Of a stretch of 64,000 nt of DNA, positions 1-64,000 are shown piece by piece. How positions within the stretch are numbered: position 1 is the first letter of the stretch; the number at the start of each line of letters is the position of its first letter. The DNA is taken from positions 1 to 64,000 of the forward strand of contig CAADHA010000115.1 in NCBI GenBank assembly GCA_900696685.1, in the 5' to 3' direction. Below the pieces are notes generated by a model. The model was given only the letters and a program-made list of their open reading frames with translations, had not been told where the DNA came from and made no database searches. This DNA is from an uncultured Planctomycetota bacterium (GTDB lineage: Bacteria > Planctomycetota > Phycisphaerae > Phycisphaerales > UBA5793). The translations under genes were made by a program, and so were the position numbers.

Positions 1-35
1 CAAGTGCCTGATGCCTGGTCCCTAAGATTTCCCCC

Positions 36-1934
36 ATGTGCGGCATCGGCGGCATCCTGCGCACCGACGGGCAGCCCATTCCCGAGGAGTGGCTCGACGC
101 GATCGATGCGCGCATCGCCTATCGCGGGCCGGATGGGGCGGGGCGGTTCCGCGATCGCGTGACGTTCACCGACGAACAGGGCCGGCCGCGCGTGGTTGAG
201 GTGGCCTTCGTCCATCGGCGCCTGTCGATCATCGACCACAAGGACGGCGCCCAGCCCATGGTCAGCGAGCGCGGGCGAAATGAGAGCGAGGGCCTCGTCG
301 CCGTGGTCTTCAACGGCTGCATCTACAACCACCGCAAGTTGCGCCGCGAACTCGAAGCGAAGGGGCATCGGTTCGTTACGGATCACAGCGATACGGAAGT
401 GCTGATCCACGGGTGGCGCGAGTGGGGCGAGGAACTGCGGCATCGTCTGGAAGGGATGTACGCGTTTGCGATCTGGGATCGTGCCGGACGTGACCTGCAT
501 CTCGCGCGGGATCCTTTCGGTGAGAAGCCGCTGTACCGAGTGGATGATTTTGAGATCCGCGAGGGCGAGAACTGGTCGGTCGTCGCATTCGCCAGCGAGC
601 GTCATGCGGTCGAACAAGTGCCGCTGCCGCGCGCACATCGTAATTGCTGGGATGTTCGTGATTATCTGCAATTCGGCTATCTTCCCATCCGCTTCAAACC
701 GGAGCAGGATCGTGCTGAGGCGGCACGACACTCGGCTGCGACTTTCACGGCGGGTAACGGACTCGTCGAGCGCCCGACGATGGTGCAGGGGCGCCACATA
801 CCAGACTTTGACGCGACGTTGATCGAAGAGTCGCTCGAAGAAGCGGTGAGGTGTCGTCTTGAAGCGGATGTTCCGCTTGGGTGCTTTCTGTCGGGTGGAG
901 TGGACTCGTCGCTCATTGCGCACTTTGCCAGGCGGCACAAGTCTGATCTCCTGACCTTCACGGTTCGCATGCCGGATGCCCGATACGACGAATCCCGGTA
1001 CGCGCAGTCCGTGGCGAGGCACATCGACTCCGATCACCACACGCTGGAAGTCGCGATGAATCCGGCCGAGGACTTGGTCCGGTTGATTGGATTGCTCGGG
1101 CAGCCCTTCGGTGATGCGTCAATCCTGCCGACCTACTGGGTGAGCAAAGCGGCACGCCAGCACGTCAAGGTCGCGCTGGCAGGGGACGGCGGTGACGAAC
1201 TCTTCATCGGCTACGAGAGGTACCTCGCCGCGCGTCCGCTCGCTCGCTTCGCCTCTGTCGCGGCGCTCGTGCCCAACAGCCTGCTGCATCGAGCCCATCC
1301 GAAATCGCGCATGCACAAGACCGCAAGATTCATCGACATGGCCCGTGACTATCGGCGGACTGGTGTCGCCGCCATGGAGTTCATCTTTCGGCTTCCTGAT
1401 ATCGAGAGGCTCACTGGTCGCGCATACTCCGGGACCACAGGAGTTGAGAAGGGCGATGCACTCGGAATGCTCCGCGACTTTGATTTCGACTACTACCTTC
1501 CGGGGGATCTGTTGCGCAAGACGGACACGGCCTCGATGGCCGTTGCACTCGAAGTACGGTGCCCGTTCCTGGACTCGCGCCTGGCCGCCCTGCTCAGTAA
1601 TCGGAAGGTGGATGAACTCATCCCCGGCGGCGAGCGCAAGGGCCTGCTGCGCCGCATCGCGCGCAAGTACCTGCCGAAGGAATGCGTCGACCGGCCCAAG
1701 ATGGGTTTTGCGATCCCCATCGGCGAGTGGTTTCGCAATGACTTTGGCGGCATGAAAACGCTGCTGCTCGATCATCTCAATTCGACCGAGCCGTTCGGCC
1801 CGATCGAACTCAACCGCAAGGCGGTGCTGCGATTCATCGACGAGCACATGAGCGGCAAGCGCGACCACGGCCAGCGGCTGTTCACGCTGCTGACGCTGTC
1901 GATCTGGGCGCGCCAGACTGGTCGTATGGCCTGA
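36..1934 (+). CDS. asnB: Asparagine synthase (glutamine-hydrolysing)
   Basis: Cytoplasmic enzyme that moves the amide nitrogen of glutamine onto aspartate with ATP. The protein (632 aa) starts MCGIGGIL, so Cys2 becomes the N-terminal nucleophile of the class II glutamine amidotransferase domain (about residues 1-220, containing SDTEVLIHGW and GMYAFAIWD). The synthetase domain has the pyrophosphate loop SGGVDSSLIA near residue 285 and GDGGDELFIGYERY near 383, then CPFLDSRL and RPKMGF in the C-terminal third. The length fits the family. Only 35 bases lie upstream, so its operon is unknown; downstream it converges with a minus-strand gene. AsnB-like amidotransferases also occur in polysaccharide and exosortase clusters, so the substrate could be something other than aspartate. 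Confidence 0.95.
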   Translation: MCGIGGILRTDGQPIPEEWLDAIDARIAYRGPDGAGRFRDRVTFTDEQGRPRVVEVAFVHRRLSIIDHKDGAQPMVSERGRNESEGLVAVVFNGCIYNHRKLRRELEAKGHRFVTDHSDTEVLIHGWREWGEELRHRLEGMYAFAIWDRAGRDLHLARDPFGEKPLYRVDDFEIREGENWSVVAFASERHAVEQVPLPRAHRNCWDVRDYLQFGYLPIRFKPEQDRAEAARHSAATFTAGNGLVERPTMVQGRHIPDFDATLIEESLEEAVRCRLEADVPLGCFLSGGVDSSLIAHFARRHKSDLLTFTVRMPDARYDESRYAQSVARHIDSDHHTLEVAMNPAEDLVRLIGLLGQPFGDASILPTYWVSKAARQHVKVALAGDGGDELFIGYERYLAARPLARFASVAALVPNSLLHRAHPKSRMHKTARFIDMARDYRRTGVAAMEFIFRLPDIERLTGRAYSGTTGVEKGDALGMLRDFDFDYYLPGDLLRKTDTASMAVALEVRCPFLDSRLAALLSNRKVDELIPGGERKGLLRRIARKYLPKECVDRPKMGFAIPIGEWFRNDFGGMKTLLLDHLNSTEPFGPIELNRKAVLRFIDEHMSGKRDHGQRLFTLLTLSIWARQTGRMA

Positions 1935-1967
1935 CGCCGGCGCGATTTTTCCGCGGCGGGCGAGCGA

Positions 1968-4010
1968 TCAAGGGGCATCGAGCACGACGCAGTCCAGGCC
2001 GAAGAAGGTCTTGCTTCCAAGAGCGTCTGGATGTCCGCCGACGACCTCGGCGCGGAGTCTCAGCCGGCCGTTCTCGGGCTTGAAGGTCCCGAGGTCGATG
2101 GGGCCGGTGGCCTTGCAGACGCCCTGGCCGCCGCTGAAGAAGTCGATGGGCTTGCCCGCGGGTCGGCCGTTGACGGAGAACTGCACGATGCCGTAGTCCC
2201 AGCTCTTCGTGGCGTGAAGCGTGAGGCGGACGGGGTCGGCGGACTTGCAGGGGATGTCGAGTTCAATGTATTCGCCGGTTTCGGTGGCGCGGATCCAGAG
2301 GTGCGTGTCGCCGCTCCATGCGTTGCGCGCAAAGCCTCGCATGTTCTGCGGGCCGAAGGTGAGGTCCTCCGAATGCCCGCTGACGGGGAGGCTTTCGCAC
2401 TCGATCGCGTTCTCGACGGCGAAGGGCGGTGGGAGCGGGGGGGGGCTGAGGATGCCGCGCCTGATTTCGGCGTCGACGGGCCGTCGGTTGTCCTTCGCGC
2501 CAGGCCTCGCATAGTAGTAGGTCGTGGCCGCGTATCCCACGTTCGTGTCTTCCCAGTGCCAGACCTCCATGTCGAAACGCAGAGACTTGCGGAAGGGGAT
2601 GCCGTCGAGCAGGCGCACGCGAGAGACGACCGTGTGGCCGTAGTTGCCCGGCCCGTCGCAGCGCGGTTGGGCGTGGAAGGGTCCGGCGAAGGTTTCGGGG
2701 CAGCACCACGCATAGCCGTAGTAGTCTTCCGTTCCCGTGCCGAAGTGGGAGGGGAAGGTCTCGCCGTCCACGTAGATCTTTTCGTCGCCTTCGCCCCACC
2801 ACGTCTCGGTCGGATTGGCCACCGCGAGCGAGTCGCCGACGTAGACACCCTGGCCTTCGATGGCGATGTAGTTCCAGTCGCGCATCGGGCGCGTGGGGAG
2901 GGGGTTCTCCTGCCGCCAGCGCGCGTGGAAGTGCATGGAGCGGTCGTCCCATTCCCAGGGGATGGTGTTGACGACGATCTGGACGACAATCGGCTTGTCG
3001 CTGTGGTTCTCAACCACGAACGCGCCTGATCTCTCGTACGGCATGATCCAGCGGGAAGTCAGAAGGGCGCTGGGGTCCTGCTCTACGGAGCGGAACCAGT
3101 CGCTGAAGGGGTTCACCCCGACGCCGCTGCCTCCGAAGTCGCCCGCCGGGCACCAGATGGTCTGCTTCGCGTCGAACGCGCTCGAGAGAATGGTGCTGCG
3201 CAGCGCGCTCGGAAGTTCGTCGCTGGTGATGCGGCAGATAAACAGGTTGACGGCCCGAGGGCCCGGCGGGAGAGTGACGATGACCTGCTCCCACGGACCC
3301 AGACTTCGCCCCATCTGTTTTTCGGCCAACACGCGCAACTCAGGCGCCGCGAGGGCGGCCTGCACGCGGTCGACATGTTCAGCCGCCGCGGTCAACTGGT
3401 CGAGCGCGAAGGTCGCGACGGCGGCGCCCGCGTCGTAGGTGCGGTAGTTGATCTGGTAGTAGAACCCGTCCGCGTCGCTGGTGATCTTGCAGTGCTTCGC
3501 GTAGGGGATGGGGAGATAGAGATTCCATCCCCGGCTGCGGGTCGCGGAGAGAGGTTCGCCGAGCGTGAAGTCGCCGACAGTCCACTTTCCGCCGAGCAGG
3601 GCGTCCATCGGCGCTTCGAGGGCAGGCGCGGTGCTTCCATCGAGGTAGAGGCGCAGCGTACCCTTTGGGTTCGCGGACCAGATGCGCACCACGGCGCCGG
3701 GGCCCTGGGCATCCATCATGACCCACTCGCGCCGGCCGTCGTTTGTCTCCATGCGGATGAACTGGCTCGCGTCCGCGTTTGCAAACCACGTTTCGGGATC
3801 GTCGGGGGTGGTGCTTCGGCGATCGTAACTGGACGCCTGCGAGCACGTGTACCAGGGGTCGGGCAGGCGCGCGATCGCGCTGCGGTCGATCATCTCGTCA
3901 AGGAGAGACTCGAGGGTGACGGGAGGCGCAGCGAGGGCGGGCGATTCGAGTCCGGCGGCGCCGAGCAGGGCTGTGAGGCAGGCGAAGCACATCGCACGCG
4001 GAAGATTCAT
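1968..4010 (-). CDS. DUF2961 / GH172-type secreted glycoside hydrolase
   Basis: Secreted protein of the DUF2961 family, now classified as GH172, whose studied members act on alpha-fructofuranosides or D-arabinofuranosides; the substrate here is unknown. I start at the ATG at 4010 because it opens a clear signal peptide (MNLPRAMCFACLTALLGAAG, cleavage probably after ALAA). Family motifs are visible: DAQGPGAVVRIWSANP followed by LYLDGS near residues 100-125, and GTGTEDYYGYAW in the middle. The last 130 residues look like a beta-sandwich carbohydrate-binding module (TGEYIELDIPC, then a predicted strand-rich tail). It stands alone, convergent with asnB. About 680 aa, usual for a family member with an extra module. 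Confidence 0.87.
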   Translation of the reverse strand: MNLPRAMCFACLTALLGAAGLESPALAAPPVTLESLLDEMIDRSAIARLPDPWYTCSQASSYDRRSTTPDDPETWFANADASQFIRMETNDGRREWVMMDAQGPGAVVRIWSANPKGTLRLYLDGSTAPALEAPMDALLGGKWTVGDFTLGEPLSATRSRGWNLYLPIPYAKHCKITSDADGFYYQINYRTYDAGAAVATFALDQLTAAAEHVDRVQAALAAPELRVLAEKQMGRSLGPWEQVIVTLPPGPRAVNLFICRITSDELPSALRSTILSSAFDAKQTIWCPAGDFGGSGVGVNPFSDWFRSVEQDPSALLTSRWIMPYERSGAFVVENHSDKPIVVQIVVNTIPWEWDDRSMHFHARWRQENPLPTRPMRDWNYIAIEGQGVYVGDSLAVANPTETWWGEGDEKIYVDGETFPSHFGTGTEDYYGYAWCCPETFAGPFHAQPRCDGPGNYGHTVVSRVRLLDGIPFRKSLRFDMEVWHWEDTNVGYAATTYYYARPGAKDNRRPVDAEIRRGILSPPPLPPPFAVENAIECESLPVSGHSEDLTFGPQNMRGFARNAWSGDTHLWIRATETGEYIELDIPCKSADPVRLTLHATKSWDYGIVQFSVNGRPAGKPIDFFSGGQGVCKATGPIDLGTFKPENGRLRLRAEVVGGHPDALGSKTFFGLDCVVLDAP

Positions 4011-4190
4011 GGATCGGTCTCCGAGCAGGGAAGATACGATGGTATGGTTTGGGTGGCCCCGGGTCATGGTGCGGCCGAGGCCGACTTCAGAGAGGACGCG
4101 CCGGGCGCGGATACGCCGTCGCGAAAGTGCCGTGAAACCGCGGAAAGCGGCGTGTGACTGCCAAGAGTGCGGGAGTTGCAGGGGGGACGA

Positions 4191-4796
4191 TCAGCGACGG
4201 GCGTGCGGGTGCCGCAGAATCTGACGAGCCTCCGGCGGCGCGGAGGCGAGGAGTTGCTCGGCCTGGCGCGGGTCCATCCTATTGGCTTCCCGGACCAGAT
4301 CGATGAGATGGGCGTCGCGCCCGCGCGCCCAGCGATCGAAAAAGGTCTCGAGTTCGTGGCGAGAGAAGCGTGTGAGCGGGTCGGGCAGGCCCGACTGGGC
4401 GACGGCCCACGCCGTCAGCGCCCGCGCCTCGCGCGAGAAGCGATAGAGATTGAGCGTGTACTGGAGTCGCTGCCACAGGGTCTTGAAGGGGTCCGAGGCG
4501 TCGGCGGGAAGGCGGACCATGATGTCCGCGGGCTTGTTGCCTTCGAGTTCAGCGATCCAGCCGCTCCGCTCGGCGACGCCCGCGACGGCATGGTCCTCGT
4601 CGGCGGGCACAAGTTCGACGACGCCGGTGTGAAGCGTCTTGAGTCCGGCGGAGGTGAAGCGCACGTTGAGGCGCTGGGCGGTGTGGCCGTTGTGCGCGAC
4701 GTTCTCGACGCGTGTAACGGTTCCCGGCCCCCATTCCGGACGGGCGGCGTTGAGGACGCGGTCCCCGAACTTGTACGTTCTGCGTTGCGTGAGCAT
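4191..4796 (-). CDS. DUF3553 domain protein
   Basis: Cytoplasmic protein of 201 aa with an N-terminal DUF3553 domain (about residues 1-65: KFGDRVLNAARPEWGPGTV, then LNVRFTSAGLKTL). In other bacteria this small beta-rich domain is sometimes attached to UvrD/Rep-type helicases, so nucleic-acid contact is possible, but no catalytic motif is visible. The C-terminal 110 residues are mostly helical and I do not recognise them. The ATG at 4796 is preferred over an upstream in-frame ATG at 4856 because the domain begins immediately after it. Monocistronic, same strand as the GH172 gene. Confidence 0.7.
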   Translation of the reverse strand: MLTQRRTYKFGDRVLNAARPEWGPGTVTRVENVAHNGHTAQRLNVRFTSAGLKTLHTGVVELVPADEDHAVAGVAERSGWIAELEGNKPADIMVRLPADASDPFKTLWQRLQYTLNLYRFSREARALTAWAVAQSGLPDPLTRFSRHELETFFDRWARGRDAHLIDLVREANRMDPRQAEQLLASAPPEARQILRHPHARR

Positions 4797-5015
4797 GCTG
4801 TGGATTTCACCTGTAGGATCGCACATTCGCGGCACGCACGGTGCCGACCGAAGCACGGCCTGAGCTGAGGCTGAAGTGAAGACGCCAGCGGATCGTTACG
4901 ATCACTGAAGGTCGCGAGCGTCTTTGCATCTTCTGCTGAATCGGAGCCGGCCGGGGTGGCGCGGGGCGCCGCCGAAGCCGGGTCGGCTATATAGTATCGT
5001 CCTCTTCGGCCCAAG

Positions 5016-5546
5016 TCATTCGGATTTGCTCCCTGCCCGTTCACTTTTCTCCAAGGCGACGGCCGAGGCTGTTGGACGGGCGTTGACTGGAAAGGGCTCC
5101 TCGAAGGGCCGCCGGTCGAGCCACTGGCCGCACTCGGGGCACTGAAAAATCGGACGGAGCGAGCCCAGCTGGCTTGTCAGGCAAAAGCCGCACTCCGGGC
5201 ATGCGCTTCGGCAGCGCGGGTTCGCCCGACGCAGGTGCGGCCGCATGATGTCCCCGCCCCACGTGAGCGAGAGCACCACAGCCGCGCCGATGGTGACCGC
5301 AAGAGTCACCAGATTCGCTACGACTGCAGCGGGTATGGAGTTCGATCCCATCAGTTCCTGTACATCCACGAGCAGGTTCAGCGCCCCGCCCAGGCACGCC
5401 AGTGAGAAGGCGATGAGGAGGAAACCCCACATCTTCGGGTCGTTGAGCGAAGAGAGGAATGCGCGCCACCACGTGCGGTGCCGCTCCCAGAACGACTCGA
5501 TCGCGCGCATCTCGGGATAGGAGTAGTTGCTCAGGTACCAGCGCAT
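5016..5546 (-). CDS. Small membrane protein with zinc ribbon
   Basis: Hypothetical protein of 176 aa. Two membrane segments are visible (about residues 40-60, MWGFLLIAFSLACLGGALNL, and 75-95). They are followed by a treble-clef or rubredoxin-like pair of knuckles, CPECGFCLTSQ and CPECGQWLDRRP, which should bind one zinc on the cytoplasmic side. The CPECG signature recurs in two other membrane proteins in this window (32440-32883 and 46982-47668), a pattern common in planctomycetes. Its start lies 34 bases below the stop of ald, so the two may be co-transcribed. No function can be assigned. Confidence 0.7.
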   Translation of the reverse strand: MRWYLSNYSYPEMRAIESFWERHRTWWRAFLSSLNDPKMWGFLLIAFSLACLGGALNLLVDVQELMGSNSIPAAVVANLVTLAVTIGAAVVLSLTWGGDIMRPHLRRANPRCRSACPECGFCLTSQLGSLRPIFQCPECGQWLDRRPFEEPFPVNARPTASAVALEKSERAGSKSE

Positions 5547-5579
5547 GGGTCAGACTTCGCCGCCGGCTCGGCCCGGGAA

Positions 5580-6683
5580 TCAGAAGAGCGGCTCGTACTT
5601 CAGGCCATGTGCCTCGGCGACGGGCTTGTTCGTAAGGCGGCCGCAGTCAATGTTGATGGCGTCGGCGAAGCCCTTGCTGGCGCGCGCGAGCGCGTGCGGC
5701 CCTTCGCCTGCCAGTCGCAGGGTCCAGGGCATCGTGGCGTTGTTGAGGCCGATGGTGCTCGTGCGCGCGACGGCGCCGGGCATGTTGGCGACACAGTAGT
5801 GAACCACGCCGTCCACCTCGAAGACCGGGTTGTCGTGCGTGGTGGGGCGAGTGGTTTCGACGCATCCGCCCTGATCGACGGCAACATCGACGATCACGCT
5901 GCCCGGCCGCATGAGTTTGAGGTCTTCGCGGCGGATGAGTTTCGGCGCCGCGGCGCCGGGAATGAGCACGGCTCCGACGACGAGGTCCGCCCAGGCGAGA
6001 TACTCGCGCACCGTGTGGGCGTCGGAGTAGCGCAGCGTGACGTTGGGCGGCATCCATTCGTCGAGTTCGCGCAGGCGGTCGAGGCTGATGTCAAGCAGCG
6101 TGACCTTGGCCCCGAGGCCCGCGGCCATCCGGGCCGCGCACGTCCCGACCACGCCGCCTCCGATGACAAGGACGTGGCCCGGCTCCACGCCGGGAACGCC
6201 GCCCAGCAGGACGCCGCGGCCTCCGAAGGGCCGCTCGAGGTACTTTGCTCCCTCCTGGATGGACATCTTGCCTGCCACCTCGCTCATCGGAGTGAGCAGA
6301 GGAAGCCGGCCTCGCGCATCGGTCAGCGTTTCGTATGCCACGCCGATGCACCCGCTGCGCAGGCATCCCTCGGTGAGGGTGCGGTCGGCAGCGAGATGAA
6401 GGTAGGTGAAGAGAATCTGTCCCTTGCGGAGCATGGCGATCTCCGCAGCCTGAGGCTCCTTGACCTTGACGATCATGTCGGCCCGCTTGAAGACCTCGGC
6501 GGCCGCGGGGCAGATCGCCGCGCCCGCGGCGGTGTAGAGTTCGTCGGGGAAGCCGCTGCCCAGCCCCGCCCCGCGTTCAATCAGGACGGTGTGCCCGGCC
6601 TTGACGAGCATCTCCGCCACGACCGGCAGCATTCCCACCCTGTATTCCTGCGTCTTAATCTCTCGCGGACAACCGACGATCAT
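5580..6683 (-). CDS. ald: Alanine dehydrogenase
   Basis: NAD-dependent L-alanine dehydrogenase (pyruvate + NH3 + NADH to alanine), cytoplasmic, usually a hexamer. The 367-aa protein shows the N-terminal substrate domain starting [18 protein letters not shown], with the conserved Lys/Glu residues of the family ([15 protein letters not shown]). The central Rossmann fold has the dinucleotide loop [15 protein letters not shown] (about residues 170-185) and the C-terminal part contains [19 protein letters not shown]. The length is normal for the family (about 370 aa). The membrane zinc-ribbon gene follows closely on the same strand. Confidence 0.95.
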
Positions 6684-6903
6684 CGCTTCTCTCCATTGGG
6701 CCGGACGCGGCCATGACTTTGATCCGTGCGCCGGGTGCGGAAGATTCCGCCGGACCGGCGAGTTTAGACGTGAAGGGCACGATGGCTGTGGTCTGGCCCG
6801 CGCCGCTTTTTTCGGGTGACTATGCTAGCATGACAATCTCAGCCACCTCAGGTCAGGCCGGGGGCTACCGGCCGGACTCCCTTCTCGCCCGGCGCGCTGC
6901 GCC

Positions 6904-8499
6904 ATGTCCGACTGCCTCTCTGCCCGTTGCTTTCGACGATCTCGACCGACCGCGCTCCTGAGAAGGTTGGTGCTCCTGTCGGGCGTGGTGCTGGCGACCG
7001 CTTCGCCTGAAGGCCTTTCGTCGGCCGCGGCGCAGCGGAGCGACGCGCGCAAGTACCTCGACCGCCTCAACGCGCCGATTCTGGCAGTGTCAGAAGACGA
7101 GCGGGCGTACCACATCTACTTCGAGGCCTACGACCGCATGGACGTGGCGGACCCGCGCATGGCGGCCGCGAGCACGAGGCTCGACCCGTACGCTTCGACC
7201 TTTCAGGACGCAATCGGCTGGGCGGGCGGCGCCTCGCAGCAGGAGGCGGTCGAACTCATCCTCCGCAAGAACCAGCGCGGTCAGAACGCGACGCAGCGGA
7301 AGATCTTCGGCCTTCCCTACGGCACCTACGACGTCGATGATGACCTCATCATCAGCGACTTTGTCGTGTACGTTCATGGCGACCTGCTCTTCGACCGCGA
7401 GGACGCCTACCTCCCGCGCTACCAGGAACTCATGCACCTCCTGAGGGCCGAGTCCTTCCGGCGGGCCGAGAGCGGCGACACGGCCGGCGCCTGCGACGCG
7501 ATCCTCGGCATGACGCGCATGGCCCGGCAGTTGTGCGATCAGCGCTTCTATGACGAGAAGCACCTGGGCATGACGCTTCTGCTCGAATGTTTCGTGCAGA
7601 TCCGCGACTTCATGTGGTTCTACCGCGAGAAACTTTCGATCGAGAACTTCCGCACCATCGCCATCGAAATCGAGCGCCTGGGCCTGGAGCGCATCGAGAT
7701 GCCGCCCGGCGAGGAACTCATCGGCGAGCAGTTGATCGAGCAGATCTTCGGACCGGACAACCGCGTCGACAAGCAGCGGTTTCCCGAGGTGATGGCGGCG
7801 TTCGACGCCTACGGGGCGCCGCTCAAGCGCTTTCAGGCCGTCGCCTACTGGCAGCAGGTGGTCGAGCAGCATGCGTCGAAGCGCGAGGTGGAAGTCGCGC
7901 TCAAGAACGCCGTGTCCAACTGGAAACTCCGCTGGCGCCTGCCGCTGCACAGTTCGCTCGTGCCCGATTCGGAGTTCGCCAAACTCGATGACCTGAAGTA
8001 CGCTGCCGTCAAGCGGCCGATCCGCGACCTGCAGAACCTCTTCGACTTGCGCATCCCCCTGGCGACGCAGATGAACGGCACGGCCGTCGCCGCCGGCATC
8101 CACGCCTACCTCGTGCGCGAGGGGGCGAAACTGCGTCCGGGGCAGGCGGCTCTTGAGGCGACGGTTCCGGTGCGGCTCTCGCAGATTCAGCCTGCATTCG
8201 TCAACTACGAATCCACCCTCGCCGACGTCTACGCCTCGCTCGAAGAAAAACTGCACTACGCGGTCATTCGCAACACTGACCCGCGTTTCTCCCACGAGGG
8301 CTATCCGATCGAGACGCCCGACGGTCCCGTGTTGCTGCACGAGTTCTGGCCGCTGCTCTATTCCGTCGGGCCTGACCGCGCTGAAAACCTGGGCAAGACG
8401 CTTGTCCACAACTCCATGCCGGCCGAAAACGACAAGTGCGACGTGGTCTTCTTCCCCAATGTCGATCTCCTTCTGCGCGAGTCGAAGCGCCAACGTTGA
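6904..8499 (+). CDS. Secreted hypothetical protein, 531 aa
   Basis: I do not recognise this protein. It begins with an arginine-rich N-region and one hydrophobic stretch (LLRRLVLLSGVVLATASPEG) that reads as a signal peptide or N-terminal anchor, with possible cleavage after SAAAQ. The rest is largely alpha-helical with many acidic and aromatic residues and no cysteine pattern or catalytic motif I can name. Coding quality is strong: uniform GC-rich third positions over 1.6 kb. It lies 46 bases upstream of trxB on the same strand, but that proximity does not define a function. Confidence 0.75.
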   Translation: MSDCLSARCFRRSRPTALLRRLVLLSGVVLATASPEGLSSAAAQRSDARKYLDRLNAPILAVSEDERAYHIYFEAYDRMDVADPRMAAASTRLDPYASTFQDAIGWAGGASQQEAVELILRKNQRGQNATQRKIFGLPYGTYDVDDDLIISDFVVYVHGDLLFDREDAYLPRYQELMHLLRAESFRRAESGDTAGACDAILGMTRMARQLCDQRFYDEKHLGMTLLLECFVQIRDFMWFYREKLSIENFRTIAIEIERLGLERIEMPPGEELIGEQLIEQIFGPDNRVDKQRFPEVMAAFDAYGAPLKRFQAVAYWQQVVEQHASKREVEVALKNAVSNWKLRWRLPLHSSLVPDSEFAKLDDLKYAAVKRPIRDLQNLFDLRIPLATQMNGTAVAAGIHAYLVREGAKLRPGQAALEATVPVRLSQIQPAFVNYESTLADVYASLEEKLHYAVIRNTDPRFSHEGYPIETPDGPVLLHEFWPLLYSVGPDRAENLGKTLVHNSMPAENDKCDVVFFPNVDLLLRESKRQR

Positions 8500-8545
8500 A
8501 CGGCGCCCGAACCACGGCCCGCACGATCTCGTAATCCGGGAACCC

Positions 8546-9538
8546 ATGAGCGCACACCCATCCGCCGCCATTGAGAAGGTCGTCATCATCGGTTCAGGCC
8601 CCGCGGGATGGACGGCCGCGATCTACGCCGCACGCGCCAATCTCAACCCTGTCTGCTGCATCGGCGTGCCCCGGACGGACCCCAGCCCAGTCCTCCCCGG
8701 CGGGCAACTCATGCTCACCACCGAGGTCGAGAACTATCCCGGATTCCCCGACGGCATCACCGGCCCGGAAATGATGGAGAAGTTCCAGAAGCAGGCGGAG
8801 CGCTTCGGCACGCGCATCGTCGGGGAAGACATCGTCAAGTGCGACTTCTCGAAGCGCCCCTTCACGGTGACGACTTCCTCGGGCGCGGCGATCAAGGCGC
8901 ACAGCGTCATCCTCGCCACCGGGGCCGTCGCCAACTGGATCGGACTGCCCAACGAGATGCGCCTGGCCCGCAGCGGCGGGGGCGTCTCGGCCTGCGCCGT
9001 CTGCGACGGTGCTCTTCCCGTCTTCCGCGACCAGGTTCTCGCCGTCGTCGGCGGGGGCGACACGGCGATGGAAGAGACCTCCTACCTCACCAAGTTCGCA
9101 CGCAAGGTCTACGTCATCCACCGCCGCGACGAGTTCCGCGCCAGCAAGACCATGCAGCAGCGCGTCCTGGGCAATCCCAAGGTCGAGGTCCTGTGGAACA
9201 AGGTCGTCGTCGACGTCCTCGGCGAAGAGACCATCAGCGGCCTCGTCCTCAAGGACACCAGGACGGGGGAGCAATCGCAGCGCGCCGTGAAAGGCCTGTT
9301 CATCGCCATCGGCCACACGCCGGCGACGAAGTTCCTGCAAGGCTCGGGCATCGCGCTCGATGACAAGGGCTACGTGAAGATGCCCGTGGCGCATCGCTCG
9401 AATACGAACATTGAGGGCGTGTTTGTGGCCGGCGACGTGGCCGACTCAGTCTACCGCCAGGCGGTCACGGCAGCGGGCATGGGCTGCCGCGCCGCCATCG
9501 ACGCCGAACGCTTCCTTGCGGAGCGCGGCGTGCATTGA
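8546..9538 (+). CDS. trxB: Thioredoxin-disulfide reductase
   Basis: NADPH-dependent flavoenzyme that keeps thioredoxin reduced in the cytoplasm. The reading frame extends further upstream, but the ATG at 8546 places the FAD-binding motif VVIIGSGPAGWTAAIYAARA near residue 12, where the family has it, and leaves the preceding gene intact. The redox-active CxxC is CAVCDG near residue 150, inside the NADPH domain whose loop is VVGGGDTAMEE (about 169). The C-terminal FAD contact GVFVAGDVADSVYRQAVTAAG is complete. Length 330 aa is slightly above the usual 310-320. The genes on either side are secreted proteins, so it is probably an independent unit. Confidence 0.95.
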   Translation: MSAHPSAAIEKVVIIGSGPAGWTAAIYAARANLNPVCCIGVPRTDPSPVLPGGQLMLTTEVENYPGFPDGITGPEMMEKFQKQAERFGTRIVGEDIVKCDFSKRPFTVTTSSGAAIKAHSVILATGAVANWIGLPNEMRLARSGGGVSACAVCDGALPVFRDQVLAVVGGGDTAMEETSYLTKFARKVYVIHRRDEFRASKTMQQRVLGNPKVEVLWNKVVVDVLGEETISGLVLKDTRTGEQSQRAVKGLFIAIGHTPATKFLQGSGIALDDKGYVKMPVAHRSNTNIEGVFVAGDVADSVYRQAVTAAGMGCRAAIDAERFLAERGVH

Positions 9539-9687
9539 GGGCGGTGTGTCCGGGGTTCGGCTGGTAACCGGCATTCGACATCTGCCTTGAAGTCGTGTTG
9601 CCATTGCGGCTTTCGGCCTCTGCGCCCGCGTTGCTCTTCTGCGCACCGTTTGGCCCCGCACGCGGCACGCTCTATCATGCGCCGGCC

Positions 9688-10803
9688 ATGCGCACCAGAA
9701 ACCAGCGAAGCGGCGACGGGCGATGGATCGCGGCAGCGGCTGCGGGGCTGATGCTCTGCATCTCTCCCGCGCACAGTCTTGGCCGGCAGGTCGAGCGCAG
9801 CCTCACCGAGGCCGGCACCTGGTCCATCCTCGAAGAGCCGGAACTCAACACGCCCGCTGGCAAACTCCACCTCGCCCGCCAGGCGCTCGCCCAGCAGCGC
9901 TACGGCGACGCCCGGCGCCGCATCGACGCCTGGCTCAAGGAGCACAAGGCTGACCCGCTCGAACCCGAGGCTTACCTGATCCGAGGCGACTCGCTCTATC
10001 TCCAGAAGGAGTACTACAAGTCCCTCTACGACTACGAGATGGTCTGCCGCATGTATCCAGGCAGCGAAGCGTTCATGATCGCCCTCGAACGCGAGTTCGA
10101 GGTGGCGAAACTGTTCTCGAGCGGAGTGCGCCGCAAGGTCATGGGTGTCCGCTGGATGCGGGCATGGGAGGAGGCGGAGGAGCTCTTCATCCGCATCCAG
10201 GAGCGCGCGCCGGGGAGCAAGCTCGCCGAGCGGGCGGCGCGGGCTCTGGCCGACCACTACTACGACCGGCGCCGCATGGAACTCGCCTCGACGATGTACG
10301 ACATCTATCTCAAGAATCACCCGAAGGCCGCGGACACCTCCGATGCCATGCAGCGCCTGGTTTTCTCCCACTTGGCCACGTTTAAAGGCCCGGCTTTCGA
10401 CGTCTCCGGCCTCGAGGAGGCCAGCGGCTGGCTGAACGTCCTGACCACGCGCTATCCGGCCGAGGCGCAGCAGATCCGCGCGGAGGCGCTTCAGCAGCGC
10501 ATCGAGGAGGCGCGGGCGGAGAAGATGCTCGTCGATGCCGACTTCTATCTTCGGCGCAAGGACGAAGTCTCGGCGAAGTTCATGCTCGAACGGCTCATCC
10601 GCCGCCACTCGTCCACCCTCGCCGCCCAGCGCGCATACCGCGCGATGAAGCAGCGCGGCTGGGTGAGCGATGAAGTGCCCGAGGAACTGCGCGAACACGA
10701 GCCGCCGCCCCTCGGCGCGCGATCGCCCGAAGCGATCACTGATGAGTCGGTCGCGGGAGGTCTCGAGGCGCTCAACGCATCGGAGGCGACGCGGCAGCCA
10801 TGA
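9688..10803 (+). CDS. TPR-type envelope protein, BamD-like
   Basis: Exported protein of 371 aa with helical repeats. The ATG at 9688 begins a signal-like segment (GRWIAAAAAGLMLCISPAHS). The mature part has tetratricopeptide-like units (LHLARQALAQQRYGDARRRI, AYLIRGDSLYLQKEYYKSLY and later AARALADHYYDRRRMELASTMYDIYLK) typical of BamD/YfiO and related outer-membrane assembly proteins. There is no clear lipobox cysteine after the signal, unlike classical BamD. The stop overlaps the start of the LptE-like gene by four bases (ATGA), so both are translated from one transcript, consistent with outer-membrane biogenesis. Confidence 0.7.
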   Translation: MRTRNQRSGDGRWIAAAAAGLMLCISPAHSLGRQVERSLTEAGTWSILEEPELNTPAGKLHLARQALAQQRYGDARRRIDAWLKEHKADPLEPEAYLIRGDSLYLQKEYYKSLYDYEMVCRMYPGSEAFMIALEREFEVAKLFSSGVRRKVMGVRWMRAWEEAEELFIRIQERAPGSKLAERAARALADHYYDRRRMELASTMYDIYLKNHPKAADTSDAMQRLVFSHLATFKGPAFDVSGLEEASGWLNVLTTRYPAEAQQIRAEALQQRIEEARAEKMLVDADFYLRRKDEVSAKFMLERLIRRHSSTLAAQRAYRAMKQRGWVSDEVPEELREHEPPPLGARSPEAITDESVAGGLEALNASEATRQP

Positions 10804-11345
10804 ATCTCCTTCGCGGCATCCTGTTCGCGGTTCTCGCCGGCGCCGTGTTCGGCGCCGCCTGCGGCTGCGCGGGCAAAAGCGGCGCCGAAGCCGATGCGGC
10901 CGGCTACAGCGCGCGCAGCCTCTATCCCGCCGGCTACCGCTCCATCGCCGTCTCCATCTTCGACAACCGCACGTTCGTCACAGGCATCGAGCGCGACATC
11001 ACCGATGCGCTGATCAAGGAGATTCAGACGCGCACGCCCTACGCCGTCACCCGAAGCGAGTCGGCGGAGACGGAACTCTCGGGCGCGATCGTGGCCGTCG
11101 AGAAGACGCGGCTGAACCGCGCCCGCGGCAGCGGCCTGGTGCGCGAGGTGCTGCTGAGCGTGACGGTCGACTTCCAGTGGCGCGACTTGCGCACCGGCAA
11201 GGTGATCGTCGAGCGGAAGGAGTTTTCGGCCTCGGACGAGTCCATGCCTTCGCGTCCCTTCGGCGAGAGGCCGGAAATCGCCGAATACGGCCTGGCACAG
11301 ACTTTGGCGCGGCAGATCGTGGCGGAGATGCGCGATCAATGGTGA
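10800..11345 (+). CDS. lptE: LptE-like LPS-assembly lipoprotein
   Basis: Predicted outer-membrane lipoprotein of 181 aa. The N-terminus is a lipoprotein signal ending in a Cys after AVFGAACGC. The rest matches the LptE family pattern: YRSIAVSIFDNRTFVTGIERDIT, TDALIKEIQTRTPYAV, and a middle strand VTVDFQWRDLRTGKVI. LptE forms a plug complex with LptD that delivers lipopolysaccharide to the cell surface. It is translationally coupled to the BamD-like gene upstream. The presence of both argues for a diderm envelope. LptE is poorly conserved in sequence, so the family call rests on pattern rather than catalytic residues. Confidence 0.72.
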   Translation: MNLLRGILFAVLAGAVFGAACGCAGKSGAEADAAGYSARSLYPAGYRSIAVSIFDNRTFVTGIERDITDALIKEIQTRTPYAVTRSESAETELSGAIVAVEKTRLNRARGSGLVREVLLSVTVDFQWRDLRTGKVIVERKEFSASDESMPSRPFGERPEIAEYGLAQTLARQIVAEMRDQW

Positions 11346-11452
11346 GGTTCGGAGCGTAGAATCAACAGTCGGCCCGTGAGAGCCGATAAACCGGAGGGAC
11401 CGTGCCTCGCGGCTTTCCTGCGCGATCCGGCGCCCTGTGAGAACTGCACTTC

Positions 11453-13504
<2,052 letters not shown>

Positions 13505-13562
13505 ACGAAGCGCCGCAGCGACCCCATCGCGCCGGGTGCATGCGGCGCCCGATTCCCAACGC

Positions 13563-14096
13563 ATGAAACTCGCCGTCGTCAGTTGCAGTCTCGATCCCGA
13601 CAGTCGCAGCCGCGTTCTCGCGCGGCGGGCGCACGAGTTGCTCAAGGGCCGCGGCGCGGACTCGGACTGGATCGACCTGGCCGAGATTCCTCTGCCGTTG
13701 TGCGATGGCGGGGCGTGCTACAGCGATGCCAACGTGCGACTCGTGAGCGAGCGCCTTCGTGCGGCGCGCGGCATTCTCCTGGCCTCGCCCATCTACAACT
13801 TCGACGTGAGCAGCGCCGCCAAGAACCTCGTCGAACTCACGGGAAAGGCCGTCTGGACGGACACCGTCGTCGGGTTTCTGTGCGCCGCGGGCGGGCAGGG
13901 CAGTTACATGTCCGTCATGGCCCTGGCCAACAGCCTCATGCTCGACTTCCGTACGGTCATCGTTCCCCGCTTCGTCTACGCCACGAGCCGCGACTTCGAG
14001 GGCGACGAGATCGTCAGCGAAGCCGTCCGCGATCGCATTGAGCAGTTGTCCGGCGATCTGATCCGTTTCACAACCGGGCTGTTCGGCCAGACCTGA
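13563..14096 (+). CDS. NADPH-dependent FMN reductase family protein
   Basis: Flavodoxin-fold oxidoreductase of 177 aa that binds FMN and reduces flavin or small substrates with NAD(P)H. I start at the ATG at 13563 because MKLAVVSCSLDPDSRSR is the family N-terminus, with the phosphate-binding loop between strand 1 and helix 1. The second loop, LLASPIYNFDVSSAAKNLVE, is the family signature that contacts the isoalloxazine ring. Length matches the family (170-200 aa). It lies 58 bases after ftsH on the same strand and could be in its transcript. The substrate is unknown. Confidence 0.85.
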   Translation: MKLAVVSCSLDPDSRSRVLARRAHELLKGRGADSDWIDLAEIPLPLCDGGACYSDANVRLVSERLRAARGILLASPIYNFDVSSAAKNLVELTGKAVWTDTVVGFLCAAGGQGSYMSVMALANSLMLDFRTVIVPRFVYATSRDFEGDEIVSEAVRDRIEQLSGDLIRFTTGLFGQT

Positions 14097-14276
14097 CGCC
14101 GCGCAGGCGCGCATCGGCCGGCGATCAATCTGCGCTTTTCTCCGGTGGGTTCTCTGGCGGGAAATCGGTGGGGCCGCCCCATCAGCGTGCGCCGGTAATC
14201 GCGCGCCGTCGCTTTGCCTCCTCTCGGTGCAATGGCTCGCTCTCATGCGGGTCTGACGCATCACGAGGAGCATCGC

Positions 14277-15764
14277 GTGTCCTACGAACTTGCCCCATTC
14301 GCCGACGTCAGCCTCACGGAACCTCTTCTGCGGCTGCTGATCGAAGAGCACGAGGAACGGACGCTTCCCGCGTGCGAGCGCCTGCTGGCCTACTACCGCA
14401 ATGACGAGGAGCCGACCCCGGGCGCCGGCGGCGCAGTGATCTGGCGCGCGGCACAGATCGCCGGCCTGCCAGACCGCCTCACGCGCCCCATCGAGGGAGC
14501 GCCGCGCAAGGAGATCGTCATCGAGAACGACATCGGCTGGCGCGTCCAGTCGGTCGTCGATTACGTCGCCGGACGCGACGTCGCCTTTGTCTCCCGCGCC
14601 CGCGAGGCGCAGACAGCGCGGACGATCGGCGAGGTCGTCGAAGCGCTCTTCGAGGCGAACGGTTCGACGGGCCTCATCCAGGAGGCGGTCCTTCTCGGCG
14701 CGATCTACGGGCACGTTGATCTTCTGCTGCGCCTCGATCAGGCGCCGCGGCGCGAGGCGAAGACGCAGGCGGGTCTGGAGGAACTCCTCAACATCGTGCG
14801 ATCGATGCGGATCGAAGTGGTCGAGCGCCCGCGTGCCTTTGCGCTTCTGAATCCTTCGGACTACCGCCGCGTTGACGCTTACATCATTCGCCATGAGCGG
14901 TGGCTCAACGACGTGGAGAGCGGCGGGTTTCTCTCGCGCGTCGGGTCGTGGCTCAGCCGCAACCGCGTCCAAGCGCCGCCCCGCCGCGCCACGGCGAGCG
15001 TCACCGAGATCATCTCCGCCGCGCACCGCCAGGTGTACGAAGATGAGCAACTCGTGCTCGACGAGCCGAACAACCTGGGCTTCGTGCCCGTGGCGCACGT
15101 GCAGCACCAGCGGCGGCCGTTCGAGTATTCCGGCCTCGGCGAGGTCGAGCCGCTCATCCCCCTCCAGGACGAACTCAACACGCGCCTGAGCGACCGGGCC
15201 AACCGCGTCACGCTCCAGAGTTTCAAGATGTACCTCGGCAAGGGCATCGAGGGCTTCGGCGAGCGCCCCGTCGGGCCGGGGCAGATGTGGATCACTGAGA
15301 ATGCCGAGGCGTCGATCGACACCTTCGGCGGCGACGCGGAAAGCCCGAGCGAGGAAAGCCACATCCGCGAAGTGCGCGAAGCGATCGACAAGATTTCCGC
15401 CGTGACGCCCCTCGCCGCCGGACTGATCCGCGCCAAGGTCGGCACGCTTTCGAGCGAGAACGCGATGCGCATCTCGCTGCTGGGGATTCTGAGCAAGACG
15501 CTGCGCCTGCGGCAACTCTACGGGCGCGGCCTGAGCGACGTGTGCTCCATGGCGCTTGCGGCGCTCGACCAGGCGGGCTGGCTGCGCACGGAGCCTTGCG
15601 ACCGCTGCGTCGAGCCGCTCTGGGCGCCGCCGATTCCGCAGGATGAGTCGCGCGTCCTCGCCGATGCGCTTGTGAAGCGCGACTTGGGGGTTCCGTCGGA
15701 AGTGATTCTCGCGGAACTCGGCTACGGCGACCGGCCGCGGGCGCGCCCGCAGGCGGGACGGTAG
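14277..15764 (+). CDS. Phage portal-like protein
   Basis: Probable portal subunit, the dodecameric ring through which DNA enters a phage head. The chosen GTG at 14277 has an AGGAG eight bases upstream; it gives 495 aa, within the usual 450-550 aa range. Supporting features are the N-terminal half with WRVQSVVDYVAGRDVAF, the central AVLLGAIYGHVDLLL, and the helical C-terminal crown with PLIPLQDELNTRLSDRANRV and SAVTPLAAGLIRAKVGTLS, which resemble SPP1 gp6-type portals. Position directly before scaffold-like and capsid genes strengthens the call. No terminase lies next to it, which is unusual; a terminase operon begins near 36.5 kb. Confidence 0.75.
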   Translation: MSYELAPFADVSLTEPLLRLLIEEHEERTLPACERLLAYYRNDEEPTPGAGGAVIWRAAQIAGLPDRLTRPIEGAPRKEIVIENDIGWRVQSVVDYVAGRDVAFVSRAREAQTARTIGEVVEALFEANGSTGLIQEAVLLGAIYGHVDLLLRLDQAPRREAKTQAGLEELLNIVRSMRIEVVERPRAFALLNPSDYRRVDAYIIRHERWLNDVESGGFLSRVGSWLSRNRVQAPPRRATASVTEIISAAHRQVYEDEQLVLDEPNNLGFVPVAHVQHQRRPFEYSGLGEVEPLIPLQDELNTRLSDRANRVTLQSFKMYLGKGIEGFGERPVGPGQMWITENAEASIDTFGGDAESPSEESHIREVREAIDKISAVTPLAAGLIRAKVGTLSSENAMRISLLGILSKTLRLRQLYGRGLSDVCSMALAALDQAGWLRTEPCDRCVEPLWAPPIPQDESRVLADALVKRDLGVPSEVILAELGYGDRPRARPQAGR

Positions 15765-15802
15765 CAGCACCTCAACATCACCCTTGCATTGGAGTCAGAG
15801 CA

Positions 15803-16375
15803 ATGAACGAAACCACGGAACAGATCGAAGTCGAGCCGGTTGGCGCCGCGGATGGAACGCCCGCTGATTCGGAGGCATCATCGAAGGAGAGCCAAGCAGC
15901 CCCCGAGCAGGCCGCTCGACTCGTCAGCGTCAGCGAAGCCATCCGGTATCGCAAGCGGGCGCAGGCGGCGGAGCGCGAACTGGCGGAGACGAAAGAGCGC
16001 CTCGACGAGGCGACGCGGCAAGCGCAGACCGCGCAGCAGCGGCTGGCGCAGTCAGATCGCCGCGCCGCGATCGATCGCGGCCTGATCGAGTCGGGCGCGG
16101 CGGACCTCGAAGCGGCGCGTCTGCTCGTCGAGGCGGCATTGAACGAAGGCGAGGCCGACGTCGCCGGCGCGATTGAAGGCGTGCGGCGGCAGCGGCCGCA
16201 GATGTTCCGCACAATCAGTCAGGGTCTCAATCGCACCGCGGCGATGGGGCCGGCCGTGCGCCACGCGCCTGAGAGCGTGCGCGACCTCGATCGCGCCGCC
16301 CGTGCCGCCCGGCGCAGCGGGCACAACGCGGATGTCATGCACTACATGAACCTTCGGCGCAGCGCGCCGCGATGA
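15803..16375 (+). CDS. Phage scaffold-like coiled-coil protein
   Basis: Acidic-then-basic protein of 190 aa with the layout of a phage scaffolding protein: a disordered Glu/Ala/Ser-rich N-terminus, a long coiled coil over about residues 45-95 (RYRKRAQAAERELAETKERL and the following Gln/Ala-rich heptads), and a basic C-terminus (RAARAARRSGHNADVMHY). Scaffolds lie between portal and major capsid genes in many tailed phages, which is exactly this position. Sequence similarity cannot be judged here because scaffolds diverge quickly, so the role rests on architecture and neighbours. Confidence 0.6.
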   Translation: MNETTEQIEVEPVGAADGTPADSEASSKESQAAPEQAARLVSVSEAIRYRKRAQAAERELAETKERLDEATRQAQTAQQRLAQSDRRAAIDRGLIESGAADLEAARLLVEAALNEGEADVAGAIEGVRRQRPQMFRTISQGLNRTAAMGPAVRHAPESVRDLDRAARAARRSGHNADVMHYMNLRRSAPR

Positions 16376-16404
16376 GGCGGCGCCGTGCGCCGCGATGAGG
16401 CGGC
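16364..16404. repeat. Short direct repeat across the scaffold stop codon
   Basis: An 18-base unit (GCGCCGCGATGAGGCGGC) occurs at 16364-16381 and again at 16387-16404, a 23-base period. The first copy contains the TGA stop of the scaffold-like gene, so it looks like a local duplication of the gene end. Confidence 0.7.
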
Positions 16405-16513
16405 CAGGCGAAGACGCAAGCGTCTCCCGCACTCGCAACGCCTCTTGGGTCAGTGACCCTCGACCACGTCACACGCATTGCTCAGCAACACCACGCACTG
16501 AAAGGACCACACC

Positions 16514-17689
16514 ATGTCGTTCACAGGAAAGGCAACCTACTCGGCGGGCGCGACGCTGCCGGAGATCGTCGAAGACGTCTCCGACATCATCGGGATCGTC
16601 AGCCCCTTCGAGACCCCGCTGCTCGATCACCTCGGCGATCCCGCGCGGCCCGCCATCAGCACCATCCACGAGTGGCTCGAAGACACGCTTCTTCCCAACC
16701 GCGGTCAGATCAACGACGCGACCTACGTCAACGCGCTGACCGACACGAACTTCGTCGTGGACGACGCCTCGATCTTCCGAATCGGCGACCAGATTCAGGT
16801 CGCGGGCAGCCGCGAGGTCATGCTCGTGACCAACGTCAACACCGGAACGAACACGCTGACGGTCATCCGCGGGTACGGCGGCACGACCAACGAACCGCTC
16901 GCCGACGACCAGGTGCTGCACATCCTCGGCAACGCGGCGCTCGAAGGGGCCGACCGGCCCGCCAGCCGCTTCACCAATCGCACGCGGCAGCGCAACTACA
17001 CGCAGATTTTCACCTCAAGCGTCGAGGTCTCCGGATCGCAGCAGGCGGTGCGCCTGCACGCCCTGCGCGATGAACTCGACTACCAGAAGCAGCAGCGGCT
17101 GCGCGAACTGGTCCGCGACCTGGAGAACTGCGTGATCACCGGGACGGCGCCGGCCGCCGATGGCGAAGGCTCGGGCACCGTGCGCCGCACGATGGACGGC
17201 CTCATCCGCCGCATCGGGACCAACATCTTCGAGCCGGGCGTCGGGCCCATCCCGCCGGGCGAAGGGACGAACGAAGATCTGCTCACGGAAGAGATTCTCA
17301 ACGCCGCGCTGCGCACCGCGTGGGAGGCCAGTTCGGGCACCATCGACACCATCGTCGTCAACGGCTTCCAGAAGCGGCGCATCAACTCGATGCTCTTCCC
17401 GAACCGGCAGTACACCAGCGAAGAAGACCGTCTGCGCGAGTTCGTCGCGGTCTATGAGTCGGACTTCGGCGTATGCCGCGTCGTGCTCAGCCGCTGGGTG
17501 CCGGCCGACACGGTGCTTCTGCTTGATCGCTCGCGCCTCAGCGTCATGCCGCTGGCCGGGCGCAGTTTCCACTACAAGCCGCTGAGCAGCACCGGCGACT
17601 CCGAAGTCGGCGAGATCATCGGCGAGTACACGCTGGAGATGCGCAACGAGAACGCGCACGCGCTCATCCGCGCCCTCGGCACGTCGTAA
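16514..17689 (+). CDS. Major capsid protein, SU10/DUF5309 type
   Basis: Main head shell protein, 391 aa. It follows the DUF5309 (phage SU10-like major capsid) pattern: N-terminal SAGATLPEIVEDVSDIIGIV, then PFETPLLDHLGDP with a beta-strand-rich insert (residues about 75-140, VMLVTNVNTGTNTLTVIRGY), and the HK97-fold core containing RTRQRNYTQIF, ELVRDLENCVITG and IDTIVVNGFQKRRI. The C-terminal GEYTLEMRNENAHALIR is characteristic of the family. The protein is complete and in frame, so the head module has not decayed. It follows the scaffold-like gene by 138 bases. Confidence 0.85.
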   Translation: MSFTGKATYSAGATLPEIVEDVSDIIGIVSPFETPLLDHLGDPARPAISTIHEWLEDTLLPNRGQINDATYVNALTDTNFVVDDASIFRIGDQIQVAGSREVMLVTNVNTGTNTLTVIRGYGGTTNEPLADDQVLHILGNAALEGADRPASRFTNRTRQRNYTQIFTSSVEVSGSQQAVRLHALRDELDYQKQQRLRELVRDLENCVITGTAPAADGEGSGTVRRTMDGLIRRIGTNIFEPGVGPIPPGEGTNEDLLTEEILNAALRTAWEASSGTIDTIVVNGFQKRRINSMLFPNRQYTSEEDRLREFVAVYESDFGVCRVVLSRWVPADTVLLLDRSRLSVMPLAGRSFHYKPLSSTGDSEVGEIIGEYTLEMRNENAHALIRALGTS

Positions 17690-17773
17690 CTCATCTCTCC
17701 TCCGCTCCCGGTCGCGGGCCTGACCGCCCGCGGCCGGTTTTTACGACTGTCACTCAACATCGAGAGGTCGACC

Positions 17774-18421
17774 ATGCCCTTCGCCAACGATCGTCGGCTG
17801 CTGGTGCTCGAACCCAACCTCTTCCGCGACGTGGAGTTCGCCTCGGCGCTGATTGCGAGCGGGACGGACGGCGTACTCAGCGGCACGTCCTTCACGTCCG
17901 CGTCGGCGGACTTTGAGGCGGCGGGCGTCGATGCCGGGCACGTCATCTCCCTCAGCAGCCGGGCCGTCGAAGTCATCCAGCGCGTTTCGGCCACGGAACT
18001 GATCGTCTCGCTGCTGCGCGCGCGAGTTGAGGACGATCCGCTGCCTCCGCCCGACGGTGTGGCAATTGTTTACACGGTCCGGTCCTTCTCGCCGCAGATC
18101 GAAACGGTGCACAGGCAGGTGATGCGCATGGCGGGCATCGAGCCGGACGCCGCGGATGCGGCCGAGGGCGAGGCGACGGTCGAGGCCGTGCTCAACGCCG
18201 ACGAGATGGGCCTGGTCGAGGCGCTGGGCTCGCTGGAGATGATCTTCGCCGCGGCCGCTTCAATCCTCGCCGATGAGCCGTACCTGCGTCTGCGTGCGGC
18301 ATCCTACCGCGAGCGCTTCGCCTCGGCGCGGCAGAGGGTGCGCGTTCGACTTGACCTCGACGGCGACGGGGTCTCCGACGTGATGCGCTCCCTGAGCGCC
18401 GTGCAGTTCGTGCGGTGGTAG
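17774..18421 (+). CDS. Hypothetical head-module protein, 215 aa
   Basis: Unrecognised protein between the capsid gene and the holin-like gene. The N-terminal half is beta-rich (LLVLEPNLFRDVEFAS, VISLSSRAVEVIQRV). The C-terminal half is helical and ends with an EF-hand-like calcium loop, DLDGDGVSD, at about residues 197-205. By position it could be a head-tail connector or adaptor, but the N-terminus is not a typical connector and I have no sequence evidence for that. Length, start codon and coding bias all look genuine. Confidence 0.55.
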   Translation: MPFANDRRLLVLEPNLFRDVEFASALIASGTDGVLSGTSFTSASADFEAAGVDAGHVISLSSRAVEVIQRVSATELIVSLLRARVEDDPLPPPDGVAIVYTVRSFSPQIETVHRQVMRMAGIEPDAADAAEGEATVEAVLNADEMGLVEALGSLEMIFAAAASILADEPYLRLRAASYRERFASARQRVRVRLDLDGDGVSDVMRSLSAVQFVRW

Positions 18422-18508
18422 CAAGGCGTCGCCAGGGAATCGATGAGACGATTGTTCGGCGCCATGCAAGACCGCTTGCGCCTTCGCATCGGCTGAGGAG
18501 GTTGGCGC

Positions 18509-18823
18509 GTGGAAGAGTCGATCCTCCAGCATCTGGCGCAGTTCGGCGTGGCCGGCCTCATGGGAATTCTGTGGGTGATCGAGAGGCGGCACTCCAACCA
18601 GCGCGAGCGCGAGTTGAGCGAAGCCCATCAACGCCTCATGGAGCAACGGACGGAACTTGGCGAACTCATCGGAGTCGTGCGGGACAACACGGCCGCAATG
18701 ACCGCGCTCCAGGAAGGCCAGGCGCGGGTGGCGCGGGCGTTCGAGCAGGTGACGGCCGAGTTGCGGCGCTCGCGGCAGGGGGGCGGAAGCGCCTCCCGCC
18801 GGCCGATGGATCAGGCGGGCTGA
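18509..18823 (+). CDS. Small membrane coiled-coil protein, holin-like
   Basis: Protein of 104 aa starting at a GTG preceded by a strong GAGGAGGT ribosome-binding site (18494-18502). One N-terminal membrane helix (AQFGVAGLMGILWVIE, about residues 9-24) is followed by a charged coiled coil (RELSEAHQRLMEQRTELGEL and onwards) and a basic tail. This is the layout of BhlA-like holins and of many small phage membrane proteins. A role in lysis or in membrane-linked particle assembly would fit the location, but a single helix and a coil are weak evidence. Confidence 0.5.
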   Translation: MEESILQHLAQFGVAGLMGILWVIERRHSNQRERELSEAHQRLMEQRTELGELIGVVRDNTAAMTALQEGQARVARAFEQVTAELRRSRQGGGSASRRPMDQAG

Positions 18824-18886
18824 CCACCACTATCGTCAGAGGTGCTGAGATTGTCCGGGCAGGCTTTCGCCGATGAGTGACGAAGC

Positions 18887-19495
18887 ATGATGAGGCCATT
18901 CTGCGGAGCCATCGTGGTGGCGACGTGTCTGCTCCTGCTTGCCGGCGCGGGCTGCGAGGGGCCGGGCCGGGCGGCGGCCGGGCGCAATGGCGCCGTGCTC
19001 AATCCGGTCAGCGGGCCGGATGGTGAGCAAGCCCGCGGTCCAGCCGGTGCGACCAGCGATGTTCCGCCCTCCGGGCGCGGCCCGGCGGCATCGCCCGCCG
19101 AAGCAAGGGCGGCTGCCTGGCCGTTCCGGCCTGCATCGCTGCGCATCCACCCCCTCAGCCGCGCCGTGATCCTCGAGGGGTCGGCGACGGCCATCGAGGC
19201 GCGCGTCGAGTTCTTCGATCGTTTCGGACACACGACCAAGGGCGTGGGGATGATGAGGCTCGAACTGCACGCGGCCGACGCGCCGCCAGGCGGCGGGCGG
19301 CGCCTCGGAGCCTGGGAGATTGACCTGAGCGACGTCGATACGAACCTGCGCCACTATGACGATGTGACGCGAACCTATCTCTTCCGACTGGGCCTGGAGG
19401 GCCTGGGCGACCTGCCGGCGACGGCGCGCCTCAGCGCCACGGCCGTGATGCCCAATCAGCGCCTCAGCGCTTCGCTGACTGTCGCACTGCGGTGA
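18887..19495 (+). CDS. Hypothetical lipoprotein
   Basis: Predicted lipoprotein of 202 aa. The N-terminus is a lipoprotein signal (IVVATCLLLLAGAGC) with Cys at about residue 23, followed by a disordered Gly/Pro/Ala-rich linker to residue 75 and a compact beta-rich domain (LRIHPLSRAVILEGSATAIE, VEFFDRFGHTTKGVGMMRL). I do not recognise the domain. It sits 63 bases behind the holin-like gene but reads like a host envelope protein, so the end of the phage-like module is probably here or just before. Confidence 0.6.
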   Translation: MMRPFCGAIVVATCLLLLAGAGCEGPGRAAAGRNGAVLNPVSGPDGEQARGPAGATSDVPPSGRGPAASPAEARAAAWPFRPASLRIHPLSRAVILEGSATAIEARVEFFDRFGHTTKGVGMMRLELHAADAPPGGGRRLGAWEIDLSDVDTNLRHYDDVTRTYLFRLGLEGLGDLPATARLSATAVMPNQRLSASLTVALR

Positions 19496-19509
19496 CTGCC
19501 GCGTGCGGT

Positions 19510-20070
19510 CTATTCCTTCGCGCGGCTCTGGTACGACCCGTCGGCGGTGCTGATGCGGACGAGTTCGCCTTCCTCGATGAAGGGGGGCACGCGCGTCTTG
19601 AGGCCGGTTTCGAGGGTCGCTTCCTTGAGTTGGTTCGTCGCAGTCGCGCCCTTGATCGCCGGAGTCGTCCCGGTCACGAGAAGATCAACGGTCGCGGGCA
19701 GTTCGATCGTCAGGGGCTTGCCCTCGCAGACGAGGACGTTGACGACGGTGTTGGGCTTGAGGAACTTCATCGACTCCCCGACGAAGTCGTCGCTGAGCGT
19801 GGTCTGGTCGTAGGTGACATTGTCCATGAAGACATGGCCGGAGGCGTCGGTGTAGAGGTACTCCATCTCGCGGCGGTCAAGGTCGATCTGCTCGATGTCT
19901 TCGCCGCTGCGGAAGCGTTTTTCCATGACCAGGCCGGTCTGGACATTCTTGAGGCGAAGGTTGACCATGGCGCGCCAGTTGCCGGGGGTGATGTGCTGGA
20001 ACTGGGTGATGATGTACATCTGCCCGTCAATGCGGACGGCGTTGCCAGGTCGAAGTTCGGTGGATTTCAT
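19510..20070 (-). CDS. efp: Elongation factor P
   Basis: Translation factor that relieves ribosome stalling at proline stretches. The ATG at 20070 gives 186 aa, the standard length, and begins MKSTELRPGNAVRIDGQMYI. Domain I carries the loop at which EF-P is modified; here the text around residue 30 is FQHITPGNWRAMVNLRLKN, so the residue in the usual Lys position is the Asn/Trp of PGNW rather than the PGKG loop of E. coli. Domains II and III are complete (RREMEYLYTDASGHVFMDN, TKGATATNQLKEATLETG-like segment). It is convergent with the lipoprotein gene. Confidence 0.93.
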   Translation of the reverse strand: MKSTELRPGNAVRIDGQMYIITQFQHITPGNWRAMVNLRLKNVQTGLVMEKRFRSGEDIEQIDLDRREMEYLYTDASGHVFMDNVTYDQTTLSDDFVGESMKFLKPNTVVNVLVCEGKPLTIELPATVDLLVTGTTPAIKGATATNQLKEATLETGLKTRVPPFIEEGELVRISTADGSYQSRAKE

Positions 20071-20233
20071 CGATGGCTTCTCCCGCCGCCGGAGGTGCGG
20101 CCGTGGTTGCGTTTGAGCAGGGATGATATGCGGCGACGCGGGCGGCGTCGTAAAGCGGCCAGAGGGGCCAAACACCGGTACAACGCCCCGGAGGCGAGCG
20201 GGCCGGTCGGAATCGCCGCCGCCGACCAAGGCC

Positions 20234-22165
20234 ATGCCTCAGTCAGGCGACAACCCGGGTCGGGCGCGGGCGCGCTGGCTGCTGTGCGCTGCTTTGGTTG
20301 CCGGTCTCGCAGTCGGGGTACGGCTGCTGCGGCCTCAGGACTCGACGGCGCAGGTCCGTTCGCAAGCCGAGCCGCGGGTCGAGGCGCAGGCCAACCGCGA
20401 AGCGCCGATCGGCACGGTTGATCTTTCCGGACTCTGCCTGCCGCTGATCGACATTCAGCCGGAGCGCGGCCTGTGCTACACGGCCCGCATTCCGCTGCTG
20501 ACCCCCAACGAGCGCGACGACCGGGTAACGGGCCTGCGCCTCTTCGAGGATGAGATCGAGTTGACGCAGTCAGCCCGACCCCATGCGGAGATCCGCGAAC
20601 TCGGCGACGGGCGGTTCTCACACTGGGGGCCGACGCTCTACTTCTCTTCGACGGATGGGAGCGATCCGACCAGCAACGGGCGGCGGTACACGATTGTCTT
20701 CGATCGTGACTCACTCGTCGATCGATGGCAGTCGCCGTTCACCCCCATTCAGGTCATTGATGTCGTGTCAATCCGGCGCGGCAAGGGTCATGAATGGGTG
20801 GTCTCGCTCCCTCCCGCGTTGGCTGCGCTGCCCTGCGACTCTCAGGCGCTGAATGCGTCGAGAATCCTCCTGCTCGAGGCCGGCTGGCCGCTTCCCATGC
20901 CCCACTCGTTGCGGAAAGATGTGATTGAGCGCGGCGAGGGGCGGTTCGTTCACACGGGGAGCGTCGTTCACTTCTCGACGACCGACAACAGCGATCCCCG
21001 GTCAAACGGCCGCACCTATGTCCTTGCTGTCGCCGATGAGCCGGATCACCGCTTTGTTGATCCTTGTGGCGGTTCGCCGCCCAAGGTCGTCGAATCCCTG
21101 CCGCCGCCGAGCATCGAGTGGCCGGGCGAGGGCGAAGTCATTACCGACGCGCGGCCGACGATCCGTGTTGCCGATCCCGACCCCGACCTGCTCTACTACT
21201 GGGAACTGGACACCGTTGAGACATTTGACAGTCCGAACCTGCACGCCCGCCCGCGCACAAGTCTGACGGCGCAAGGGCGCAACCTATTGCGCGTGCTGGA
21301 CCGCGAGCCGGACTTCTCCCCGGAGTTTACTCCGCCGTATCGTCTCGGCGTCCTGGCGGACCACGACATCCGGCGCGGCGAGGCGGGCTACACGGAGTTG
21401 ATCGCGCAGCGCCTGGCCTGCGGCCTGCCGCGCGGCGAGAACCAATTGCGCGAGGTCTACGAGTTCGTCCATCACCAGTTCTATCCCATCGACGCCGACG
21501 CGAATATACGCGATCCGCTGGAGACATGGAGACGAGACAGAGGATACTGCATCTCCGTGAACTATCTGACGAGCCGGTTGCTCGCGGAACTCGGGTATCC
21601 GACGCGCCGAGTCGAGTTGAGCGTACCGGCGCTGACGAGCGAAAGCGAAGGGCCATTTTCCAGCCACAGCGCACTTGAAGCGCATGACGGCAGGGGATGG
21701 TCGATCATCGACCCGTGGTTCGGCTACTACTTCTACGGCGTCTCATTTCAGGAATTGGCGGCGGCGCCTGGGACTGAGTCCTGGCCGGCGATGGAGTTCG
21801 TGAAACCGGGAGGGGATCAGGCCACACCGGAAGGCTGGCGCATGCTGTACTACGACGAGTATGCGCGGGCTCGCCGCTATGACGCCTTTACCGGCGAGTT
21901 GATCGTTTCAGATATGCAATCCGAGCCTTTCCTCTTCACAACACCGGTTGAACCTGTCCGGATGCCGGAACCTTCGGCTCTCTGGCCCATGAGTTCACTT
22001 CAGATTCATGTTCGGGTGCGCAGCGTTAAGACGTCTGCACGGTCAGTTCAATCCTGGCCGATCCCGTCGGCGACCATCGGAGTGCAGCGTGAGTCAGTCG
22101 TGCACGTTTCGTCCTGGACCGTTTTGTCTTTCCGGATCGATGTGATCCGATCATGCGGGCGCTGA
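20234..22165 (+). CDS. Transglutaminase-like protein with duplicated domain
   Basis: Probably exported or membrane-anchored protein of 643 aa (N-terminal hydrophobic segment WLLCAALVAGLAVGVRLL). It contains a transglutaminase-type papain fold in the C-terminal half, with Cys in RGYCISVNYLTSRLL (about 436), His in FSSHSALEAHDGRG (about 477) and Asp in WSIIDPWFGYYF (about 493), so the Cys-His-Asp triad appears complete. Two copies of a roughly 30-residue motif lie upstream: RFSHWGPTLYFSSTDGSDP (about 126) and RFVHTGSVVHFSTTDNSDP (about 236), each followed by an NGR-Tyr strand. This points to an internal duplication of a domain about 110 residues long. The ATG at 20234 avoids overlapping the efp promoter. 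Confidence 0.68.
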   Translation: MPQSGDNPGRARARWLLCAALVAGLAVGVRLLRPQDSTAQVRSQAEPRVEAQANREAPIGTVDLSGLCLPLIDIQPERGLCYTARIPLLTPNERDDRVTGLRLFEDEIELTQSARPHAEIRELGDGRFSHWGPTLYFSSTDGSDPTSNGRRYTIVFDRDSLVDRWQSPFTPIQVIDVVSIRRGKGHEWVVSLPPALAALPCDSQALNASRILLLEAGWPLPMPHSLRKDVIERGEGRFVHTGSVVHFSTTDNSDPRSNGRTYVLAVADEPDHRFVDPCGGSPPKVVESLPPPSIEWPGEGEVITDARPTIRVADPDPDLLYYWELDTVETFDSPNLHARPRTSLTAQGRNLLRVLDREPDFSPEFTPPYRLGVLADHDIRRGEAGYTELIAQRLACGLPRGENQLREVYEFVHHQFYPIDADANIRDPLETWRRDRGYCISVNYLTSRLLAELGYPTRRVELSVPALTSESEGPFSSHSALEAHDGRGWSIIDPWFGYYFYGVSFQELAAAPGTESWPAMEFVKPGGDQATPEGWRMLYYDEYARARRYDAFTGELIVSDMQSEPFLFTTPVEPVRMPEPSALWPMSSLQIHVRVRSVKTSARSVQSWPIPSATIGVQRESVVHVSSWTVLSFRIDVIRSCGR

Positions 22166-22233
22166 CGGACCCATGAGCGAAGCCGGGATCACGCGCGACG
22201 GCGATCACCCGCAGCCTCATATCATTCTCCGCC

Positions 22234-23697
22234 ATGCGCACGATCTACCTTGATCACAACGCGACGACGCGGCCGGCGGCGGAGGTGGTGGACGCCGTGG
22301 CGGAGGCGATGCGCTGCGACTGGGGCAACCCGTCGAGCGTGCATCGCTTCGGCCAGCAGGTGCGGGCGAAGGTGGAACTGGCGCGCGAATCCGTGGCGCG
22401 GCTCATCAACGCGCAGCCGGCGGAGATCGTCTTTACCTCCAGCGGAACGGAGTCGTGCAACCTGGCGATCTTCGGCGTGGCTCAGAGAGAGTTGAGCAGG
22501 AGAGCAGGGGAGTTGAATCGAACGGCACCTCCACCCCGGCCCTCCCCGGCAGAGCCGGGGGAGGGAGCAAGGGCAGCCCCCACCCCGGCCCTCCCCCGAC
22601 GAGCCGGGGGAGGGGGTGAAACCCACCCATCTCGTGATGTGATCATCACCACACCCGTCGAGCACTCGGCGGTGCGCGAGGCGATGGAGCGGCTGGAGAA
22701 GGAAGGTTTCGCGGTCGTGCGCCTGCCGGTGTCGCGCGAGGGGCTGGTGACGCCCGACGATCTCGCCGCGGCAATGAACGCGCACGAGGGGCGCGTCGCG
22801 CTGATCTCGATCATCTGGGCCAACAACGAGACGGGTGTGATTCAGCCGCTGGCGGAACTCGTGCGCGCTGCGAAGGAGATCGACCGTAAGGCTCTCTTTC
22901 ACACCGACGCGGTGCAGTGGGTGGGGAAGATGCCCACCGACGCGGCGGCGCTGGGTGTGGACCTGCTGAGTTTCGCCGGTCACAAGTTTCACGGGCCCAA
23001 GGGCATCGGGGGCTTGTTTGTGCGGCGCGGCGTGCGCCTGCAGGCGCAGATCGGCGGCGGGCCGCACGAGCGCGAGCGGCGCGGCGGGACGGAAGATGTG
23101 CCGGGCATCATCGGTCTGGGCGTCGCGGCGGAGTCGGCTTTGTCGAGATTCGAAAGTCCAACTTCACGACAGAGGACACAGAGACCACAGGGAGGAAACG
23201 GAGAGCATCAGGAGGGGTTGTCGGACAGGGCGCCGAGAGTGGTGAGGGGAGAAGCGGATCAATCCACATCAATGAGTCTCTCTGTGCCCTCTGTGGTGAG
23301 TTCATTGCATCCGGCTGCGCGGGCGACGGCGGCGCGGCGCGATCGGCTGGAGAGGATGATCCTCGAGCGCGTGCCCGGAAGCGTCGTCAACGGCGCGACT
23401 GATTCGAACCGGCGACTGTGGAACACGACCAACATCGCCTTTGACCGTCTTGAAGCAGAGGCGATTCTGATGGGCTTGAGCGAGCGGGGCGTGTGCGCCT
23501 CGGCGGGGGCGGCGTGCAGCAGCGGCTCACTCGATCCCTCGCCCGTCCTGCTGGCCATGGGCATCGAGGAGCGGCTCGCGCACGGCTCGATCCGATTCAG
23601 TCTGGCCGAGGAAACGACGGATGACGAGGTGGATGCGGCGGTGGAGGAGATCGTGGCGGTCGTGCAGCGTCTCCAGCGCGTGCTGCCGGTGGGGTGA
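22234..23697 (+). CDS. Cysteine desulfurase with repeat-derived inserts
   Basis: PLP enzyme that removes sulfur from cysteine for Fe-S clusters and tRNA thiolation (NifS/IscS class). The core is intact: MRTIYLDHNATTRP start, SSGTESCNLAIFG, ANNETGVIQP, the PLP lysine in SFAGHKFHGPKG (about residue 250), RGGTEDVPG, and the catalytic cysteine loop CASAGAACSSGS (about 428). At 487 aa it is about 90 residues longer than normal (about 390). The excess is two low-complexity inserts, at about residues 85-130 and 304-358, whose DNA is a pair of GC-rich palindromes and an inverted-repeat element (see repeats at 22532 and 23163). Both keep the frame and lie in expected surface loops. I leave the symbol open because iscS and nifS cannot be told apart. 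Confidence 0.88.
   Translation: MRTIYLDHNATTRPAAEVVDAVAEAMRCDWGNPSSVHRFGQQVRAKVELARESVARLINAQPAEIVFTSSGTESCNLAIFGVAQRELSRRAGELNRTAPPPRPSPAEPGEGARAAPTPALPRRAGGGGETHPSRDVIITTPVEHSAVREAMERLEKEGFAVVRLPVSREGLVTPDDLAAAMNAHEGRVALISIIWANNETGVIQPLAELVRAAKEIDRKALFHTDAVQWVGKMPTDAAALGVDLLSFAGHKFHGPKGIGGLFVRRGVRLQAQIGGGPHERERRGGTEDVPGIIGLGVAAESALSRFESPTSRQRTQRPQGGNGEHQEGLSDRAPRVVRGEADQSTSMSLSVPSVVSSLHPAARATAARRDRLERMILERVPGSVVNGATDSNRRLWNTTNIAFDRLEAEAILMGLSERGVCASAGAACSSGSLDPSPVLLAMGIEERLAHGSIRFSLAEETTDDEVDAAVEEIVAVVQRLQRVLPVG
22532..22618. repeat. Two tandem GC palindromes inside the desulfurase gene
   Basis: Copy A (22532-22565) and copy B (22581-22618) each read CACCCCGGCCCTCCCC, then a short loop, then GAGCCGGGGGAGGG, so each can form a hairpin. 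They are nearly the same sequence, 49 bases apart. Elements like this normally lie between genes. Confidence 0.85.
23163..23303. repeat. Inverted-repeat element inside the desulfurase gene
   Basis: Left end TTCACGACAGAGGACACAGAG (23163-23183) is matched in inverse by CTCTGTGCCCTCTGTGGTGA at the right end (23280-23299). The element is about 140 bases long and the frame reads through. A related element of similar length lies at 33708-33850. Confidence 0.75.
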
Positions 23698-23978
23698 GAA
23701 TCGAACGGCGACGTTCGAAACCGCAGCGCAGGATTTGCGCGGGGGGATGGCCCGGAAGGTGCCGCGTGTGTATTGTGGGGCTGCACCAGGTGATTTCGCT
23801 GAGGGGGCCTGCTTTTTTGTCGATGTAATCCCGGACTCGTGCCGGACGCCGCTGGGCGCCTGCGGCATGGAGTCGGTCGCCGGTAAGGGGCGCTGCTTCG
23901 CACGGGGGTCAGTCGCCGCGGCATGAGGTGAATTCGAGCAGGTCGCCTTGACCTGCGTGAAGGAGTTGAACTCAAGAC

Positions 23979-26453
23979 ATGACCACTTCAGCGACAGTCT
24001 GGCTGCTGCTCTGTGTGCTCGCGCCGGCGGTGCTGGGCTGCGCAACGCTGTGGTTGCCGCGGCGCGCGATCGCGGCCCGCACGCTGGTTGCGCTGCTCGG
24101 ACCGGTCGCCTCCTTCGGGATACTCCTGCAGCACTTCGGAGCGTACGGCGTTTCGCCGATTGAAGCGCCCGCCGCCACGCCGGTGATTGACTGGATCCCG
24201 GTGCTCCATCTCAATCTCTCGTTCCTGGCCGACGGACTGGGCGGGTTCTTCGGGCTGCTCGTCTCGGGCATCGGCGCCTTGATCGTGCTCTACGCGCGCG
24301 GCTACTTCGGGCGCGACGAAGCGGCGCTTTTCCGCTTCTACCCGACGCTGGGCTTCTTCACGACGGCGATGATGGGCATCGTCCTCGCCGACTACATGCT
24401 CCTTACCGTCCTGTTCTGGGAACTTACTTCGATCAGTTCGTTCCTGCTCATCGGATGGGACCGCGATGACCGGCACGCGGTGAAACTCGCCATGCAGGCC
24501 TTTTTCACGACGGGTCTGGGCGGGATGTTCCTGATGGGCGGCGTGCTGATGTGCGGCTACGCGACGGGCCTCGGCCACGGCGAGGGCCTGTGGCGGTGGA
24601 GCGAAGTGCTCGGCGCAGGGGCCGGGCGCATCAACGTGAGTGACCCGCTCATCATCTGGTCATTCGTGCTGATGCTTTTCGGCGCGGCGACGAAGAGCGC
24701 GCAGTGGCCCTTCCACTATTGGTTGCCCGGCGCGATGGCGGCGCCGACGCCGGTCTCGGCCTTCCTGCACTCGGCGACGATGGTCAAGGCGGGGGTGTTT
24801 CTGACCGGGCGTATGTTCCCCGTCTTCGCCGCGCTGGACCTGTGGGGCCAGATCATCATTCCTCTCGGCGCGTTCACGATGCTCCTCGCCGCGCTCATCG
24901 CGCTCAACCAGCATGACCTCAAGCGCATCTTCGCCTACACGACGGTGAGCCAGCTGGGACTGCTGATGTGCATGTACGGGCTGGGATCGCTGGATTACCA
25001 CGGCCACGCGAACATCGAGTGGGACATTACGCAGATCGCCAACCACGCCTTCTACAAGGCGCCGCTGTTCATCATCGCCGGGGCGCTGGGGCACTTCATT
25101 TCGCGGGACATCACGCAACTCAACGGCGCTTTCAGGAAGCAGCCGGCCATGGTCATCACCATGCTGCTGGCGGGCTACGCGCTGGCGGCCGGGCCGGGCA
25201 CCATCAGTTTCCAGGCCAAGGAGTTCTTCCTGCACGCGATCCACCACGCGCAGGAGTCGATCGGCCCGTGGTGGATGGTGCTGATGGCGATGGCGGCGAT
25301 TACGGCCGTGTGCAACGTGGCGATCTTCGTGCGTTTGCTGACGACGCTGATGGGCTGGCCGGGCGGCATGAAGCGCGAGGCATCGCATGCGCACGACGAT
25401 CACGCGCACGGCCACGCCGAGCACGAGCACGGCCCGTGGGCGCATCTGATCTGGATTCCCGGCCTGGTGCTGGTCTCGCTCCAGTACGTGGGGGGTCTGG
25501 CCCCGGGGCTTTGGACACAGTGGATTGCTCCGCTCGAAACCCATGCCGCGGCCGAGGGCATTCCCACCGCGCTTCATGCCTTCATGCACCCCACGCTACC
25601 GCTCTACGTCTCGCTGATCGCGATGGCGGGCGGGGCGGTCGTCGGCCTGGGTCCGCTGATGCGCGGCGCGATCGTGGACGTGCATGACCGCATCTACCCC
25701 GCGATGTACTGGCTGTCGGTCACGGGCGGCGGGCGGGCATTCCGCGTGATTCAGACCGGGCGCTTCCGCAACTACATCGTCTTCGTGCTCATCGCGTTCC
25801 TGGGCGCGTATCTCTGCGCGATGATCCTCGACCCGGCGATGCTGGACTGGCCGGCGACGGAGTCGATCTTCGAGTTCATCCCCGGCGTTCTCCTCGGCGT
25901 GATCATCTGCGCGACGGCCATTCTCATGCCCATCGTGCAGTCGCGCGTGGTGCGGGTCATCATCCTCGGCTCGTGCGGGTTCAGCGTGGTCGGGATGTAC
26001 CTGCTTTACCAGGCCCCCGACCTCGCGCTGACGCAACTGATGTTCGAGATCATCTCGGTGATCCTCTTCGTGCTGGTGCTGCGCCTCCTGCCCGACACGA
26101 AGGAGACGGACGCGGCGTCGGGCCGATGGTGGCGCTTCACGATCGGGTCGATGACGGGCCTGGCGATCGGCTGGCTGACGCTGGTGGCGGCGCAAAGCGG
26201 GGCCGAGCCTCGACTCGGCGAGTTTTTCGCCCGGCACAGTTCCACCGGCACGGAGATGACCGGGGGGCGGGGCGGCGGGGGCAACAACATCGTCAACGTC
26301 GTGCTCGTGGACTTCCGAGGCTTTGACACGCTCGGCGAGATCACGGTGCTGTCGATCGCGGCTCTGGGGGTCTTCTCCCTCTTCCGCCGCCGCGAGTCGC
26401 TCCCGACGCAGGACGAGTTCGGCGATCAACTGATGCGGAGCGTGCGGGCATGA
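23979..26453 (+). CDS. mrpA: Mrp antiporter subunit A
   Basis: Large subunit of the multisubunit Na+(K+)/H+ antiporter, related to NuoL of complex I. The 824-aa membrane protein shows proton-channel motifs: GWDRDDRHAVKLAMQAFF near residue 165, SAQWPFHYWLPGAMAAPTPVSA with the essential Lys/His region near 230-250, and LIALNQHDLKRIFAYTTVSQLG near 305. The C-terminal part contains the MrpB-like extension expected of full-length MrpA (YLLYQAPDLALTQLMFEIIS). A histidine-rich loop at about 469-487 (HAHDDHAHGHAEHEHG) is unusual. The stop overlaps mrpB by four bases. Confidence 0.93.
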   Translation: MTTSATVWLLLCVLAPAVLGCATLWLPRRAIAARTLVALLGPVASFGILLQHFGAYGVSPIEAPAATPVIDWIPVLHLNLSFLADGLGGFFGLLVSGIGALIVLYARGYFGRDEAALFRFYPTLGFFTTAMMGIVLADYMLLTVLFWELTSISSFLLIGWDRDDRHAVKLAMQAFFTTGLGGMFLMGGVLMCGYATGLGHGEGLWRWSEVLGAGAGRINVSDPLIIWSFVLMLFGAATKSAQWPFHYWLPGAMAAPTPVSAFLHSATMVKAGVFLTGRMFPVFAALDLWGQIIIPLGAFTMLLAALIALNQHDLKRIFAYTTVSQLGLLMCMYGLGSLDYHGHANIEWDITQIANHAFYKAPLFIIAGALGHFISRDITQLNGAFRKQPAMVITMLLAGYALAAGPGTISFQAKEFFLHAIHHAQESIGPWWMVLMAMAAITAVCNVAIFVRLLTTLMGWPGGMKREASHAHDDHAHGHAEHEHGPWAHLIWIPGLVLVSLQYVGGLAPGLWTQWIAPLETHAAAEGIPTALHAFMHPTLPLYVSLIAMAGGAVVGLGPLMRGAIVDVHDRIYPAMYWLSVTGGGRAFRVIQTGRFRNYIVFVLIAFLGAYLCAMILDPAMLDWPATESIFEFIPGVLLGVIICATAILMPIVQSRVVRVIILGSCGFSVVGMYLLYQAPDLALTQLMFEIISVILFVLVLRLLPDTKETDAASGRWWRFTIGSMTGLAIGWLTLVAAQSGAEPRLGEFFARHSSTGTEMTGGRGGGGNNIVNVVLVDFRGFDTLGEITVLSIAALGVFSLFRRRESLPTQDEFGDQLMRSVRA

Positions 26454-26878
26454 CCATCTCTTCACCAGTCCTGCGCAACTCGATGCGGCTGATCCTGCCG
26501 CTGACGCTGCTGTACGCGCTGTTCGCGATGCTCAAGGGGCACAACGAGCCGGGGGGGGGCTTCATCGGCGGGATGATCTTCGCCACCGCCGTCTGCACCT
26601 ACCGCATGTCGCACGGGTACGCGGCCCAGTTGCGCCTGCTGCCCATTCATCCGCGGATACTCATCTTCCTCGGCCTGGGCCTGGCCCTGGGCACGAGTGC
26701 CGTGCCCCTGCTGCTCGGGCATCCGTTCCTGCGGTCGGCAGTGGGCGAGTTCCACCTGCCCTTCACCCACCATCCTTTCCACTATGCGTCGGCGATGGCG
26801 TTCGACCTGGGCGTGATGCTCGTGGTGGTGGGCGTGGCCGTCGGGATGATCACTCAACTGAGCGAGGAACTGGAATGA
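26450..26878 (+). CDS. mrpB: Mrp antiporter subunit B
   Basis: Small integral membrane subunit (142 aa) of the Mrp complex. It contains the MnhB family start VLRNSMRLILPLTLLYALFA, a glycine-rich loop KGHNEPGGGFIGGMIFA and a C-terminal helix with FDLGVMLVVVGVAVGMITQL. Start and stop overlap both neighbours by ATGA, so its translation is coupled to mrpA and mrpC. Confidence 0.92.
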   Translation: MTISSPVLRNSMRLILPLTLLYALFAMLKGHNEPGGGFIGGMIFATAVCTYRMSHGYAAQLRLLPIHPRILIFLGLGLALGTSAVPLLLGHPFLRSAVGEFHLPFTHHPFHYASAMAFDLGVMLVVVGVAVGMITQLSEELE

Positions 26879-27255
26879 CGCTCATACTCGCCATCTGCGT
26901 CGCCGTCACCTTTGCCGTGAGCATCTACCTCATGACGGCTCGTGAGCTCAAGAGCATCGCCATGGGCGTGTTCCTGCTGGGGCACGCGGCGAACCTGAGC
27001 ATCATCGCCATGAGCCGCACGCCCGTGCGCCACGAGCCGCAACTGCTCAAGGGCCCGCCGATCCTCAACGCGTCCTTCAATCCGGCCCAGCCCATGAGCC
27101 AAATCGTCGATCCCCTGCCGCAGGCGCTGATCCTCACGGCGATCGTCATCGGCTTCGCGGTCATGGCTTTTCTTCTGTCGCTGCTGGTCATCACGTCGCG
27201 CAAGACCGGCACGTTGAGCGTCGAGGTGCTGGCGCGGGAAGGCGTGGAGGAGTAA
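26875..27255 (+). CDS. mrpC: Mrp antiporter subunit C
   Basis: NuoK-like subunit of 126 aa with three membrane helices. The first is LILAICVAVTFAVSIYLM. The second carries AMGVFLLGHAANLSIIAMS, where a NuoK-like subunit normally has its buried acidic residue. The third is LPQALILTAIVIGFAVMAFL with PLPQALILTAIVIG, the family signature. A short hydrophilic loop separates helices two and three. Position and motif order match other mrp operons. Confidence 0.92.
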   Translation: MTLILAICVAVTFAVSIYLMTARELKSIAMGVFLLGHAANLSIIAMSRTPVRHEPQLLKGPPILNASFNPAQPMSQIVDPLPQALILTAIVIGFAVMAFLLSLLVITSRKTGTLSVEVLAREGVEE

Positions 27256-27297
27256 GGCAACTCGGCAGGCCGCGAACGGCTGACGAGCCAGATCACC

Positions 27298-28914
27298 ATG
27301 AATCTTTCCAATCTCATCATCCTCTTCATCGTGATTCCGATGGGCACGGGCGTGCTCGGAGTGCTGTTCAAGTACCAGGTGGGGCTGATGCGCGTTCTCG
27401 GCTCGCTGAGCCTCGCTTCGACGGCGCTGCTCGCCGTCGGATTGCTCATCCACCTGCGTTCGCACGAGACGGGCATCCTGGTGACGCAGATGGGGGCGTG
27501 GCCCGCGCCGTACGGCATCTCGGTCGTCTTCGACAGCCTGTCGGGACTGCTGCTTGCGGCTTCGTCGCTGGTGGCGCTGGGGTGCTACGTGCATTCGTTC
27601 TCGACGGTCAGCGCCGCCGCTCAGGCACGCTACTTCCATCCCATGGTCCAACTGCTCATGTTCGGGGTGAACCTTGCGTTCCTCACGGGCGATCTCTTCA
27701 ACCTCTTCGTCTCCTTCGAGATCATGCTCATGGCCTCGTACTGCCTGCTGACGTTCGGCGGGACGCGGCTTCAGATGACGCAGGCGTACAAGTACGTCCT
27801 GCTCAACCTCGTCGGCTCGACGATCTTCGTCATCGGTGCGGGGCTGGTCTACGGGATGACGGGGACGCTCAACTTCGCCGACCTTGCACGCTTCGTCGCT
27901 GAGCGGCAGGCGCTGGGCGAGGACCTGCCGACGGGGTTCACCGCGCTGTCAATCGCCCTGCTGCTGGTCTTCGGCCTCAAGGGCGCCATCTTCCCTCTGT
28001 GGTTCTGGCTGCCTGACACCTACTACACGGCCAACGTGTCGATCGCAGGCCTCTTCGCGGGCATGCTCACCAAGGTCGGCATCTACGCCATCGCGCGCAC
28101 GTTCCCGATGATCTTCGCGCACGGCGGCTCCGAGGCGACGAAGGTGGTCATGCCGATCCTCGCCATCTCTGCCGCATTCACGATGTTTCTCGGCGTGCTC
28201 GGAGCAGTCTCGCATCACAACATCCGGCGCATCCTCGCGGTCCACGTGATCAGCCAGGTGGGGTACATGGTCTTCGGCCTGGCGCTGATGACGCAGATCG
28301 CCCTGGCCGGGTGTCTCTTCTACATGATCCAGCACATGGTGGTGAAGAGCTGCCTCTTCCTGTGCTGCGGCATCATCGAAAGGCACACAGGCACCGACGA
28401 TCTCGACAGGTCTGGCGGACTGCTGCGACGCGATTGGTATCTCGCGCTCGTGTTCTTCATCGCGGCGATGAGCCTCGTCGGCCTGCCTCCGCTGAGCGGC
28501 TTCTTCGGCAAGCTCGTCATTATCCGCGAAGGGTGGGACACGCGCTGGTGGCTGTCGATCTTCGGCCTGCTGACCGGGGCGCTGACGCTGCTGTCGATGC
28601 TCAAGATCTGGAGTTACTGCTTCTGGTCGCCGCAGGCGGCGGCGGTCGAGCGGCCGGCAGGGGAGTCGCCCCCCCCCGGTTCGATGCGGCCGGCCTACGC
28701 CGGCGCAACCCTGCTGGTGCTCGTGGCGCTGTTCCTCGGATTCGGCGCCCAGCCCGTGTACGAGATCGCCTTCCGCGCCGGCGAGCAACTGGCCGACCCG
28801 AGGGACTACATCACGGCCGTGCTCGGGCCTGAATCACTCGATCATCTCGCCGGGCGCGACCTGCGCTCGCCCGCTGAACTGGCGGCTGCGGCAAGACGGG
28901 AGGCGACGCCATGA
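27298..28914 (+). CDS. mrpD: Mrp antiporter subunit D
   Basis: NuoN/NuoL-like proton-translocating subunit, 538 aa, about 14 predicted helices. Visible motifs include DLFNLFVSFEIMLMASYCLL (conserved Glu near 141), LKGAIFPLWFWLPDTYYTA (conserved Lys near 223), and HHNIRRILAVHVISQVGYMVFG with the broken helix region. It follows mrpC with a 42-base gap, the only gap in the operon, and has its own ATG at 27298. The stop overlaps mrpE by four bases. Confidence 0.93.
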   Translation: MNLSNLIILFIVIPMGTGVLGVLFKYQVGLMRVLGSLSLASTALLAVGLLIHLRSHETGILVTQMGAWPAPYGISVVFDSLSGLLLAASSLVALGCYVHSFSTVSAAAQARYFHPMVQLLMFGVNLAFLTGDLFNLFVSFEIMLMASYCLLTFGGTRLQMTQAYKYVLLNLVGSTIFVIGAGLVYGMTGTLNFADLARFVAERQALGEDLPTGFTALSIALLLVFGLKGAIFPLWFWLPDTYYTANVSIAGLFAGMLTKVGIYAIARTFPMIFAHGGSEATKVVMPILAISAAFTMFLGVLGAVSHHNIRRILAVHVISQVGYMVFGLALMTQIALAGCLFYMIQHMVVKSCLFLCCGIIERHTGTDDLDRSGGLLRRDWYLALVFFIAAMSLVGLPPLSGFFGKLVIIREGWDTRWWLSIFGLLTGALTLLSMLKIWSYCFWSPQAAAVERPAGESPPPGSMRPAYAGATLLVLVALFLGFGAQPVYEIAFRAGEQLADPRDYITAVLGPESLDHLAGRDLRSPAELAAAARREATP

Positions 28915-29387
28915 TGCGGCCTTTCCTGCTCAACCTCCTGCTCACGATCGTCTACGTCTTCCTGACGGCCGATACCTCGACGCCCAACGTGCTGATGGGC
29001 TTCGGGATCGGGTTCCTCGTGATCTCGCTCGCCGGACTGACGACGCCGGGACCGTCGTATCCGGGCAAGGTCTGGCGCCTGCTTCGCTTCGGCGTCTACT
29101 TCGTGAAGATCCTCGTGCAGGCGAATCTGAAGATCGCCTGGGAGTGCATCACGCCGGGCCTGAGCCAGACTCCTCGCATCATCCGGCACGACGTCTCCGA
29201 CCTCACGGACGGGCAACTCACGGTGCTGGCCAACAGCATCACGCTCACGCCGGGCACGCTCGTCGTGGACGTGTCCGACGATCACAAGTGGCTCTACGTC
29301 CATTGCATGTACGCGCAGGAGCGGGCCGCGGCCGTGGCCGACCTGCGGGCGCTCCATGAGCGCCTGCGCAAGGAGGTGTTCGAGTGA
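28911..29387 (+). CDS. mrpE: Mrp antiporter subunit E
   Basis: MnhE family subunit, 158 aa: an N-terminal pair of helices (FLLNLLLTIVYVFLTADTST), then a cytoplasmic domain with VKILVQANLKIAWECITPG and the conserved SITLTPGTLVVDVSDDHKWLYVH block. The subunit is needed for assembly and full activity in studied Mrp complexes. It shares four bases with both mrpD and mrpF. Confidence 0.92.
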   Translation: MMRPFLLNLLLTIVYVFLTADTSTPNVLMGFGIGFLVISLAGLTTPGPSYPGKVWRLLRFGVYFVKILVQANLKIAWECITPGLSQTPRIIRHDVSDLTDGQLTVLANSITLTPGTLVVDVSDDHKWLYVHCMYAQERAAAVADLRALHERLRKEVFE

Positions 29388-29746
29388 ACCTGCTGGGCGG
29401 CATGATGATGATGCTGGCGGAGGGCGCGGGCGCGGCACGTGCGCCGCAGGAGTTCAGCCCCCTGCGGCCGCTGCTCTTTCAGATCCTCGAGTTCGGCGCG
29501 ATCATGAGCATCCTCGGCATGATGCTCTGCCTCTACCGCATGGTGCGCGGACCGCACCTGGCCGACCGCGTCCTCTCGGGCGACACGATCTCCTGGCAGG
29601 TCGTCGGCCTGGTGATCCTGCTGACCGTGCGCATGGAATCGACGATCTACCTTGATGCGGCGCTGGTCGTGGCGATCATCGGCTTCGCCAGCACGCTCGC
29701 GTTCGCGCAGTACATCGGCAATCCTCGAAGGCAGGCCAATCCATGA
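29384..29746 (+). CDS. mrpF: Mrp antiporter subunit F
   Basis: Small MnhF family membrane subunit of 120 aa starting at a GTG that overlaps the mrpE stop (GTGA), with AAGGAGGT upstream. Helices and motifs: EFGAIMSILGMMLCLYRMVR, then GPHLADRVLSGDTI with the conserved RVL-D pattern, and DAALVVAIIGFASTLAFAQY. The N-terminus is some 30 residues longer than usual. The stop overlaps mrpG. Confidence 0.9.
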   Translation: MNLLGGMMMMLAEGAGAARAPQEFSPLRPLLFQILEFGAIMSILGMMLCLYRMVRGPHLADRVLSGDTISWQVVGLVILLTVRMESTIYLDAALVVAIIGFASTLAFAQYIGNPRRQANP

Positions 29747-30201
29747 CGTCGGCGACCGTCAACGACATCCTGAGCATCTTCTTCGCCTTGTGCGGCATCT
29801 TCTTCATGTTCGTGGGCGCGGTCGGCATCGTGCGCTTTCCCGACGCCTACAACCGCCTCCACGCCGCGAGCAAGTGTTCGACGCTGGGCGTGATGGGCCT
29901 GGCGCTGGCGGCGATCTTCCACGTCGGCGCCCTGGCTGTCACCACCAAGGCCCTCATGACGATCCTCTTCGCGCTGGTCGCGGCCCCGGTGGGATCGCAC
30001 ATGCTCGCCAAGGCGGCGCACCTCGACGGCCTCAAGCCCTGGGATCGACAACTCTCCGACGAACTCACGCAGGACAAGGAGCGGCAGGCGGGAAAATCCT
30101 CCGCCAACGCCCCGCGCGGCATGGCCGCGCCCTCGCAGCCCCGCCCGGCCCGGCGTGACCCCGGCAGCGATCCCACGGCCCGCATCTCCGCCGTCGTGTG
30201 A
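29743..30201 (+). CDS. mrpG: Mrp antiporter subunit G
   Basis: MnhG family subunit, 152 aa: LSIFFALCGIFFMFVGAVGI, FPDAYNRLHAASKCSTLG with the family signature, and KALMTILFALVAAPVGSHML. The last 45 residues, rich in Lys, Pro, Arg and Ser, extend beyond the usual MnhG end and look disordered and cytoplasmic. It closes the operon. No gene of unrelated function is inserted between A and G. Confidence 0.9.
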   Translation: MTSATVNDILSIFFALCGIFFMFVGAVGIVRFPDAYNRLHAASKCSTLGVMGLALAAIFHVGALAVTTKALMTILFALVAAPVGSHMLAKAAHLDGLKPWDRQLSDELTQDKERQAGKSSANAPRGMAAPSQPRPARRDPGSDPTARISAVV

Positions 30202-30318
30202 CGCGCCGGGCCCGCGGGGCCGTGTGCGCGAATCGCGCCGCGGCGCACTGCTGGCGTGTCGCGGCGAAACAGCCCCCCCCGTACGTCTGCCCTGACGCCC
30301 CTGTCCCTACCATCCCGC

Positions 30319-30981
30319 ATGGCCCTGCTCGTCGACGCCTACAACGTGCTGCACATGACGGGTGTTCTGCCGCCGGACCTCGCCGGGCTGGGCGTGCTTG
30401 AGTTGCGCGACCTGATCCTGACGAGCCGTTTCCGCCACATGCCCGTGGTGCTCGTGTGCGACGGCCTCGGTCCGGGCGTGCGCGGCGCAGATGAGGCGAG
30501 CACCTCCTTCGACCTCGGCGTTACGATCCACTACGCGGGCAGCCGCCGCGACGCCGACACGCACATCGAGCGCGCGATCCGCGCCTGCACCGATCCGCAC
30601 CGCCTCAACGTCGTGTCGTCCGATCGGCGAATCGCCCGCGCCGCGCGGCGCCGGCGATGCCGAGTGATGGGTTCGGACGTCTTTCTTGAATCGCTCGAGT
30701 CCGACTGGCGCCGCTGCGCCGGCCGGCGCAGCGCGCCGCCTGTGCAGGCGTACACGATTCCTCTCGATGCGGGCAGCGTGGAGTGGTGGCGCGAGTACTT
30801 CGGCCTCGACCCGCGCCTGATCGATCACGAGCCGCGTGCCGCCGAGGCCATGCGCCCGCCGCGCCGCGACTTGAAGACGCAGACGTCGCGCTCAGCGATT
30901 GAACGCGCGAAACGCCTCGCTTCAGATGCCGCACCCGACGAGATTGAGATTGACTCGCTCGACACGGGCGGCTTCCTCTGA
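30319..30981 (+). CDS. NYN-domain RNase-like protein (YacP/Rae1 type)
   Basis: Cytoplasmic protein of 220 aa with a PIN-like NYN domain (about residues 1-130). The ATG at 30319 gives the family start MALLVDAYNVLHM, placing the first catalytic Asp at residue 6. Further acidic residues lie at VLVCDG, SRRDADTHIERAI and VVSSDRRIARAARRRR, the usual metal-site positions. Such domains cut or process RNA (YacP/Rae1 is a ribosome-associated mRNA endonuclease). The C-terminal 90 residues are basic and divergent. It lies 117 bases after mrpG. Confidence 0.78.
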   Translation: MALLVDAYNVLHMTGVLPPDLAGLGVLELRDLILTSRFRHMPVVLVCDGLGPGVRGADEASTSFDLGVTIHYAGSRRDADTHIERAIRACTDPHRLNVVSSDRRIARAARRRRCRVMGSDVFLESLESDWRRCAGRRSAPPVQAYTIPLDAGSVEWWREYFGLDPRLIDHEPRAAEAMRPPRRDLKTQTSRSAIERAKRLASDAAPDEIEIDSLDTGGFL

Positions 30982-31303
30982 GAACCTCTCTGAAAACCAT
31001 CGGGTGCCGTGGTCCGGAGGGAGGCTCTGCGACCGGAGGGCCACGTCGTGACGCGGACGGTCAATCCAATGGCTCGGTCGTCGATCGCGCGCCGGCATGG
31101 CCCGCGCTCCCAAAGCGTCGCCTGATCACGGCACCCCCAGTTCTCACGCGGACTCTGAATGCCCTATAACCATGCAGGACCCCCCAACCGATGTAGCGGG
31201 AGGCGGTAGAATCCCGGCCGTAATCTCGCCCGGGCGCGGATTGCGACGGAGTCTGCCGCGGCATCTGACATTGATGGTTTCAACCGGAGAAGAGAGGGAG
31301 TGC
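30982..31303. other. Intergenic, no gene seen
   Basis: The 322 bases between the NYN gene and the PEP-CTERM gene hold no convincing gene or RNA. A purine-rich ribosome-binding site (AGAGAGGGAG, 31291-31300) precedes the ATG at 31304. The reading frame stays open upstream to 31097 without signs of coding. Confidence 0.5.
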
Positions 31304-32272
31304 ATGAAGAAGACGACGACGTTGGGGGCTGCGATCGCGGCCGCGTGCCTCACGGCGGCGCCGGCTCCGGCGCGCGACATCATCATCTATGACTTCACCA
31401 TCGACGCCCTGCGATCCGGCATCGACGTGCAGGTCGGGGCCGGTGCTGAAACCATCGGCACGCTCATCGGCAACTACGACATCAAGAACAACCCGACCGG
31501 CACGCGCACCAAGCCGGGACTGTTTGGCTCATTCGGTTCGACGGAGAACGTCGCCGTTGATGTCCAACTCGGCCTCGGTCTCGCCGGCCGCGTCAACACG
31601 CGCTCCTCCGGCCTCTTTCGCTTCACGCTCGACACCGAAGCGCGAACCGTGACGACCGCGGGCTACAGCGCCGATCTGCTCAACGGCGGGTCGGCCAACC
31701 TTCCCCTCAGCATCCGACTCCTCACCGACTCCTTCCGCACACGCAGTCCAGACTCGGTCTTCGTCGGCGGCATCCCGATCGAACTGCCCATCGGCGAAGT
31801 GGCGCTGACGCGACTGAGCGCGCGGCAGGCGGATGGTCCGTCCATCGGCGTGCTCACGCCGCTCGGCGGCAACGAGTACGACTTCGCTGCGATCTTCACC
31901 GTTGAGATCGACGCTGCGTTCGACCTGCTCGGCACTCCGTTCGAGTTGCCGCCCACGGCCTTGCCCTTCGGCTTCCATGGCCGGATCATCCTGAACGGCC
32001 AGACAGCCGAACTCACCTCGCTCGACCTCATCGACTTCAGCCAGGTCGAGAATCCCGACCTCATGCTGCCGCAGTTCCCCTTTGACCTGCCGACGATCCT
32101 GCCGCCGGGGCAGTTCGCGCACGTGCTCTTCGATCTGCTCCTGAGCGAGGTGTCATTCTCGATGAACGGCTCGCTGAACACCTATGCAAGCGGCCGGCTC
32201 GTGCCCAGTCCGGCTGCGGCATGGCTGCTGCTGCTTGGAGTCGGGGCGATGTCAGCGCGCCGGCGTCGCTGA
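31304..32272 (+). CDS. PEP-CTERM-type exported protein
   Basis: Exported protein of 322 aa. I start at the ATG at 31304 because it opens a signal peptide (MKKTTTLGAAIAAACLTAAP, cleavage around PAPA-RD) and has an AGAGAGGGAG site upstream. The body is beta-rich and low in cysteine, with repeated Leu-Pro-rich segments. The end is a PEP-CTERM sorting tag: VPSPAAAWLLLLGVGA and then SARRRR, with VPSP in place of VPEP. Exosortase would cut and anchor such proteins at the surface, but no exosortase gene lies in this window. The ligand or role is unknown. Confidence 0.75.
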   Translation: MKKTTTLGAAIAAACLTAAPAPARDIIIYDFTIDALRSGIDVQVGAGAETIGTLIGNYDIKNNPTGTRTKPGLFGSFGSTENVAVDVQLGLGLAGRVNTRSSGLFRFTLDTEARTVTTAGYSADLLNGGSANLPLSIRLLTDSFRTRSPDSVFVGGIPIELPIGEVALTRLSARQADGPSIGVLTPLGGNEYDFAAIFTVEIDAAFDLLGTPFELPPTALPFGFHGRIILNGQTAELTSLDLIDFSQVENPDLMLPQFPFDLPTILPPGQFAHVLFDLLLSEVSFSMNGSLNTYASGRLVPSPAAAWLLLLGVGAMSARRRR

Positions 32273-32278
32273 GAAATC

Positions 32279-32368
32279 AAACGGGACAGGTACATTTGAT
32301 GTCGTTGATTATCAAGCAGTTACGCTCGATTTCGAGTCGAGAATAAATGTACCTGTCCCTTTTGTTTC
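32279..32368. repeat. Solitary REP inverted pair (GGGACAGGTACATT)
   Basis: Forward arm AACGGGACAGGTACATTTGA (32280-32299) and reverse arm TAAATGTACCTGTCCCTTTT (32345-32364) form a long hairpin around a 45-base centre. The same arms flank the RAYT transposase at 59.4-60.5 kb. This copy has no transposase. Confidence 0.88.
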
Positions 32369-32439
32369 GGCACAACGATGGCACGGAGCATGCCCCGGGT
32401 GCGCTCCGGGACCGACGATCTTTCGCGAGGCTTGATCGC

Positions 32440-32883
32440 GTGACCGCTGCCGCTTCGCTCCATTGTCCGATGTGCCGCTACGACCTCACGGGTCTGCGCG
32501 AGAGCCGCTGCCCGGAATGCGGCGCCGCGTTCGACCCGGCGGCGCTCGCGAATGCGCAGGCGATGCGCCGGCCGCGGTGGTGGGTGGCGCTGATCATCGT
32601 GCTCGCCTGCGCTTACGGGCCGTTCGCGCTCTGGATTCCATTCCAGGAACAGGTGGCGTGGTGGTATCTCTGGCCGGCGATGCCGGGATTCTTCTTCGGC
32701 GCGCTGATTCACCCGAATGCGCCGCTCGAGTTCATCGTCATGGGCGCGGCGACGGTCGTGATCATCGGCGGAGCGTGGCGCCTTGCGTCGAGCCGCTGGT
32801 GGACCCTGATCGTGGTCTGCGTAGCACTGCTCCTGTGGACCGCCTTCAACTCCTACGGCGGCTACGCGGCGACGCGGATGTGA
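32440..32883 (+). CDS. Zinc-ribbon membrane protein
   Basis: Hypothetical membrane protein of 147 aa. The frame could open at 32347, but that would start inside the REP repeat; the GTG at 32440 with GAGG ten bases upstream is preferred. The N-terminus carries the ribbon HCPMCRYDLTGLRESRCPECG (Cys pairs near residues 9-12 and 24-27). Three or four membrane helices follow, starting WWVALIIVLACAYGPFALWI. The motif is widespread in planctomycete small membrane proteins, and two relatives occur here (5016-5546 and 46982-47668). Function unknown. Confidence 0.68.
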   Translation: MTAAASLHCPMCRYDLTGLRESRCPECGAAFDPAALANAQAMRRPRWWVALIIVLACAYGPFALWIPFQEQVAWWYLWPAMPGFFFGALIHPNAPLEFIVMGAATVVIIGGAWRLASSRWWTLIVVCVALLLWTAFNSYGGYAATRM

Positions 32884-32887
32884 ACCC

Positions 32888-33685
32888 TCACCTCCCCACA
32901 CGCCGCATTACGTACACCGCCGCGTACAGACCCGCCACCTGTTCGCGATCGACGACGCGCGCCTGGTAGCGCTCGTTGAGCGGCTGCAATCGGATCATCC
33001 GCCCATCCTCACCTTCGAAAAACACTCGCTTGAAGGTCGTCTCGTGATCGGGTTCGAGTCGCACGAAGCAGTCGCAGCCGTCGGGCGTGGCGGCGGCGGG
33101 TGAGAAGACGACGATGTCCCCCTCGCGGTACTGCGGCTCCATCGAGTCGCCGATGACGCGCGCAGCGAAGGCGTCGGCGTCGCCGAGGTCGGGGCAGTCG
33201 AGGTATTCATCCGCGACGGCTGCAGGGTAGTCGAGGTCGGTGAACTCGCGCGGCAGGCCGGCCGCCACGTCGTTGATCACCGGCACGCGCAGGCGCAGCG
33301 GCTGCGGCTCATCGTGATTTCGCGTGTGGTCCTCGATGAAGCGGTGGAGCATGCCCGACTTGAGCAGGGCGTCGAGGTCCGGGCCGTGCTCGATGAGGCA
33401 TCGGGCAACGGCCGCGGCGCGCTCCTCGCGCTCCCGCATCGCGGCGAGTTCCTTCTGCACCACCCGCGGCGTCGCCTCCCAGCGTGCGGCATCGATCAGT
33501 TGTCCAGGCTCGATCGCCAGGGCCCGTTCAATCGCAGCCAGGAGCGGCTCGGCGGGGGCGGGGCGGGCGCCCGTCTCGATCATCGACAGATAGGCCCGTC
33601 CACAGCCGGCGCGCTCAGCCACCTGCCGGAGCGTCAGCCCCAGCGACCGCCTGCGCCTGCGGATCATCGCTCCGATGGAAGACAC
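32888..33685 (-). CDS. XRE-family repressor with S24 (LexA-like) domain
   Basis: Two-domain regulator of 265 aa, similar to phage CI and LexA-like repressors. The N-terminal helix-turn-helix is LTLRQVAERAGCGRAYLSMIE (about residues 17-37). A linker of about 90 helical residues leads to a C-terminal S24 peptidase fold with ARVIGDSMEPQYREGDIVVF, carrying the Ser of the Ser-Lys dyad in GDSMEP and the Lys in TTFKRVFFEG. That arrangement allows RecA-dependent self-cleavage in relatives. I choose the GTG at 33685 with GGAG seven bases upstream; the ATG at 33667 is also possible. It is divergent from the packaging operon starting at 33962, the classical position for its repressor. Confidence 0.82.
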   Translation of the reverse strand: MSSIGAMIRRRRRSLGLTLRQVAERAGCGRAYLSMIETGARPAPAEPLLAAIERALAIEPGQLIDAARWEATPRVVQKELAAMREREERAAAVARCLIEHGPDLDALLKSGMLHRFIEDHTRNHDEPQPLRLRVPVINDVAAGLPREFTDLDYPAAVADEYLDCPDLGDADAFAARVIGDSMEPQYREGDIVVFSPAAATPDGCDCFVRLEPDHETTFKRVFFEGEDGRMIRLQPLNERYQARVVDREQVAGLYAAVYVMRRVGR

Positions 33686-33707
33686 GCAAGGACTCCGCTC
33701 GATCAAC

Positions 33708-33850
33708 CTCACCACAGAGAGCACGGAGGGGAGGAGGAGTCAGAAGGCCAGGTCAAATCGGCGCTTCCGATCGGGATGATCGATCATAAGTCAATGTCAC
33801 ACAATGACTTATGACGGCAATCTGTCCCCTCTCTGTCCTCTGTGCTGAAT
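33708..33850. repeat. Inverted-repeat element upstream of the repressor
   Basis: Left end CTCACCACAGAGAGCACGG (33708-33726) and right end CTCTGTCCTCTGTGCTGAAT (33831-33850) are partial inverted copies. The element resembles the one inside the desulfurase gene at 23163-23303 in ends and length. The 31-base palindrome at 33784 lies in its centre. Confidence 0.65.
33784..33814. promoter_or_regulatory. 31-base palindrome, candidate operator
   Basis: Left arm TCATAAGTCAATGT, spacer CAC, right arm ACAATGACTTATGA. The arms match inversely at 13 of 14 positions. It lies between the divergent repressor gene and the packaging operon, where a dimeric repressor should bind. It may instead be the centre hairpin of the surrounding repeat element. 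Confidence 0.55.
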
Positions 33851-33899
33851 ACCTCCGCGTTCGTGTGCGATTCCACATTCGCGCACATGCGCGCACTTT

Positions 33900-33917
33900 G
33901 TTCACGACCTGGTGAAC
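33900..33917. promoter_or_regulatory. Second inverted repeat in the control region
   Basis: GTTCAC (33900-33905), spacer GACCTG, GTGAAC (33912-33917). It ends eight bases before the -35 box at 33925, so a protein bound here could block RNA polymerase. A weaker pair, GTGTGCGA and TCGCGCAC, lies just upstream near 33863-33886. Confidence 0.4.
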
Positions 33918-33924
33918 TTCCCTC

Positions 33925-33953
33925 TTGACACCGTACAAAATACTAACACAATA
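33925..33953 (+). promoter_or_regulatory. Candidate promoter of the packaging operon
   Basis: TTGACA (33925-33930), 17-base spacer, ACAATA (33948-33953), in an AT-rich patch unusual for this DNA. Transcription would start close to the ATG at 33962, so the message may be leaderless. Confidence 0.5.
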
Positions 33954-33961
33954 GGGCCGCC

Positions 33962-34450
33962 ATGTCAAGTGGAATCTTCCAGATTGCGGCTGCGGCGGGA
34001 TCGGACCTCGGAAGCGCGCGGCGGAAAGTGCTCGTCGATCGACGCGCAGAGAGGCGAACGGATGATGACTGGGTGCTCAACCGGGCGAGCCTGCTCTCTC
34101 CCGAGGATCGGGCCGTAGTCGAAGGCTTCTACGACAAGGGGATGTCGGCCGTGCAGCTGGCCAGGCTGATGGACGTCCACCCAGGCACGGTGCGGCGGCG
34201 CACGCGCGAACTGCTGCGCCATCTGCGAAGTCCGCTCTTCTCTTTCGTGCTTGCGCATCGATCGCAATGGAGCGAACCGCGGCAGGTCGTGGCCGAACTG
34301 CACATTCTCCAGCGACGCACGTTGCGCGACACCGCGCGGCGGGCGCACCTCACCATGCACGTGGTCCGCCGCGAGGTTGAGCACATCAGAGCGCGATTCG
34401 AGGCCATGGGATTTGAGCCGGAGCGCGGGCAGCGGAGTCAGGCGTCATGA
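33962..34450 (+). CDS. Helix-turn-helix protein opening the packaging operon
   Basis: Basic 162-aa protein with two helical DNA-binding segments. The first (about residues 44-85: LSPEDRAVVEGFYDKGMSAV, QLARLMDVHPGTVRRRTREL) resembles sigma-70 region 4 or a transposase-type helix-turn-helix. The second (RRTLRDTARRAHLTMHVVRR) is a weaker copy. It may activate the operon or act as a DNA-recognition subunit in packaging. The stop overlaps the ATPase start (ATGA). No clear ribosome-binding site precedes the ATG, which fits a leaderless message. Confidence 0.65.
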   Translation: MSSGIFQIAAAAGSDLGSARRKVLVDRRAERRTDDDWVLNRASLLSPEDRAVVEGFYDKGMSAVQLARLMDVHPGTVRRRTRELLRHLRSPLFSFVLAHRSQWSEPRQVVAELHILQRRTLRDTARRAHLTMHVVRREVEHIRARFEAMGFEPERGQRSQAS

Positions 34451-35142
34451 CCTGGCGCCGCAGCATCACCGTCGAGAGGGCCGTGCCCACGGCCGTCGAG
34501 CCGAGCGAGCGCGTGCTCGAAGTCGCGTCGATGTTCGGCCTGGGGGTTGACGAGTCGCGCACGCAGACCATCATCCCGCGCACGGAGATCGAACTGCGCG
34601 GCGGAGAGGTCATCTTCATCGCCGGCCCCAGCGGCAGCGGCAAGTCCACCATCCTGCGCTGCATCGCCGACCAGGTCCGCGGCTGTCTGCGCTTCGAGGA
34701 TGTTCTCCGCGGCGGCGACGACCGGCCGATCATCGAGCAGATCGGCTCGACCGTCGAGGAAGCGGCGATGATTCTCTCGCTCGCGGGCCTGGCGGATGCG
34801 TTCGTCATGCTCCGCCGACCCAGCGAACTAAGCGACGGGCAGCGCTACCGCCTGGGCCTGGCGCGCCTCATCGAGCGCGCCACGCACGCGGATGAACTCG
34901 CCGAGATCGTCATCCTGGCCGACGAGTTCGGCGCGACGCTGGATCGATTGACGGCGTCGGTCGCGGCGCGCAACGTGCGGCGGTGGGTCGATCGCCGTCC
35001 GCGCGTGTGCTTCATCGCCGCGACGACGCACGATGACCTGATCGAAGCGCTGGAGCCCGACGTTCTGATCTGCAAGCCCCTCGGAGGCGGGATCGAGATT
35101 CACCGCCGCTCGCGTCATCGCGATCCGGAGTGCCCCTCGTGA
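34447..35142 (+). CDS. ABC-type ATPase (COG2401-like), soluble
   Basis: Soluble ABC ATPase of 231 aa without a membrane domain. Walker A GPSGSGKST is near residue 60, the ABC signature is LSDGQRYRLGLARLI near 128, Walker B VILADEFGATLD near 155, and the switch histidine is in TTHDD near 198. COG2401 proteins are ABC ATPases fused to an acetyltransferase domain; here the two parts are separate, adjacent genes. In other phage-like loci such pairs are next to ParB-like genes. Its partner is probably the GNAT protein downstream. It is not a transporter subunit on present evidence. Confidence 0.75.
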   Translation: MTWRRSITVERAVPTAVEPSERVLEVASMFGLGVDESRTQTIIPRTEIELRGGEVIFIAGPSGSGKSTILRCIADQVRGCLRFEDVLRGGDDRPIIEQIGSTVEEAAMILSLAGLADAFVMLRRPSELSDGQRYRLGLARLIERATHADELAEIVILADEFGATLDRLTASVAARNVRRWVDRRPRVCFIAATTHDDLIEALEPDVLICKPLGGGIEIHRRSRHRDPECPS

Positions 35143-35906
35143 GCGTGCTGCCCTGCGACGCCATGCTGCGCATCGAGGCGGGCAGTTGGCGCGATTACCG
35201 CGCCCTGGCCGAACATCACTATCGTTCAGGTTCGCCCTTCGCGCCCACGGCGATCTACGCGATGCGCCACGACGCCCTCGACGCCGCCGCCCGCTTCACC
35301 GGTGCGGCCGCGCGGCCGACGCTCGTCGGCGTGCTCGTCATGACGCGGCCTCAACTGGGCTGCACGTTGCGCGATCACGCGACGGGCGGGCGATACCGCG
35401 GGCTGAAGCGGTCCGAGGCTGCGGACCTGCTCAACGCCGAGGTGCGCGCCATCGCCCGCGTGGTGCTCGATCCGCGCTACCGCGGCCTGGGTCTGGCGGT
35501 GCGCCTGGTCAAGCACGCGCTGGCGCACGCCGACACGCCCTATGTCGAGGCGCTGGCGGCGATGGGGCGGGTCAATCCCTTCTTCGAGCGTGCGGGAATG
35601 GTGCGCTACGAGGCGCCGCCGCGTCTGGCCGACGCCCGGCTGCTCGACGCCTTGGCGGAAGAGAACTGGCCGCACACGCTCCTCGCCTGTCCGCGCCTCT
35701 TCGCGGCGCGACTGAGCGAGCTCGAACAGGTGCGCCGCGCGTGGATCGAAAGTGAATTGCGCCGCTGGCATCGCAGCGCCGCGTTCATGGCGCGCGGTGA
35801 AGCGGAGGGCGTGAGCCTCGATGAGGTGATTCGGCTCGCGCGCGACCGCCTCCTCTTGCGCTGCGTCTACTACCTCCACCACGATCCGCAGCGAGGTGCG
35901 TCATGA
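35139..35906 (+). CDS. GNAT-fold acyltransferase, partner of the ABC ATPase
   Basis: Protein of 255 aa with a GNAT fold. The CoA-binding segment is ARVVLDPRYRGLGLAVRLVK (R-G-x-G pattern near residue 120), and the C-terminal strand motif is VNPFFERAGMVRYEAPP. The GTG at 35139 overlaps the ATPase stop (GTGA) and has GGAG eight bases upstream, so I prefer it over the GTG at 35130. COG2401 joins this domain to the ATPase. Phage Mu Mom is also a GNAT-fold enzyme that modifies adenines in DNA, so a DNA substrate is possible but unproven. The C-terminal 90 residues are helical and basic. Confidence 0.7.
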   Translation: MSVLPCDAMLRIEAGSWRDYRALAEHHYRSGSPFAPTAIYAMRHDALDAAARFTGAAARPTLVGVLVMTRPQLGCTLRDHATGGRYRGLKRSEAADLLNAEVRAIARVVLDPRYRGLGLAVRLVKHALAHADTPYVEALAAMGRVNPFFERAGMVRYEAPPRLADARLLDALAEENWPHTLLACPRLFAARLSELEQVRRAWIESELRRWHRSAAFMARGEAEGVSLDEVIRLARDRLLLRCVYYLHHDPQRGAS

Positions 35907-36520
35907 TCGAGGTTCCGCTGATTCACCTGCGAAGCCGGGCCGACAACGCCAACGTCATGCCCGAGGCGCTGCTCGTCAAACTCGTCGGGCACATCGGGCG
36001 CACCGGCCGCTACCCGCACCTCATCGTGCGGCCGATGCCGGGCGAGACCGGTGCGTACGAAATTCTCGACGGGCATCACCGGGCCGAAGCGCTGCGGCGG
36101 CTCGGGCGCGAGGCGGCTTGCTGCGAAGTATGGAATGTTGACGATGATGAAGCGCTTGTGCTGCTGGCCACGCTCAATCGATTGCAGGGGCGGGACGAGG
36201 TGCGCCGGCGTGCCGGCCTGCTCGAAACCCTGCGGCAGCGCTATGGCGAGCAGCGCCTGCCGCAGTGGCTGCCCGAGGATGCTGCGCGACTCGATCGGCT
36301 GCGGCAGGTGCGCCTGGAGCCGCCGTCCCCGGCGCCCGCGATCGGCGCCAGCGATCTGCCCGCCGCCGTGACCTTCTTCCTCACGCCGGCGCAGAAGCGG
36401 CGGCTCGAAGATGTTCTCCGCGCCCATGCCGGCACGCGCTCGCAGCAGTTGATCGCCTGTCTGCAACTCAACGGCGAGCAAGCGCCTCCTTGCGATTCGA
36501 ACCCACGGAGCCGAACATGA
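35903..36520 (+). CDS. ParB-like nuclease-fold protein
   Basis: ParB N-terminal domain protein of 205 aa: IPLIHLRSRADNANV-like start (here VPLIHLRSRADNANV), a LVKLVGHIGRTGRYPHLIVRP strand-helix unit and the catalytic-type box YEILDGHHRAEALRRLG near residues 52-68, with GHHR where chromosomal ParB has GERR. ParB domains bind nucleotide (CTP) and in phage variants act on DNA. The C-terminal half is helical. Start and stop overlap neighbours by ATGA. There is no ParA gene next to it, so plasmid or chromosome partition is unlikely. Confidence 0.75.
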   Translation: MIEVPLIHLRSRADNANVMPEALLVKLVGHIGRTGRYPHLIVRPMPGETGAYEILDGHHRAEALRRLGREAACCEVWNVDDDEALVLLATLNRLQGRDEVRRRAGLLETLRQRYGEQRLPQWLPEDAARLDRLRQVRLEPPSPAPAIGASDLPAAVTFFLTPAQKRRLEDVLRAHAGTRSQQLIACLQLNGEQAPPCDSNPRSRT

Positions 36521-36999
36521 AGCAGTCCTCCATCCACTCGACGCGCAGCGAGCGCCTGATGCAGGCGCTCTACGAAGCACAGCAGGACCTCGATCAACTG
36601 GCCAGGCAGGAGAAACTGACGCTGACGCGGCTGGCGGGGTGGGCGAATCAGCCCGACACCATGGCTGCGCTCGACGGCCTGTGCCGGCTCAATGACGTGC
36701 GGGCGCAACTGCTCGTGAGCCGCTATCGCACGCTCGCCGCGGCGCGGCTCTTTGAACTGGCCAAGGACGAGGGCGCGGGCGAACTGGCGCGCAAGGCGTG
36801 CGTTGACCTGCTCAAGGTGTGCCTCATTCCGCTCACCGGCAGCGAAGGCGCCGGCGAGGCCTCGGGCGCTGCACCAAGCGTGGTTGATGAAAGCACCGTG
36901 CGGCGGCTGCTGGGCGAACTCGGGCGCGAAGCGGGCGAAGCGCCGGCTGCATCCGATTCGCGGGCAGAGGGCGACGCCCAGCCCTGCGGAGCGGATTGA
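36517..36999 (+). CDS. Small terminase-like protein
   Basis: Protein of 160 aa directly before the large terminase, with GGAG six bases upstream of its ATG. It is helical: a possible N-terminal DNA-binding helix pair (LDQLARQEKLTLTRLAGWA) and a central oligomerisation-type helix bundle (LLVSRYRTLAAARLFELAKD). Small terminase subunits are short, variable helical proteins that select DNA for packaging. Assignment is by position and size. It abuts the terminase start with no gap. Confidence 0.58.
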   Translation: MKQSSIHSTRSERLMQALYEAQQDLDQLARQEKLTLTRLAGWANQPDTMAALDGLCRLNDVRAQLLVSRYRTLAAARLFELAKDEGAGELARKACVDLLKVCLIPLTGSEGAGEASGAAPSVVDESTVRRLLGELGREAGEAPAASDSRAEGDAQPCGAD

Positions 37000-38466
37000 A
37001 TGATCGCCGTCGAGTCATCACCCACGGGCATGCAGGTGCGCCGCGCCCTGCGGCTGATCAGGCCGGCGACGGCGGATGAACTGCACGGCTATCTTCGGGC
37101 TGTGCTGGGCTTCGACGTGCCGCGCCGGGCGGTGGTCGAAGGGCACGACGCCCCGTTTGACTACCTCTGCCACGCTTTCTTCGAGACGGGACCGGAGCGC
37201 GATTGCGTCGTGTGGGCGAACCGCGGCGGGGGAAAGACGCGCTTCGGCGCCATCGCCACGCTCCTCGACCTGGTCTTCAAGCCCGGCATCCAGGTGCGCA
37301 TCCTCGGCGGTTCGCTCGAACAGTCCTCGCGCATGCATGCCTACCTGCGCGAGATGATCGAGAGCGAGGTCTTCTCCGACCTTCTCGACGGCAAGGCGAC
37401 GGGCAAGCACATTCAACTCAAGAGCGGCTCGCGCGTCGAGGTTCAGGCGCAGAGCGAGCAGTCGGTGCGCGGCCTGCGGGTGCAGAAACTCCGCTGCGAC
37501 GAGGTCGAGTTGTTCACCCCCGAAGTCTGGCAGGCGGCGCAGTTCGTCACGCGCTCGGCGCAGTGCGGCGACGTCTTCGTGCGCGGGTGCATCGAGGCGC
37601 TGAGCACGATGCACCGGCCGTTCGGCCTCATGCACCGCCTCGTGCGCGAGCGGGGCGGGCGGCGCCTCTTCCGCTGGGGATTGCTCGGGGTGATCGAGCG
37701 CTGCCCGCCAGCGCGGCCGTGCGAAGATTGCCGCCTGTGGGCCGATTGCGGCGGCATGGCGCGAACGACGCGCGGGTTCTTCCGCGTCGAGGATGCGCTC
37801 GTGCAGAAGGGGCGAACCGACGGCAACGCCTGGGCGGCCGAGATGCTCTGCCGCGAGCCCAGCCGCAGCAACTGCGTCTACACGCAGTTCGACGGGAAGG
37901 TTCACGTCGAGCCGTTCGTCGAGATGGACGAATCGCCCGGGTCGTGGGCGGCGGGGATGGACTTCGGCTTCCGCTCCCCGACCGTTGTGCTCTGGGCGCG
38001 CCTGCACGGCGACGGCTCCGCACACATCGTCGACGAGCACATCGCTTCGGAAATGACGATCCAGCAGCACATCGACACGATCCGCGCTCGGAGCGCGGGA
38101 AGGCGGCTTGAGTGGATCGGAATCGATCCCGCGGGCTTTCAGCGCCGCGAGCATCTCGGGACGAGTTCGGCGGCGCTGCTCATGCGCGCGGGATTCCGGA
38201 TTCGGGCGCGGTCGTGCGGCGTGCAGGCGGGCATTCTCGCGGTCTCGGCGCTCCTGCGCAGCGCTGACGGGCGCGTGCGCCTGCGCATCGATCCTCGCTG
38301 CGTGCGGCTCATCGAGTCCCTGCGCACCTACCACTATCCCGCGGAACAGAGGGAGAGTACCGAACCGGTGAAGGACGGGAGCGATCACGCCTGCGATGCG
38401 CTGCGCTACCTCGTGGTGAATCTCGACGGCGAGGGGCGGAAGGCGAAGGTGGTGAAGTATGCGTGA
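37000..38466 (+). CDS. Phage terminase large subunit
   Basis: DNA-packaging motor and nuclease, 488 aa. ATPase domain: Walker A-like VVWANRGGGKTRFGA (about residues 69-83), Walker B KLRCDEVELFT near 165. C-terminal RNase H-fold nuclease: first Asp in AAGMDFGFRSP near 313, later WIGIDPAGF near 372 and DHACDALRYLVV near 465. A cysteine cluster, CPPARPCEDCRLWADC, lies between the domains (about 234-249) and could bind a metal. All expected catalytic acidic residues are present, so the protein looks functional. No portal gene follows it; the only portal lies at 14.3 kb. Confidence 0.88.
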   Translation: MIAVESSPTGMQVRRALRLIRPATADELHGYLRAVLGFDVPRRAVVEGHDAPFDYLCHAFFETGPERDCVVWANRGGGKTRFGAIATLLDLVFKPGIQVRILGGSLEQSSRMHAYLREMIESEVFSDLLDGKATGKHIQLKSGSRVEVQAQSEQSVRGLRVQKLRCDEVELFTPEVWQAAQFVTRSAQCGDVFVRGCIEALSTMHRPFGLMHRLVRERGGRRLFRWGLLGVIERCPPARPCEDCRLWADCGGMARTTRGFFRVEDALVQKGRTDGNAWAAEMLCREPSRSNCVYTQFDGKVHVEPFVEMDESPGSWAAGMDFGFRSPTVVLWARLHGDGSAHIVDEHIASEMTIQQHIDTIRARSAGRRLEWIGIDPAGFQRREHLGTSSAALLMRAGFRIRARSCGVQAGILAVSALLRSADGRVRLRIDPRCVRLIESLRTYHYPAEQRESTEPVKDGSDHACDALRYLVVNLDGEGRKAKVVKYA

Positions 38467-38472
38467 GGGGGT

Positions 38473-38555
38473 GCACCCCACGATTCGCAGAGCCTCATCG
38501 TGGGCGTGGGAGCACCCCACGATTCGCTCGAAGACTCGCTCATCGTGGGCGTGGG
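38473..38555. repeat. Two tandem hairpins after the terminase
   Basis: Unit 1 (38473-38510) and unit 2 (38512-38555) each read GCACCCCACGATTCG, a loop, then TCATCGTGGGCGTGGG; the arms CCCACGAT and ATCGTGGG pair. They could end transcription of the packaging operon, or be a small mobile repeat. Confidence 0.75.
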
Positions 38556-38561
38556 TGGCAT

Positions 38562-38819
38562 TCAGAAGTAGCGCGGGGCGGCCCACATGACGATCACGTA
38601 CAGCCCGATGCACATGAGGATCATGACAACCATCACCTGAACCGTCATCTTGACGACTTGCCGCCAGTAGCGACGCATCGTCGGCACGCGAATGGCCTTG
38701 TAGACCATCGCGATCAGGAAGACCATGGGAATGACAAGCCACCACCACCACCCGCTGATGTTGATCGGGTCGAGGAAGGGTCGGTATGCGAGCGTGAGCA
38801 TGGCGGGCAGGGGGTTCAT
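38562..38819 (-). CDS. Small membrane protein, 85 aa
   Basis: Short protein with two membrane segments: WWWWLVIPMVFLIAMVYKAI and VVKMTVQVMVVMILMCIGLY. Its ATG overlaps the stop of the 178-aa membrane protein upstream (ATGA), so the two are translated together. I do not recognise it. The long open frame continuing upstream is ignored because it is antisense-like and Arg/Pro-rich. Confidence 0.6.
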   Translation of the reverse strand: MNPLPAMLTLAYRPFLDPINISGWWWWLVIPMVFLIAMVYKAIRVPTMRRYWRQVVKMTVQVMVVMILMCIGLYVIVMWAAPRYF

Positions 38820-39352
38820 TTCGCGCGTCGCTCCACTCCGCCCGGCGGGCCGGCAGGCTTCTCGTCCTCTTCGCGGCGGCGGGGCAGGATGATCACGTCG
38901 AGGATGGCCAGGAGATTGAGCATCCCTGCGACGGTGGTGAAGAGCGTCGGTATCTCGTGTCCGTGGCTGAAGGACGGGCGCGGGTAGACGTGATTGACGC
39001 TGTAAGAGGGGTCGTCCGGGGCGTAATGGCGCGCGTGCCACGCGTTGATTACGGGCGTAACCGGTCCGACGAGCACCTGTCCGCAGTACCACAGGAACTT
39101 TTTCTCGCGGTCGATGATGCCCAGTCCGCCGATCAGCAGTCCGCCGAGGTAGAGGGCGCCGATGCCGGCCGCGATGAGTCGGGCGCGGCGCCGATGGCCG
39201 AGGAACCAGTGTCCCAGTCCGGGCAGAACCCAGGCGAGGATGGGTGCGATGAGATTGAAGCGTGCCTCGTCTTCGTCCCGGATCGACACGGGGTGATCTC
39301 CGGCATTTTGGGCGCGGCGGCGGCGGCGCAGGGAAGGGGATGAAAAGATCAT
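38816..39352 (-). CDS. Membrane protein (DUF6677-like)
   Basis: Integral membrane protein of 178 aa. Predicted helices include LIAPILAWVLPGLGHWFLGH, ARLIAAGIGALYLGGLLIGG and TLFTTVAGMLNLLAILDVII. A conserved segment YAPDDPSYSVNHVYPRPSFS lies between them. The pattern of a TM2-like ...LPGLGHWFLGHRRR start is shared by a family seen in planctomycetes (DUF6677, from memory). I choose the ATG at 39352. It is coupled to the 85-aa membrane protein. The function is unknown. Confidence 0.65.
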   Translation of the reverse strand: MIFSSPSLRRRRRAQNAGDHPVSIRDEDEARFNLIAPILAWVLPGLGHWFLGHRRRARLIAAGIGALYLGGLLIGGLGIIDREKKFLWYCGQVLVGPVTPVINAWHARHYAPDDPSYSVNHVYPRPSFSHGHEIPTLFTTVAGMLNLLAILDVIILPRRREEDEKPAGPPGGVERRAK

Positions 39353-39491
39353 CGGTCCCGATTGACAAGCAACCGGGACCCTGTAGTGTACCCGCGCCTC
39401 GGCCCGGGGTTGGGCCGGTTCGGCCAAGGGAATTGAACCATCAGGCGGCCGCCTTGACCGCGCGTCCGCACCATTTCGAGGTCACTTCGCC

Positions 39492-39914
39492 ATGAACCCG
39501 ATTGCCCGCATCATGTCCGATTTACCGATCGACGACCTCGCCTTCGATCAGCGCCGGCGCGGCGGCGCACAGGATGAAGATTCCGCCTTCGCCTTGCTCG
39601 ATGCGATGGCCTCCGGCCGCGACAACCTCATTCCGTGCCTCGCCGGCGGCGACGAAGATGAGGATGACGAGGACATCGAGCCCGATGTGGACGCTGACGA
39701 CCTCGAGTTTGACGACGATGACGAAGAGCTCGAAGACGACGAAGATGTCGACGATGAGGAATATGACGCCGACGTCGACGAGGACGAAGACGAAGGAGAA
39801 GAAGAGGAGGATGCGGACGAGGACTTCTGGGACGAAGAGGAGGCGGACGACGAGAGTTTCCTCGACGATGAGGAAGAGGAAGAGGCCATCTTCGACGATG
39901 AAGAGGAAGACTGA
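39492..39914 (+). CDS. Extremely acidic low-complexity protein
   Basis: Protein of 140 aa; after residue 52 almost every residue is Asp or Glu (DEDEDDEDIEPDVDADDLEF and on, with few Phe/Trp/Tyr). The first 50 residues (MNPIARIMSDLPIDDLAFDQ) look folded. The frame is conserved in composition and the start has a normal context. Such tails mimic DNA or bind basic proteins, cations or ribosomal proteins. It lies 64 bases before a gene whose product has a basic tail. The reverse strand reads as poly-Ser, which is an artefact. Confidence 0.65.
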   Translation: MNPIARIMSDLPIDDLAFDQRRRGGAQDEDSAFALLDAMASGRDNLIPCLAGGDEDEDDEDIEPDVDADDLEFDDDDEELEDDEDVDDEEYDADVDEDEDEGEEEEDADEDFWDEEEADDESFLDDEEEEEAIFDDEEED

Positions 39915-39977
39915 CTGAGCGTCGCTTGACCCTGCGGCCCGTGGCGGCAGGGCGCGGCGGCGCGCCGGAGATGTCTC

Positions 39978-40490
39978 ATGAGCCAGGGCAAGCGATCTTC
40001 CTCCCGACCTTCATCGGAGCGTTCAGAGAGATCGGACTCTCGACACAGGTCGGCTGGTCCAGGTCGCCCGGAAGCCGCAGCCTCGGACCCGCCCTCGATC
40101 CTCGGCGAGGGCGTGGCTGACCGGCGTGTCGTGCCCGACCGCCGGCTGGCGCCAGGTGCCGTGGGGACAGGCCTGGAGCGACGCCGCGGGCCCGGGCGCC
40201 GACGGACTGACTTCACTCGCACCGCTGAAGAAGGGGAGATGACCGGGGAGCAGTTCCTCTTCCTCATGGCCATCGACGCCTTCAAGCGGGTCAACAACAA
40301 GACCTTCCCCTCCTGGTCAGACGTGCTGGAGATCATCCGTCGCCTCGGCTACCGAAAGGTCCAGCCCTCGGAGATCAGGGTCTCCCAGGCTGAGGATTGG
40401 ACTGAGGCGGCCGATGCTCCGATCTGGCCGGCCGCCGCTCCAAGCCTCGATTCCGATGCTGACCTCGAGAGTTATGAGGACGCGGCATAG
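39978..40490 (+). CDS. Conserved hypothetical protein with basic N-tail
   Basis: Protein of 170 aa: residues 1-85 are a Ser/Arg-rich disordered tail, then a compact domain with MTGEQFLFLMAIDAFKRVNN and KTFPSWSDVLEIIRRLGYRK. This segment is familiar from planctomycete genomes as an uncharacterised protein, but I cannot name it. GGAG sits seven bases upstream of the ATG. The basic tail and the neighbouring acidic protein could interact. Confidence 0.6.
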   Translation: MSQGKRSSSRPSSERSERSDSRHRSAGPGRPEAAASDPPSILGEGVADRRVVPDRRLAPGAVGTGLERRRGPGRRRTDFTRTAEEGEMTGEQFLFLMAIDAFKRVNNKTFPSWSDVLEIIRRLGYRKVQPSEIRVSQAEDWTEAADAPIWPAAAPSLDSDADLESYEDAA

Positions 40491-40721
40491 ACGGCGCTTG
40501 CGGCTCCGCGAAGGCTCCTTCTCATTCCATCGGCCATCTTCGTCAGCCTAAGGGGACGGTCGCAGGCTCGCCCCGATCAGTTGCCGCCGATGGCCATGGA
40601 CTCGGTCCGTCATGGAGCGACCTGCGCAGATAGATAGGCCGCCCGAGTTGAGAATCGGTCGGCAGGGGGCTTCAATACGGCCCTGAAACAAGGGTCGATT
40701 CAGAGAGGATTGTGACGACGT

Positions 40722-40907
40722 ATGGCCATTCGAATCAAGGCACGCAGCGGCGAGTCGGTCGAGCAGATGCTTCGCAGGTTCAAGAAACTCTGCGAGAAGG
40801 AAGGGCTGACCAAGGACATCAAGCGGCGGCAGTACTACGAGAAACCCTCCGAGCGACGCAACCGTGAGGCGCGACGGACCCAGCCGCGGCGTCCTTTCAT
40901 GGTCTGA
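40722..40907 (+). CDS. rpsU: 30S ribosomal protein S21
   Basis: Small ribosomal subunit protein bS21, 61 aa: MAIRIKARSGESVEQMLRRF, KKLCEKEGLTKDIKRRQYYE and a basic C-tail (KPSERRNREARRTQPRR). S21 lies near the anti-Shine-Dalgarno end of 16S rRNA and helps initiation. Length and sequence are typical of the longer bacterial versions. An AGAGGATTG ribosome-binding region precedes the ATG. The 231 bases upstream hold no gene; the leader may contain the promoter. Confidence 0.93.
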   Translation: MAIRIKARSGESVEQMLRRFKKLCEKEGLTKDIKRRQYYEKPSERRNREARRTQPRRPFMV

Positions 40908-41128
40908 GTGGCCGACAGGATTCGAGCGGCTCCGACCGCCTTCCCGTCGGTCGGATTCCACACTTGAGCAATCGCGGCGTGCAGAGGCTGCCCTCACCCG
41001 CATCATCAGGCTTCACATCGGCGTTGACGGCTCCTGAGTCGATCATGCCTCTCGTTGGATTCACTTCTTTTACGCTGTCTGGCCCGATCCGGTAGCAATG
41101 GGTGGATCGCGGCCGCGAGGATCGGAAC

Positions 41129-43747
<2,619 letters not shown>

Positions 43748-43775
43748 GTCGTCGCCCATCCAACCTGCAGTAAAC

Positions 43776-43808
43776 CCGAAGCCCACGTTCAATGAACGTG
43801 GGCTTCGG
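43776..43808. repeat. 33-base palindrome, left copy
   Basis: CCGAAGCCCACGTTC, spacer AAT, GAACGTGGGCTTCGG: perfect 15-base arms. An identical copy lies at 44183-44215; together they flank a dead transposase. It also lies just behind hppA, so it could act as its terminator. Confidence 0.92.
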
Positions 43809-43855
43809 TGTTGAATAGACTTGACGCGGATCGAACGAGAAGCGGAGGCGCAACC

Positions 43856-44182
43856 ATGCCCGCCTGGCGCAACTGGTACCATGCAATCGCCTCAACATAT
43901 GGATCCTGACTGCCGGGCGACCCGCGAGGCTTCCGGACCCGAAGGCGCCGCGAACACGTCGAGGGAGATTACAAGGCGCCGCCTCCCGCCGGTCGTTACG
44001 AGGTCCGCCATGCCGATGCGCGCCGGAAGTTGGTGCGAGAGGCGGTGGCGCTGACGACGGCGCAGCGACGATTCGTGCTTGTCGAGTTCCGTGAGACGCT
44101 CATCGCGCATGACGTGCGCATCATCGCCATCGCGGTCGCCGCGACGCACCTGCACGTTCTGGCGCAGTTTCCCCCGCGCACG
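43856..44182 (+). pseudogene. Degenerate transposase remnant (Y1/REP type)
   Basis: The ATG at 43856 reads MPAWRNWYHAIASTYGS, a TGA at 43907-43909, then LPGDPRGFRTRRRREHVEGD in the same frame. The intact family has GSWLPGDPRGFR here, so the TGA is almost certainly a mutated TGG. The frame continues through YEVRHADARRKLVREAVALT to VRIIAIAVAATHLHVLAQFP, where the HxH of HUH transposases appears, and stops being coding at the right palindrome (44180). About 108 codons remain of an expected 200 or so. It therefore carries both a nonsense mutation and a 3' deletion. Confidence 0.82.
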
Positions 44183-44218
44183 CCGAAGCCCACGTTCAAT
44201 GAACGTGGGCTTCGGCGT
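44180..44218. repeat. Palindrome, right copy
   Basis: Same 33-base sequence as at 43776 (44183-44215), extended here to 18-base arms by ACG and CGT at its ends. It marks the truncated end of the transposase remnant and lies 18 bases before the DUF1801 gene. Confidence 0.92.
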
Positions 44219-44235
44219 TCGACTACACTTGGCTC

Positions 44236-44811
44236 ATGCAGAGCAAGGCGGCCACGGTCGCCGAGTATCTCGCTTCCCTCCCCGCCGACCGGCGCGCGGC
44301 GCTCCAGGCCGTGCGCGAGGTCATTCTTGCCAATCTCGACAAGGGCTACCAGGAGTGCATGCAGTACGGCATGATCGGCTACAGCGTGCCGCACAGCATC
44401 TACCCGGCCGGGTATCACTGCGATCCGAGGCAGCCGCTGCCCTTTGCGGGACTCGCCTCGCAGAAGAACTACATGTCGCTGTATCTCGGGAGCGTGTACG
44501 GCTCGCCGCAGGATGAGGCGTGGTTCCGCAGCGCGTGGGCGATGACCGGGAAGAAACTTGACATGGGCAAGGTCTGCATCCGCTTCAAGCGGCTCGAAGA
44601 CGTGGCTCTGGACGTGGTGGGTGAAGCGATCCGCCGCACTCCTGTCGCGACGTTTATCGCAAGGTACGAGGCGGTCCTGAAAACTCCCGGCCGCGGGCGC
44701 AAGCCGGCGGAGAAGAAGAGACGCGCCTCGCGCTCCGCAAAGACTGCCGGCGCGCGAAAGGCCAGGACCGTCGGCAAACATACGAAGAAGAAGGTCGCGA
44801 AGAAGCGCTGA
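44236..44811 (+). CDS. DUF1801 domain protein with Lys-rich tail
   Basis: Cytoplasmic protein of 191 aa. The DUF1801 (YdhG-like) domain covers about residues 1-145: VAEYLASLPADRRAALQAVR, ECMQYGMIGYSVPHSIYPAG, KNYMSLYLGSVYGSP. The last 45 residues are Lys/Arg/Ala-rich (KPAEKKRRASRSAKTAGARK), a histone-like tail likely to bind nucleic acid or acidic surfaces. No catalytic residues are known for the family. It begins right after the right-hand palindrome. Confidence 0.82.
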   Translation: MQSKAATVAEYLASLPADRRAALQAVREVILANLDKGYQECMQYGMIGYSVPHSIYPAGYHCDPRQPLPFAGLASQKNYMSLYLGSVYGSPQDEAWFRSAWAMTGKKLDMGKVCIRFKRLEDVALDVVGEAIRRTPVATFIARYEAVLKTPGRGRKPAEKKRRASRSAKTAGARKARTVGKHTKKKVAKKR

Positions 44812-44847
44812 TGACGTGCCATGCGTTGCGGCAGGTGGAAACAACGC

Positions 44848-44876
44848 GGCCCGGACGGTTCACTGCCCGGGCCGGC
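44848..44876 (-). terminator. Hairpin after the PEP-CTERM gene
   Basis: GGCCCGG (44848-44854) pairs with CCGGGCC (44868-44874) across a 13-base loop. It lies about 30 bases beyond the stop on the minus strand. No long T-run follows, so it is a weak terminator candidate. Confidence 0.4.
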
Positions 44877-44904
44877 TCGTCGTTTGTCGAGTGGATCGTT
44901 GTCC

Positions 44905-45696
44905 TTAGCGCCGCCGCCTCCCGATCGCCAGTGCGCCCAGGCCGAGCAGTGCGAGCGTCGCAGGCGCCGGAATGGGGATGTATGCGAGGCAGAGGAGGTT
45001 GCCCGACCCCATTGAGCCGATGAGATTGGCCGCGCCCGTTGTGACGTCGATCCAGTCGAGGTTATCCGTGCTGTTGTCCACCAGGTAGAGGCGGCCGTCG
45101 TCGCGGTTGTACGCGAGTCCATTGGGATTGGTCGGACCGGAGAGAGGTCCGATGAGCGTTACGGTTCCATCGGCGCGGTTCATGCGGTAGAAACTGTCGG
45201 CGCCGCAGTTGGTCGCGTACATGACATCGGCGTCTGAGTCGTATCCGAGGTTTATGAAACTCGACAGGCCCGAGGTGCCGATGGGCGTCGCCGCGCCCGT
45301 GTTGATGTCGAAGTTGTACAGGTCGTTGTTGTGCGACGAGGCGCCGTAGAGCGTGCCCGTGCTCGAGTCCCATTCGAGGCCGTGCATGACGATCGCCGAA
45401 TCGCCGTAAAGGCCCACCAGCGTCGCGCTTCCCGTCGAGAGATCGACGATGAAGAGCGAGTCGAGCGACGTGGAGGAGACGTACATGATGCCGTTGGAGG
45501 CGTCCTACGCCAGGCCACCGGTCGTGCCCGCGTTGCTGCTCACCGAGCCGAACTGCGTCTTGGCGCCGGTGGCGAGGTCGATGTCGAACAACGCCCGGCT
45601 GCTGTCCACGGCGATCATCCGCTGCCCAAGGGCGGACGAGGCGAGCGCCGACGCGGCAAGCGCAGCGAGACTGTAAATTGCGGGATCACGTTTCAT
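44905..45696 (-). pseudogene. PEP-CTERM protein gene with internal TAG
   Basis: Two pieces in the same frame form one gene: 45696-45508 codes for the start (MKRDPAIYSLAALAASALAS signal peptide, then repeat units MIAVDSSRALFDIDLATGAK) and 45504-44905 for the rest. They are separated by a single TAG at 45505-45507, in GGLA-stop-DASNGIMY, where related repeats have a Tyr (LAYD). The body holds WD/kelch-like units such as MYVSSTSLDSLFIVDLSTGS and YGASSHNNDLYNFDINTGAA. It ends in the PEP-CTERM tag PAPATLALLGLGALAIGRRR. Good ribosome-binding site GGAGGG upstream. The TAG may be a real nonsense mutation or a sequencing error. Confidence 0.8.
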
Positions 45697-46082
45697 GGAT
45701 TAACCCTCCTTCAGGCCGGCGCGCGGGTTCGCGGCCGGCACGATGCAGACGAACGCATTGCGGTCCGGGTGTCAAGAAGAATCCGCGTGCAACTCAGAAA
45801 GTATGCGAGATACTCAGGATGGTCGAGGGACAATGAGAGATCGACACGACCGATGAATCACCTCCCAGCCAGGTATCGGGCAAGACGCCGTTGCCGCGCG
45901 ATGCTCTTGCGCCTGCCCCGCGGGTCTTCGAGGGCTGCCCCGGCCGGAAAGTGCCAGGACGGCCAACGCCGTTCGAATCAATGCTCGTCCTTCCTGTCGC
46001 GGCACGGGATCTGCGCAAAGAAGCCCGGACCACGGGCGTGGTCCGGGCCTGGATGTGAGGCGAAACGTGGGGCGGGACAGGA
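45697..46082. other. Intergenic, terminator only
   Basis: The 386 bases between two minus-strand exported-protein genes contain no credible gene. Near 45715-45739 the 5' leader of the PEP-CTERM gene has a GCCGGC hairpin. The right end holds the terminator of the next gene (46023-46048). Confidence 0.5.
46023..46048 (-). terminator. Strong hairpin terminator
   Basis: GCCCGGACCACG (46023-46034), a two-base loop, CGTGGTCCGGGC (46037-46048): perfect 12-base arms. On the minus strand it is followed by TTCTTTG and lies 35 bases past the stop of the gene at 46083. Confidence 0.75.
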
Positions 46083-46703
46083 TCAGACGATCTTGAGCAG
46101 GAAGCTCAGGTCGTTGCGAGCACCGTCGCATGCGTCGGGCAGGGGCTGGATGATTCCGCCCGCGGCGTTGATCTGGGCGGCCGGGCAGAAGCGCACGGGC
46201 CGGCGGCCTGACCAGCGGAAGTCCTCCACGCCGGGCCGCGCGCTGCGGTCGTCGGCCTCGGAGATCTGGAGCCAGTACTTCTGTCCCGCGGCGACGGCGA
46301 AGGCGGGCACGGCCGCGGTGAAGCGGAAGACGCGCCGGCCCTGGCAGTCCACGCCGGCCGAGACGGCTTGCGGCACGACGCACGCCTGCCACAGGACGCC
46401 CGCGGGCTGGCAGTTGCCGTTGTCCCGCCGGATGGCGATGTAGTACGGCCGGCCGACCTGCGCGGTCGTCGCCAGCGTTCCCCACCAGCGGACCTGCGTG
46501 AGGACTCCGCCTGCGCGGCACTGGAAGTCGTCTGCCGCCACCAGCGGGGCCGGAGTCGGCACGCCGCAGGAGCGCACGATCGACGCGTGCGACGCGCGGA
46601 TGCCGTCCCACGGCTGGTTGAATGCGCATTGCGCCATTGCCGCGCCGCTCATACAGGCCGCGAGCGAAACTCCGATGACGTAACCAAGGAACTTGCGAGA
46701 CAT
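46083..46703 (-). CDS. Secreted protein, DUF7901-like
   Basis: Exported protein of 206 aa. The ATG at 46703 begins a signal peptide, MSRKFLGYVIGVSLAACMSG, with cleavage after AMAQ. The mature part has six or more cysteines and repeated aromatic-strand motifs (LVAADDFQCRAGGVLTQVRW, WGTLATTAQVGRPYYIAIRR, AAGQKYWLQISEADD). It resembles a planctomycete secreted beta-sandwich family (DUF7901, from memory). It is probably extracellular and disulfide-bonded. The ligand is unknown. Confidence 0.65.
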   Translation of the reverse strand: MSRKFLGYVIGVSLAACMSGAAMAQCAFNQPWDGIRASHASIVRSCGVPTPAPLVAADDFQCRAGGVLTQVRWWGTLATTAQVGRPYYIAIRRDNGNCQPAGVLWQACVVPQAVSAGVDCQGRRVFRFTAAVPAFAVAAGQKYWLQISEADDRSARPGVEDFRWSGRRPVRFCPAAQINAAGGIIQPLPDACDGARNDLSFLLKIV

Positions 46704-46981
46704 GTGATTCTCCTTCAGGTGCATTTCTGACTCTCGATGTAGCCCGGCACACCGGCCGGTGCCATGTGGAGTCGGTGTTCTGGCGCCGGCGCCACCGCGG
46801 TCGCCGGCCTTTGCGGTGTGAGGATCGGACTCGGTTCAACCGGCCTGAGCGTCACTGCCGCACCCCCACACTCGCAGACGGCGAATGAGGTGGACAACGC
46901 CAGGCGGAAGATTTCCGCCCGGCGACCGCACAGGTCTCGACCCGTCGGTTCAGCGCGGGCGATTCATGCTACCGTTGGGCG

Positions 46982-47668
46982 ATGGTGAGTTCGCGCGGTC
47001 CTGGTTTTCGCCGATGCGCCTGGGCGCTTGCTCTTGGGCTGGCGACAACGGTGGCCGTCGCCTGGTTCGCGATGTTCTGGCCGGCAGGCCGCCACGGATA
47101 CGGACCGCCCGCCGCCACTGATCTTGGCCTCGTGATGACCTCGGATGGTCGGCGCCTCTGGAGCCTGAGCGAGGGAAAGAACGCTTCGCACCGCGTGATC
47201 AGTTACTGGTTCAACCAGGTCTCCGGTCACGCCCTGATGATCCCGACCGCCGATTTCGAGGCCCGGAAGTTCAACATGCAGACCTTGCCGCGCCACCTGC
47301 GGCCAGATTCGATCGACGATCTCAACATGCTGGCGTGGTACCGCGAGGTCGGCTGGCCGATGAAGGCGCTGACTTGCTCGATCCACTGGAGGACGCAGGT
47401 GCGCAACGCGGACATCATCTACTCGGTGCGCGGCGGCGTTCAGTTGCCGCGCGACCGTGAGTTTCAGCCGCGAGCGCTTCCCCTCACGCCGTTGTGGGGC
47501 GGCATGGCGGCGAGCAGCCTCCTCTACGCGGCGATGTGGTTCGTGCTCTTGGCCTCAGCGGCGCGGTGGCGCACGGCGCAGCGCTGGCGGCGCGGGCGCT
47601 GCCTTCGGTGCGGCTATCCGCGCACCGGCCTGCGCGAAGGCTCGCTCTGTCCCGAGTGCGGGCAGTGA
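46982..47668 (+). CDS. Membrane protein with C-terminal zinc ribbon
   Basis: Protein of 228 aa: N-terminal helix (RCAWALALGLATTVAVAWFA), an external domain of about 130 residues (TDLGLVMTSDGRRLWSLSEG), a second helix (AASSLLYAAMWFVLLASAAR) and a terminal ribbon RCLRCGYPRTGLREGSLCPE with the final CGQ. With both ends inside, the ribbon is cytoplasmic. It is the third protein of this ribbon type in the window. It converges with the dienelactone hydrolase gene, with 7 bases between stops. Confidence 0.7.
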   Translation: MVSSRGPGFRRCAWALALGLATTVAVAWFAMFWPAGRHGYGPPAATDLGLVMTSDGRRLWSLSEGKNASHRVISYWFNQVSGHALMIPTADFEARKFNMQTLPRHLRPDSIDDLNMLAWYREVGWPMKALTCSIHWRTQVRNADIIYSVRGGVQLPRDREFQPRALPLTPLWGGMAASSLLYAAMWFVLLASAARWRTAQRWRRGRCLRCGYPRTGLREGSLCPECGQ

Positions 47669-47675
47669 GTTGCTT

Positions 47676-48542
47676 CTACTTGAGGTGCTCGCGGAGGAAG
47701 GCAATGGTCTGCTTCCATGCGTCCCTTGCGGCGCGCTCGTTGGCGCCGTCGCGCCCCGTCTGCTGACGGAGGAATCCGTGCCCGGCGCCTTCGTAGGTGT
47801 GCGGCGTGAAGTCCAGTGTGTGCTCTCTCATCGCCGCTTGCGTTGCGCTGACGGTTGAGGTCACGCGGTTGTCGTCGCCGCCGTAGAGGCCGAGGACGGG
47901 GCACTTGATCGCGGCGAGTTTCGCGGCTTGGGGCGCGGTGCCGTAGTAGACGATTGCCGCGCCAAGACCCGCCTGCCGCGTGGCATACATGAACGATGCC
48001 GTCCCGCCCCAACAGAAGCCGATGGTCGCAGACGACTTCGCGGCCGAAGGAACTGCGAGCGCGTGTGTTCGAACCGCATCCAGGCGCGCCGTGACTTGGT
48101 CATCGGTCAGTTTGCGTATCTCCGCCCTCACTGCGTCGCCCTCGAACGACTCGGTTCCCCCGCCTCCGGGTCCCATTCCGGAGAGCAGGTCGGGCGCAAG
48201 GGCGATGAAGCCTTCGGCGGCGAGTTGATCCGCCACGGCCCTTATCCAATCCGTCAGGCCGAAGATCTCGTGGATTACGAGAACTACGGGTGCGGCGTCA
48301 GCCCTCTCGGGATAGACCACCCAGGTCTTGACCTTCGCCTCTGAGTCGGCCAGCGGGATCTCGATCCACTCGCCGTGGCGAGGCGAGTCGAGCAGGGCCT
48401 TGGAAGCCCCGTCGGCGTCGGGCGGGGGCGACGGAGGCCCTGCGGGTGCTGAAGAAGGGGCGTGCGGCCGATCTGCGGGCGGCTGGGCCAGGGCGGACGC
48501 AGCCAGCAGAGCAACGACGGCAATGGCGCGGAGGGGGCGCAT
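47676..48542 (-). CDS. Dienelactone hydrolase family protein, exported
   Basis: Alpha/beta hydrolase of 288 aa. The ATG at 48542 opens a signal peptide (MRPLRAIAVVALLAASALAQ) and a Pro-rich linker. Catalytic features: nucleophile Cys in IGFCWGGTASF (about residue 170), Asp in LYGGDDNRVTS and His in GAGHGFLRQ, the Cys-Asp-His set of the dienelactone hydrolase family. The classical substrate is a lactone in aromatic degradation; exported members hydrolyse other esters. The start is divergent from the histidine kinase gene at 48669. Confidence 0.87.
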   Translation of the reverse strand: MRPLRAIAVVALLAASALAQPPADRPHAPSSAPAGPPSPPPDADGASKALLDSPRHGEWIEIPLADSEAKVKTWVVYPERADAAPVVLVIHEIFGLTDWIRAVADQLAAEGFIALAPDLLSGMGPGGGGTESFEGDAVRAEIRKLTDDQVTARLDAVRTHALAVPSAAKSSATIGFCWGGTASFMYATRQAGLGAAIVYYGTAPQAAKLAAIKCPVLGLYGGDDNRVTSTVSATQAAMREHTLDFTPHTYEGAGHGFLRQQTGRDGANERAARDAWKQTIAFLREHLK

Positions 48543-48668
48543 AACTGATTCTTGCTCGCCGGCATCAGGGAAACCACCCCGAAGATCAACCCTCGGGCTG
48601 CCCCGACGTGTTCGGCGTGGTGATAATCTCAACATAGAGGTTTCGGCCCAACCCATTTTGGAGGCGGC

Positions 48669-51158
48669 ATGGCGGGGAAGTCGTCCAGGAAGGCAGAGCA
48701 AGTGAAGCCGCGGCGGCGGACGCGCCGCGCGGCTCAGCCTGGGGCGGCTCGGCCCGCGTCTGCCCAGCCCGATGCCGGCCTGCTCGCCAGGCACCAGGCA
48801 ATCCTTGATTCGACGCTCGATCCCATCGTGACCATCGACGCCTTCGGCATGGTATTGTCCGCCAGCCGATCGGTGCAGCGCGTGTTGGGCTACGCGCCCG
48901 AAGAGATGGTGGGACGGAACATCAGCCTGATCATGCCCGCGCCCCATCGAGAGAAGCATGATGGGTATCTCGCCAACTACCGCCGCACGGGCATTACGAA
49001 CATCCTCGGCCGGTCGCGGGAGTTCGAAGCGGTGCGCAAGGATGGATCCGCGTTCACGGTCGAGATATCGGTGTCGCGCGTCGATGTGCCGGGTGAGTCG
49101 CAGCCGCTCTTCACAGGCATCATCCACGACATTTCGCAGCGGCGCCGGGCCGAAGAGGAACTTCGGCTGCTCCAGGAGCTCAGCCTGGCCATCGGAGAGG
49201 CAACGGACCTCAACTCCGCCCTCGAGACGACGCTGCAGCGCATCTGCCAGGCAACGGGATGGGAGTATGGCGAGGCGTGGCTGCCCGATCCGAGCGCGCC
49301 GGCCCTGCTCGGTTCGCCGGTCTGGCACAGCAGCGAACCCACATTCGAACGCTTCCGCGCGCGGACGCACAGCCTTCGCTTCGAGCGGGGCGTCGGGCTG
49401 CCGGGGCGTGTGTGGACGTCGCGCCGCAGCGAATGGGTCGATGATCTGAGTTCCGATGGAACGTTTCAGAGAGTGGAGGCCGCGGCCGAGGCAGGACTGC
49501 ACGCCGCGCTCGCCGTTCCGATTCTTTACGAGAGCGAAGTCGCGGCGGTAATCGCCTTCTTCATGAAGAAGCGTCGCCCGATCGACGCCCGCCTGCTCAC
49601 GCTGGTGACCACCGCCGTCGCCCCGCTCGGCTCTGCGATCATGCGCAAGCGGATGCAGGATGTGCTGGCGGAGTCGGAGCGGCGCTTCCGCGACCTGCTC
49701 CAGCGCGTGCAACTCGTGGGCGTCATTCTCGACCGCTCCGGTTCAATCACCTTCTGCAACGACTGCTTCCTCAACCTCACGCAGTGGGCGCGCAGCGAAG
49801 TGATCGGCAGGAACTGGTTCGACCTGTGCCTGCCCAGGGCCGAGCGGGCGCGCACCTTCGAGGTGTTCCACCAGGCGATCATGTCGGGCGTGATCGAGCC
49901 TCACTTTGAGAACCGCATCGTGACGCGCGCGGGAGAGGAGCGGCTCATCGCGTGGAACAACTCGATCATGTGCGATGAGCAGGGCAGGACGGTCGCCGTC
50001 GCCGGCCTGGGCGTGGACATCACCGATCAGCGGCGCATCGAGCACGAACTCAAGCAGCACCGTGAGAATCTTGAGCATCTGGTCGCTGAGCGCACATCGG
50101 AACTCCGCCGAACGATTGAACAGTTGCGCATGGCGGACCGCCTGGCGTCGATCGGGACGCTGGCGGCGGGTCTCGGGCACGACATGAACAACGTGCTGCT
50201 GCCGATGCGATGCCGCCTCGATGCGGCGGAGTCCCTGGACCTGCCCCCGGCGGCGAGGCAGGAACTCGAGATCGTCCGGCGCCTCGCGGATTACCTGCAG
50301 CAGTTGAGCGACGGGCTGCACCTGCTCGCCCTCGATCCGGACGACAGCGAAGCGTCGCAGCCGACCACGCACATCGAGCAGTGGTGGCAGCAGGTGAGCG
50401 TGCTGCTGCACAAGGCGGTGCCAAAGCACGCGCGCTTCGAGGCCGAACTGCCCGCCGGCCTGCCCGACCTGCCCGTGGCGCCGCACCGACTCACACAGGC
50501 AGTCCTCAACCTCGTCGTCAACGCCGGCGAGGCGATCGGGGAGGGCGGCTTCGTGCGTTTCTGGGCGCAGGGGGATCCTGCGGGCGTGTCCATCCGCCTC
50601 GGCGTGACGGACAACGGGTGCGGCATCTCCGAGGAGGTTCAGCACCGCATCTTCGATCCTTTCTTCACGACCAAGCCGCGCGGCCTGGGCACGGGCATGG
50701 GCCTGTCGCTGGTGCGCGGCGTGGCGCAGGCCGCCGGCGGCCGAGTCTTCGTCGAGTCGCAGGTCGGCATCGGGACGACGATCGGCATGGAGTTGCCCAT
50801 CGCCGAGCCTCCGCAGGCGCCCGAGCCGCAGCGCACCGCCAGCCTCGCCATGAGCGACGTGCGCCTGCGCACGCTCGTCGAGACGATGCTGCGCGTCGAG
50901 GGTTTCGAGGTGCAGGTGAAGCCGGGAGGCGAGGAGACGGACGCCTCGCTCTGGTTCATCGACTCTCACGACGATCGCCTTGACGCGGCCCGGCGGTTCC
51001 TGCGCGAGCGAGGCGAGCGCCAGATCATCCTCTGCGGCCCGGCGGGCGAGGCGTGGAGTTCCATGGACGTGTTCTGCATCAACGACGTGAACGACTTCGA
51101 CGAGGTTCGCCGCGTGATTCGCGAAGCCATCGATGCCTACGAAGGAGTGCTGGAATGA
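48669..51158 (+). CDS. PAS-GAF-PAS sensor histidine kinase
   Basis: Soluble sensor kinase of 829 aa. Order: basic N-tail (1-40), PAS domain (about 45-160, ILDSTLDPIVTIDAFGMVLS, FixL-like), GAF domain (about 170-320), second PAS (about 335-455), dimerisation domain with the phospho-accepting His in AAGLGHDMNNVLLP (about 505), and HATPase (595-720: LNLVVNAGEAIGEGG, VTDNGCGI, FTTKPRGLGTGMGLS). Residues 735-829 look like a receiver fold lacking the acceptor Asp. No membrane segments, so it senses an internal signal. The stop overlaps the response regulator start (ATGA). GGAGG precedes the ATG. Confidence 0.9.
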   Translation: MAGKSSRKAEQVKPRRRTRRAAQPGAARPASAQPDAGLLARHQAILDSTLDPIVTIDAFGMVLSASRSVQRVLGYAPEEMVGRNISLIMPAPHREKHDGYLANYRRTGITNILGRSREFEAVRKDGSAFTVEISVSRVDVPGESQPLFTGIIHDISQRRRAEEELRLLQELSLAIGEATDLNSALETTLQRICQATGWEYGEAWLPDPSAPALLGSPVWHSSEPTFERFRARTHSLRFERGVGLPGRVWTSRRSEWVDDLSSDGTFQRVEAAAEAGLHAALAVPILYESEVAAVIAFFMKKRRPIDARLLTLVTTAVAPLGSAIMRKRMQDVLAESERRFRDLLQRVQLVGVILDRSGSITFCNDCFLNLTQWARSEVIGRNWFDLCLPRAERARTFEVFHQAIMSGVIEPHFENRIVTRAGEERLIAWNNSIMCDEQGRTVAVAGLGVDITDQRRIEHELKQHRENLEHLVAERTSELRRTIEQLRMADRLASIGTLAAGLGHDMNNVLLPMRCRLDAAESLDLPPAARQELEIVRRLADYLQQLSDGLHLLALDPDDSEASQPTTHIEQWWQQVSVLLHKAVPKHARFEAELPAGLPDLPVAPHRLTQAVLNLVVNAGEAIGEGGFVRFWAQGDPAGVSIRLGVTDNGCGISEEVQHRIFDPFFTTKPRGLGTGMGLSLVRGVAQAAGGRVFVESQVGIGTTIGMELPIAEPPQAPEPQRTASLAMSDVRLRTLVETMLRVEGFEVQVKPGGEETDASLWFIDSHDDRLDAARRFLRERGERQIILCGPAGEAWSSMDVFCINDVNDFDEVRRVIREAIDAYEGVLE

Positions 51159-51817
51159 CCAGTCGGACCATCGAGATTCTCTGCGTGGACGATCATGCTT
51201 TCCTGGTAGACGGGCTCAAGGCGAAGTTCGAACTCGAGCCCGGCCTCAAGTGCGTGGGTCGCCTGGCGACCGCGGAGGACCTGGTCCGCGAGGTGGACCG
51301 CTTGCGCCCGCACATCGTGCTCCTGGACATCGAGATGCCGGGGCCTGATCCCTTCGAGGCGGCCGCCGACATACATGCGCGCTTCCCCGAGACGCGCGTC
51401 ATCATCCTCAGTGCCTACGTGCGCGACCATTACATCAGCGCCGCATTCAAGGCGGGGGTGTGGGGCTACTTCTGCAAGAGCGACGACACGGGGGAGATCA
51501 TCCGCGGAATCCGCAAAGTGGCGCGGGGCGAGTTCGCCTTCGGCCCCAAGGTCGCGGATCGATGCCGCCCGGCGAGCGGCCCGGCCCAGAAGGCCGCCGC
51601 CCCCCCCAACTCCAAGATCGACATGCGCTCCAAGCGCGAGCAGGAAGTGCTGCGTCTCATCGGGCGCGGGCTGACGCGTCTCGAAATCGCCAAGGCCCTG
51701 TCGCGAAGCCCCAAGACGGTCGACGGTCACCGCGAACGGATCATGTCCAAACTCGACCTGCACACGACGCCGGAACTTGTGCGCTTCGCCATCGGAGAAG
51801 GTCTCGTGGAGGTTTGA
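51155..51817 (+). CDS. NarL-type response regulator
   Basis: Two-domain regulator of 220 aa. The receiver domain has ILCVDDHAFLVDGLKA with the acid pair, acceptor Asp in IVLLDIEMPGPDPF (about 57), Thr/Ser in VIILSAYV and Lys in YFCKSDD (about 108). The C-terminal LuxR-type helix-turn-helix is SKREQEVLRLIGRGLTRLEI then SRSPKTVDGHRERIMSKLDL. It is translated with the histidine kinase and is its probable partner. No target promoter is apparent. Confidence 0.92.
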   Translation: MTSRTIEILCVDDHAFLVDGLKAKFELEPGLKCVGRLATAEDLVREVDRLRPHIVLLDIEMPGPDPFEAAADIHARFPETRVIILSAYVRDHYISAAFKAGVWGYFCKSDDTGEIIRGIRKVARGEFAFGPKVADRCRPASGPAQKAAAPPNSKIDMRSKREQEVLRLIGRGLTRLEIAKALSRSPKTVDGHRERIMSKLDLHTTPELVRFAIGEGLVEV

Positions 51818-51840
51818 GATCGCCGGTTCGCCGGAGTTGC

Positions 51841-52098
51841 TCAAGGGCGAGGCTCGGCGGGCCGAGGTGCCTTGTGAACCTCGACGTTGTCGATCACCTG
51901 GCGCACGCCCTGTACGCGCAGCGCATCCTCGTAGGCGGCGAGTTTCCGCCCTGCGCTCTCCACCGTACCCGAGAGCGTCACCACGCCGTCTCGGATGCGG
52001 ACCTCGATGGGCGCCTGGTCGATGCGCGGATCCCAGCGTATGTTGCGGGCGATCTCGGCGAGGAGGTCCTGGTCGGTTCTGGGTCTCGGTACACTCAT
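51841..52098 (-). CDS. BON domain protein
   Basis: Protein of 85 aa starting at the ATG at 52098 (MSVPRPRTDQDLLAEIARNI). The BON domain covers most of it: IRWDPRIDQAPIEVRIRDGV, TLSGTVESAGRKLAAYEDAL and VRQVIDNVEVH. BON domains bind membranes or ligands and are usually periplasmic, but no signal peptide is visible with this start. It converges with the response regulator gene. Confidence 0.8.
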   Translation of the reverse strand: MSVPRPRTDQDLLAEIARNIRWDPRIDQAPIEVRIRDGVVTLSGTVESAGRKLAAYEDALRVQGVRQVIDNVEVHKAPRPAEPRP

Positions 52099-52453
52099 GG
52101 GCGGCTCGAAGCGGGGCGCGGCCGCGCCGGCGCTCCGGCACGTCCCGCACGAGCGGGCCTGCGGCTGATTCGCGCGCCTCGCGGCATCACACATAGTTTG
52201 TGCGATTAACGGCATTCGGCGCGTGCGAGTGCCGTTTCGGGAGTCACATCAGGGCGGATTTCCCGTGTCTGCTACGCAAATCGCGCACACCGCGCCGGAT
52301 CGAGTGCGTTCTCAACCAGGCGAGTGGCGCCGTCCGGTGCGGGTCGCCTGGAGTTTCGAGGGCACCCCGCCGGACCGGGCGCAAGCCTTTCCCGGCAGCC
52401 GCGGCCGGAGGGAAGGAATGGCGGCAGATGCGGCGTGCGATCGATGATGATCG
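52099..52453. other. Intergenic with one hairpin
   Basis: No gene in 355 bases. A hairpin lies at 52208-52236: AACGGCATTCG, seven-base loop, CGAGTGCCGTT (11-base stem with one G-U). It could end the minus-strand obgE transcript or be part of an RNA; there is no T-run to decide. Confidence 0.4.
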
Positions 52454-53479
52454 CTAGCTCCAGCGCTGCGGTGCGAGGGCCGACTTCTCCCAGCACCTTT
52501 CCAGGAGGTCGCGCACTCCCTCGCGCGTCGCGCCGCTCAGCGCCAGGGGGCGCTCGCCTCGCGGCAAGCCGAGACGGCCCGCAAGTTCATCGAGCACCCG
52601 CCCGCGATCGCCGGGCGCGATCAGGTCGATCTTATTGAGCACAATGATCTCATCCTTCTCAGCGAGGTCGGTCGAGTAGCGAGCCAGTTCGCGGCGAATC
52701 GTGTGGTAGTTGTCCGCGGGCTGCGACCCGTCCGCAGGGCTTGCGTCGAGCAGATGGACGAGCAGGGACGTGCGCTCGACGTGCCGCAGAAAGTCGTGGC
52801 CGAGGCCGATGCCTTCGGCCGCGCCCTCGATCAGCCCCGGGATGTCGGCGAAGACGAGGCGGCGCTCCGCGTCGAGTTCGGCGATGCCGAGTTGCGGCTT
52901 GAGCGTCGTGAAAGGGAAGTCCGCGACCATGGGCCTCGCCCTCGACACGGCTCGCAGGAGTGTTGACTTGCCCGCGTTGGGCATTCCGAGAAGCCCCACG
53001 TCGGCCATGAGTTTGAGTTCCAGGCGGAGACGAAGCACCTCGCCGTTCTCGCCCGGCTCGGCCTCGCGCGGCGCCTGGTTGGTCGAGGAGCGGAAATGTG
53101 CGTTGCCGAAGCCGCCGCGACCGCCTCGCGCCGCGACGACCTGCTGGCCCGGCGCCTTGACGTCGGCGATGAGTTCGCCCGTCTCATCGTTGTAGATGAG
53201 CGTGCCGGGCGGGACGTGGAGGACAAGATCGCTCCCCGCTTCGCCGGAGCAGTCGCGGCCGCTGCCCGGCCGGCCGGCGGGAGCGTGCCAGTGGAACCGG
53301 CTGCGGTAGTCGAGCAGGGGGTTGAGGTTGGGGTCTCCGAGGAAGAGGACGGATCCGCCGTTGCCGCCGTTGCCGCCGTCCGGACCGCCCTTGGGGATGT
53401 ACCTTTCGCGCCGGAAACTGACGCTCCCGTGGCCCCCTTTCCCTGAGCGCACCTCGATGACCGCCTCGTCGATGAACAT
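52454..53479 (-). CDS. obgE: GTPase ObgE
   Basis: Ribosome-associated GTPase for 50S assembly and stress control, 341 aa. The ATG at 53479 gives the family start MFIDEAVIEVRSGKGGHGSV; the frame also opens at a TTG nine bases upstream. The glycine-rich Obg domain fills about residues 1-158. The G domain has GMPNAGKSTLLRAVS (G1), DIPGLIEGA (G3) and VLNKIDL (G4). There is only a short C-terminal tail. Length is normal. Confidence 0.95.
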   Translation of the reverse strand: MFIDEAVIEVRSGKGGHGSVSFRRERYIPKGGPDGGNGGNGGSVLFLGDPNLNPLLDYRSRFHWHAPAGRPGSGRDCSGEAGSDLVLHVPPGTLIYNDETGELIADVKAPGQQVVAARGGRGGFGNAHFRSSTNQAPREAEPGENGEVLRLRLELKLMADVGLLGMPNAGKSTLLRAVSRARPMVADFPFTTLKPQLGIAELDAERRLVFADIPGLIEGAAEGIGLGHDFLRHVERTSLLVHLLDASPADGSQPADNYHTIRRELARYSTDLAEKDEIIVLNKIDLIAPGDRGRVLDELAGRLGLPRGERPLALSGATREGVRDLLERCWEKSALAPQRWS

Positions 53480-53556
53480 GCGAGGCAATGGTAGACAGGC
53501 GCCGGGAGTGATCCGGCGTTCGCGAGTTGCTTACATCCTGCGACGGCGGAGCGGGT

Positions 53557-54540
53557 TCACGCCGCGCGGCCGCGTTTCTTCGCCTTAGGCGCCTCGTCCG
53601 GCTCGGCGGAGGAGATGGCGTCGCGCAGTTGTTCCTTGGCTCGTGCGACGATCCGGTCGTAGGAAATCGTCTCTCCGATGTTCAGCGAGAGCATCGAGGC
53701 GATCTCCTGCACGCGAGTCGCGACCGCATCGAGCACCTGTTCGAGGCTCTCGCTGCGGATGCCGATGAGGCGGATGCACGTGGTGCGGCAGCGCTCGATG
53801 TCGGGCAGTGCGGCGTCTCCCGTGAAGAGGTCGGCGATGGCCACGCCGGCGCAAAGCAGTCGGCTCAGGGCGGAGACCTCCGCCGGACCCGTCCGTCGGT
53901 CATCCGCTTCGCGGTAGAAGCGGACGGCATCTGTGAGCGACTGGGGAAGCCCCCAGACGTCGAGCAATTCGGCGCTGAGTTCAGCGTGTGAGACGCCGAG
54001 CGCTTTGATCTCGTCCTCGACGGTCCACCAGCCGGTGCTCGCCTGCCGCTCGAGGAGGGGAGCGAACAGGTCCGGGGCCGTGAGGTGGCCGGCGACGAGG
54101 CCGATGTTGTGCAGCAGGCCCGCGACGAAGGCGTCTTCCGTCAGTTGTTTCGCGGTCTGCATGGCGAGAAGGCGCGAGGCGACCGCGGCCGTCAGCGACA
54201 GCCTCCAGTAGCGCTCGTAGTTGAAGTGCGTGCGATCCTCGCGAGGCGCGATCGAGTGCACGATCGAGAAACTCAGGGCCATGATGCGCAACTTGCGCAT
54301 GCCCAGGAGGGTCGACGACTGCTTGATCGAGGTGATGTTCTTGGCGATGCCGAAGAGCGGCGAGTTGATGACCTTGAGAATTCGGGCCGTCAGCGCCGGG
54401 TCATTCTGGATCACGCCCGCGAGTTGCTCGATCGTGCAGTCGGGCTGCTCAGTGAGCGAGAGAACCTGAAGCGCCACGCTGGGAAGCGATGGCAGGTTCT
54501 CGCTCGCACGAAACCGATCGATGATCGAGCCTCCAGACAT
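53557..54540 (-). CDS. HDOD domain protein
   Basis: Protein of 327 aa with an HDOD domain (about residues 15-215: LPSLPSVALQVLSLTEQPDC, LAGVIQNDPALTARILKVIN, SPLFGIAKNITSIKQSSTLL, FVAGLLHNIGLVAGHL). HDOD is an HD-like domain without full metal-binding residues; it acts in signalling as a scaffold. The C-terminal 100 residues are helical and end in a basic Lys/Arg tail. It lies 77 bases upstream of obgE on the same strand. Confidence 0.88.
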   Translation of the reverse strand: MSGGSIIDRFRASENLPSLPSVALQVLSLTEQPDCTIEQLAGVIQNDPALTARILKVINSPLFGIAKNITSIKQSSTLLGMRKLRIMALSFSIVHSIAPREDRTHFNYERYWRLSLTAAVASRLLAMQTAKQLTEDAFVAGLLHNIGLVAGHLTAPDLFAPLLERQASTGWWTVEDEIKALGVSHAELSAELLDVWGLPQSLTDAVRFYREADDRRTGPAEVSALSRLLCAGVAIADLFTGDAALPDIERCRTTCIRLIGIRSESLEQVLDAVATRVQEIASMLSLNIGETISYDRIVARAKEQLRDAISSAEPDEAPKAKKRGRAA

Positions 54541-54950
54541 CTGCCCGCTCCTCTTCGCCCGCCCCGCTGCCGGTTGATCATCGGTCCACAGTTTGCGGCC
54601 GCGACTGAATGAACTATCGGCAGACGCTGCAGTCTACTGAATGAGTGAGCGTTCAAACGTCTCACTATCCAGCAAGTCGATTGCGTTGAATGCGCGCTGC
54701 CGTCTGCGCCGGCCGCAGTGGACAGCGCGGGAGGCAGGCGACCGGGTTTCATGACTTCGGCGTGTTATCGGGCGGATGAAGGGGCTGGCGCATTTCGCAC
54801 CGGTCAACCACCGCCGCTGCTCCATTTTCCCGCGTCAATAAGAGGATCGCGCGGATTCGACACTCGCAGCGGCCGTTGGCGATTGATCGGCGGCCGCGTC
54901 GCGCGTACCCTCTCTGTTCGCCTTCGGCGTCGCTGTCCGGGGCGAAGAAC
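54541..54950. other. Intergenic before tRNA-Lys
   Basis: No gene in 410 bases between the divergent HDOD gene and the tRNA. It contains the candidate tRNA promoter at 54883-54911. No repeat or attachment-site signal was noticed. Confidence 0.5.
54883..54911 (+). promoter_or_regulatory. Candidate promoter of tRNA-Lys
   Basis: TTGATC (54883-54888), 17-base spacer, TACCCT (54906-54911). Transcription would begin about 33 bases before the tRNA. Confidence 0.4.
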
Positions 54951-55023
54951 GGTCGCGTAGCTCAGTCGGTAGAGCATCGGACTTTTAATCCGCAGGTCCT
55001 GGGTTCGAGTCCCAGCGCGACCA
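54951..55023 (+). tRNA. tRNA-Lys (TTT anticodon)
   Basis: Full cloverleaf of 73 bases: acceptor GGTCGCG pairs with CGCGACC, D-arm GCTCAGTCGGTAGAGC, anticodon loop CTTTTAA (TTT, lysine), T-arm CTGGGTTCGAGTCCCAG, discriminator A. The CCA end is not encoded. Confidence 0.97.
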
Positions 55024-55087
55024 TTGGCGGCCGGCTCGAGCGGCGCGAGCGCAGCGCCCTGGCGGCGAAGGGAGTCGTCCCCGTTTC

Positions 55088-58000
55088 ATGCTGATCCTCC
55101 ACGCTAACTGGTCGAACCATCGGCTGGCATTCTGGGCGGAGTCAACAGAGACTCTCGTTCGTTCGGCCGGTGCTTCCGCCGTGGCGGCAGCGGATGCGCC
55201 GGCTGGCTCGGGAGGCGGAGAGGAGAAGGCGGGGGGCACACCCGTGCCTTCCTCAAATGGAGCAGTTGCGCCGGGCGGGCCGGGAGCGGCTCGGCGCGCG
55301 GCCTCCCATCCGTTCGCCGCGAAACCCGAGGAGATCGAACAGGCGCTGGAAGCGCTCTTCGGTGACGAGGCGGTAGCGGAGACGCTCGTCGTGCAACTGC
55401 CCGTGTGCGGAAGGCTGCCGCTTCCAAGCCCGGCGGCGCTCTTTGAGGCGGGGGTGGACGGCCCGGAACACGCGGCCGAGGGTCTGGCTCCTTGGACGGT
55501 ACCGGTCCTGTCTCTGCCTGCGGAGCGGGTACTTCAAGCGCTCAGTGCGATCGACCACGACGAAGATGAGTCGTCGTCTCTCCTGCGCCGTGGCGCTTCG
55601 CTGGACTTCTGGATTCGCGCGGGTCGTTTCGTCGCTGAACTCCTCGTCGCGCAACGATTCATCCCGACGCTCGAGCAGGACCTCGGCGGGAGCCTGCGCG
55701 GGCACTGGCGGCTGTGGCTGAGCGACGACGACGCGGCGCAGCGGTTCGCGCGCCTCGTGCGCTTCGCCCCGCCACTTGTGCGCGCCGTGGTCGATGGCGC
55801 GGCCGGAGACCCTTGGACGATCGTCGATGAGATGGTCAGTGACGTCGCCGACGCCGCCATTCGGCGCATCCTTCTTGAAGAGGGAATCCCCGAGGCGATC
55901 GAGGAGTGCGACGCACTCGCCGACCAGCACGTCGCCTGGCTCACAAGCCTCCTCGGGCGCGAGGGGCGCCTCACGCTGCCGGTCTCGACGGCAGTCCAGT
56001 TGATGCGGGGCGTGCGGCAGTGGTTGGGGCGGCTCTACGACGTCGGCCAGGGCCGCGCCTTCCGCCTGTGCTTCGAACTTGAAGAGCCGCCCGCTCAGCG
56101 TGACGAGAGCGAGTTGTACGCGCCCGGGCGCGACGTCACCTGGCCCCTGTCGCTTCACCTCCAGTCCGCCGACGAGCCGGGTGTGCGCGTGAGCGCGGCG
56201 GAAGTGTGGTCCTTCACGGGCGAGGTGTTCAGTGTCGGCGGGCTCCTGCTCGATCGGCCGCAGGACCTGCTGCTGGGCGAACTCAAACGGGCCTCCAAGC
56301 TCTTTGCGCCGATCGAGTCGGCCCTGAGCGAGGCGCATCCGATCGGCATCGACCTCACCACCGACCAGGCGTACCTGTTCCTGCGCGAGGTGAGGCGGGT
56401 GCTGGAGGAGTCGGGCTTCGGCGTTGTTGTGCCCGGGTGGTGGGACCGGCCCGAAGCGCGGCTTTCAGCGCGGCTGAAGGTCCACAGCGCCGACGTGGAT
56501 TTTGCTTCAGCCGGAGCCTCCGCAACCCACGCACGCGCCGCCATCGGACTCGACTCCATCATCCAGTACCAGTGGCAGGTGGCGATCGGGAACCACATCC
56601 TTACGCGCGAGGAGTTCGAGCGCCTTGCGCAGCAGCGATCGCCGCTGGTGCGCCTGCACGGCGAGTGGGTGGAGATCAGGCCGCGCGACCTGGCCGGCGC
56701 CCGCACGTTCTGGGAGCAGTCGGACGAAGGGGAGATGATGCTTCGCGATGCGCTGCGCCTGGCGTACGGCTCAACGCCGGAACGCGTGGGCCTGCCTGTG
56801 CTGGGAATGGACGCGGACGGCTGGGTGGGGCAACTCTTCGGGACCACGGCCGCCGGCGCCGATGCGCGAGCCATGCCCATGCTTCCCCAGCCCGAGTCGT
56901 TCGTGGGCCACTTGCGGCCGTACCAGGTCAAGGGGCTGAGTTGGCTCGCATTCCTCGATCGCTTCGGGCTGGGCGCGTGCCTGGCCGACGACATGGGCCT
57001 GGGCAAGACGATTCAACTCATCGCGCTGCTGCTGGCCGAGCGTGAGGCGGCGCGCAACTCGGCGGGTCCGCACACCGCCTCGGCCGAGAGCGCGGTGCCG
57101 CCGACGCTGCTCGTCGTGCCGACTTCGGTACTCGGCAACTGGGTGCGCGAGTTGCGGCGGTTTTCGCCGAGCCTGCGGGCCATGGTGCATCACGGCGTCA
57201 ACCGCGCCGTCGGCAAGGCCCTGATCGAGCACGCCCGCGCCCACGACATCGTCATTACAACCTACGCCCTTGTGCACCGTGACCGCGAGACGCTTGGGCG
57301 CGTGCCCTGGTGGCGCGTGTGCCTCGACGAGGCGCAGAACATCAAGAACCCGAGCGCGAAGCAGTCAGCGGCGATCCGCGGCCTGCCGGCCCAGCGGCGC
57401 ATCGCCCTCACGGGCACTCCCGTCGAGAATCGCCTGAGCGAACTCTGGTCCATCATGGATTTCCTCAACAGCGGCTACCTCGGCACGGCGCACGACTTCC
57501 GCAGGCAGTTCGCCGTCGGCATCGAGCGCTACCGCGACCAGGAGCGCGTCGGGCAGTTGCGTCATCTCATTCAGCCCTTCGTCCTGAGGCGCCTCAAGAC
57601 CGATCCGCACGTCATCGCCGACCTGCCCGACAAACTCGAGTACAAGGTCTACTGCTCGCTCACGCCCGAGCAGGCGCGGCTCTACGAGGCCACGGTCCAG
57701 TCAATGCTGAGCCAGGCCGACGCGAGCGAGGGAATTCAGCGCCGCGGGCTGGTGCTGGCCACGCTCGTCAAACTCAAGCAGATCTGCAATCACCCGTCCC
57801 ACTTCCTGCGCGACGCCGAGGAAGGCCGCCAGGGCGCCGTCACCGTCGCGCGCTCCGGCAAGGCGGCACGCCTGATCGAGATGCTCGAGGAAGTCGTGGC
57901 CGAGGGCGATTCGGCGCTTGTCTTCACCCAGTTCCGCGAGATGGGGCACCTGCTTGCCTCGATGGTCCGGCGCGAACTGGGTCTTGAGGCCCTCTTCCTC

Positions 58001-58438
58001 CACGGAGGCACGCCCATCGGCAAGCGCGAGCAGTTGATCGAACGATTCCAGATGCGAGACGGAACCTGCCCCGTGTTCATCCTTTCGCTCAAGGCGGGCG
58101 GCTTCGGACTTAACCTCACCGCCGCCAATCACGTTTTCCACTTTGATCGCTGGTGGAACCCGGCTGTCGAGAACCAGGCCACCGACCGCGCGTTCCGCAT
58201 CGGTCAGACCCGCGCCGTCCAGGTGCACAAGTTCGTCTGCTCGGGCACGCTCGAGGAACGCATCGATGCGATGATCGAACAGAAGACCGAACTGGCCGAG
58301 CACGTCGTCGGCGCCGGGGAGCAGTGGCTCACGGAACTGAGCACCGATCAGCTGCGCGAGGTGCTCGCCCTGCGCTACGAGGACATGCAATCGGCGGACG
58401 ACCTTGACGACTCGGCCGCGGAGGCAGCCGCGACATGA
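55088..58438 (+). CDS. SNF2-family helicase
   Basis: DNA-dependent ATPase of 1,116 aa that moves along or remodels double-stranded DNA. The N-terminal 590 residues are a bacterial SNF2-associated region (DUF3670-like: QYQWQVAIGNHILTREEFER, LVRLHGEWVEIRPRDL). The motor contains motif I LADDMGLGKTIQLIALLL (about 633), motif II VCLDEAQNIKNP (near 746), motif III ALTGTPVENRLSELWSIMDF, and the helicase C lobe with LKAGGFGLNLTAANHVFHFD and RAFRIGQTR (about 1040). It overlaps the SWIM gene by four bases. SNF2-SWIM pairs are common in bacteria. Confidence 0.94.
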   Translation: MLILHANWSNHRLAFWAESTETLVRSAGASAVAAADAPAGSGGGEEKAGGTPVPSSNGAVAPGGPGAARRAASHPFAAKPEEIEQALEALFGDEAVAETLVVQLPVCGRLPLPSPAALFEAGVDGPEHAAEGLAPWTVPVLSLPAERVLQALSAIDHDEDESSSLLRRGASLDFWIRAGRFVAELLVAQRFIPTLEQDLGGSLRGHWRLWLSDDDAAQRFARLVRFAPPLVRAVVDGAAGDPWTIVDEMVSDVADAAIRRILLEEGIPEAIEECDALADQHVAWLTSLLGREGRLTLPVSTAVQLMRGVRQWLGRLYDVGQGRAFRLCFELEEPPAQRDESELYAPGRDVTWPLSLHLQSADEPGVRVSAAEVWSFTGEVFSVGGLLLDRPQDLLLGELKRASKLFAPIESALSEAHPIGIDLTTDQAYLFLREVRRVLEESGFGVVVPGWWDRPEARLSARLKVHSADVDFASAGASATHARAAIGLDSIIQYQWQVAIGNHILTREEFERLAQQRSPLVRLHGEWVEIRPRDLAGARTFWEQSDEGEMMLRDALRLAYGSTPERVGLPVLGMDADGWVGQLFGTTAAGADARAMPMLPQPESFVGHLRPYQVKGLSWLAFLDRFGLGACLADDMGLGKTIQLIALLLAEREAARNSAGPHTASAESAVPPTLLVVPTSVLGNWVRELRRFSPSLRAMVHHGVNRAVGKALIEHARAHDIVITTYALVHRDRETLGRVPWWRVCLDEAQNIKNPSAKQSAAIRGLPAQRRIALTGTPVENRLSELWSIMDFLNSGYLGTAHDFRRQFAVGIERYRDQERVGQLRHLIQPFVLRRLKTDPHVIADLPDKLEYKVYCSLTPEQARLYEATVQSMLSQADASEGIQRRGLVLATLVKLKQICNHPSHFLRDAEEGRQGAVTVARSGKAARLIEMLEEVVAEGDSALVFTQFREMGHLLASMVRRELGLEALFLHGGTPIGKREQLIERFQMRDGTCPVFILSLKAGGFGLNLTAANHVFHFDRWWNPAVENQATDRAFRIGQTRAVQVHKFVCSGTLEERIDAMIEQKTELAEHVVGAGEQWLTELSTDQLREVLALRYEDMQSADDLDDSAAEAAAT

Positions 58439-59361
58439 CCTCCACCCCCTCCTCCCCATCGCCGAATCCGCGCCGCCTGCCTGATAAGCCTCGCCGCGTG
58501 CAGCGCGGGGTCAAACTCAGCCTTCGCGTTGATCGGCTCGGCACTCACCCGCTCACGCGGCGCTGGCTCGACGACGTCCGCGCATGCGTGAGTGATCAGG
58601 CGCTCTTCGATGAGGGCATCAGTTACGCTCGCCTTGGCCAGATCATCAGCCTTGAGGTCAGGCCCGGCCGCATCGAGTCGACAATTCAGGGACGCTGCGC
58701 CCGCGCCTACCGCTGGTCCATCGCCTGGCCTACGTTTGAGCAGGAAGCGTGCGAGCGAATCATCTCCTCGCTCTCGGGCGAAGCGCGCCTGGCGCACGGC
58801 CTGGGGGAGGGCGAGATCAGCCGCGAGCTGCTGGATGTGCTCGATGCGCACGCGATGGCGCTGCTCCCGGTCCGCGGCGCGCAGGGGGCGACGCCCACCT
58901 GCACCTGCCCTCAGGTGCGCGACGGCAAACTGACGTGGTGCAAGCACGCCGTCGCCGCCGCCCACCTCTTCGCCGAGCGCCTTGACGCCCAGCCTGCGCT
59001 CGCATGGACGATCCGCGGCGTTGATCCCGTCGAACTCGCCGAGCGCATCCGCCTCAAGCGCACGATCGACTCGGGCGCCGGGCCGGCGACGGCGCATCAG
59101 CCGCTCGATCGTTCGATTCTCGCGGTCGAACCGCAGCCTCTCGATTGCCTGATTGATTCGTTCTACGACCTTCGGCCGGAGATCGCCTCATTTGAGACGC
59201 GTCTGGCGCCGCCGGAAGTCTCGCACGTTCTGGTGCGCCGTCTCGGCCCTTCGCCCTTCCCCGAGAGCCGCTTCCGCATCCTCGGCCTGCTGTCCACGTG
59301 CTACGACCTCGTGAGCGGGCGGGTGATGAAGGAGACGCTCAACGGCGACGACGCCGACTGA
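58435..59361 (+). CDS. SWIM zinc-finger protein
   Basis: Protein of 308 aa, translated with the SNF2 helicase (ATGA overlap). The SWIM motif CTCPQVRDGKLTWCKHAVAA (Cys, Cys, Cys, His near residues 157-172) binds zinc and is thought to contact DNA or protein. The N-terminal part resembles a family domain (WLDDVRACVSDQALFDEGIS, RAYRWSIAWPTFEQ). The C-terminal 100 residues are unassigned. It probably works with the helicase. Confidence 0.88.
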   Translation: MTSTPSSPSPNPRRLPDKPRRVQRGVKLSLRVDRLGTHPLTRRWLDDVRACVSDQALFDEGISYARLGQIISLEVRPGRIESTIQGRCARAYRWSIAWPTFEQEACERIISSLSGEARLAHGLGEGEISRELLDVLDAHAMALLPVRGAQGATPTCTCPQVRDGKLTWCKHAVAAAHLFAERLDAQPALAWTIRGVDPVELAERIRLKRTIDSGAGPATAHQPLDRSILAVEPQPLDCLIDSFYDLRPEIASFETRLAPPEVSHVLVRRLGPSPFPESRFRILGLLSTCYDLVSGRVMKETLNGDDAD

Positions 59362-59412
59362 ACCTGAGGTACGAGAGACCGTCAGGCAAGTTGCATCGCG
59401 CAATCCTCACAC

Positions 59413-59534
59413 AAAAGGGACAGGTACGTTTATTCCGTTCCCGAATAAACGGGACAGGTACATTTTATCTGCTTGTATATCAAAGACTTACAGCCGATTT
59501 TCGTCCCGAAACAAATGTACCTGTCCCTTTTGTT
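59413..59534. repeat. REP cluster left of the RAYT gene
   Basis: Three copies of GGGACAGGTAC: forward at 59417-59427, forward at 59450-59460, and reverse at 59516-59526 (GTACCTGTCCC). The last two form a long hairpin with arms of about 18 bases. Confidence 0.92.
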
Positions 59535-59610
59535 TTGCGGGTCGTTTCTGGCGAACCGCATCTCTCGCTTGGGCCTCGCGAGGCTGGGTCGCCGGCGGGG
59601 CTTGTGACGG

Positions 59611-60288
59611 TCAGGAGGTCTTGGGCTGTCGGCCTCGTTCGCGAAAGGTGTGGTCTAAGCCGAGTGCTTGTGCGACGCGCGTGCTCCACTGGTCGGAGCC
59701 GAAGGGCCGTCCACGGTCGACGCTCACTCGCACCGTGTCGAGCTCCTTGTCGCTTTGCGGAGCGTTGACGAGACGGAGCCAGTTTCGGGGTTGCGCGACC
59801 GGCCAGGCCGTGAGCATGCGACGCTGTTCGTCATCGCCCTGTTGTCGAATCCATAAGCCAGACCAGGGCCAGTCTTCGGCCCGCTTGACCAGATTGGCGC
59901 GGAGCGCGTTGCGTTCGACGTATCGCGCCACGATGAGGAAATGGTTGTCCTGTTGGATGGGGAATGACTTGTAGCGACCCTGGTAGAGGTGGCCCGTGCC
60001 GTGGCACTCCCGATGTCGCTGCCATCGGCAGACGTGTGTCAACGTGAGGCGCTGCATCAAGGGCGCGAGGTCATCGTCGCTGCGCGGCCAGAGCAGCAGG
60101 TGCCAGTGGTTGGGCATGAGGCAATAGGTGAGCAGGCGGGCGCCTGGATGCTGGTCAAGGCATTCGCCCATGATGTGTTCGAACGCCTCGTAGTCATGGT
60201 CCTTCTCGAAGATGGTGCGTCGGCCGACGCCTCGATTGAGGACGTGGTAGACATAGCCGCCGGGCGTTCGTCGAGCGGTGCGTGGCAT
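59611..60288 (-). CDS. REP-associated tyrosine transposase (RAYT)
   Basis: Y1/HUH single-strand transposase of 225 aa. The ATG at 60288 begins MPRTARRTPGGYVYHVLNRG, the family start. The metal-binding HUH is in YCLMPNHWHLLLWPR (His-Trp-His near residue 70), and the Tyr region is GHLYQGRYKSFPIQQDNHF followed by VARYVERNALRANLVKRAED. All motifs are intact, so the enzyme may be active. Similar GGGACAGGTAC repeats lie on both sides. It moves or propagates REP elements in known systems. Confidence 0.93.
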   Translation of the reverse strand: MPRTARRTPGGYVYHVLNRGVGRRTIFEKDHDYEAFEHIMGECLDQHPGARLLTYCLMPNHWHLLLWPRSDDDLAPLMQRLTLTHVCRWQRHRECHGTGHLYQGRYKSFPIQQDNHFLIVARYVERNALRANLVKRAEDWPWSGLWIRQQGDDEQRRMLTAWPVAQPRNWLRLVNAPQSDKELDTVRVSVDRGRPFGSDQWSTRVAQALGLDHTFRERGRQPKTS

Positions 60289-60663
60289 GTGCGAGCGTAT
60301 TCCAACCCGCGCCCGCAAACAAGGCGAACCCGGCAAAAACAAACGGGACAGGTACGTTTATTTCCGTTCAAAATAAACGGGACAGGTACATTTTATGTCC
60401 TTTATTTCCAAGTCGTTACGCGATAAATCCGGTTGGCAATAAATGTACCTGTCCCGTTTGTTTTCTGGTTCGCTTGCTCGCTGCGACTTCGCGATCGCGC
60501 GTGCTGAGGGAGAAGTTCAACGGTGAAGACACGGCTTAATGATGTCTGCGCTGCCGAAGAAGTGCCTGCCCATTTGCGCCGCGCTGGAAAGCAGGCCGAG
60601 ACGAGAGACCGGATCGAGTCACTTGCGGCGCAGACATCAACAGACGAGGCGCGCGAGCGACGA
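60289..60663. other. Intergenic holding the right REP cluster
   Basis: The 375 bases upstream of the RAYT gene have no gene. The left part is the REP cluster at 60337-60466; the remainder, to the thioesterase stop at 60664, shows nothing. Confidence 0.5.
60337..60466. repeat. REP cluster right of the RAYT gene
   Basis: Same arrangement as the left cluster: forward GGGACAGGTAC at 60345-60355 and 60380-60390, and reverse GTACCTGTCCC at 60445-60455, with CGTTT next to the inverted pair. The two clusters mirror each other in spacing. Confidence 0.92.
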
Positions 60664-61152
60664 TCAAGCCAGGTACGCCGCCGCCACGCCGGGGTCGATG
60701 CGCTGCGGCCGCCGCGTGCTGCGCGACATGAGCACCCACACCGTCATCGCCCGGCAGATCACGGCCTCGTCGCGCGGGCGGCAGATGAGGTACCGCCGGG
60801 GCGAACTCGTCTTGTTGAATCCCTCGACCCACGTTGCCATCACGAGATCATCGCCTTCGAGCGCTTCGGCGAGGTAGTCGATCTCGTGCCGCCGCACGAA
60901 CCAGATCAGGTCGCGCTGCCGATGCCAGGCGTCGTCGAATCCAAGCGAAGCGCTGTGTGCGACCGCCATTGATTCGAGCCACTGCACGAAAGTCGTGTTG
61001 GGCACGTGGGGGATGACGCGGCTGATGTGCGCCGGGCCGACGGTCAGGCGGAGCGTGAAGGGATCGGGGCGCGGCGTGCCGAGCGCGAGCCAGTCGATGT
61101 CCTCGATCTTCGCGGGCGACGGCAGGGGCGCGATCTCGATCCGGTCGCTCAT
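60664..61152 (-). CDS. Hotdog-fold acyl-CoA thioesterase
   Basis: Protein of 162 aa with the 4HBT (YbgC-like) hotdog pattern: VIPHVPNTTFVQWLESMAVA (the D/N-containing loop), HRQRDLIWFVRRHEIDYLAE, then LVMATWVEGFNKTSSPRRYL. Such enzymes hydrolyse acyl-CoAs of short chains or aromatic acids; the substrate cannot be inferred. The ATG overlaps the DUF971 stop, so the two are coupled. Confidence 0.83.
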   Translation of the reverse strand: MSDRIEIAPLPSPAKIEDIDWLALGTPRPDPFTLRLTVGPAHISRVIPHVPNTTFVQWLESMAVAHSASLGFDDAWHRQRDLIWFVRRHEIDYLAEALEGDDLVMATWVEGFNKTSSPRRYLICRPRDEAVICRAMTVWVLMSRSTRRPQRIDPGVAAAYLA

Positions 61153-61526
61153 CCGTGTCTCTCGCGCACCACGGGAGACTCCAACGACTTACGCGACGCC
61201 TGGCGGGCCGGGTCGATCTCCACGAGATACTCCCACGAGTACAGCCCCGTGTCGTGACCGTCGCTGAAGTGAATCTTGATCGCGTAGTTTCCGACGAACT
61301 CGGCGTCCACGATGGTAAGCGGTTTGCCGTCGGACACCGCAGACGCGGGAAGGACCGTCAGCGGATTGCTCGCCAGTTGTTCGCGCAGGGTTCGGGCCTC
61401 GGCCGAGGGGGACCACTTGCGCAGGTACGTCACGGAATAGAAGGTCGTCGAGCCGTCCTCCCACTCGATGGTGAGGCCGCGATCGCGCTTGATGTCGAGA
61501 TGTCGGGGCCTGGCGATCATGGACAT
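61149..61526 (-). CDS. DUF971 protein (GBBH-like N-terminal domain)
   Basis: Protein of 125 aa resembling the N-terminal domain of gamma-butyrobetaine hydroxylase (DUF971): LTIEWEDGSTTFYSVTYLRK, ASAVSDGKPLTIVDAEFVGN, YAIKIHFSDGHDTGLYSWEY. The domain also occurs near Fe-S assembly genes; a metal-related role is possible. I choose the ATG at 61526; 61520 is equally possible. Confidence 0.85.
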   Translation of the reverse strand: MSMIARPRHLDIKRDRGLTIEWEDGSTTFYSVTYLRKWSPSAEARTLREQLASNPLTVLPASAVSDGKPLTIVDAEFVGNYAIKIHFSDGHDTGLYSWEYLVEIDPARQASRKSLESPVVRERHG

Positions 61527-61620
61527 TGGTCCGCCAGAGTTTAGCGCGGGCGCGCCCCGAGGCCGCCAAACCACCGTGCTGCGCGCATAGACTCCCGCGA
61601 TTTCAGCGAACGGAGCGCTC

Positions 61621-62520
61621 GTGGAACACTTCTCGGATCGGCTGCTCAATGCGATCGGGCACAAGGGCTCGCCTGCGTGCGTGGGGATCGACCCGGTGCA
61701 TGAGCGTCTGCCGGCCGAGTTGCGCCGGCGCATCGATGGCCCGCGCAGCGCTCTGGCGGCGATCAGCGAGTTCTGCTCGGTGGTGCTCGACGCTGTGGCC
61801 GATGCCGTCCCCGCCGTCAAGTTTCAGAGCGCGTGTTTCGAGCGCTACCGCGACGAAGGCGTCGAGACGCTTTCCGGCCTGATCGCCGATGCGGCCGACC
61901 TTGGACTGATCGCGATTCTCGACGCGAAGCGAGGTGACATCGGCCTCTCCGCCGAGCACTACGCGCGCGGCATCTTTGAACCGTGGATCGACCGCGACGA
62001 GTTGGCTCCGCGCCTGGCGGTCCCCGATGCGGTGACGATCAACGGCTACTTCGGCGCAGACGGGATTGAGCCTTTCTGCCGCGACGGGCGCGGCGCATTT
62101 GTCCTCGTGCGCACGAGCAATCCGGGTGGCGACGAGATCCAGCAGGCTCGGCTCGAGAGCGGCGAGACGGTCGCGGAACACGTGGCCGGCGTCGTTGATC
62201 GCCTGGCGCGCGAGCACATGGGGATGCTCGGCTACAGCGATCTCGGCGCGGTCGTGGGGGCGACGAAGCGATCGGAAATTGCCTCGCTCCGGGCGCTGAT
62301 GCCCCGGTGCATCTTCCTCGTGCCGGGCTACGGCGCGCAGGGAGGGGGCGCCGAGGATGTGCGCGCCTGCTTCAACCCTGACGGGCGCGGAGCGATCATC
62401 ACCGCCAGCCGCAGCGTGATCTTCGCATACGAGAAGGAGGCTGATCGTCCCTGGGCCGATGCCGTGGCGGACGCAGCGCATCGCTTTGCGCAGGAGATCA
62501 GCGAAGTTGCGACGCGGTAG
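61621..62520 (+). CDS. pyrF: Orotidine 5'-phosphate decarboxylase
   Basis: Last enzyme of UMP synthesis, cytoplasmic, 299 aa, starting at a GTG. It is the type 2 (longer) OMP decarboxylase: SPACVGIDPVHERLPAELRR, VKFQSACFERYRDEG, the catalytic Asp-Lys-Asp set in LIAILDAKRGDIGLSAEHYA (about 101-108), and the phosphate-binding LVPGYGAQGGGAEDVRACFN. Length fits the type 2 class (270-300 aa). Confidence 0.94.
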   Translation: MEHFSDRLLNAIGHKGSPACVGIDPVHERLPAELRRRIDGPRSALAAISEFCSVVLDAVADAVPAVKFQSACFERYRDEGVETLSGLIADAADLGLIAILDAKRGDIGLSAEHYARGIFEPWIDRDELAPRLAVPDAVTINGYFGADGIEPFCRDGRGAFVLVRTSNPGGDEIQQARLESGETVAEHVAGVVDRLAREHMGMLGYSDLGAVVGATKRSEIASLRALMPRCIFLVPGYGAQGGGAEDVRACFNPDGRGAIITASRSVIFAYEKEADRPWADAVADAAHRFAQEISEVATR

Positions 62521-62540
62521 GCGGGGTTCAAAGGGACGTC

Positions 62541-64000
62541 ATGCACACTGACTGGCTCAAGTGGAGTTTCCTTCCCGCGCTGCTGGTCGTGCTGGGCGTG
62601 CCCTTTGCGTTCCGGCCGCGGGGCGGGCCGGTGGATGGCGCCGCGCTGCGCCTGGTCATCATTACTCCGCACAACGAGCAGATTCGCACGGAGTTCGGCC
62701 TCGCCTTCGACCGCTGGCACCGCGCCACCTTCGAGGGGCGCGGCGTGGTCATCGACTGGCGCACCCCCGGCGGCACGGCCGAGATCCGGCGCCAACTCTT
62801 CGCTGAGTACGAGGCCGCGATCAAGCGCGGACCGATCGCACCCGGGTCCATGAGTTATGATCTGCTCTTCGGCGGCGGCAGTTATGAGCACGCGCAGGTC
62901 AAGCGGGCCGTGACCTGCACGCGGTCCGACGGCACGGTGCGCTCCGCCACCATTACGGTCCCCGTCGAATTCAGCGCTGAGCAACTTCACGAGTGGTACG
63001 GCGAGAACCGCGTCGGCCGCAACGTGCTCTACGACGAAGATCTGCACTGGTTCGGCACGGCGCTCTCCGGCTTCGGGCTGGTGTACAACCTCGATGTGCT
63101 GCGCGACCTCGGCGTGCCGGAGCCGCAGACGTGGAGCGACCTCGCCGACCCGCGCCTCATGGGATGGGTCGCGCTCGCCGATCCGGGCCAGTCCGGCTCG
63201 ATCGCGACGGTCTTTGACGTGATTCTCCAGCGCCTCGGCTGGCGCGAAGGCTGGCGCATCGTGCGCGAGGCGAGCGCCAACGCCCGGTACTTCGCCGACT
63301 CGTCGAGCAAGATCCCCATTGACGTGAGCCTGGGCGAAGCGGCGATGGGCATGTGCATCGACTTCTACGGCCGCACGCAAGCGCAGTTCATCCGCAACGC
63401 CGACGGCAGCGAGCGCCTCGGCTACGTCGATCCGCCGCGCCTCTCCGACATCGATCCCGACCCCATCAGCCTGCTCAACGGCGGGCCGAACCGCGACCTT
63501 GCCGTTCGTTTCATCGAGTTCTGCCTGAGCGAAGATGGTCAGGCGTTGTGGCAGTTTCCGCTGACGACTTCGGAAGGTGATCTCGGGCCGCAGCAGTTTG
63601 AGTTGCGCCGCCTTCCGATCCGCCGGGTCATGTACGAGAAGCACTTTGATCGCTTCGTCGATCGCGTTGATCCTTTTGCGCTCGCCGAACCGTTTGAGAA
63701 CTGGGACAGCAACGTGCGCGGGTTCATTGCGCCTCTTCTGGCCGCAATGGCGATCGACAGCCAGGCGGAGTTGCGGTCGGCGTGGAAGGCGATCAACGGG
63801 CGGTTGCCCGACGATCCCGTGCGGGCGGAGATGCTGCGGCTGTTTCACGACATGCCGACGGCCGTGCTGACCGAAGGGCGAGAGGTGTCGCTGGCGACGG
63901 CGGAGAATCTCGCGGCGATTCGCGCCGACTGGCGCCTCGCGCAGTCGCCCGAAGGAAAGGCCAGGGGGCTTGACCCGCTCAAGGCACAGAGGGACCGCAT
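62541..64000 (+). CDS. Extracellular solute-binding protein (3' end missing)
   Basis: Open from the ATG at 62541 to the window edge (486 codons, no stop). N-terminal signal-type helix (WLKWSFLPALLVVLGVPFAF), then a periplasmic binding protein fold of the iron(III)/sugar type: LRLVIITPHNEQIRTEFGLA, SYDLLFGGGSYEHAQVKRAV, LSGFGLVYNLDVLRDLGVPE, TWSDLADPRLMGWVALADPG, NGGPNRDLAVRFIEFCLSED. The transported solute is unknown. Transporter genes, if any, lie downstream of the window. It begins 20 bases after pyrF. Confidence 0.85.
   Translation, partial: MHTDWLKWSFLPALLVVLGVPFAFRPRGGPVDGAALRLVIITPHNEQIRTEFGLAFDRWHRATFEGRGVVIDWRTPGGTAEIRRQLFAEYEAAIKRGPIAPGSMSYDLLFGGGSYEHAQVKRAVTCTRSDGTVRSATITVPVEFSAEQLHEWYGENRVGRNVLYDEDLHWFGTALSGFGLVYNLDVLRDLGVPEPQTWSDLADPRLMGWVALADPGQSGSIATVFDVILQRLGWREGWRIVREASANARYFADSSSKIPIDVSLGEAAMGMCIDFYGRTQAQFIRNADGSERLGYVDPPRLSDIDPDPISLLNGGPNRDLAVRFIEFCLSEDGQALWQFPLTTSEGDLGPQQFELRRLPIRRVMYEKHFDRFVDRVDPFALAEPFENWDSNVRGFIAPLLAAMAIDSQAELRSAWKAINGRLPDDPVRAEMLRLFHDMPTAVLTEGREVSLATAENLAAIRADWRLAQSPEGKARGLDPLKAQRDR

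Follow-up and report, generated by a model that had tools for sequence, protein, structure and literature searches.

The window analysed here, a stretch of 64,000 nucleotides from a planctomycete of the class Phycisphaerae, carries a cassette of six co-directional genes at 33962-38466, which encode an HTH protein (162 aa), an ABC ATPase (231 aa), a GNAT acyltransferase (255 aa), a ParB-like protein (205 aa), a terminase-small-subunit-like (TerS-like) protein (160 aa) and a terminase large subunit (488 aa) (Table 1). A sequence-only reading of this DNA had counted five tight junctions, and these can be read directly off the sequence as four 4-base overlaps and one 0-base junction: ATGA between the HTH and ABC genes (34447-34450), GTGA between ABC and GNAT (35139-35142), ATGA between GNAT and ParB (35903-35906), ATGA between the ParB-like and TerS-like genes (36517-36520), and TGA/ATG between the latter and the terminase (36999/37000). 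Five junctions require a sixth gene, however, and although the genes named in that reading lie where it placed them, its list omitted the TerS-like gene between the ParB-like and terminase genes.

Table 1. Genes and sites of the cassette, the divergent repressor and the head module (positions in the window).
Feature	Coordinates	Strand	Evidence
Portal, SPP1 gp6 type	14277..15764	+	PF05133 3.8e-10
Scaffold-like protein	15803..16375	+	Phage_scaffold 0.0011; between portal and capsid gene in 20 loci
Major capsid protein, SU10 type	16514..17689	+	PF17236 1.8e-83
h4, head-completion/adaptor candidate (function suggested by position)	17774..18421	+	adjoins capsid gene in 17 loci
Small membrane and coiled-coil protein, holin-like candidate	18509..18823	+	phrog_2429 3.6e-4; conserved position
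Lipoprotein, last gene of head module	18887..19495	+	conserved position
XRE-HTH and S24 peptidase repressor, CI/LexA-like, divergent	32888..33724	-	Peptidase_S24 3.6e-16; HTH_31 1.3e-11
Operator-like palindrome TTCAC-N6-GTGAA	33901..33930	+	just upstream of TTGACA -35 box
HTH protein, sigma-70 region-4-like domain	33962..34450	+	Sigma70_r4_2 2.6e-6
Soluble ABC ATPase	34447..35142	+	ABC_tran 3e-10; phrog_293 3e-26
GNAT acyltransferase, GTG start	35139..35906	+	Acetyltransf_1 1.2e-5; phrog_886 8e-14
ParB/Srx-fold protein	35903..36520	+	phrog_723 5e-9; model pLDDT 84
Terminase-small-subunit-like gene	36517..36999	+	position and conservation
Terminase large subunit	37000..38466	+	phrog_2 4.5e-19; Terminase_6C 2.6e-8

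The tightness of the junctions is by itself weak evidence for a common unit, because 7 of the 30 other same-strand neighbour pairs in the window are spaced equally tightly. Their conservation across genomes is strong: 53 of 85 loci have the HTH/ABC junction at exactly -4, and 37 of 57 the ABC/GNAT junction. The gene order was found in all 21 genomic loci first fetched, in a few of which ParB or TerS is missing or fused; G048 is rearranged. The coupling of the trio to a terminase in one unit is thus borne out by the recurrence of order and junctions. ABC and GNAT are fused as one open reading frame in two relatives (G005, 601 aa; G023, 462 aa), and in L042, which lacks ParB and TerS, the GNAT gene overlaps the terminase large subunit gene by 4 bases. 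We interpret this retention, together with the fusions, as an indication that ABC and GNAT are the core of the module and the part closest to the terminase.

The ABC ATPase retains its Walker A (GPSGSGKST), signature (LSDGQ) and Walker B (VILADEF) motifs, and no gene for a transmembrane partner lies beside it. The GNAT protein carries the motif RYRGLGLA and gave a structure model with a pLDDT of 87. As had been proposed, the two are separate proteins in the window, encoded by intact and conserved reading frames, and so lack the single chain of ATPase and acyltransferase that characterises COG2401 and that the two fused relatives have; a literature search on COG2401 yielded nothing. The model of the ParB-like protein is matched best by ParB/Noc CTPases, followed by sulfiredoxin and free serine kinase. 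The replacement of GERR by GHHR noticed earlier is no peculiarity of this copy, D-G-H-H-R being invariant in an alignment of 15 homologues, and the G-E-R-R nucleotide-binding motif of the ParB CTPases is accordingly absent. The terminase keeps its Walker A (R75-T80), Walker B (DE 167-168) and RNase H residues (D321, D376, D462, D466) invariant in an alignment of 13 sequences. The TerS of GTAs has been described as lacking a detectable DNA-binding domain (PMC11841831); a Pfam scan of the TerS-like product (P0005) gave no match, although an N-terminal HTH may be present. The HTH protein, which also matches sigma70-ECF (5.4e-9, under the curated cut-off), is a candidate activator.

The XRE-S24 repressor is the sole neighbour of the cassette conserved across the order in the 21 fetched loci, where it adjoins the cassette in at least 15, and it does so in 50 of 57 further loci, these being the ones with enough upstream sequence. 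The residues for self-cleavage (Ala-Gly bond, Ser, Lys) are kept in 52-56 of 57 repressor homologues; in G001 and G002 no repressor lies beside the cassette. The palindrome at 33901 has one exact copy in the draft genome, in which the pattern of palindrome plus TTGACA likewise has no second copy. In 878 kb of loci the strict palindrome occurs five times, every time between the repressor and the HTH gene, and a GTTCA-N8-TGAAC dyad was observed in 10 of 55 loci against 0.12 expected. A search for a common operator upstream of the portal gene found none, the exact palindrome being unique within the window. The imperfect repeat ATAAGTCA...TGACTTAT (33786-33812) was rejected as an operator; it is intact only in the genome of the window, and G003 has one arm.

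The sequence-only reading stopped at the terminase and thereby missed the larger object, a module of portal and capsid genes 18 kb upstream of the cassette in the same window. Its SU10-type capsid gene, relatives of which have solved structures (9ny2, 9in6), was found only once a search with the SPP1-type portal led back into the window. The portal gene is taken to start at GTG 14277 after GAGGAG, the longest reading frame beginning at 14214. The order portal-scaffold-capsid-h4 is kept in other genomes, and the holin-like candidate has weak Rz-like spanin matches too. In families f4-f6 the head module is continued by t1-t6, among which t5, whose large product gives a weak laminin-G-like match, is a receptor-binding candidate. 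Family f2 retains t1 only, and no tail or receptor-binding genes were found with two profiles in family f1, to which the window belongs (t1 absent from G000-G005, t5 absent); this family may have lost them.

The terminase is encoded at 305 loci in the sequenced genome collection. Judged by its GNAT homologues, the cassette occurs once per genome, in 61 of the order's 101 genomes and in 43 of 69 genera; the PF05133 portal (window included) and the SU10 capsid each occur in 60 of the 101. All three are present in 55 of these genomes and none in 35 (Fisher p 1.6e-17 for cassette-portal and for cassette-capsid, 4e-23 for portal-capsid). The HK97 capsid is not associated with the cassette (p 0.58, 101 genomes); as partners of the cassette, HK97 capsid and portal families were rejected as sporadic, and so was the capsid family of nickie-type phages (2 of 101). 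In other orders of Phycisphaerae, ten genomes gave a strong terminase match, and every one of them encodes the SU10 capsid. In 27 of the 31 genomes measured the two modules share a contig, separated by 11-82 kb; the median over the 31 is 45 kb. In L207 the distance is 8.5 kb, and in complete genomes the modules are chromosomal.

The distance matrices of terminase and portal are correlated (r 0.86; 0 of 2000 permutations); congruence with the capsid tree is lower for GNAT and ABC (r 0.42-0.50). Agreement with the host was judged from family grouping, and families f1 and f2 group in both the terminase and the portal tree. Within the genus, dN/dS is 0.14-0.30 for the cassette genes and 0.11-0.20 for portal and capsid, the cassette values being near those of a host pyrophosphatase (0.10-0.15). 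The cassette is under purifying selection. In collections of free viruses the nearest terminase is at most 41% identical, over part of the protein, compared to 45-79% among the host genomes. Neither module yielded a recognisable gene for an integrase or for replication.

In some lineages the element is being lost or parasitised. A deletion runs through the capsid gene of G014, an in-frame TAG interrupts that of G003, and a serine-recombinase element sits inside the capsid gene in three genomes. Neither portal nor SU10 capsid accompanies the cassette in G025 and G026 (G025 has a portal remnant only), and the cassette also stands without a head module in G057 and G069.

The gene order was recovered in several phages as well as in many Phycisphaerae loci when it was searched for among phages and other bacteria, a check that the sequence-only reading had itself proposed. 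To have separate ABC, GNAT and ParB genes next to a terminase is therefore no novelty, since phages of the SSU5, nickie and RHEph10 types already have this layout. In tblastn searches of phage records, ABC was found in 53 and GNAT in 17; a search of viral contigs with GNAT alone gave no relatives. Comparison of profiles with phage proteins yielded probabilities of 100 for ABC (34% identity in hhalign), 99.5 for GNAT, 99.5 for the terminase and 97.6 for ParB, and the ABC and GNAT proteins of the window are homologous to the phage ABC-GNAT system phrog_293/phrog_886. Like the window, phages of the SSU5, nickie, RHEph10 and BUCTxx99 types have ParB-like, ABC, GNAT and terminase genes in one region. 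In the phages it lies upstream of portal and capsid, and for nickie, RHEph10 and BUCTxx99 it runs ParB-ParB-ABC-(x)-GNAT-(x)-DNA-binding protein-terminase-portal; the SSU5 record stops shortly after GNAT. These phages differ in having two ParB-like genes before ABC, whereas the window has one after GNAT, and they carry another TerS-like DNA-binding protein and another capsid family (phrog_212) than the window. They are moreover large free phages, in contrast to the vertically inherited loci of the window.

ABC-GNAT pairs have been predicted to acylate a DNA base (PMC7824862, by Iyer, Aravind and colleagues, and its ref. 136); the pair described here shares the coupling of GNAT to an ABC ATPase and differs in its setting, a host-fixed GTA-like packaging operon, and in consisting of two separate genes in the window, although G005 and G023 have them fused. 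The nearest PDB folds of the GNAT model are TmcA/NAT10, and its nearest viral proteins are Mom and proteins annotated 'Endonuclease-like', all with TM-scores of about 0.4. The earlier suggestion that the trio may modify packaged DNA has in its favour nucleic-acid-modifying GNATs among the nearest folds, but at low scores. The likeness to Mom of phage Mu lies in the GNAT fold and a Mom protein among the top structural matches of the viral library; scans of Pfam, PHROG and NCBIfam gave no match of the GNAT to the Mom sequence family. Mom systems are not known to have an ABC ATPase partner. We give acylation of DNA by ABC-GNAT something short of an even chance. Alternatively, the GNAT might acylate a protein (terminase, portal or host polymerase), while ABC would serve packaging as an energy-dependent clamp. 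The KacT/AtaT, RimI and SpeG folds, toxin and polyamine GNATs among them, with scores close to those of TmcA/NAT10, would fit this, as would the persistence of GNAT and ABC where ParB and TerS are lost, and the GNAT-terminase overlap in L042; the best PDB match and the named Mom among the top viral matches act on nucleic acids, however, and the earlier prediction for the phage homologues is DNA (PMC7824862), so that we hold a protein substrate to be possible, with the odds leaning against it. What probability remains falls to GNAT targets other than DNA or a protein of the packaging machine.

The few GTAs that are proven come mostly from Alphaproteobacteria. Like RcGTA/CcGTA, BaGTA and BhGTA/VSH-1, the element described here has tailed-phage packaging and head genes chromosomally fixed at several loci, with vertical inheritance and purifying selection. 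A sigma-like regulator is likewise shared with RcGTA, whose activator GafA has a sigma-like C-terminus (PMC6363796), the counterpart in the window being the HTH protein. The window differs from known GTAs in its phylum, in the SU10-type capsid and SPP1-type portal, in the ABC-GNAT-ParB module within the terminase operon and in the divergent S24 repressor, and as far as compared it has no homology to the three described GTA families (the RcGTA-type HK97 capsid, PF05065, is not associated). A formal definition of GTAs lists six features (PMC9662315), three of which are seen here: proteins derived from caudoviricetes (terminase, SPP1 portal, SU10 capsid, scaffold), full endogenisation, often at several loci (two separated chromosomal modules with no integrase or replication gene recognised), and vertical inheritance with host co-diversification (family grouping in the terminase and portal trees, r 0.86). 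The other three concern particles: a cargo of largely random host DNA, a head with too little room for the genome of the element itself, and delivery of DNA to other cells. For this reason we label the element GTA-like and not a proven GTA.

We consider it likely, with a probability of roughly 0.75, that the cassette is the packaging-and-control module of a GTA-like element, a derivative of a tailed phage inherited vertically; the class Phycisphaerae probably keeps a tamed virus to pack its own DNA into particles. A tailed phage would have been taken over by ancestors of the Phycisphaerae and passed on vertically since. A single operon would provide the HTH regulator, ABC ATPase, GNAT, ParB-like protein and terminase, silenced by the divergent S24-type repressor through an operator at the promoter, and DNA damage would relieve this repression through RecA-stimulated self-cleavage. 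The second locus, 18 kb upstream, would supply portal, scaffold and capsid. Once induced, the element would use its terminase to fill small heads, via the portal, with cut host DNA; at or before cutting, ABC and GNAT, with the help of ParB, would most likely acylate either DNA bases or the packaging complex, and the holin-like protein may serve release. Co-packaging of both loci is unlikely, because the modules lie tens of kb apart.

Three other explanations have to be weighed against this GTA-like element. An ordinary or decaying prophage, with the terminase cassette in the window by chance, would account for the phage-like genes and for the decay in relatives (the G014 deletion, the G003 stop, the G025 portal remnant). 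It would be expected to show sporadic presence together with integrase and replication genes. Instead, the distribution is class-wide, single-copy and vertical under purifying selection, host genes separate the two loci, the modules contain no recognised integrase or replication genes and close viral relatives are lacking, which makes a prophage very improbable. Hardly better are the prospects of an island for DNA modification or defence, where the terminase would serve as a nuclease and the trio would mark self DNA. The prediction of DNA modification by ABC-GNAT pairs (PMC7824862), the nearness of the GNAT fold to TmcA and Mom, and the cassettes of G025, G026, G057 and G069, which persist with no head module, all speak for such an island; what argues against it is how closely the cassette co-occurs and co-evolves with portal and capsid, and the presence of the same trio beside terminase, portal and capsid in phages.

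A domesticated capsid might also serve an end other than gene transfer, as a killing particle, for DNA disposal or as a nanocompartment, above all in lineages that lack tail genes. This would agree with the tail genes, none of which were found in f1 and of which f2 keeps t1 only, but selection on a complete terminase and portal speaks for DNA packaging, and the relatives in f4-f6 keep the tail and receptor-binding candidates t1-t6; we regard such a role as unlikely. A dispersed GTA-like element with a predicted nucleic-acid acyl-modification unit therefore appears to be the best explanation. A more far-reaching version, in which a class-wide, DNA-damage-inducible GTA would mark the packaged DNA by ABC-GNAT-ParB acylation of bases at the terminase, allowing transferred host DNA to survive restriction or to be recognised in the recipient, and the capsid gene would be the attachment site of capsid-carrying satellites, is doubtful as a whole.

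The ABC/GNAT/ParB/terminase layout is already known from phages, and acyl modification of DNA has been predicted (PMC7824862). What is new is that the cassette described here is not a prophage: it is present in a single copy, evolves under purifying selection and stays collinear throughout the order. No description of a GTA in Phycisphaerae was found in the literature searched. A class-wide GTA-like system, if true, would provide a route of DNA exchange in abundant aquatic planctomycetes. It would also place a phage module of unexplained function, ABC-GNAT-ParB, in a setting amenable to deletion, where its function can be tested because the host needs no lytic phage to keep the module.

In three genomes, elements whose first gene encodes a large serine recombinase split the SU10-type capsid gene at a single conserved position, directly following HEWLEDxL. 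The inserts in G032 and G096 are both about 11.5 kb in size. Read by eye, they appear to encode a helicase-like ATPase and a DNA methylase as well as a fusion of prohead protease and capsid protein of their own. These two inserts are possibly a capsid-carrying satellite that uses the capsid gene of the GTA-like element as its attachment site. In the third genome, G017, the segment adjoining the insertion is inverted.

Insertions in the SU10-type capsid gene
Genome	Locus	Position
G032	L099	1302-12785
G096	L100	2039-13492
G017	L111	about 13070-16452

The capsid gene is damaged in two further genomes, by a deletion that runs from it into the tail or receptor-binding candidate t3 (G014, L076 8094-8461) and by an in-frame TAG (G003, L069 8219-9394).

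The cassette varies in fusion and in gene content. ABC ATPase and GNAT form a single ORF of 601 aa in L029 (9347-11152) and of 462 aa in L040 (8827-10215), which is the arrangement ascribed to COG2401. In genomes of host family f2 (L041, L042, L044) the ParB-like and TerS-like genes are lost, and in L042 GNAT and TerL directly overlap by four bases.

Between repressor and cassette, the window holds an inverted repeat, ATAAGTCAATGT...ACAATGACTTAT (33786-33812), the intact form of which is not conserved within the genus. Family f6 has a conserved, divergent gene of about 530 aa upstream of the portal gene (L074-L079, L083, L086); its sequence reads like a sensor or regulator, and it may control the head module.

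The window's own genome contains a separate capsid and portal pair of HK97 type (contig C10, 8286-11958), probably an ordinary prophage. In another class, a distant terminase, an SU10-like capsid and an h4-like gene occur together without ABC and GNAT genes (L206, G449), which may represent a viral or ancestral arrangement.
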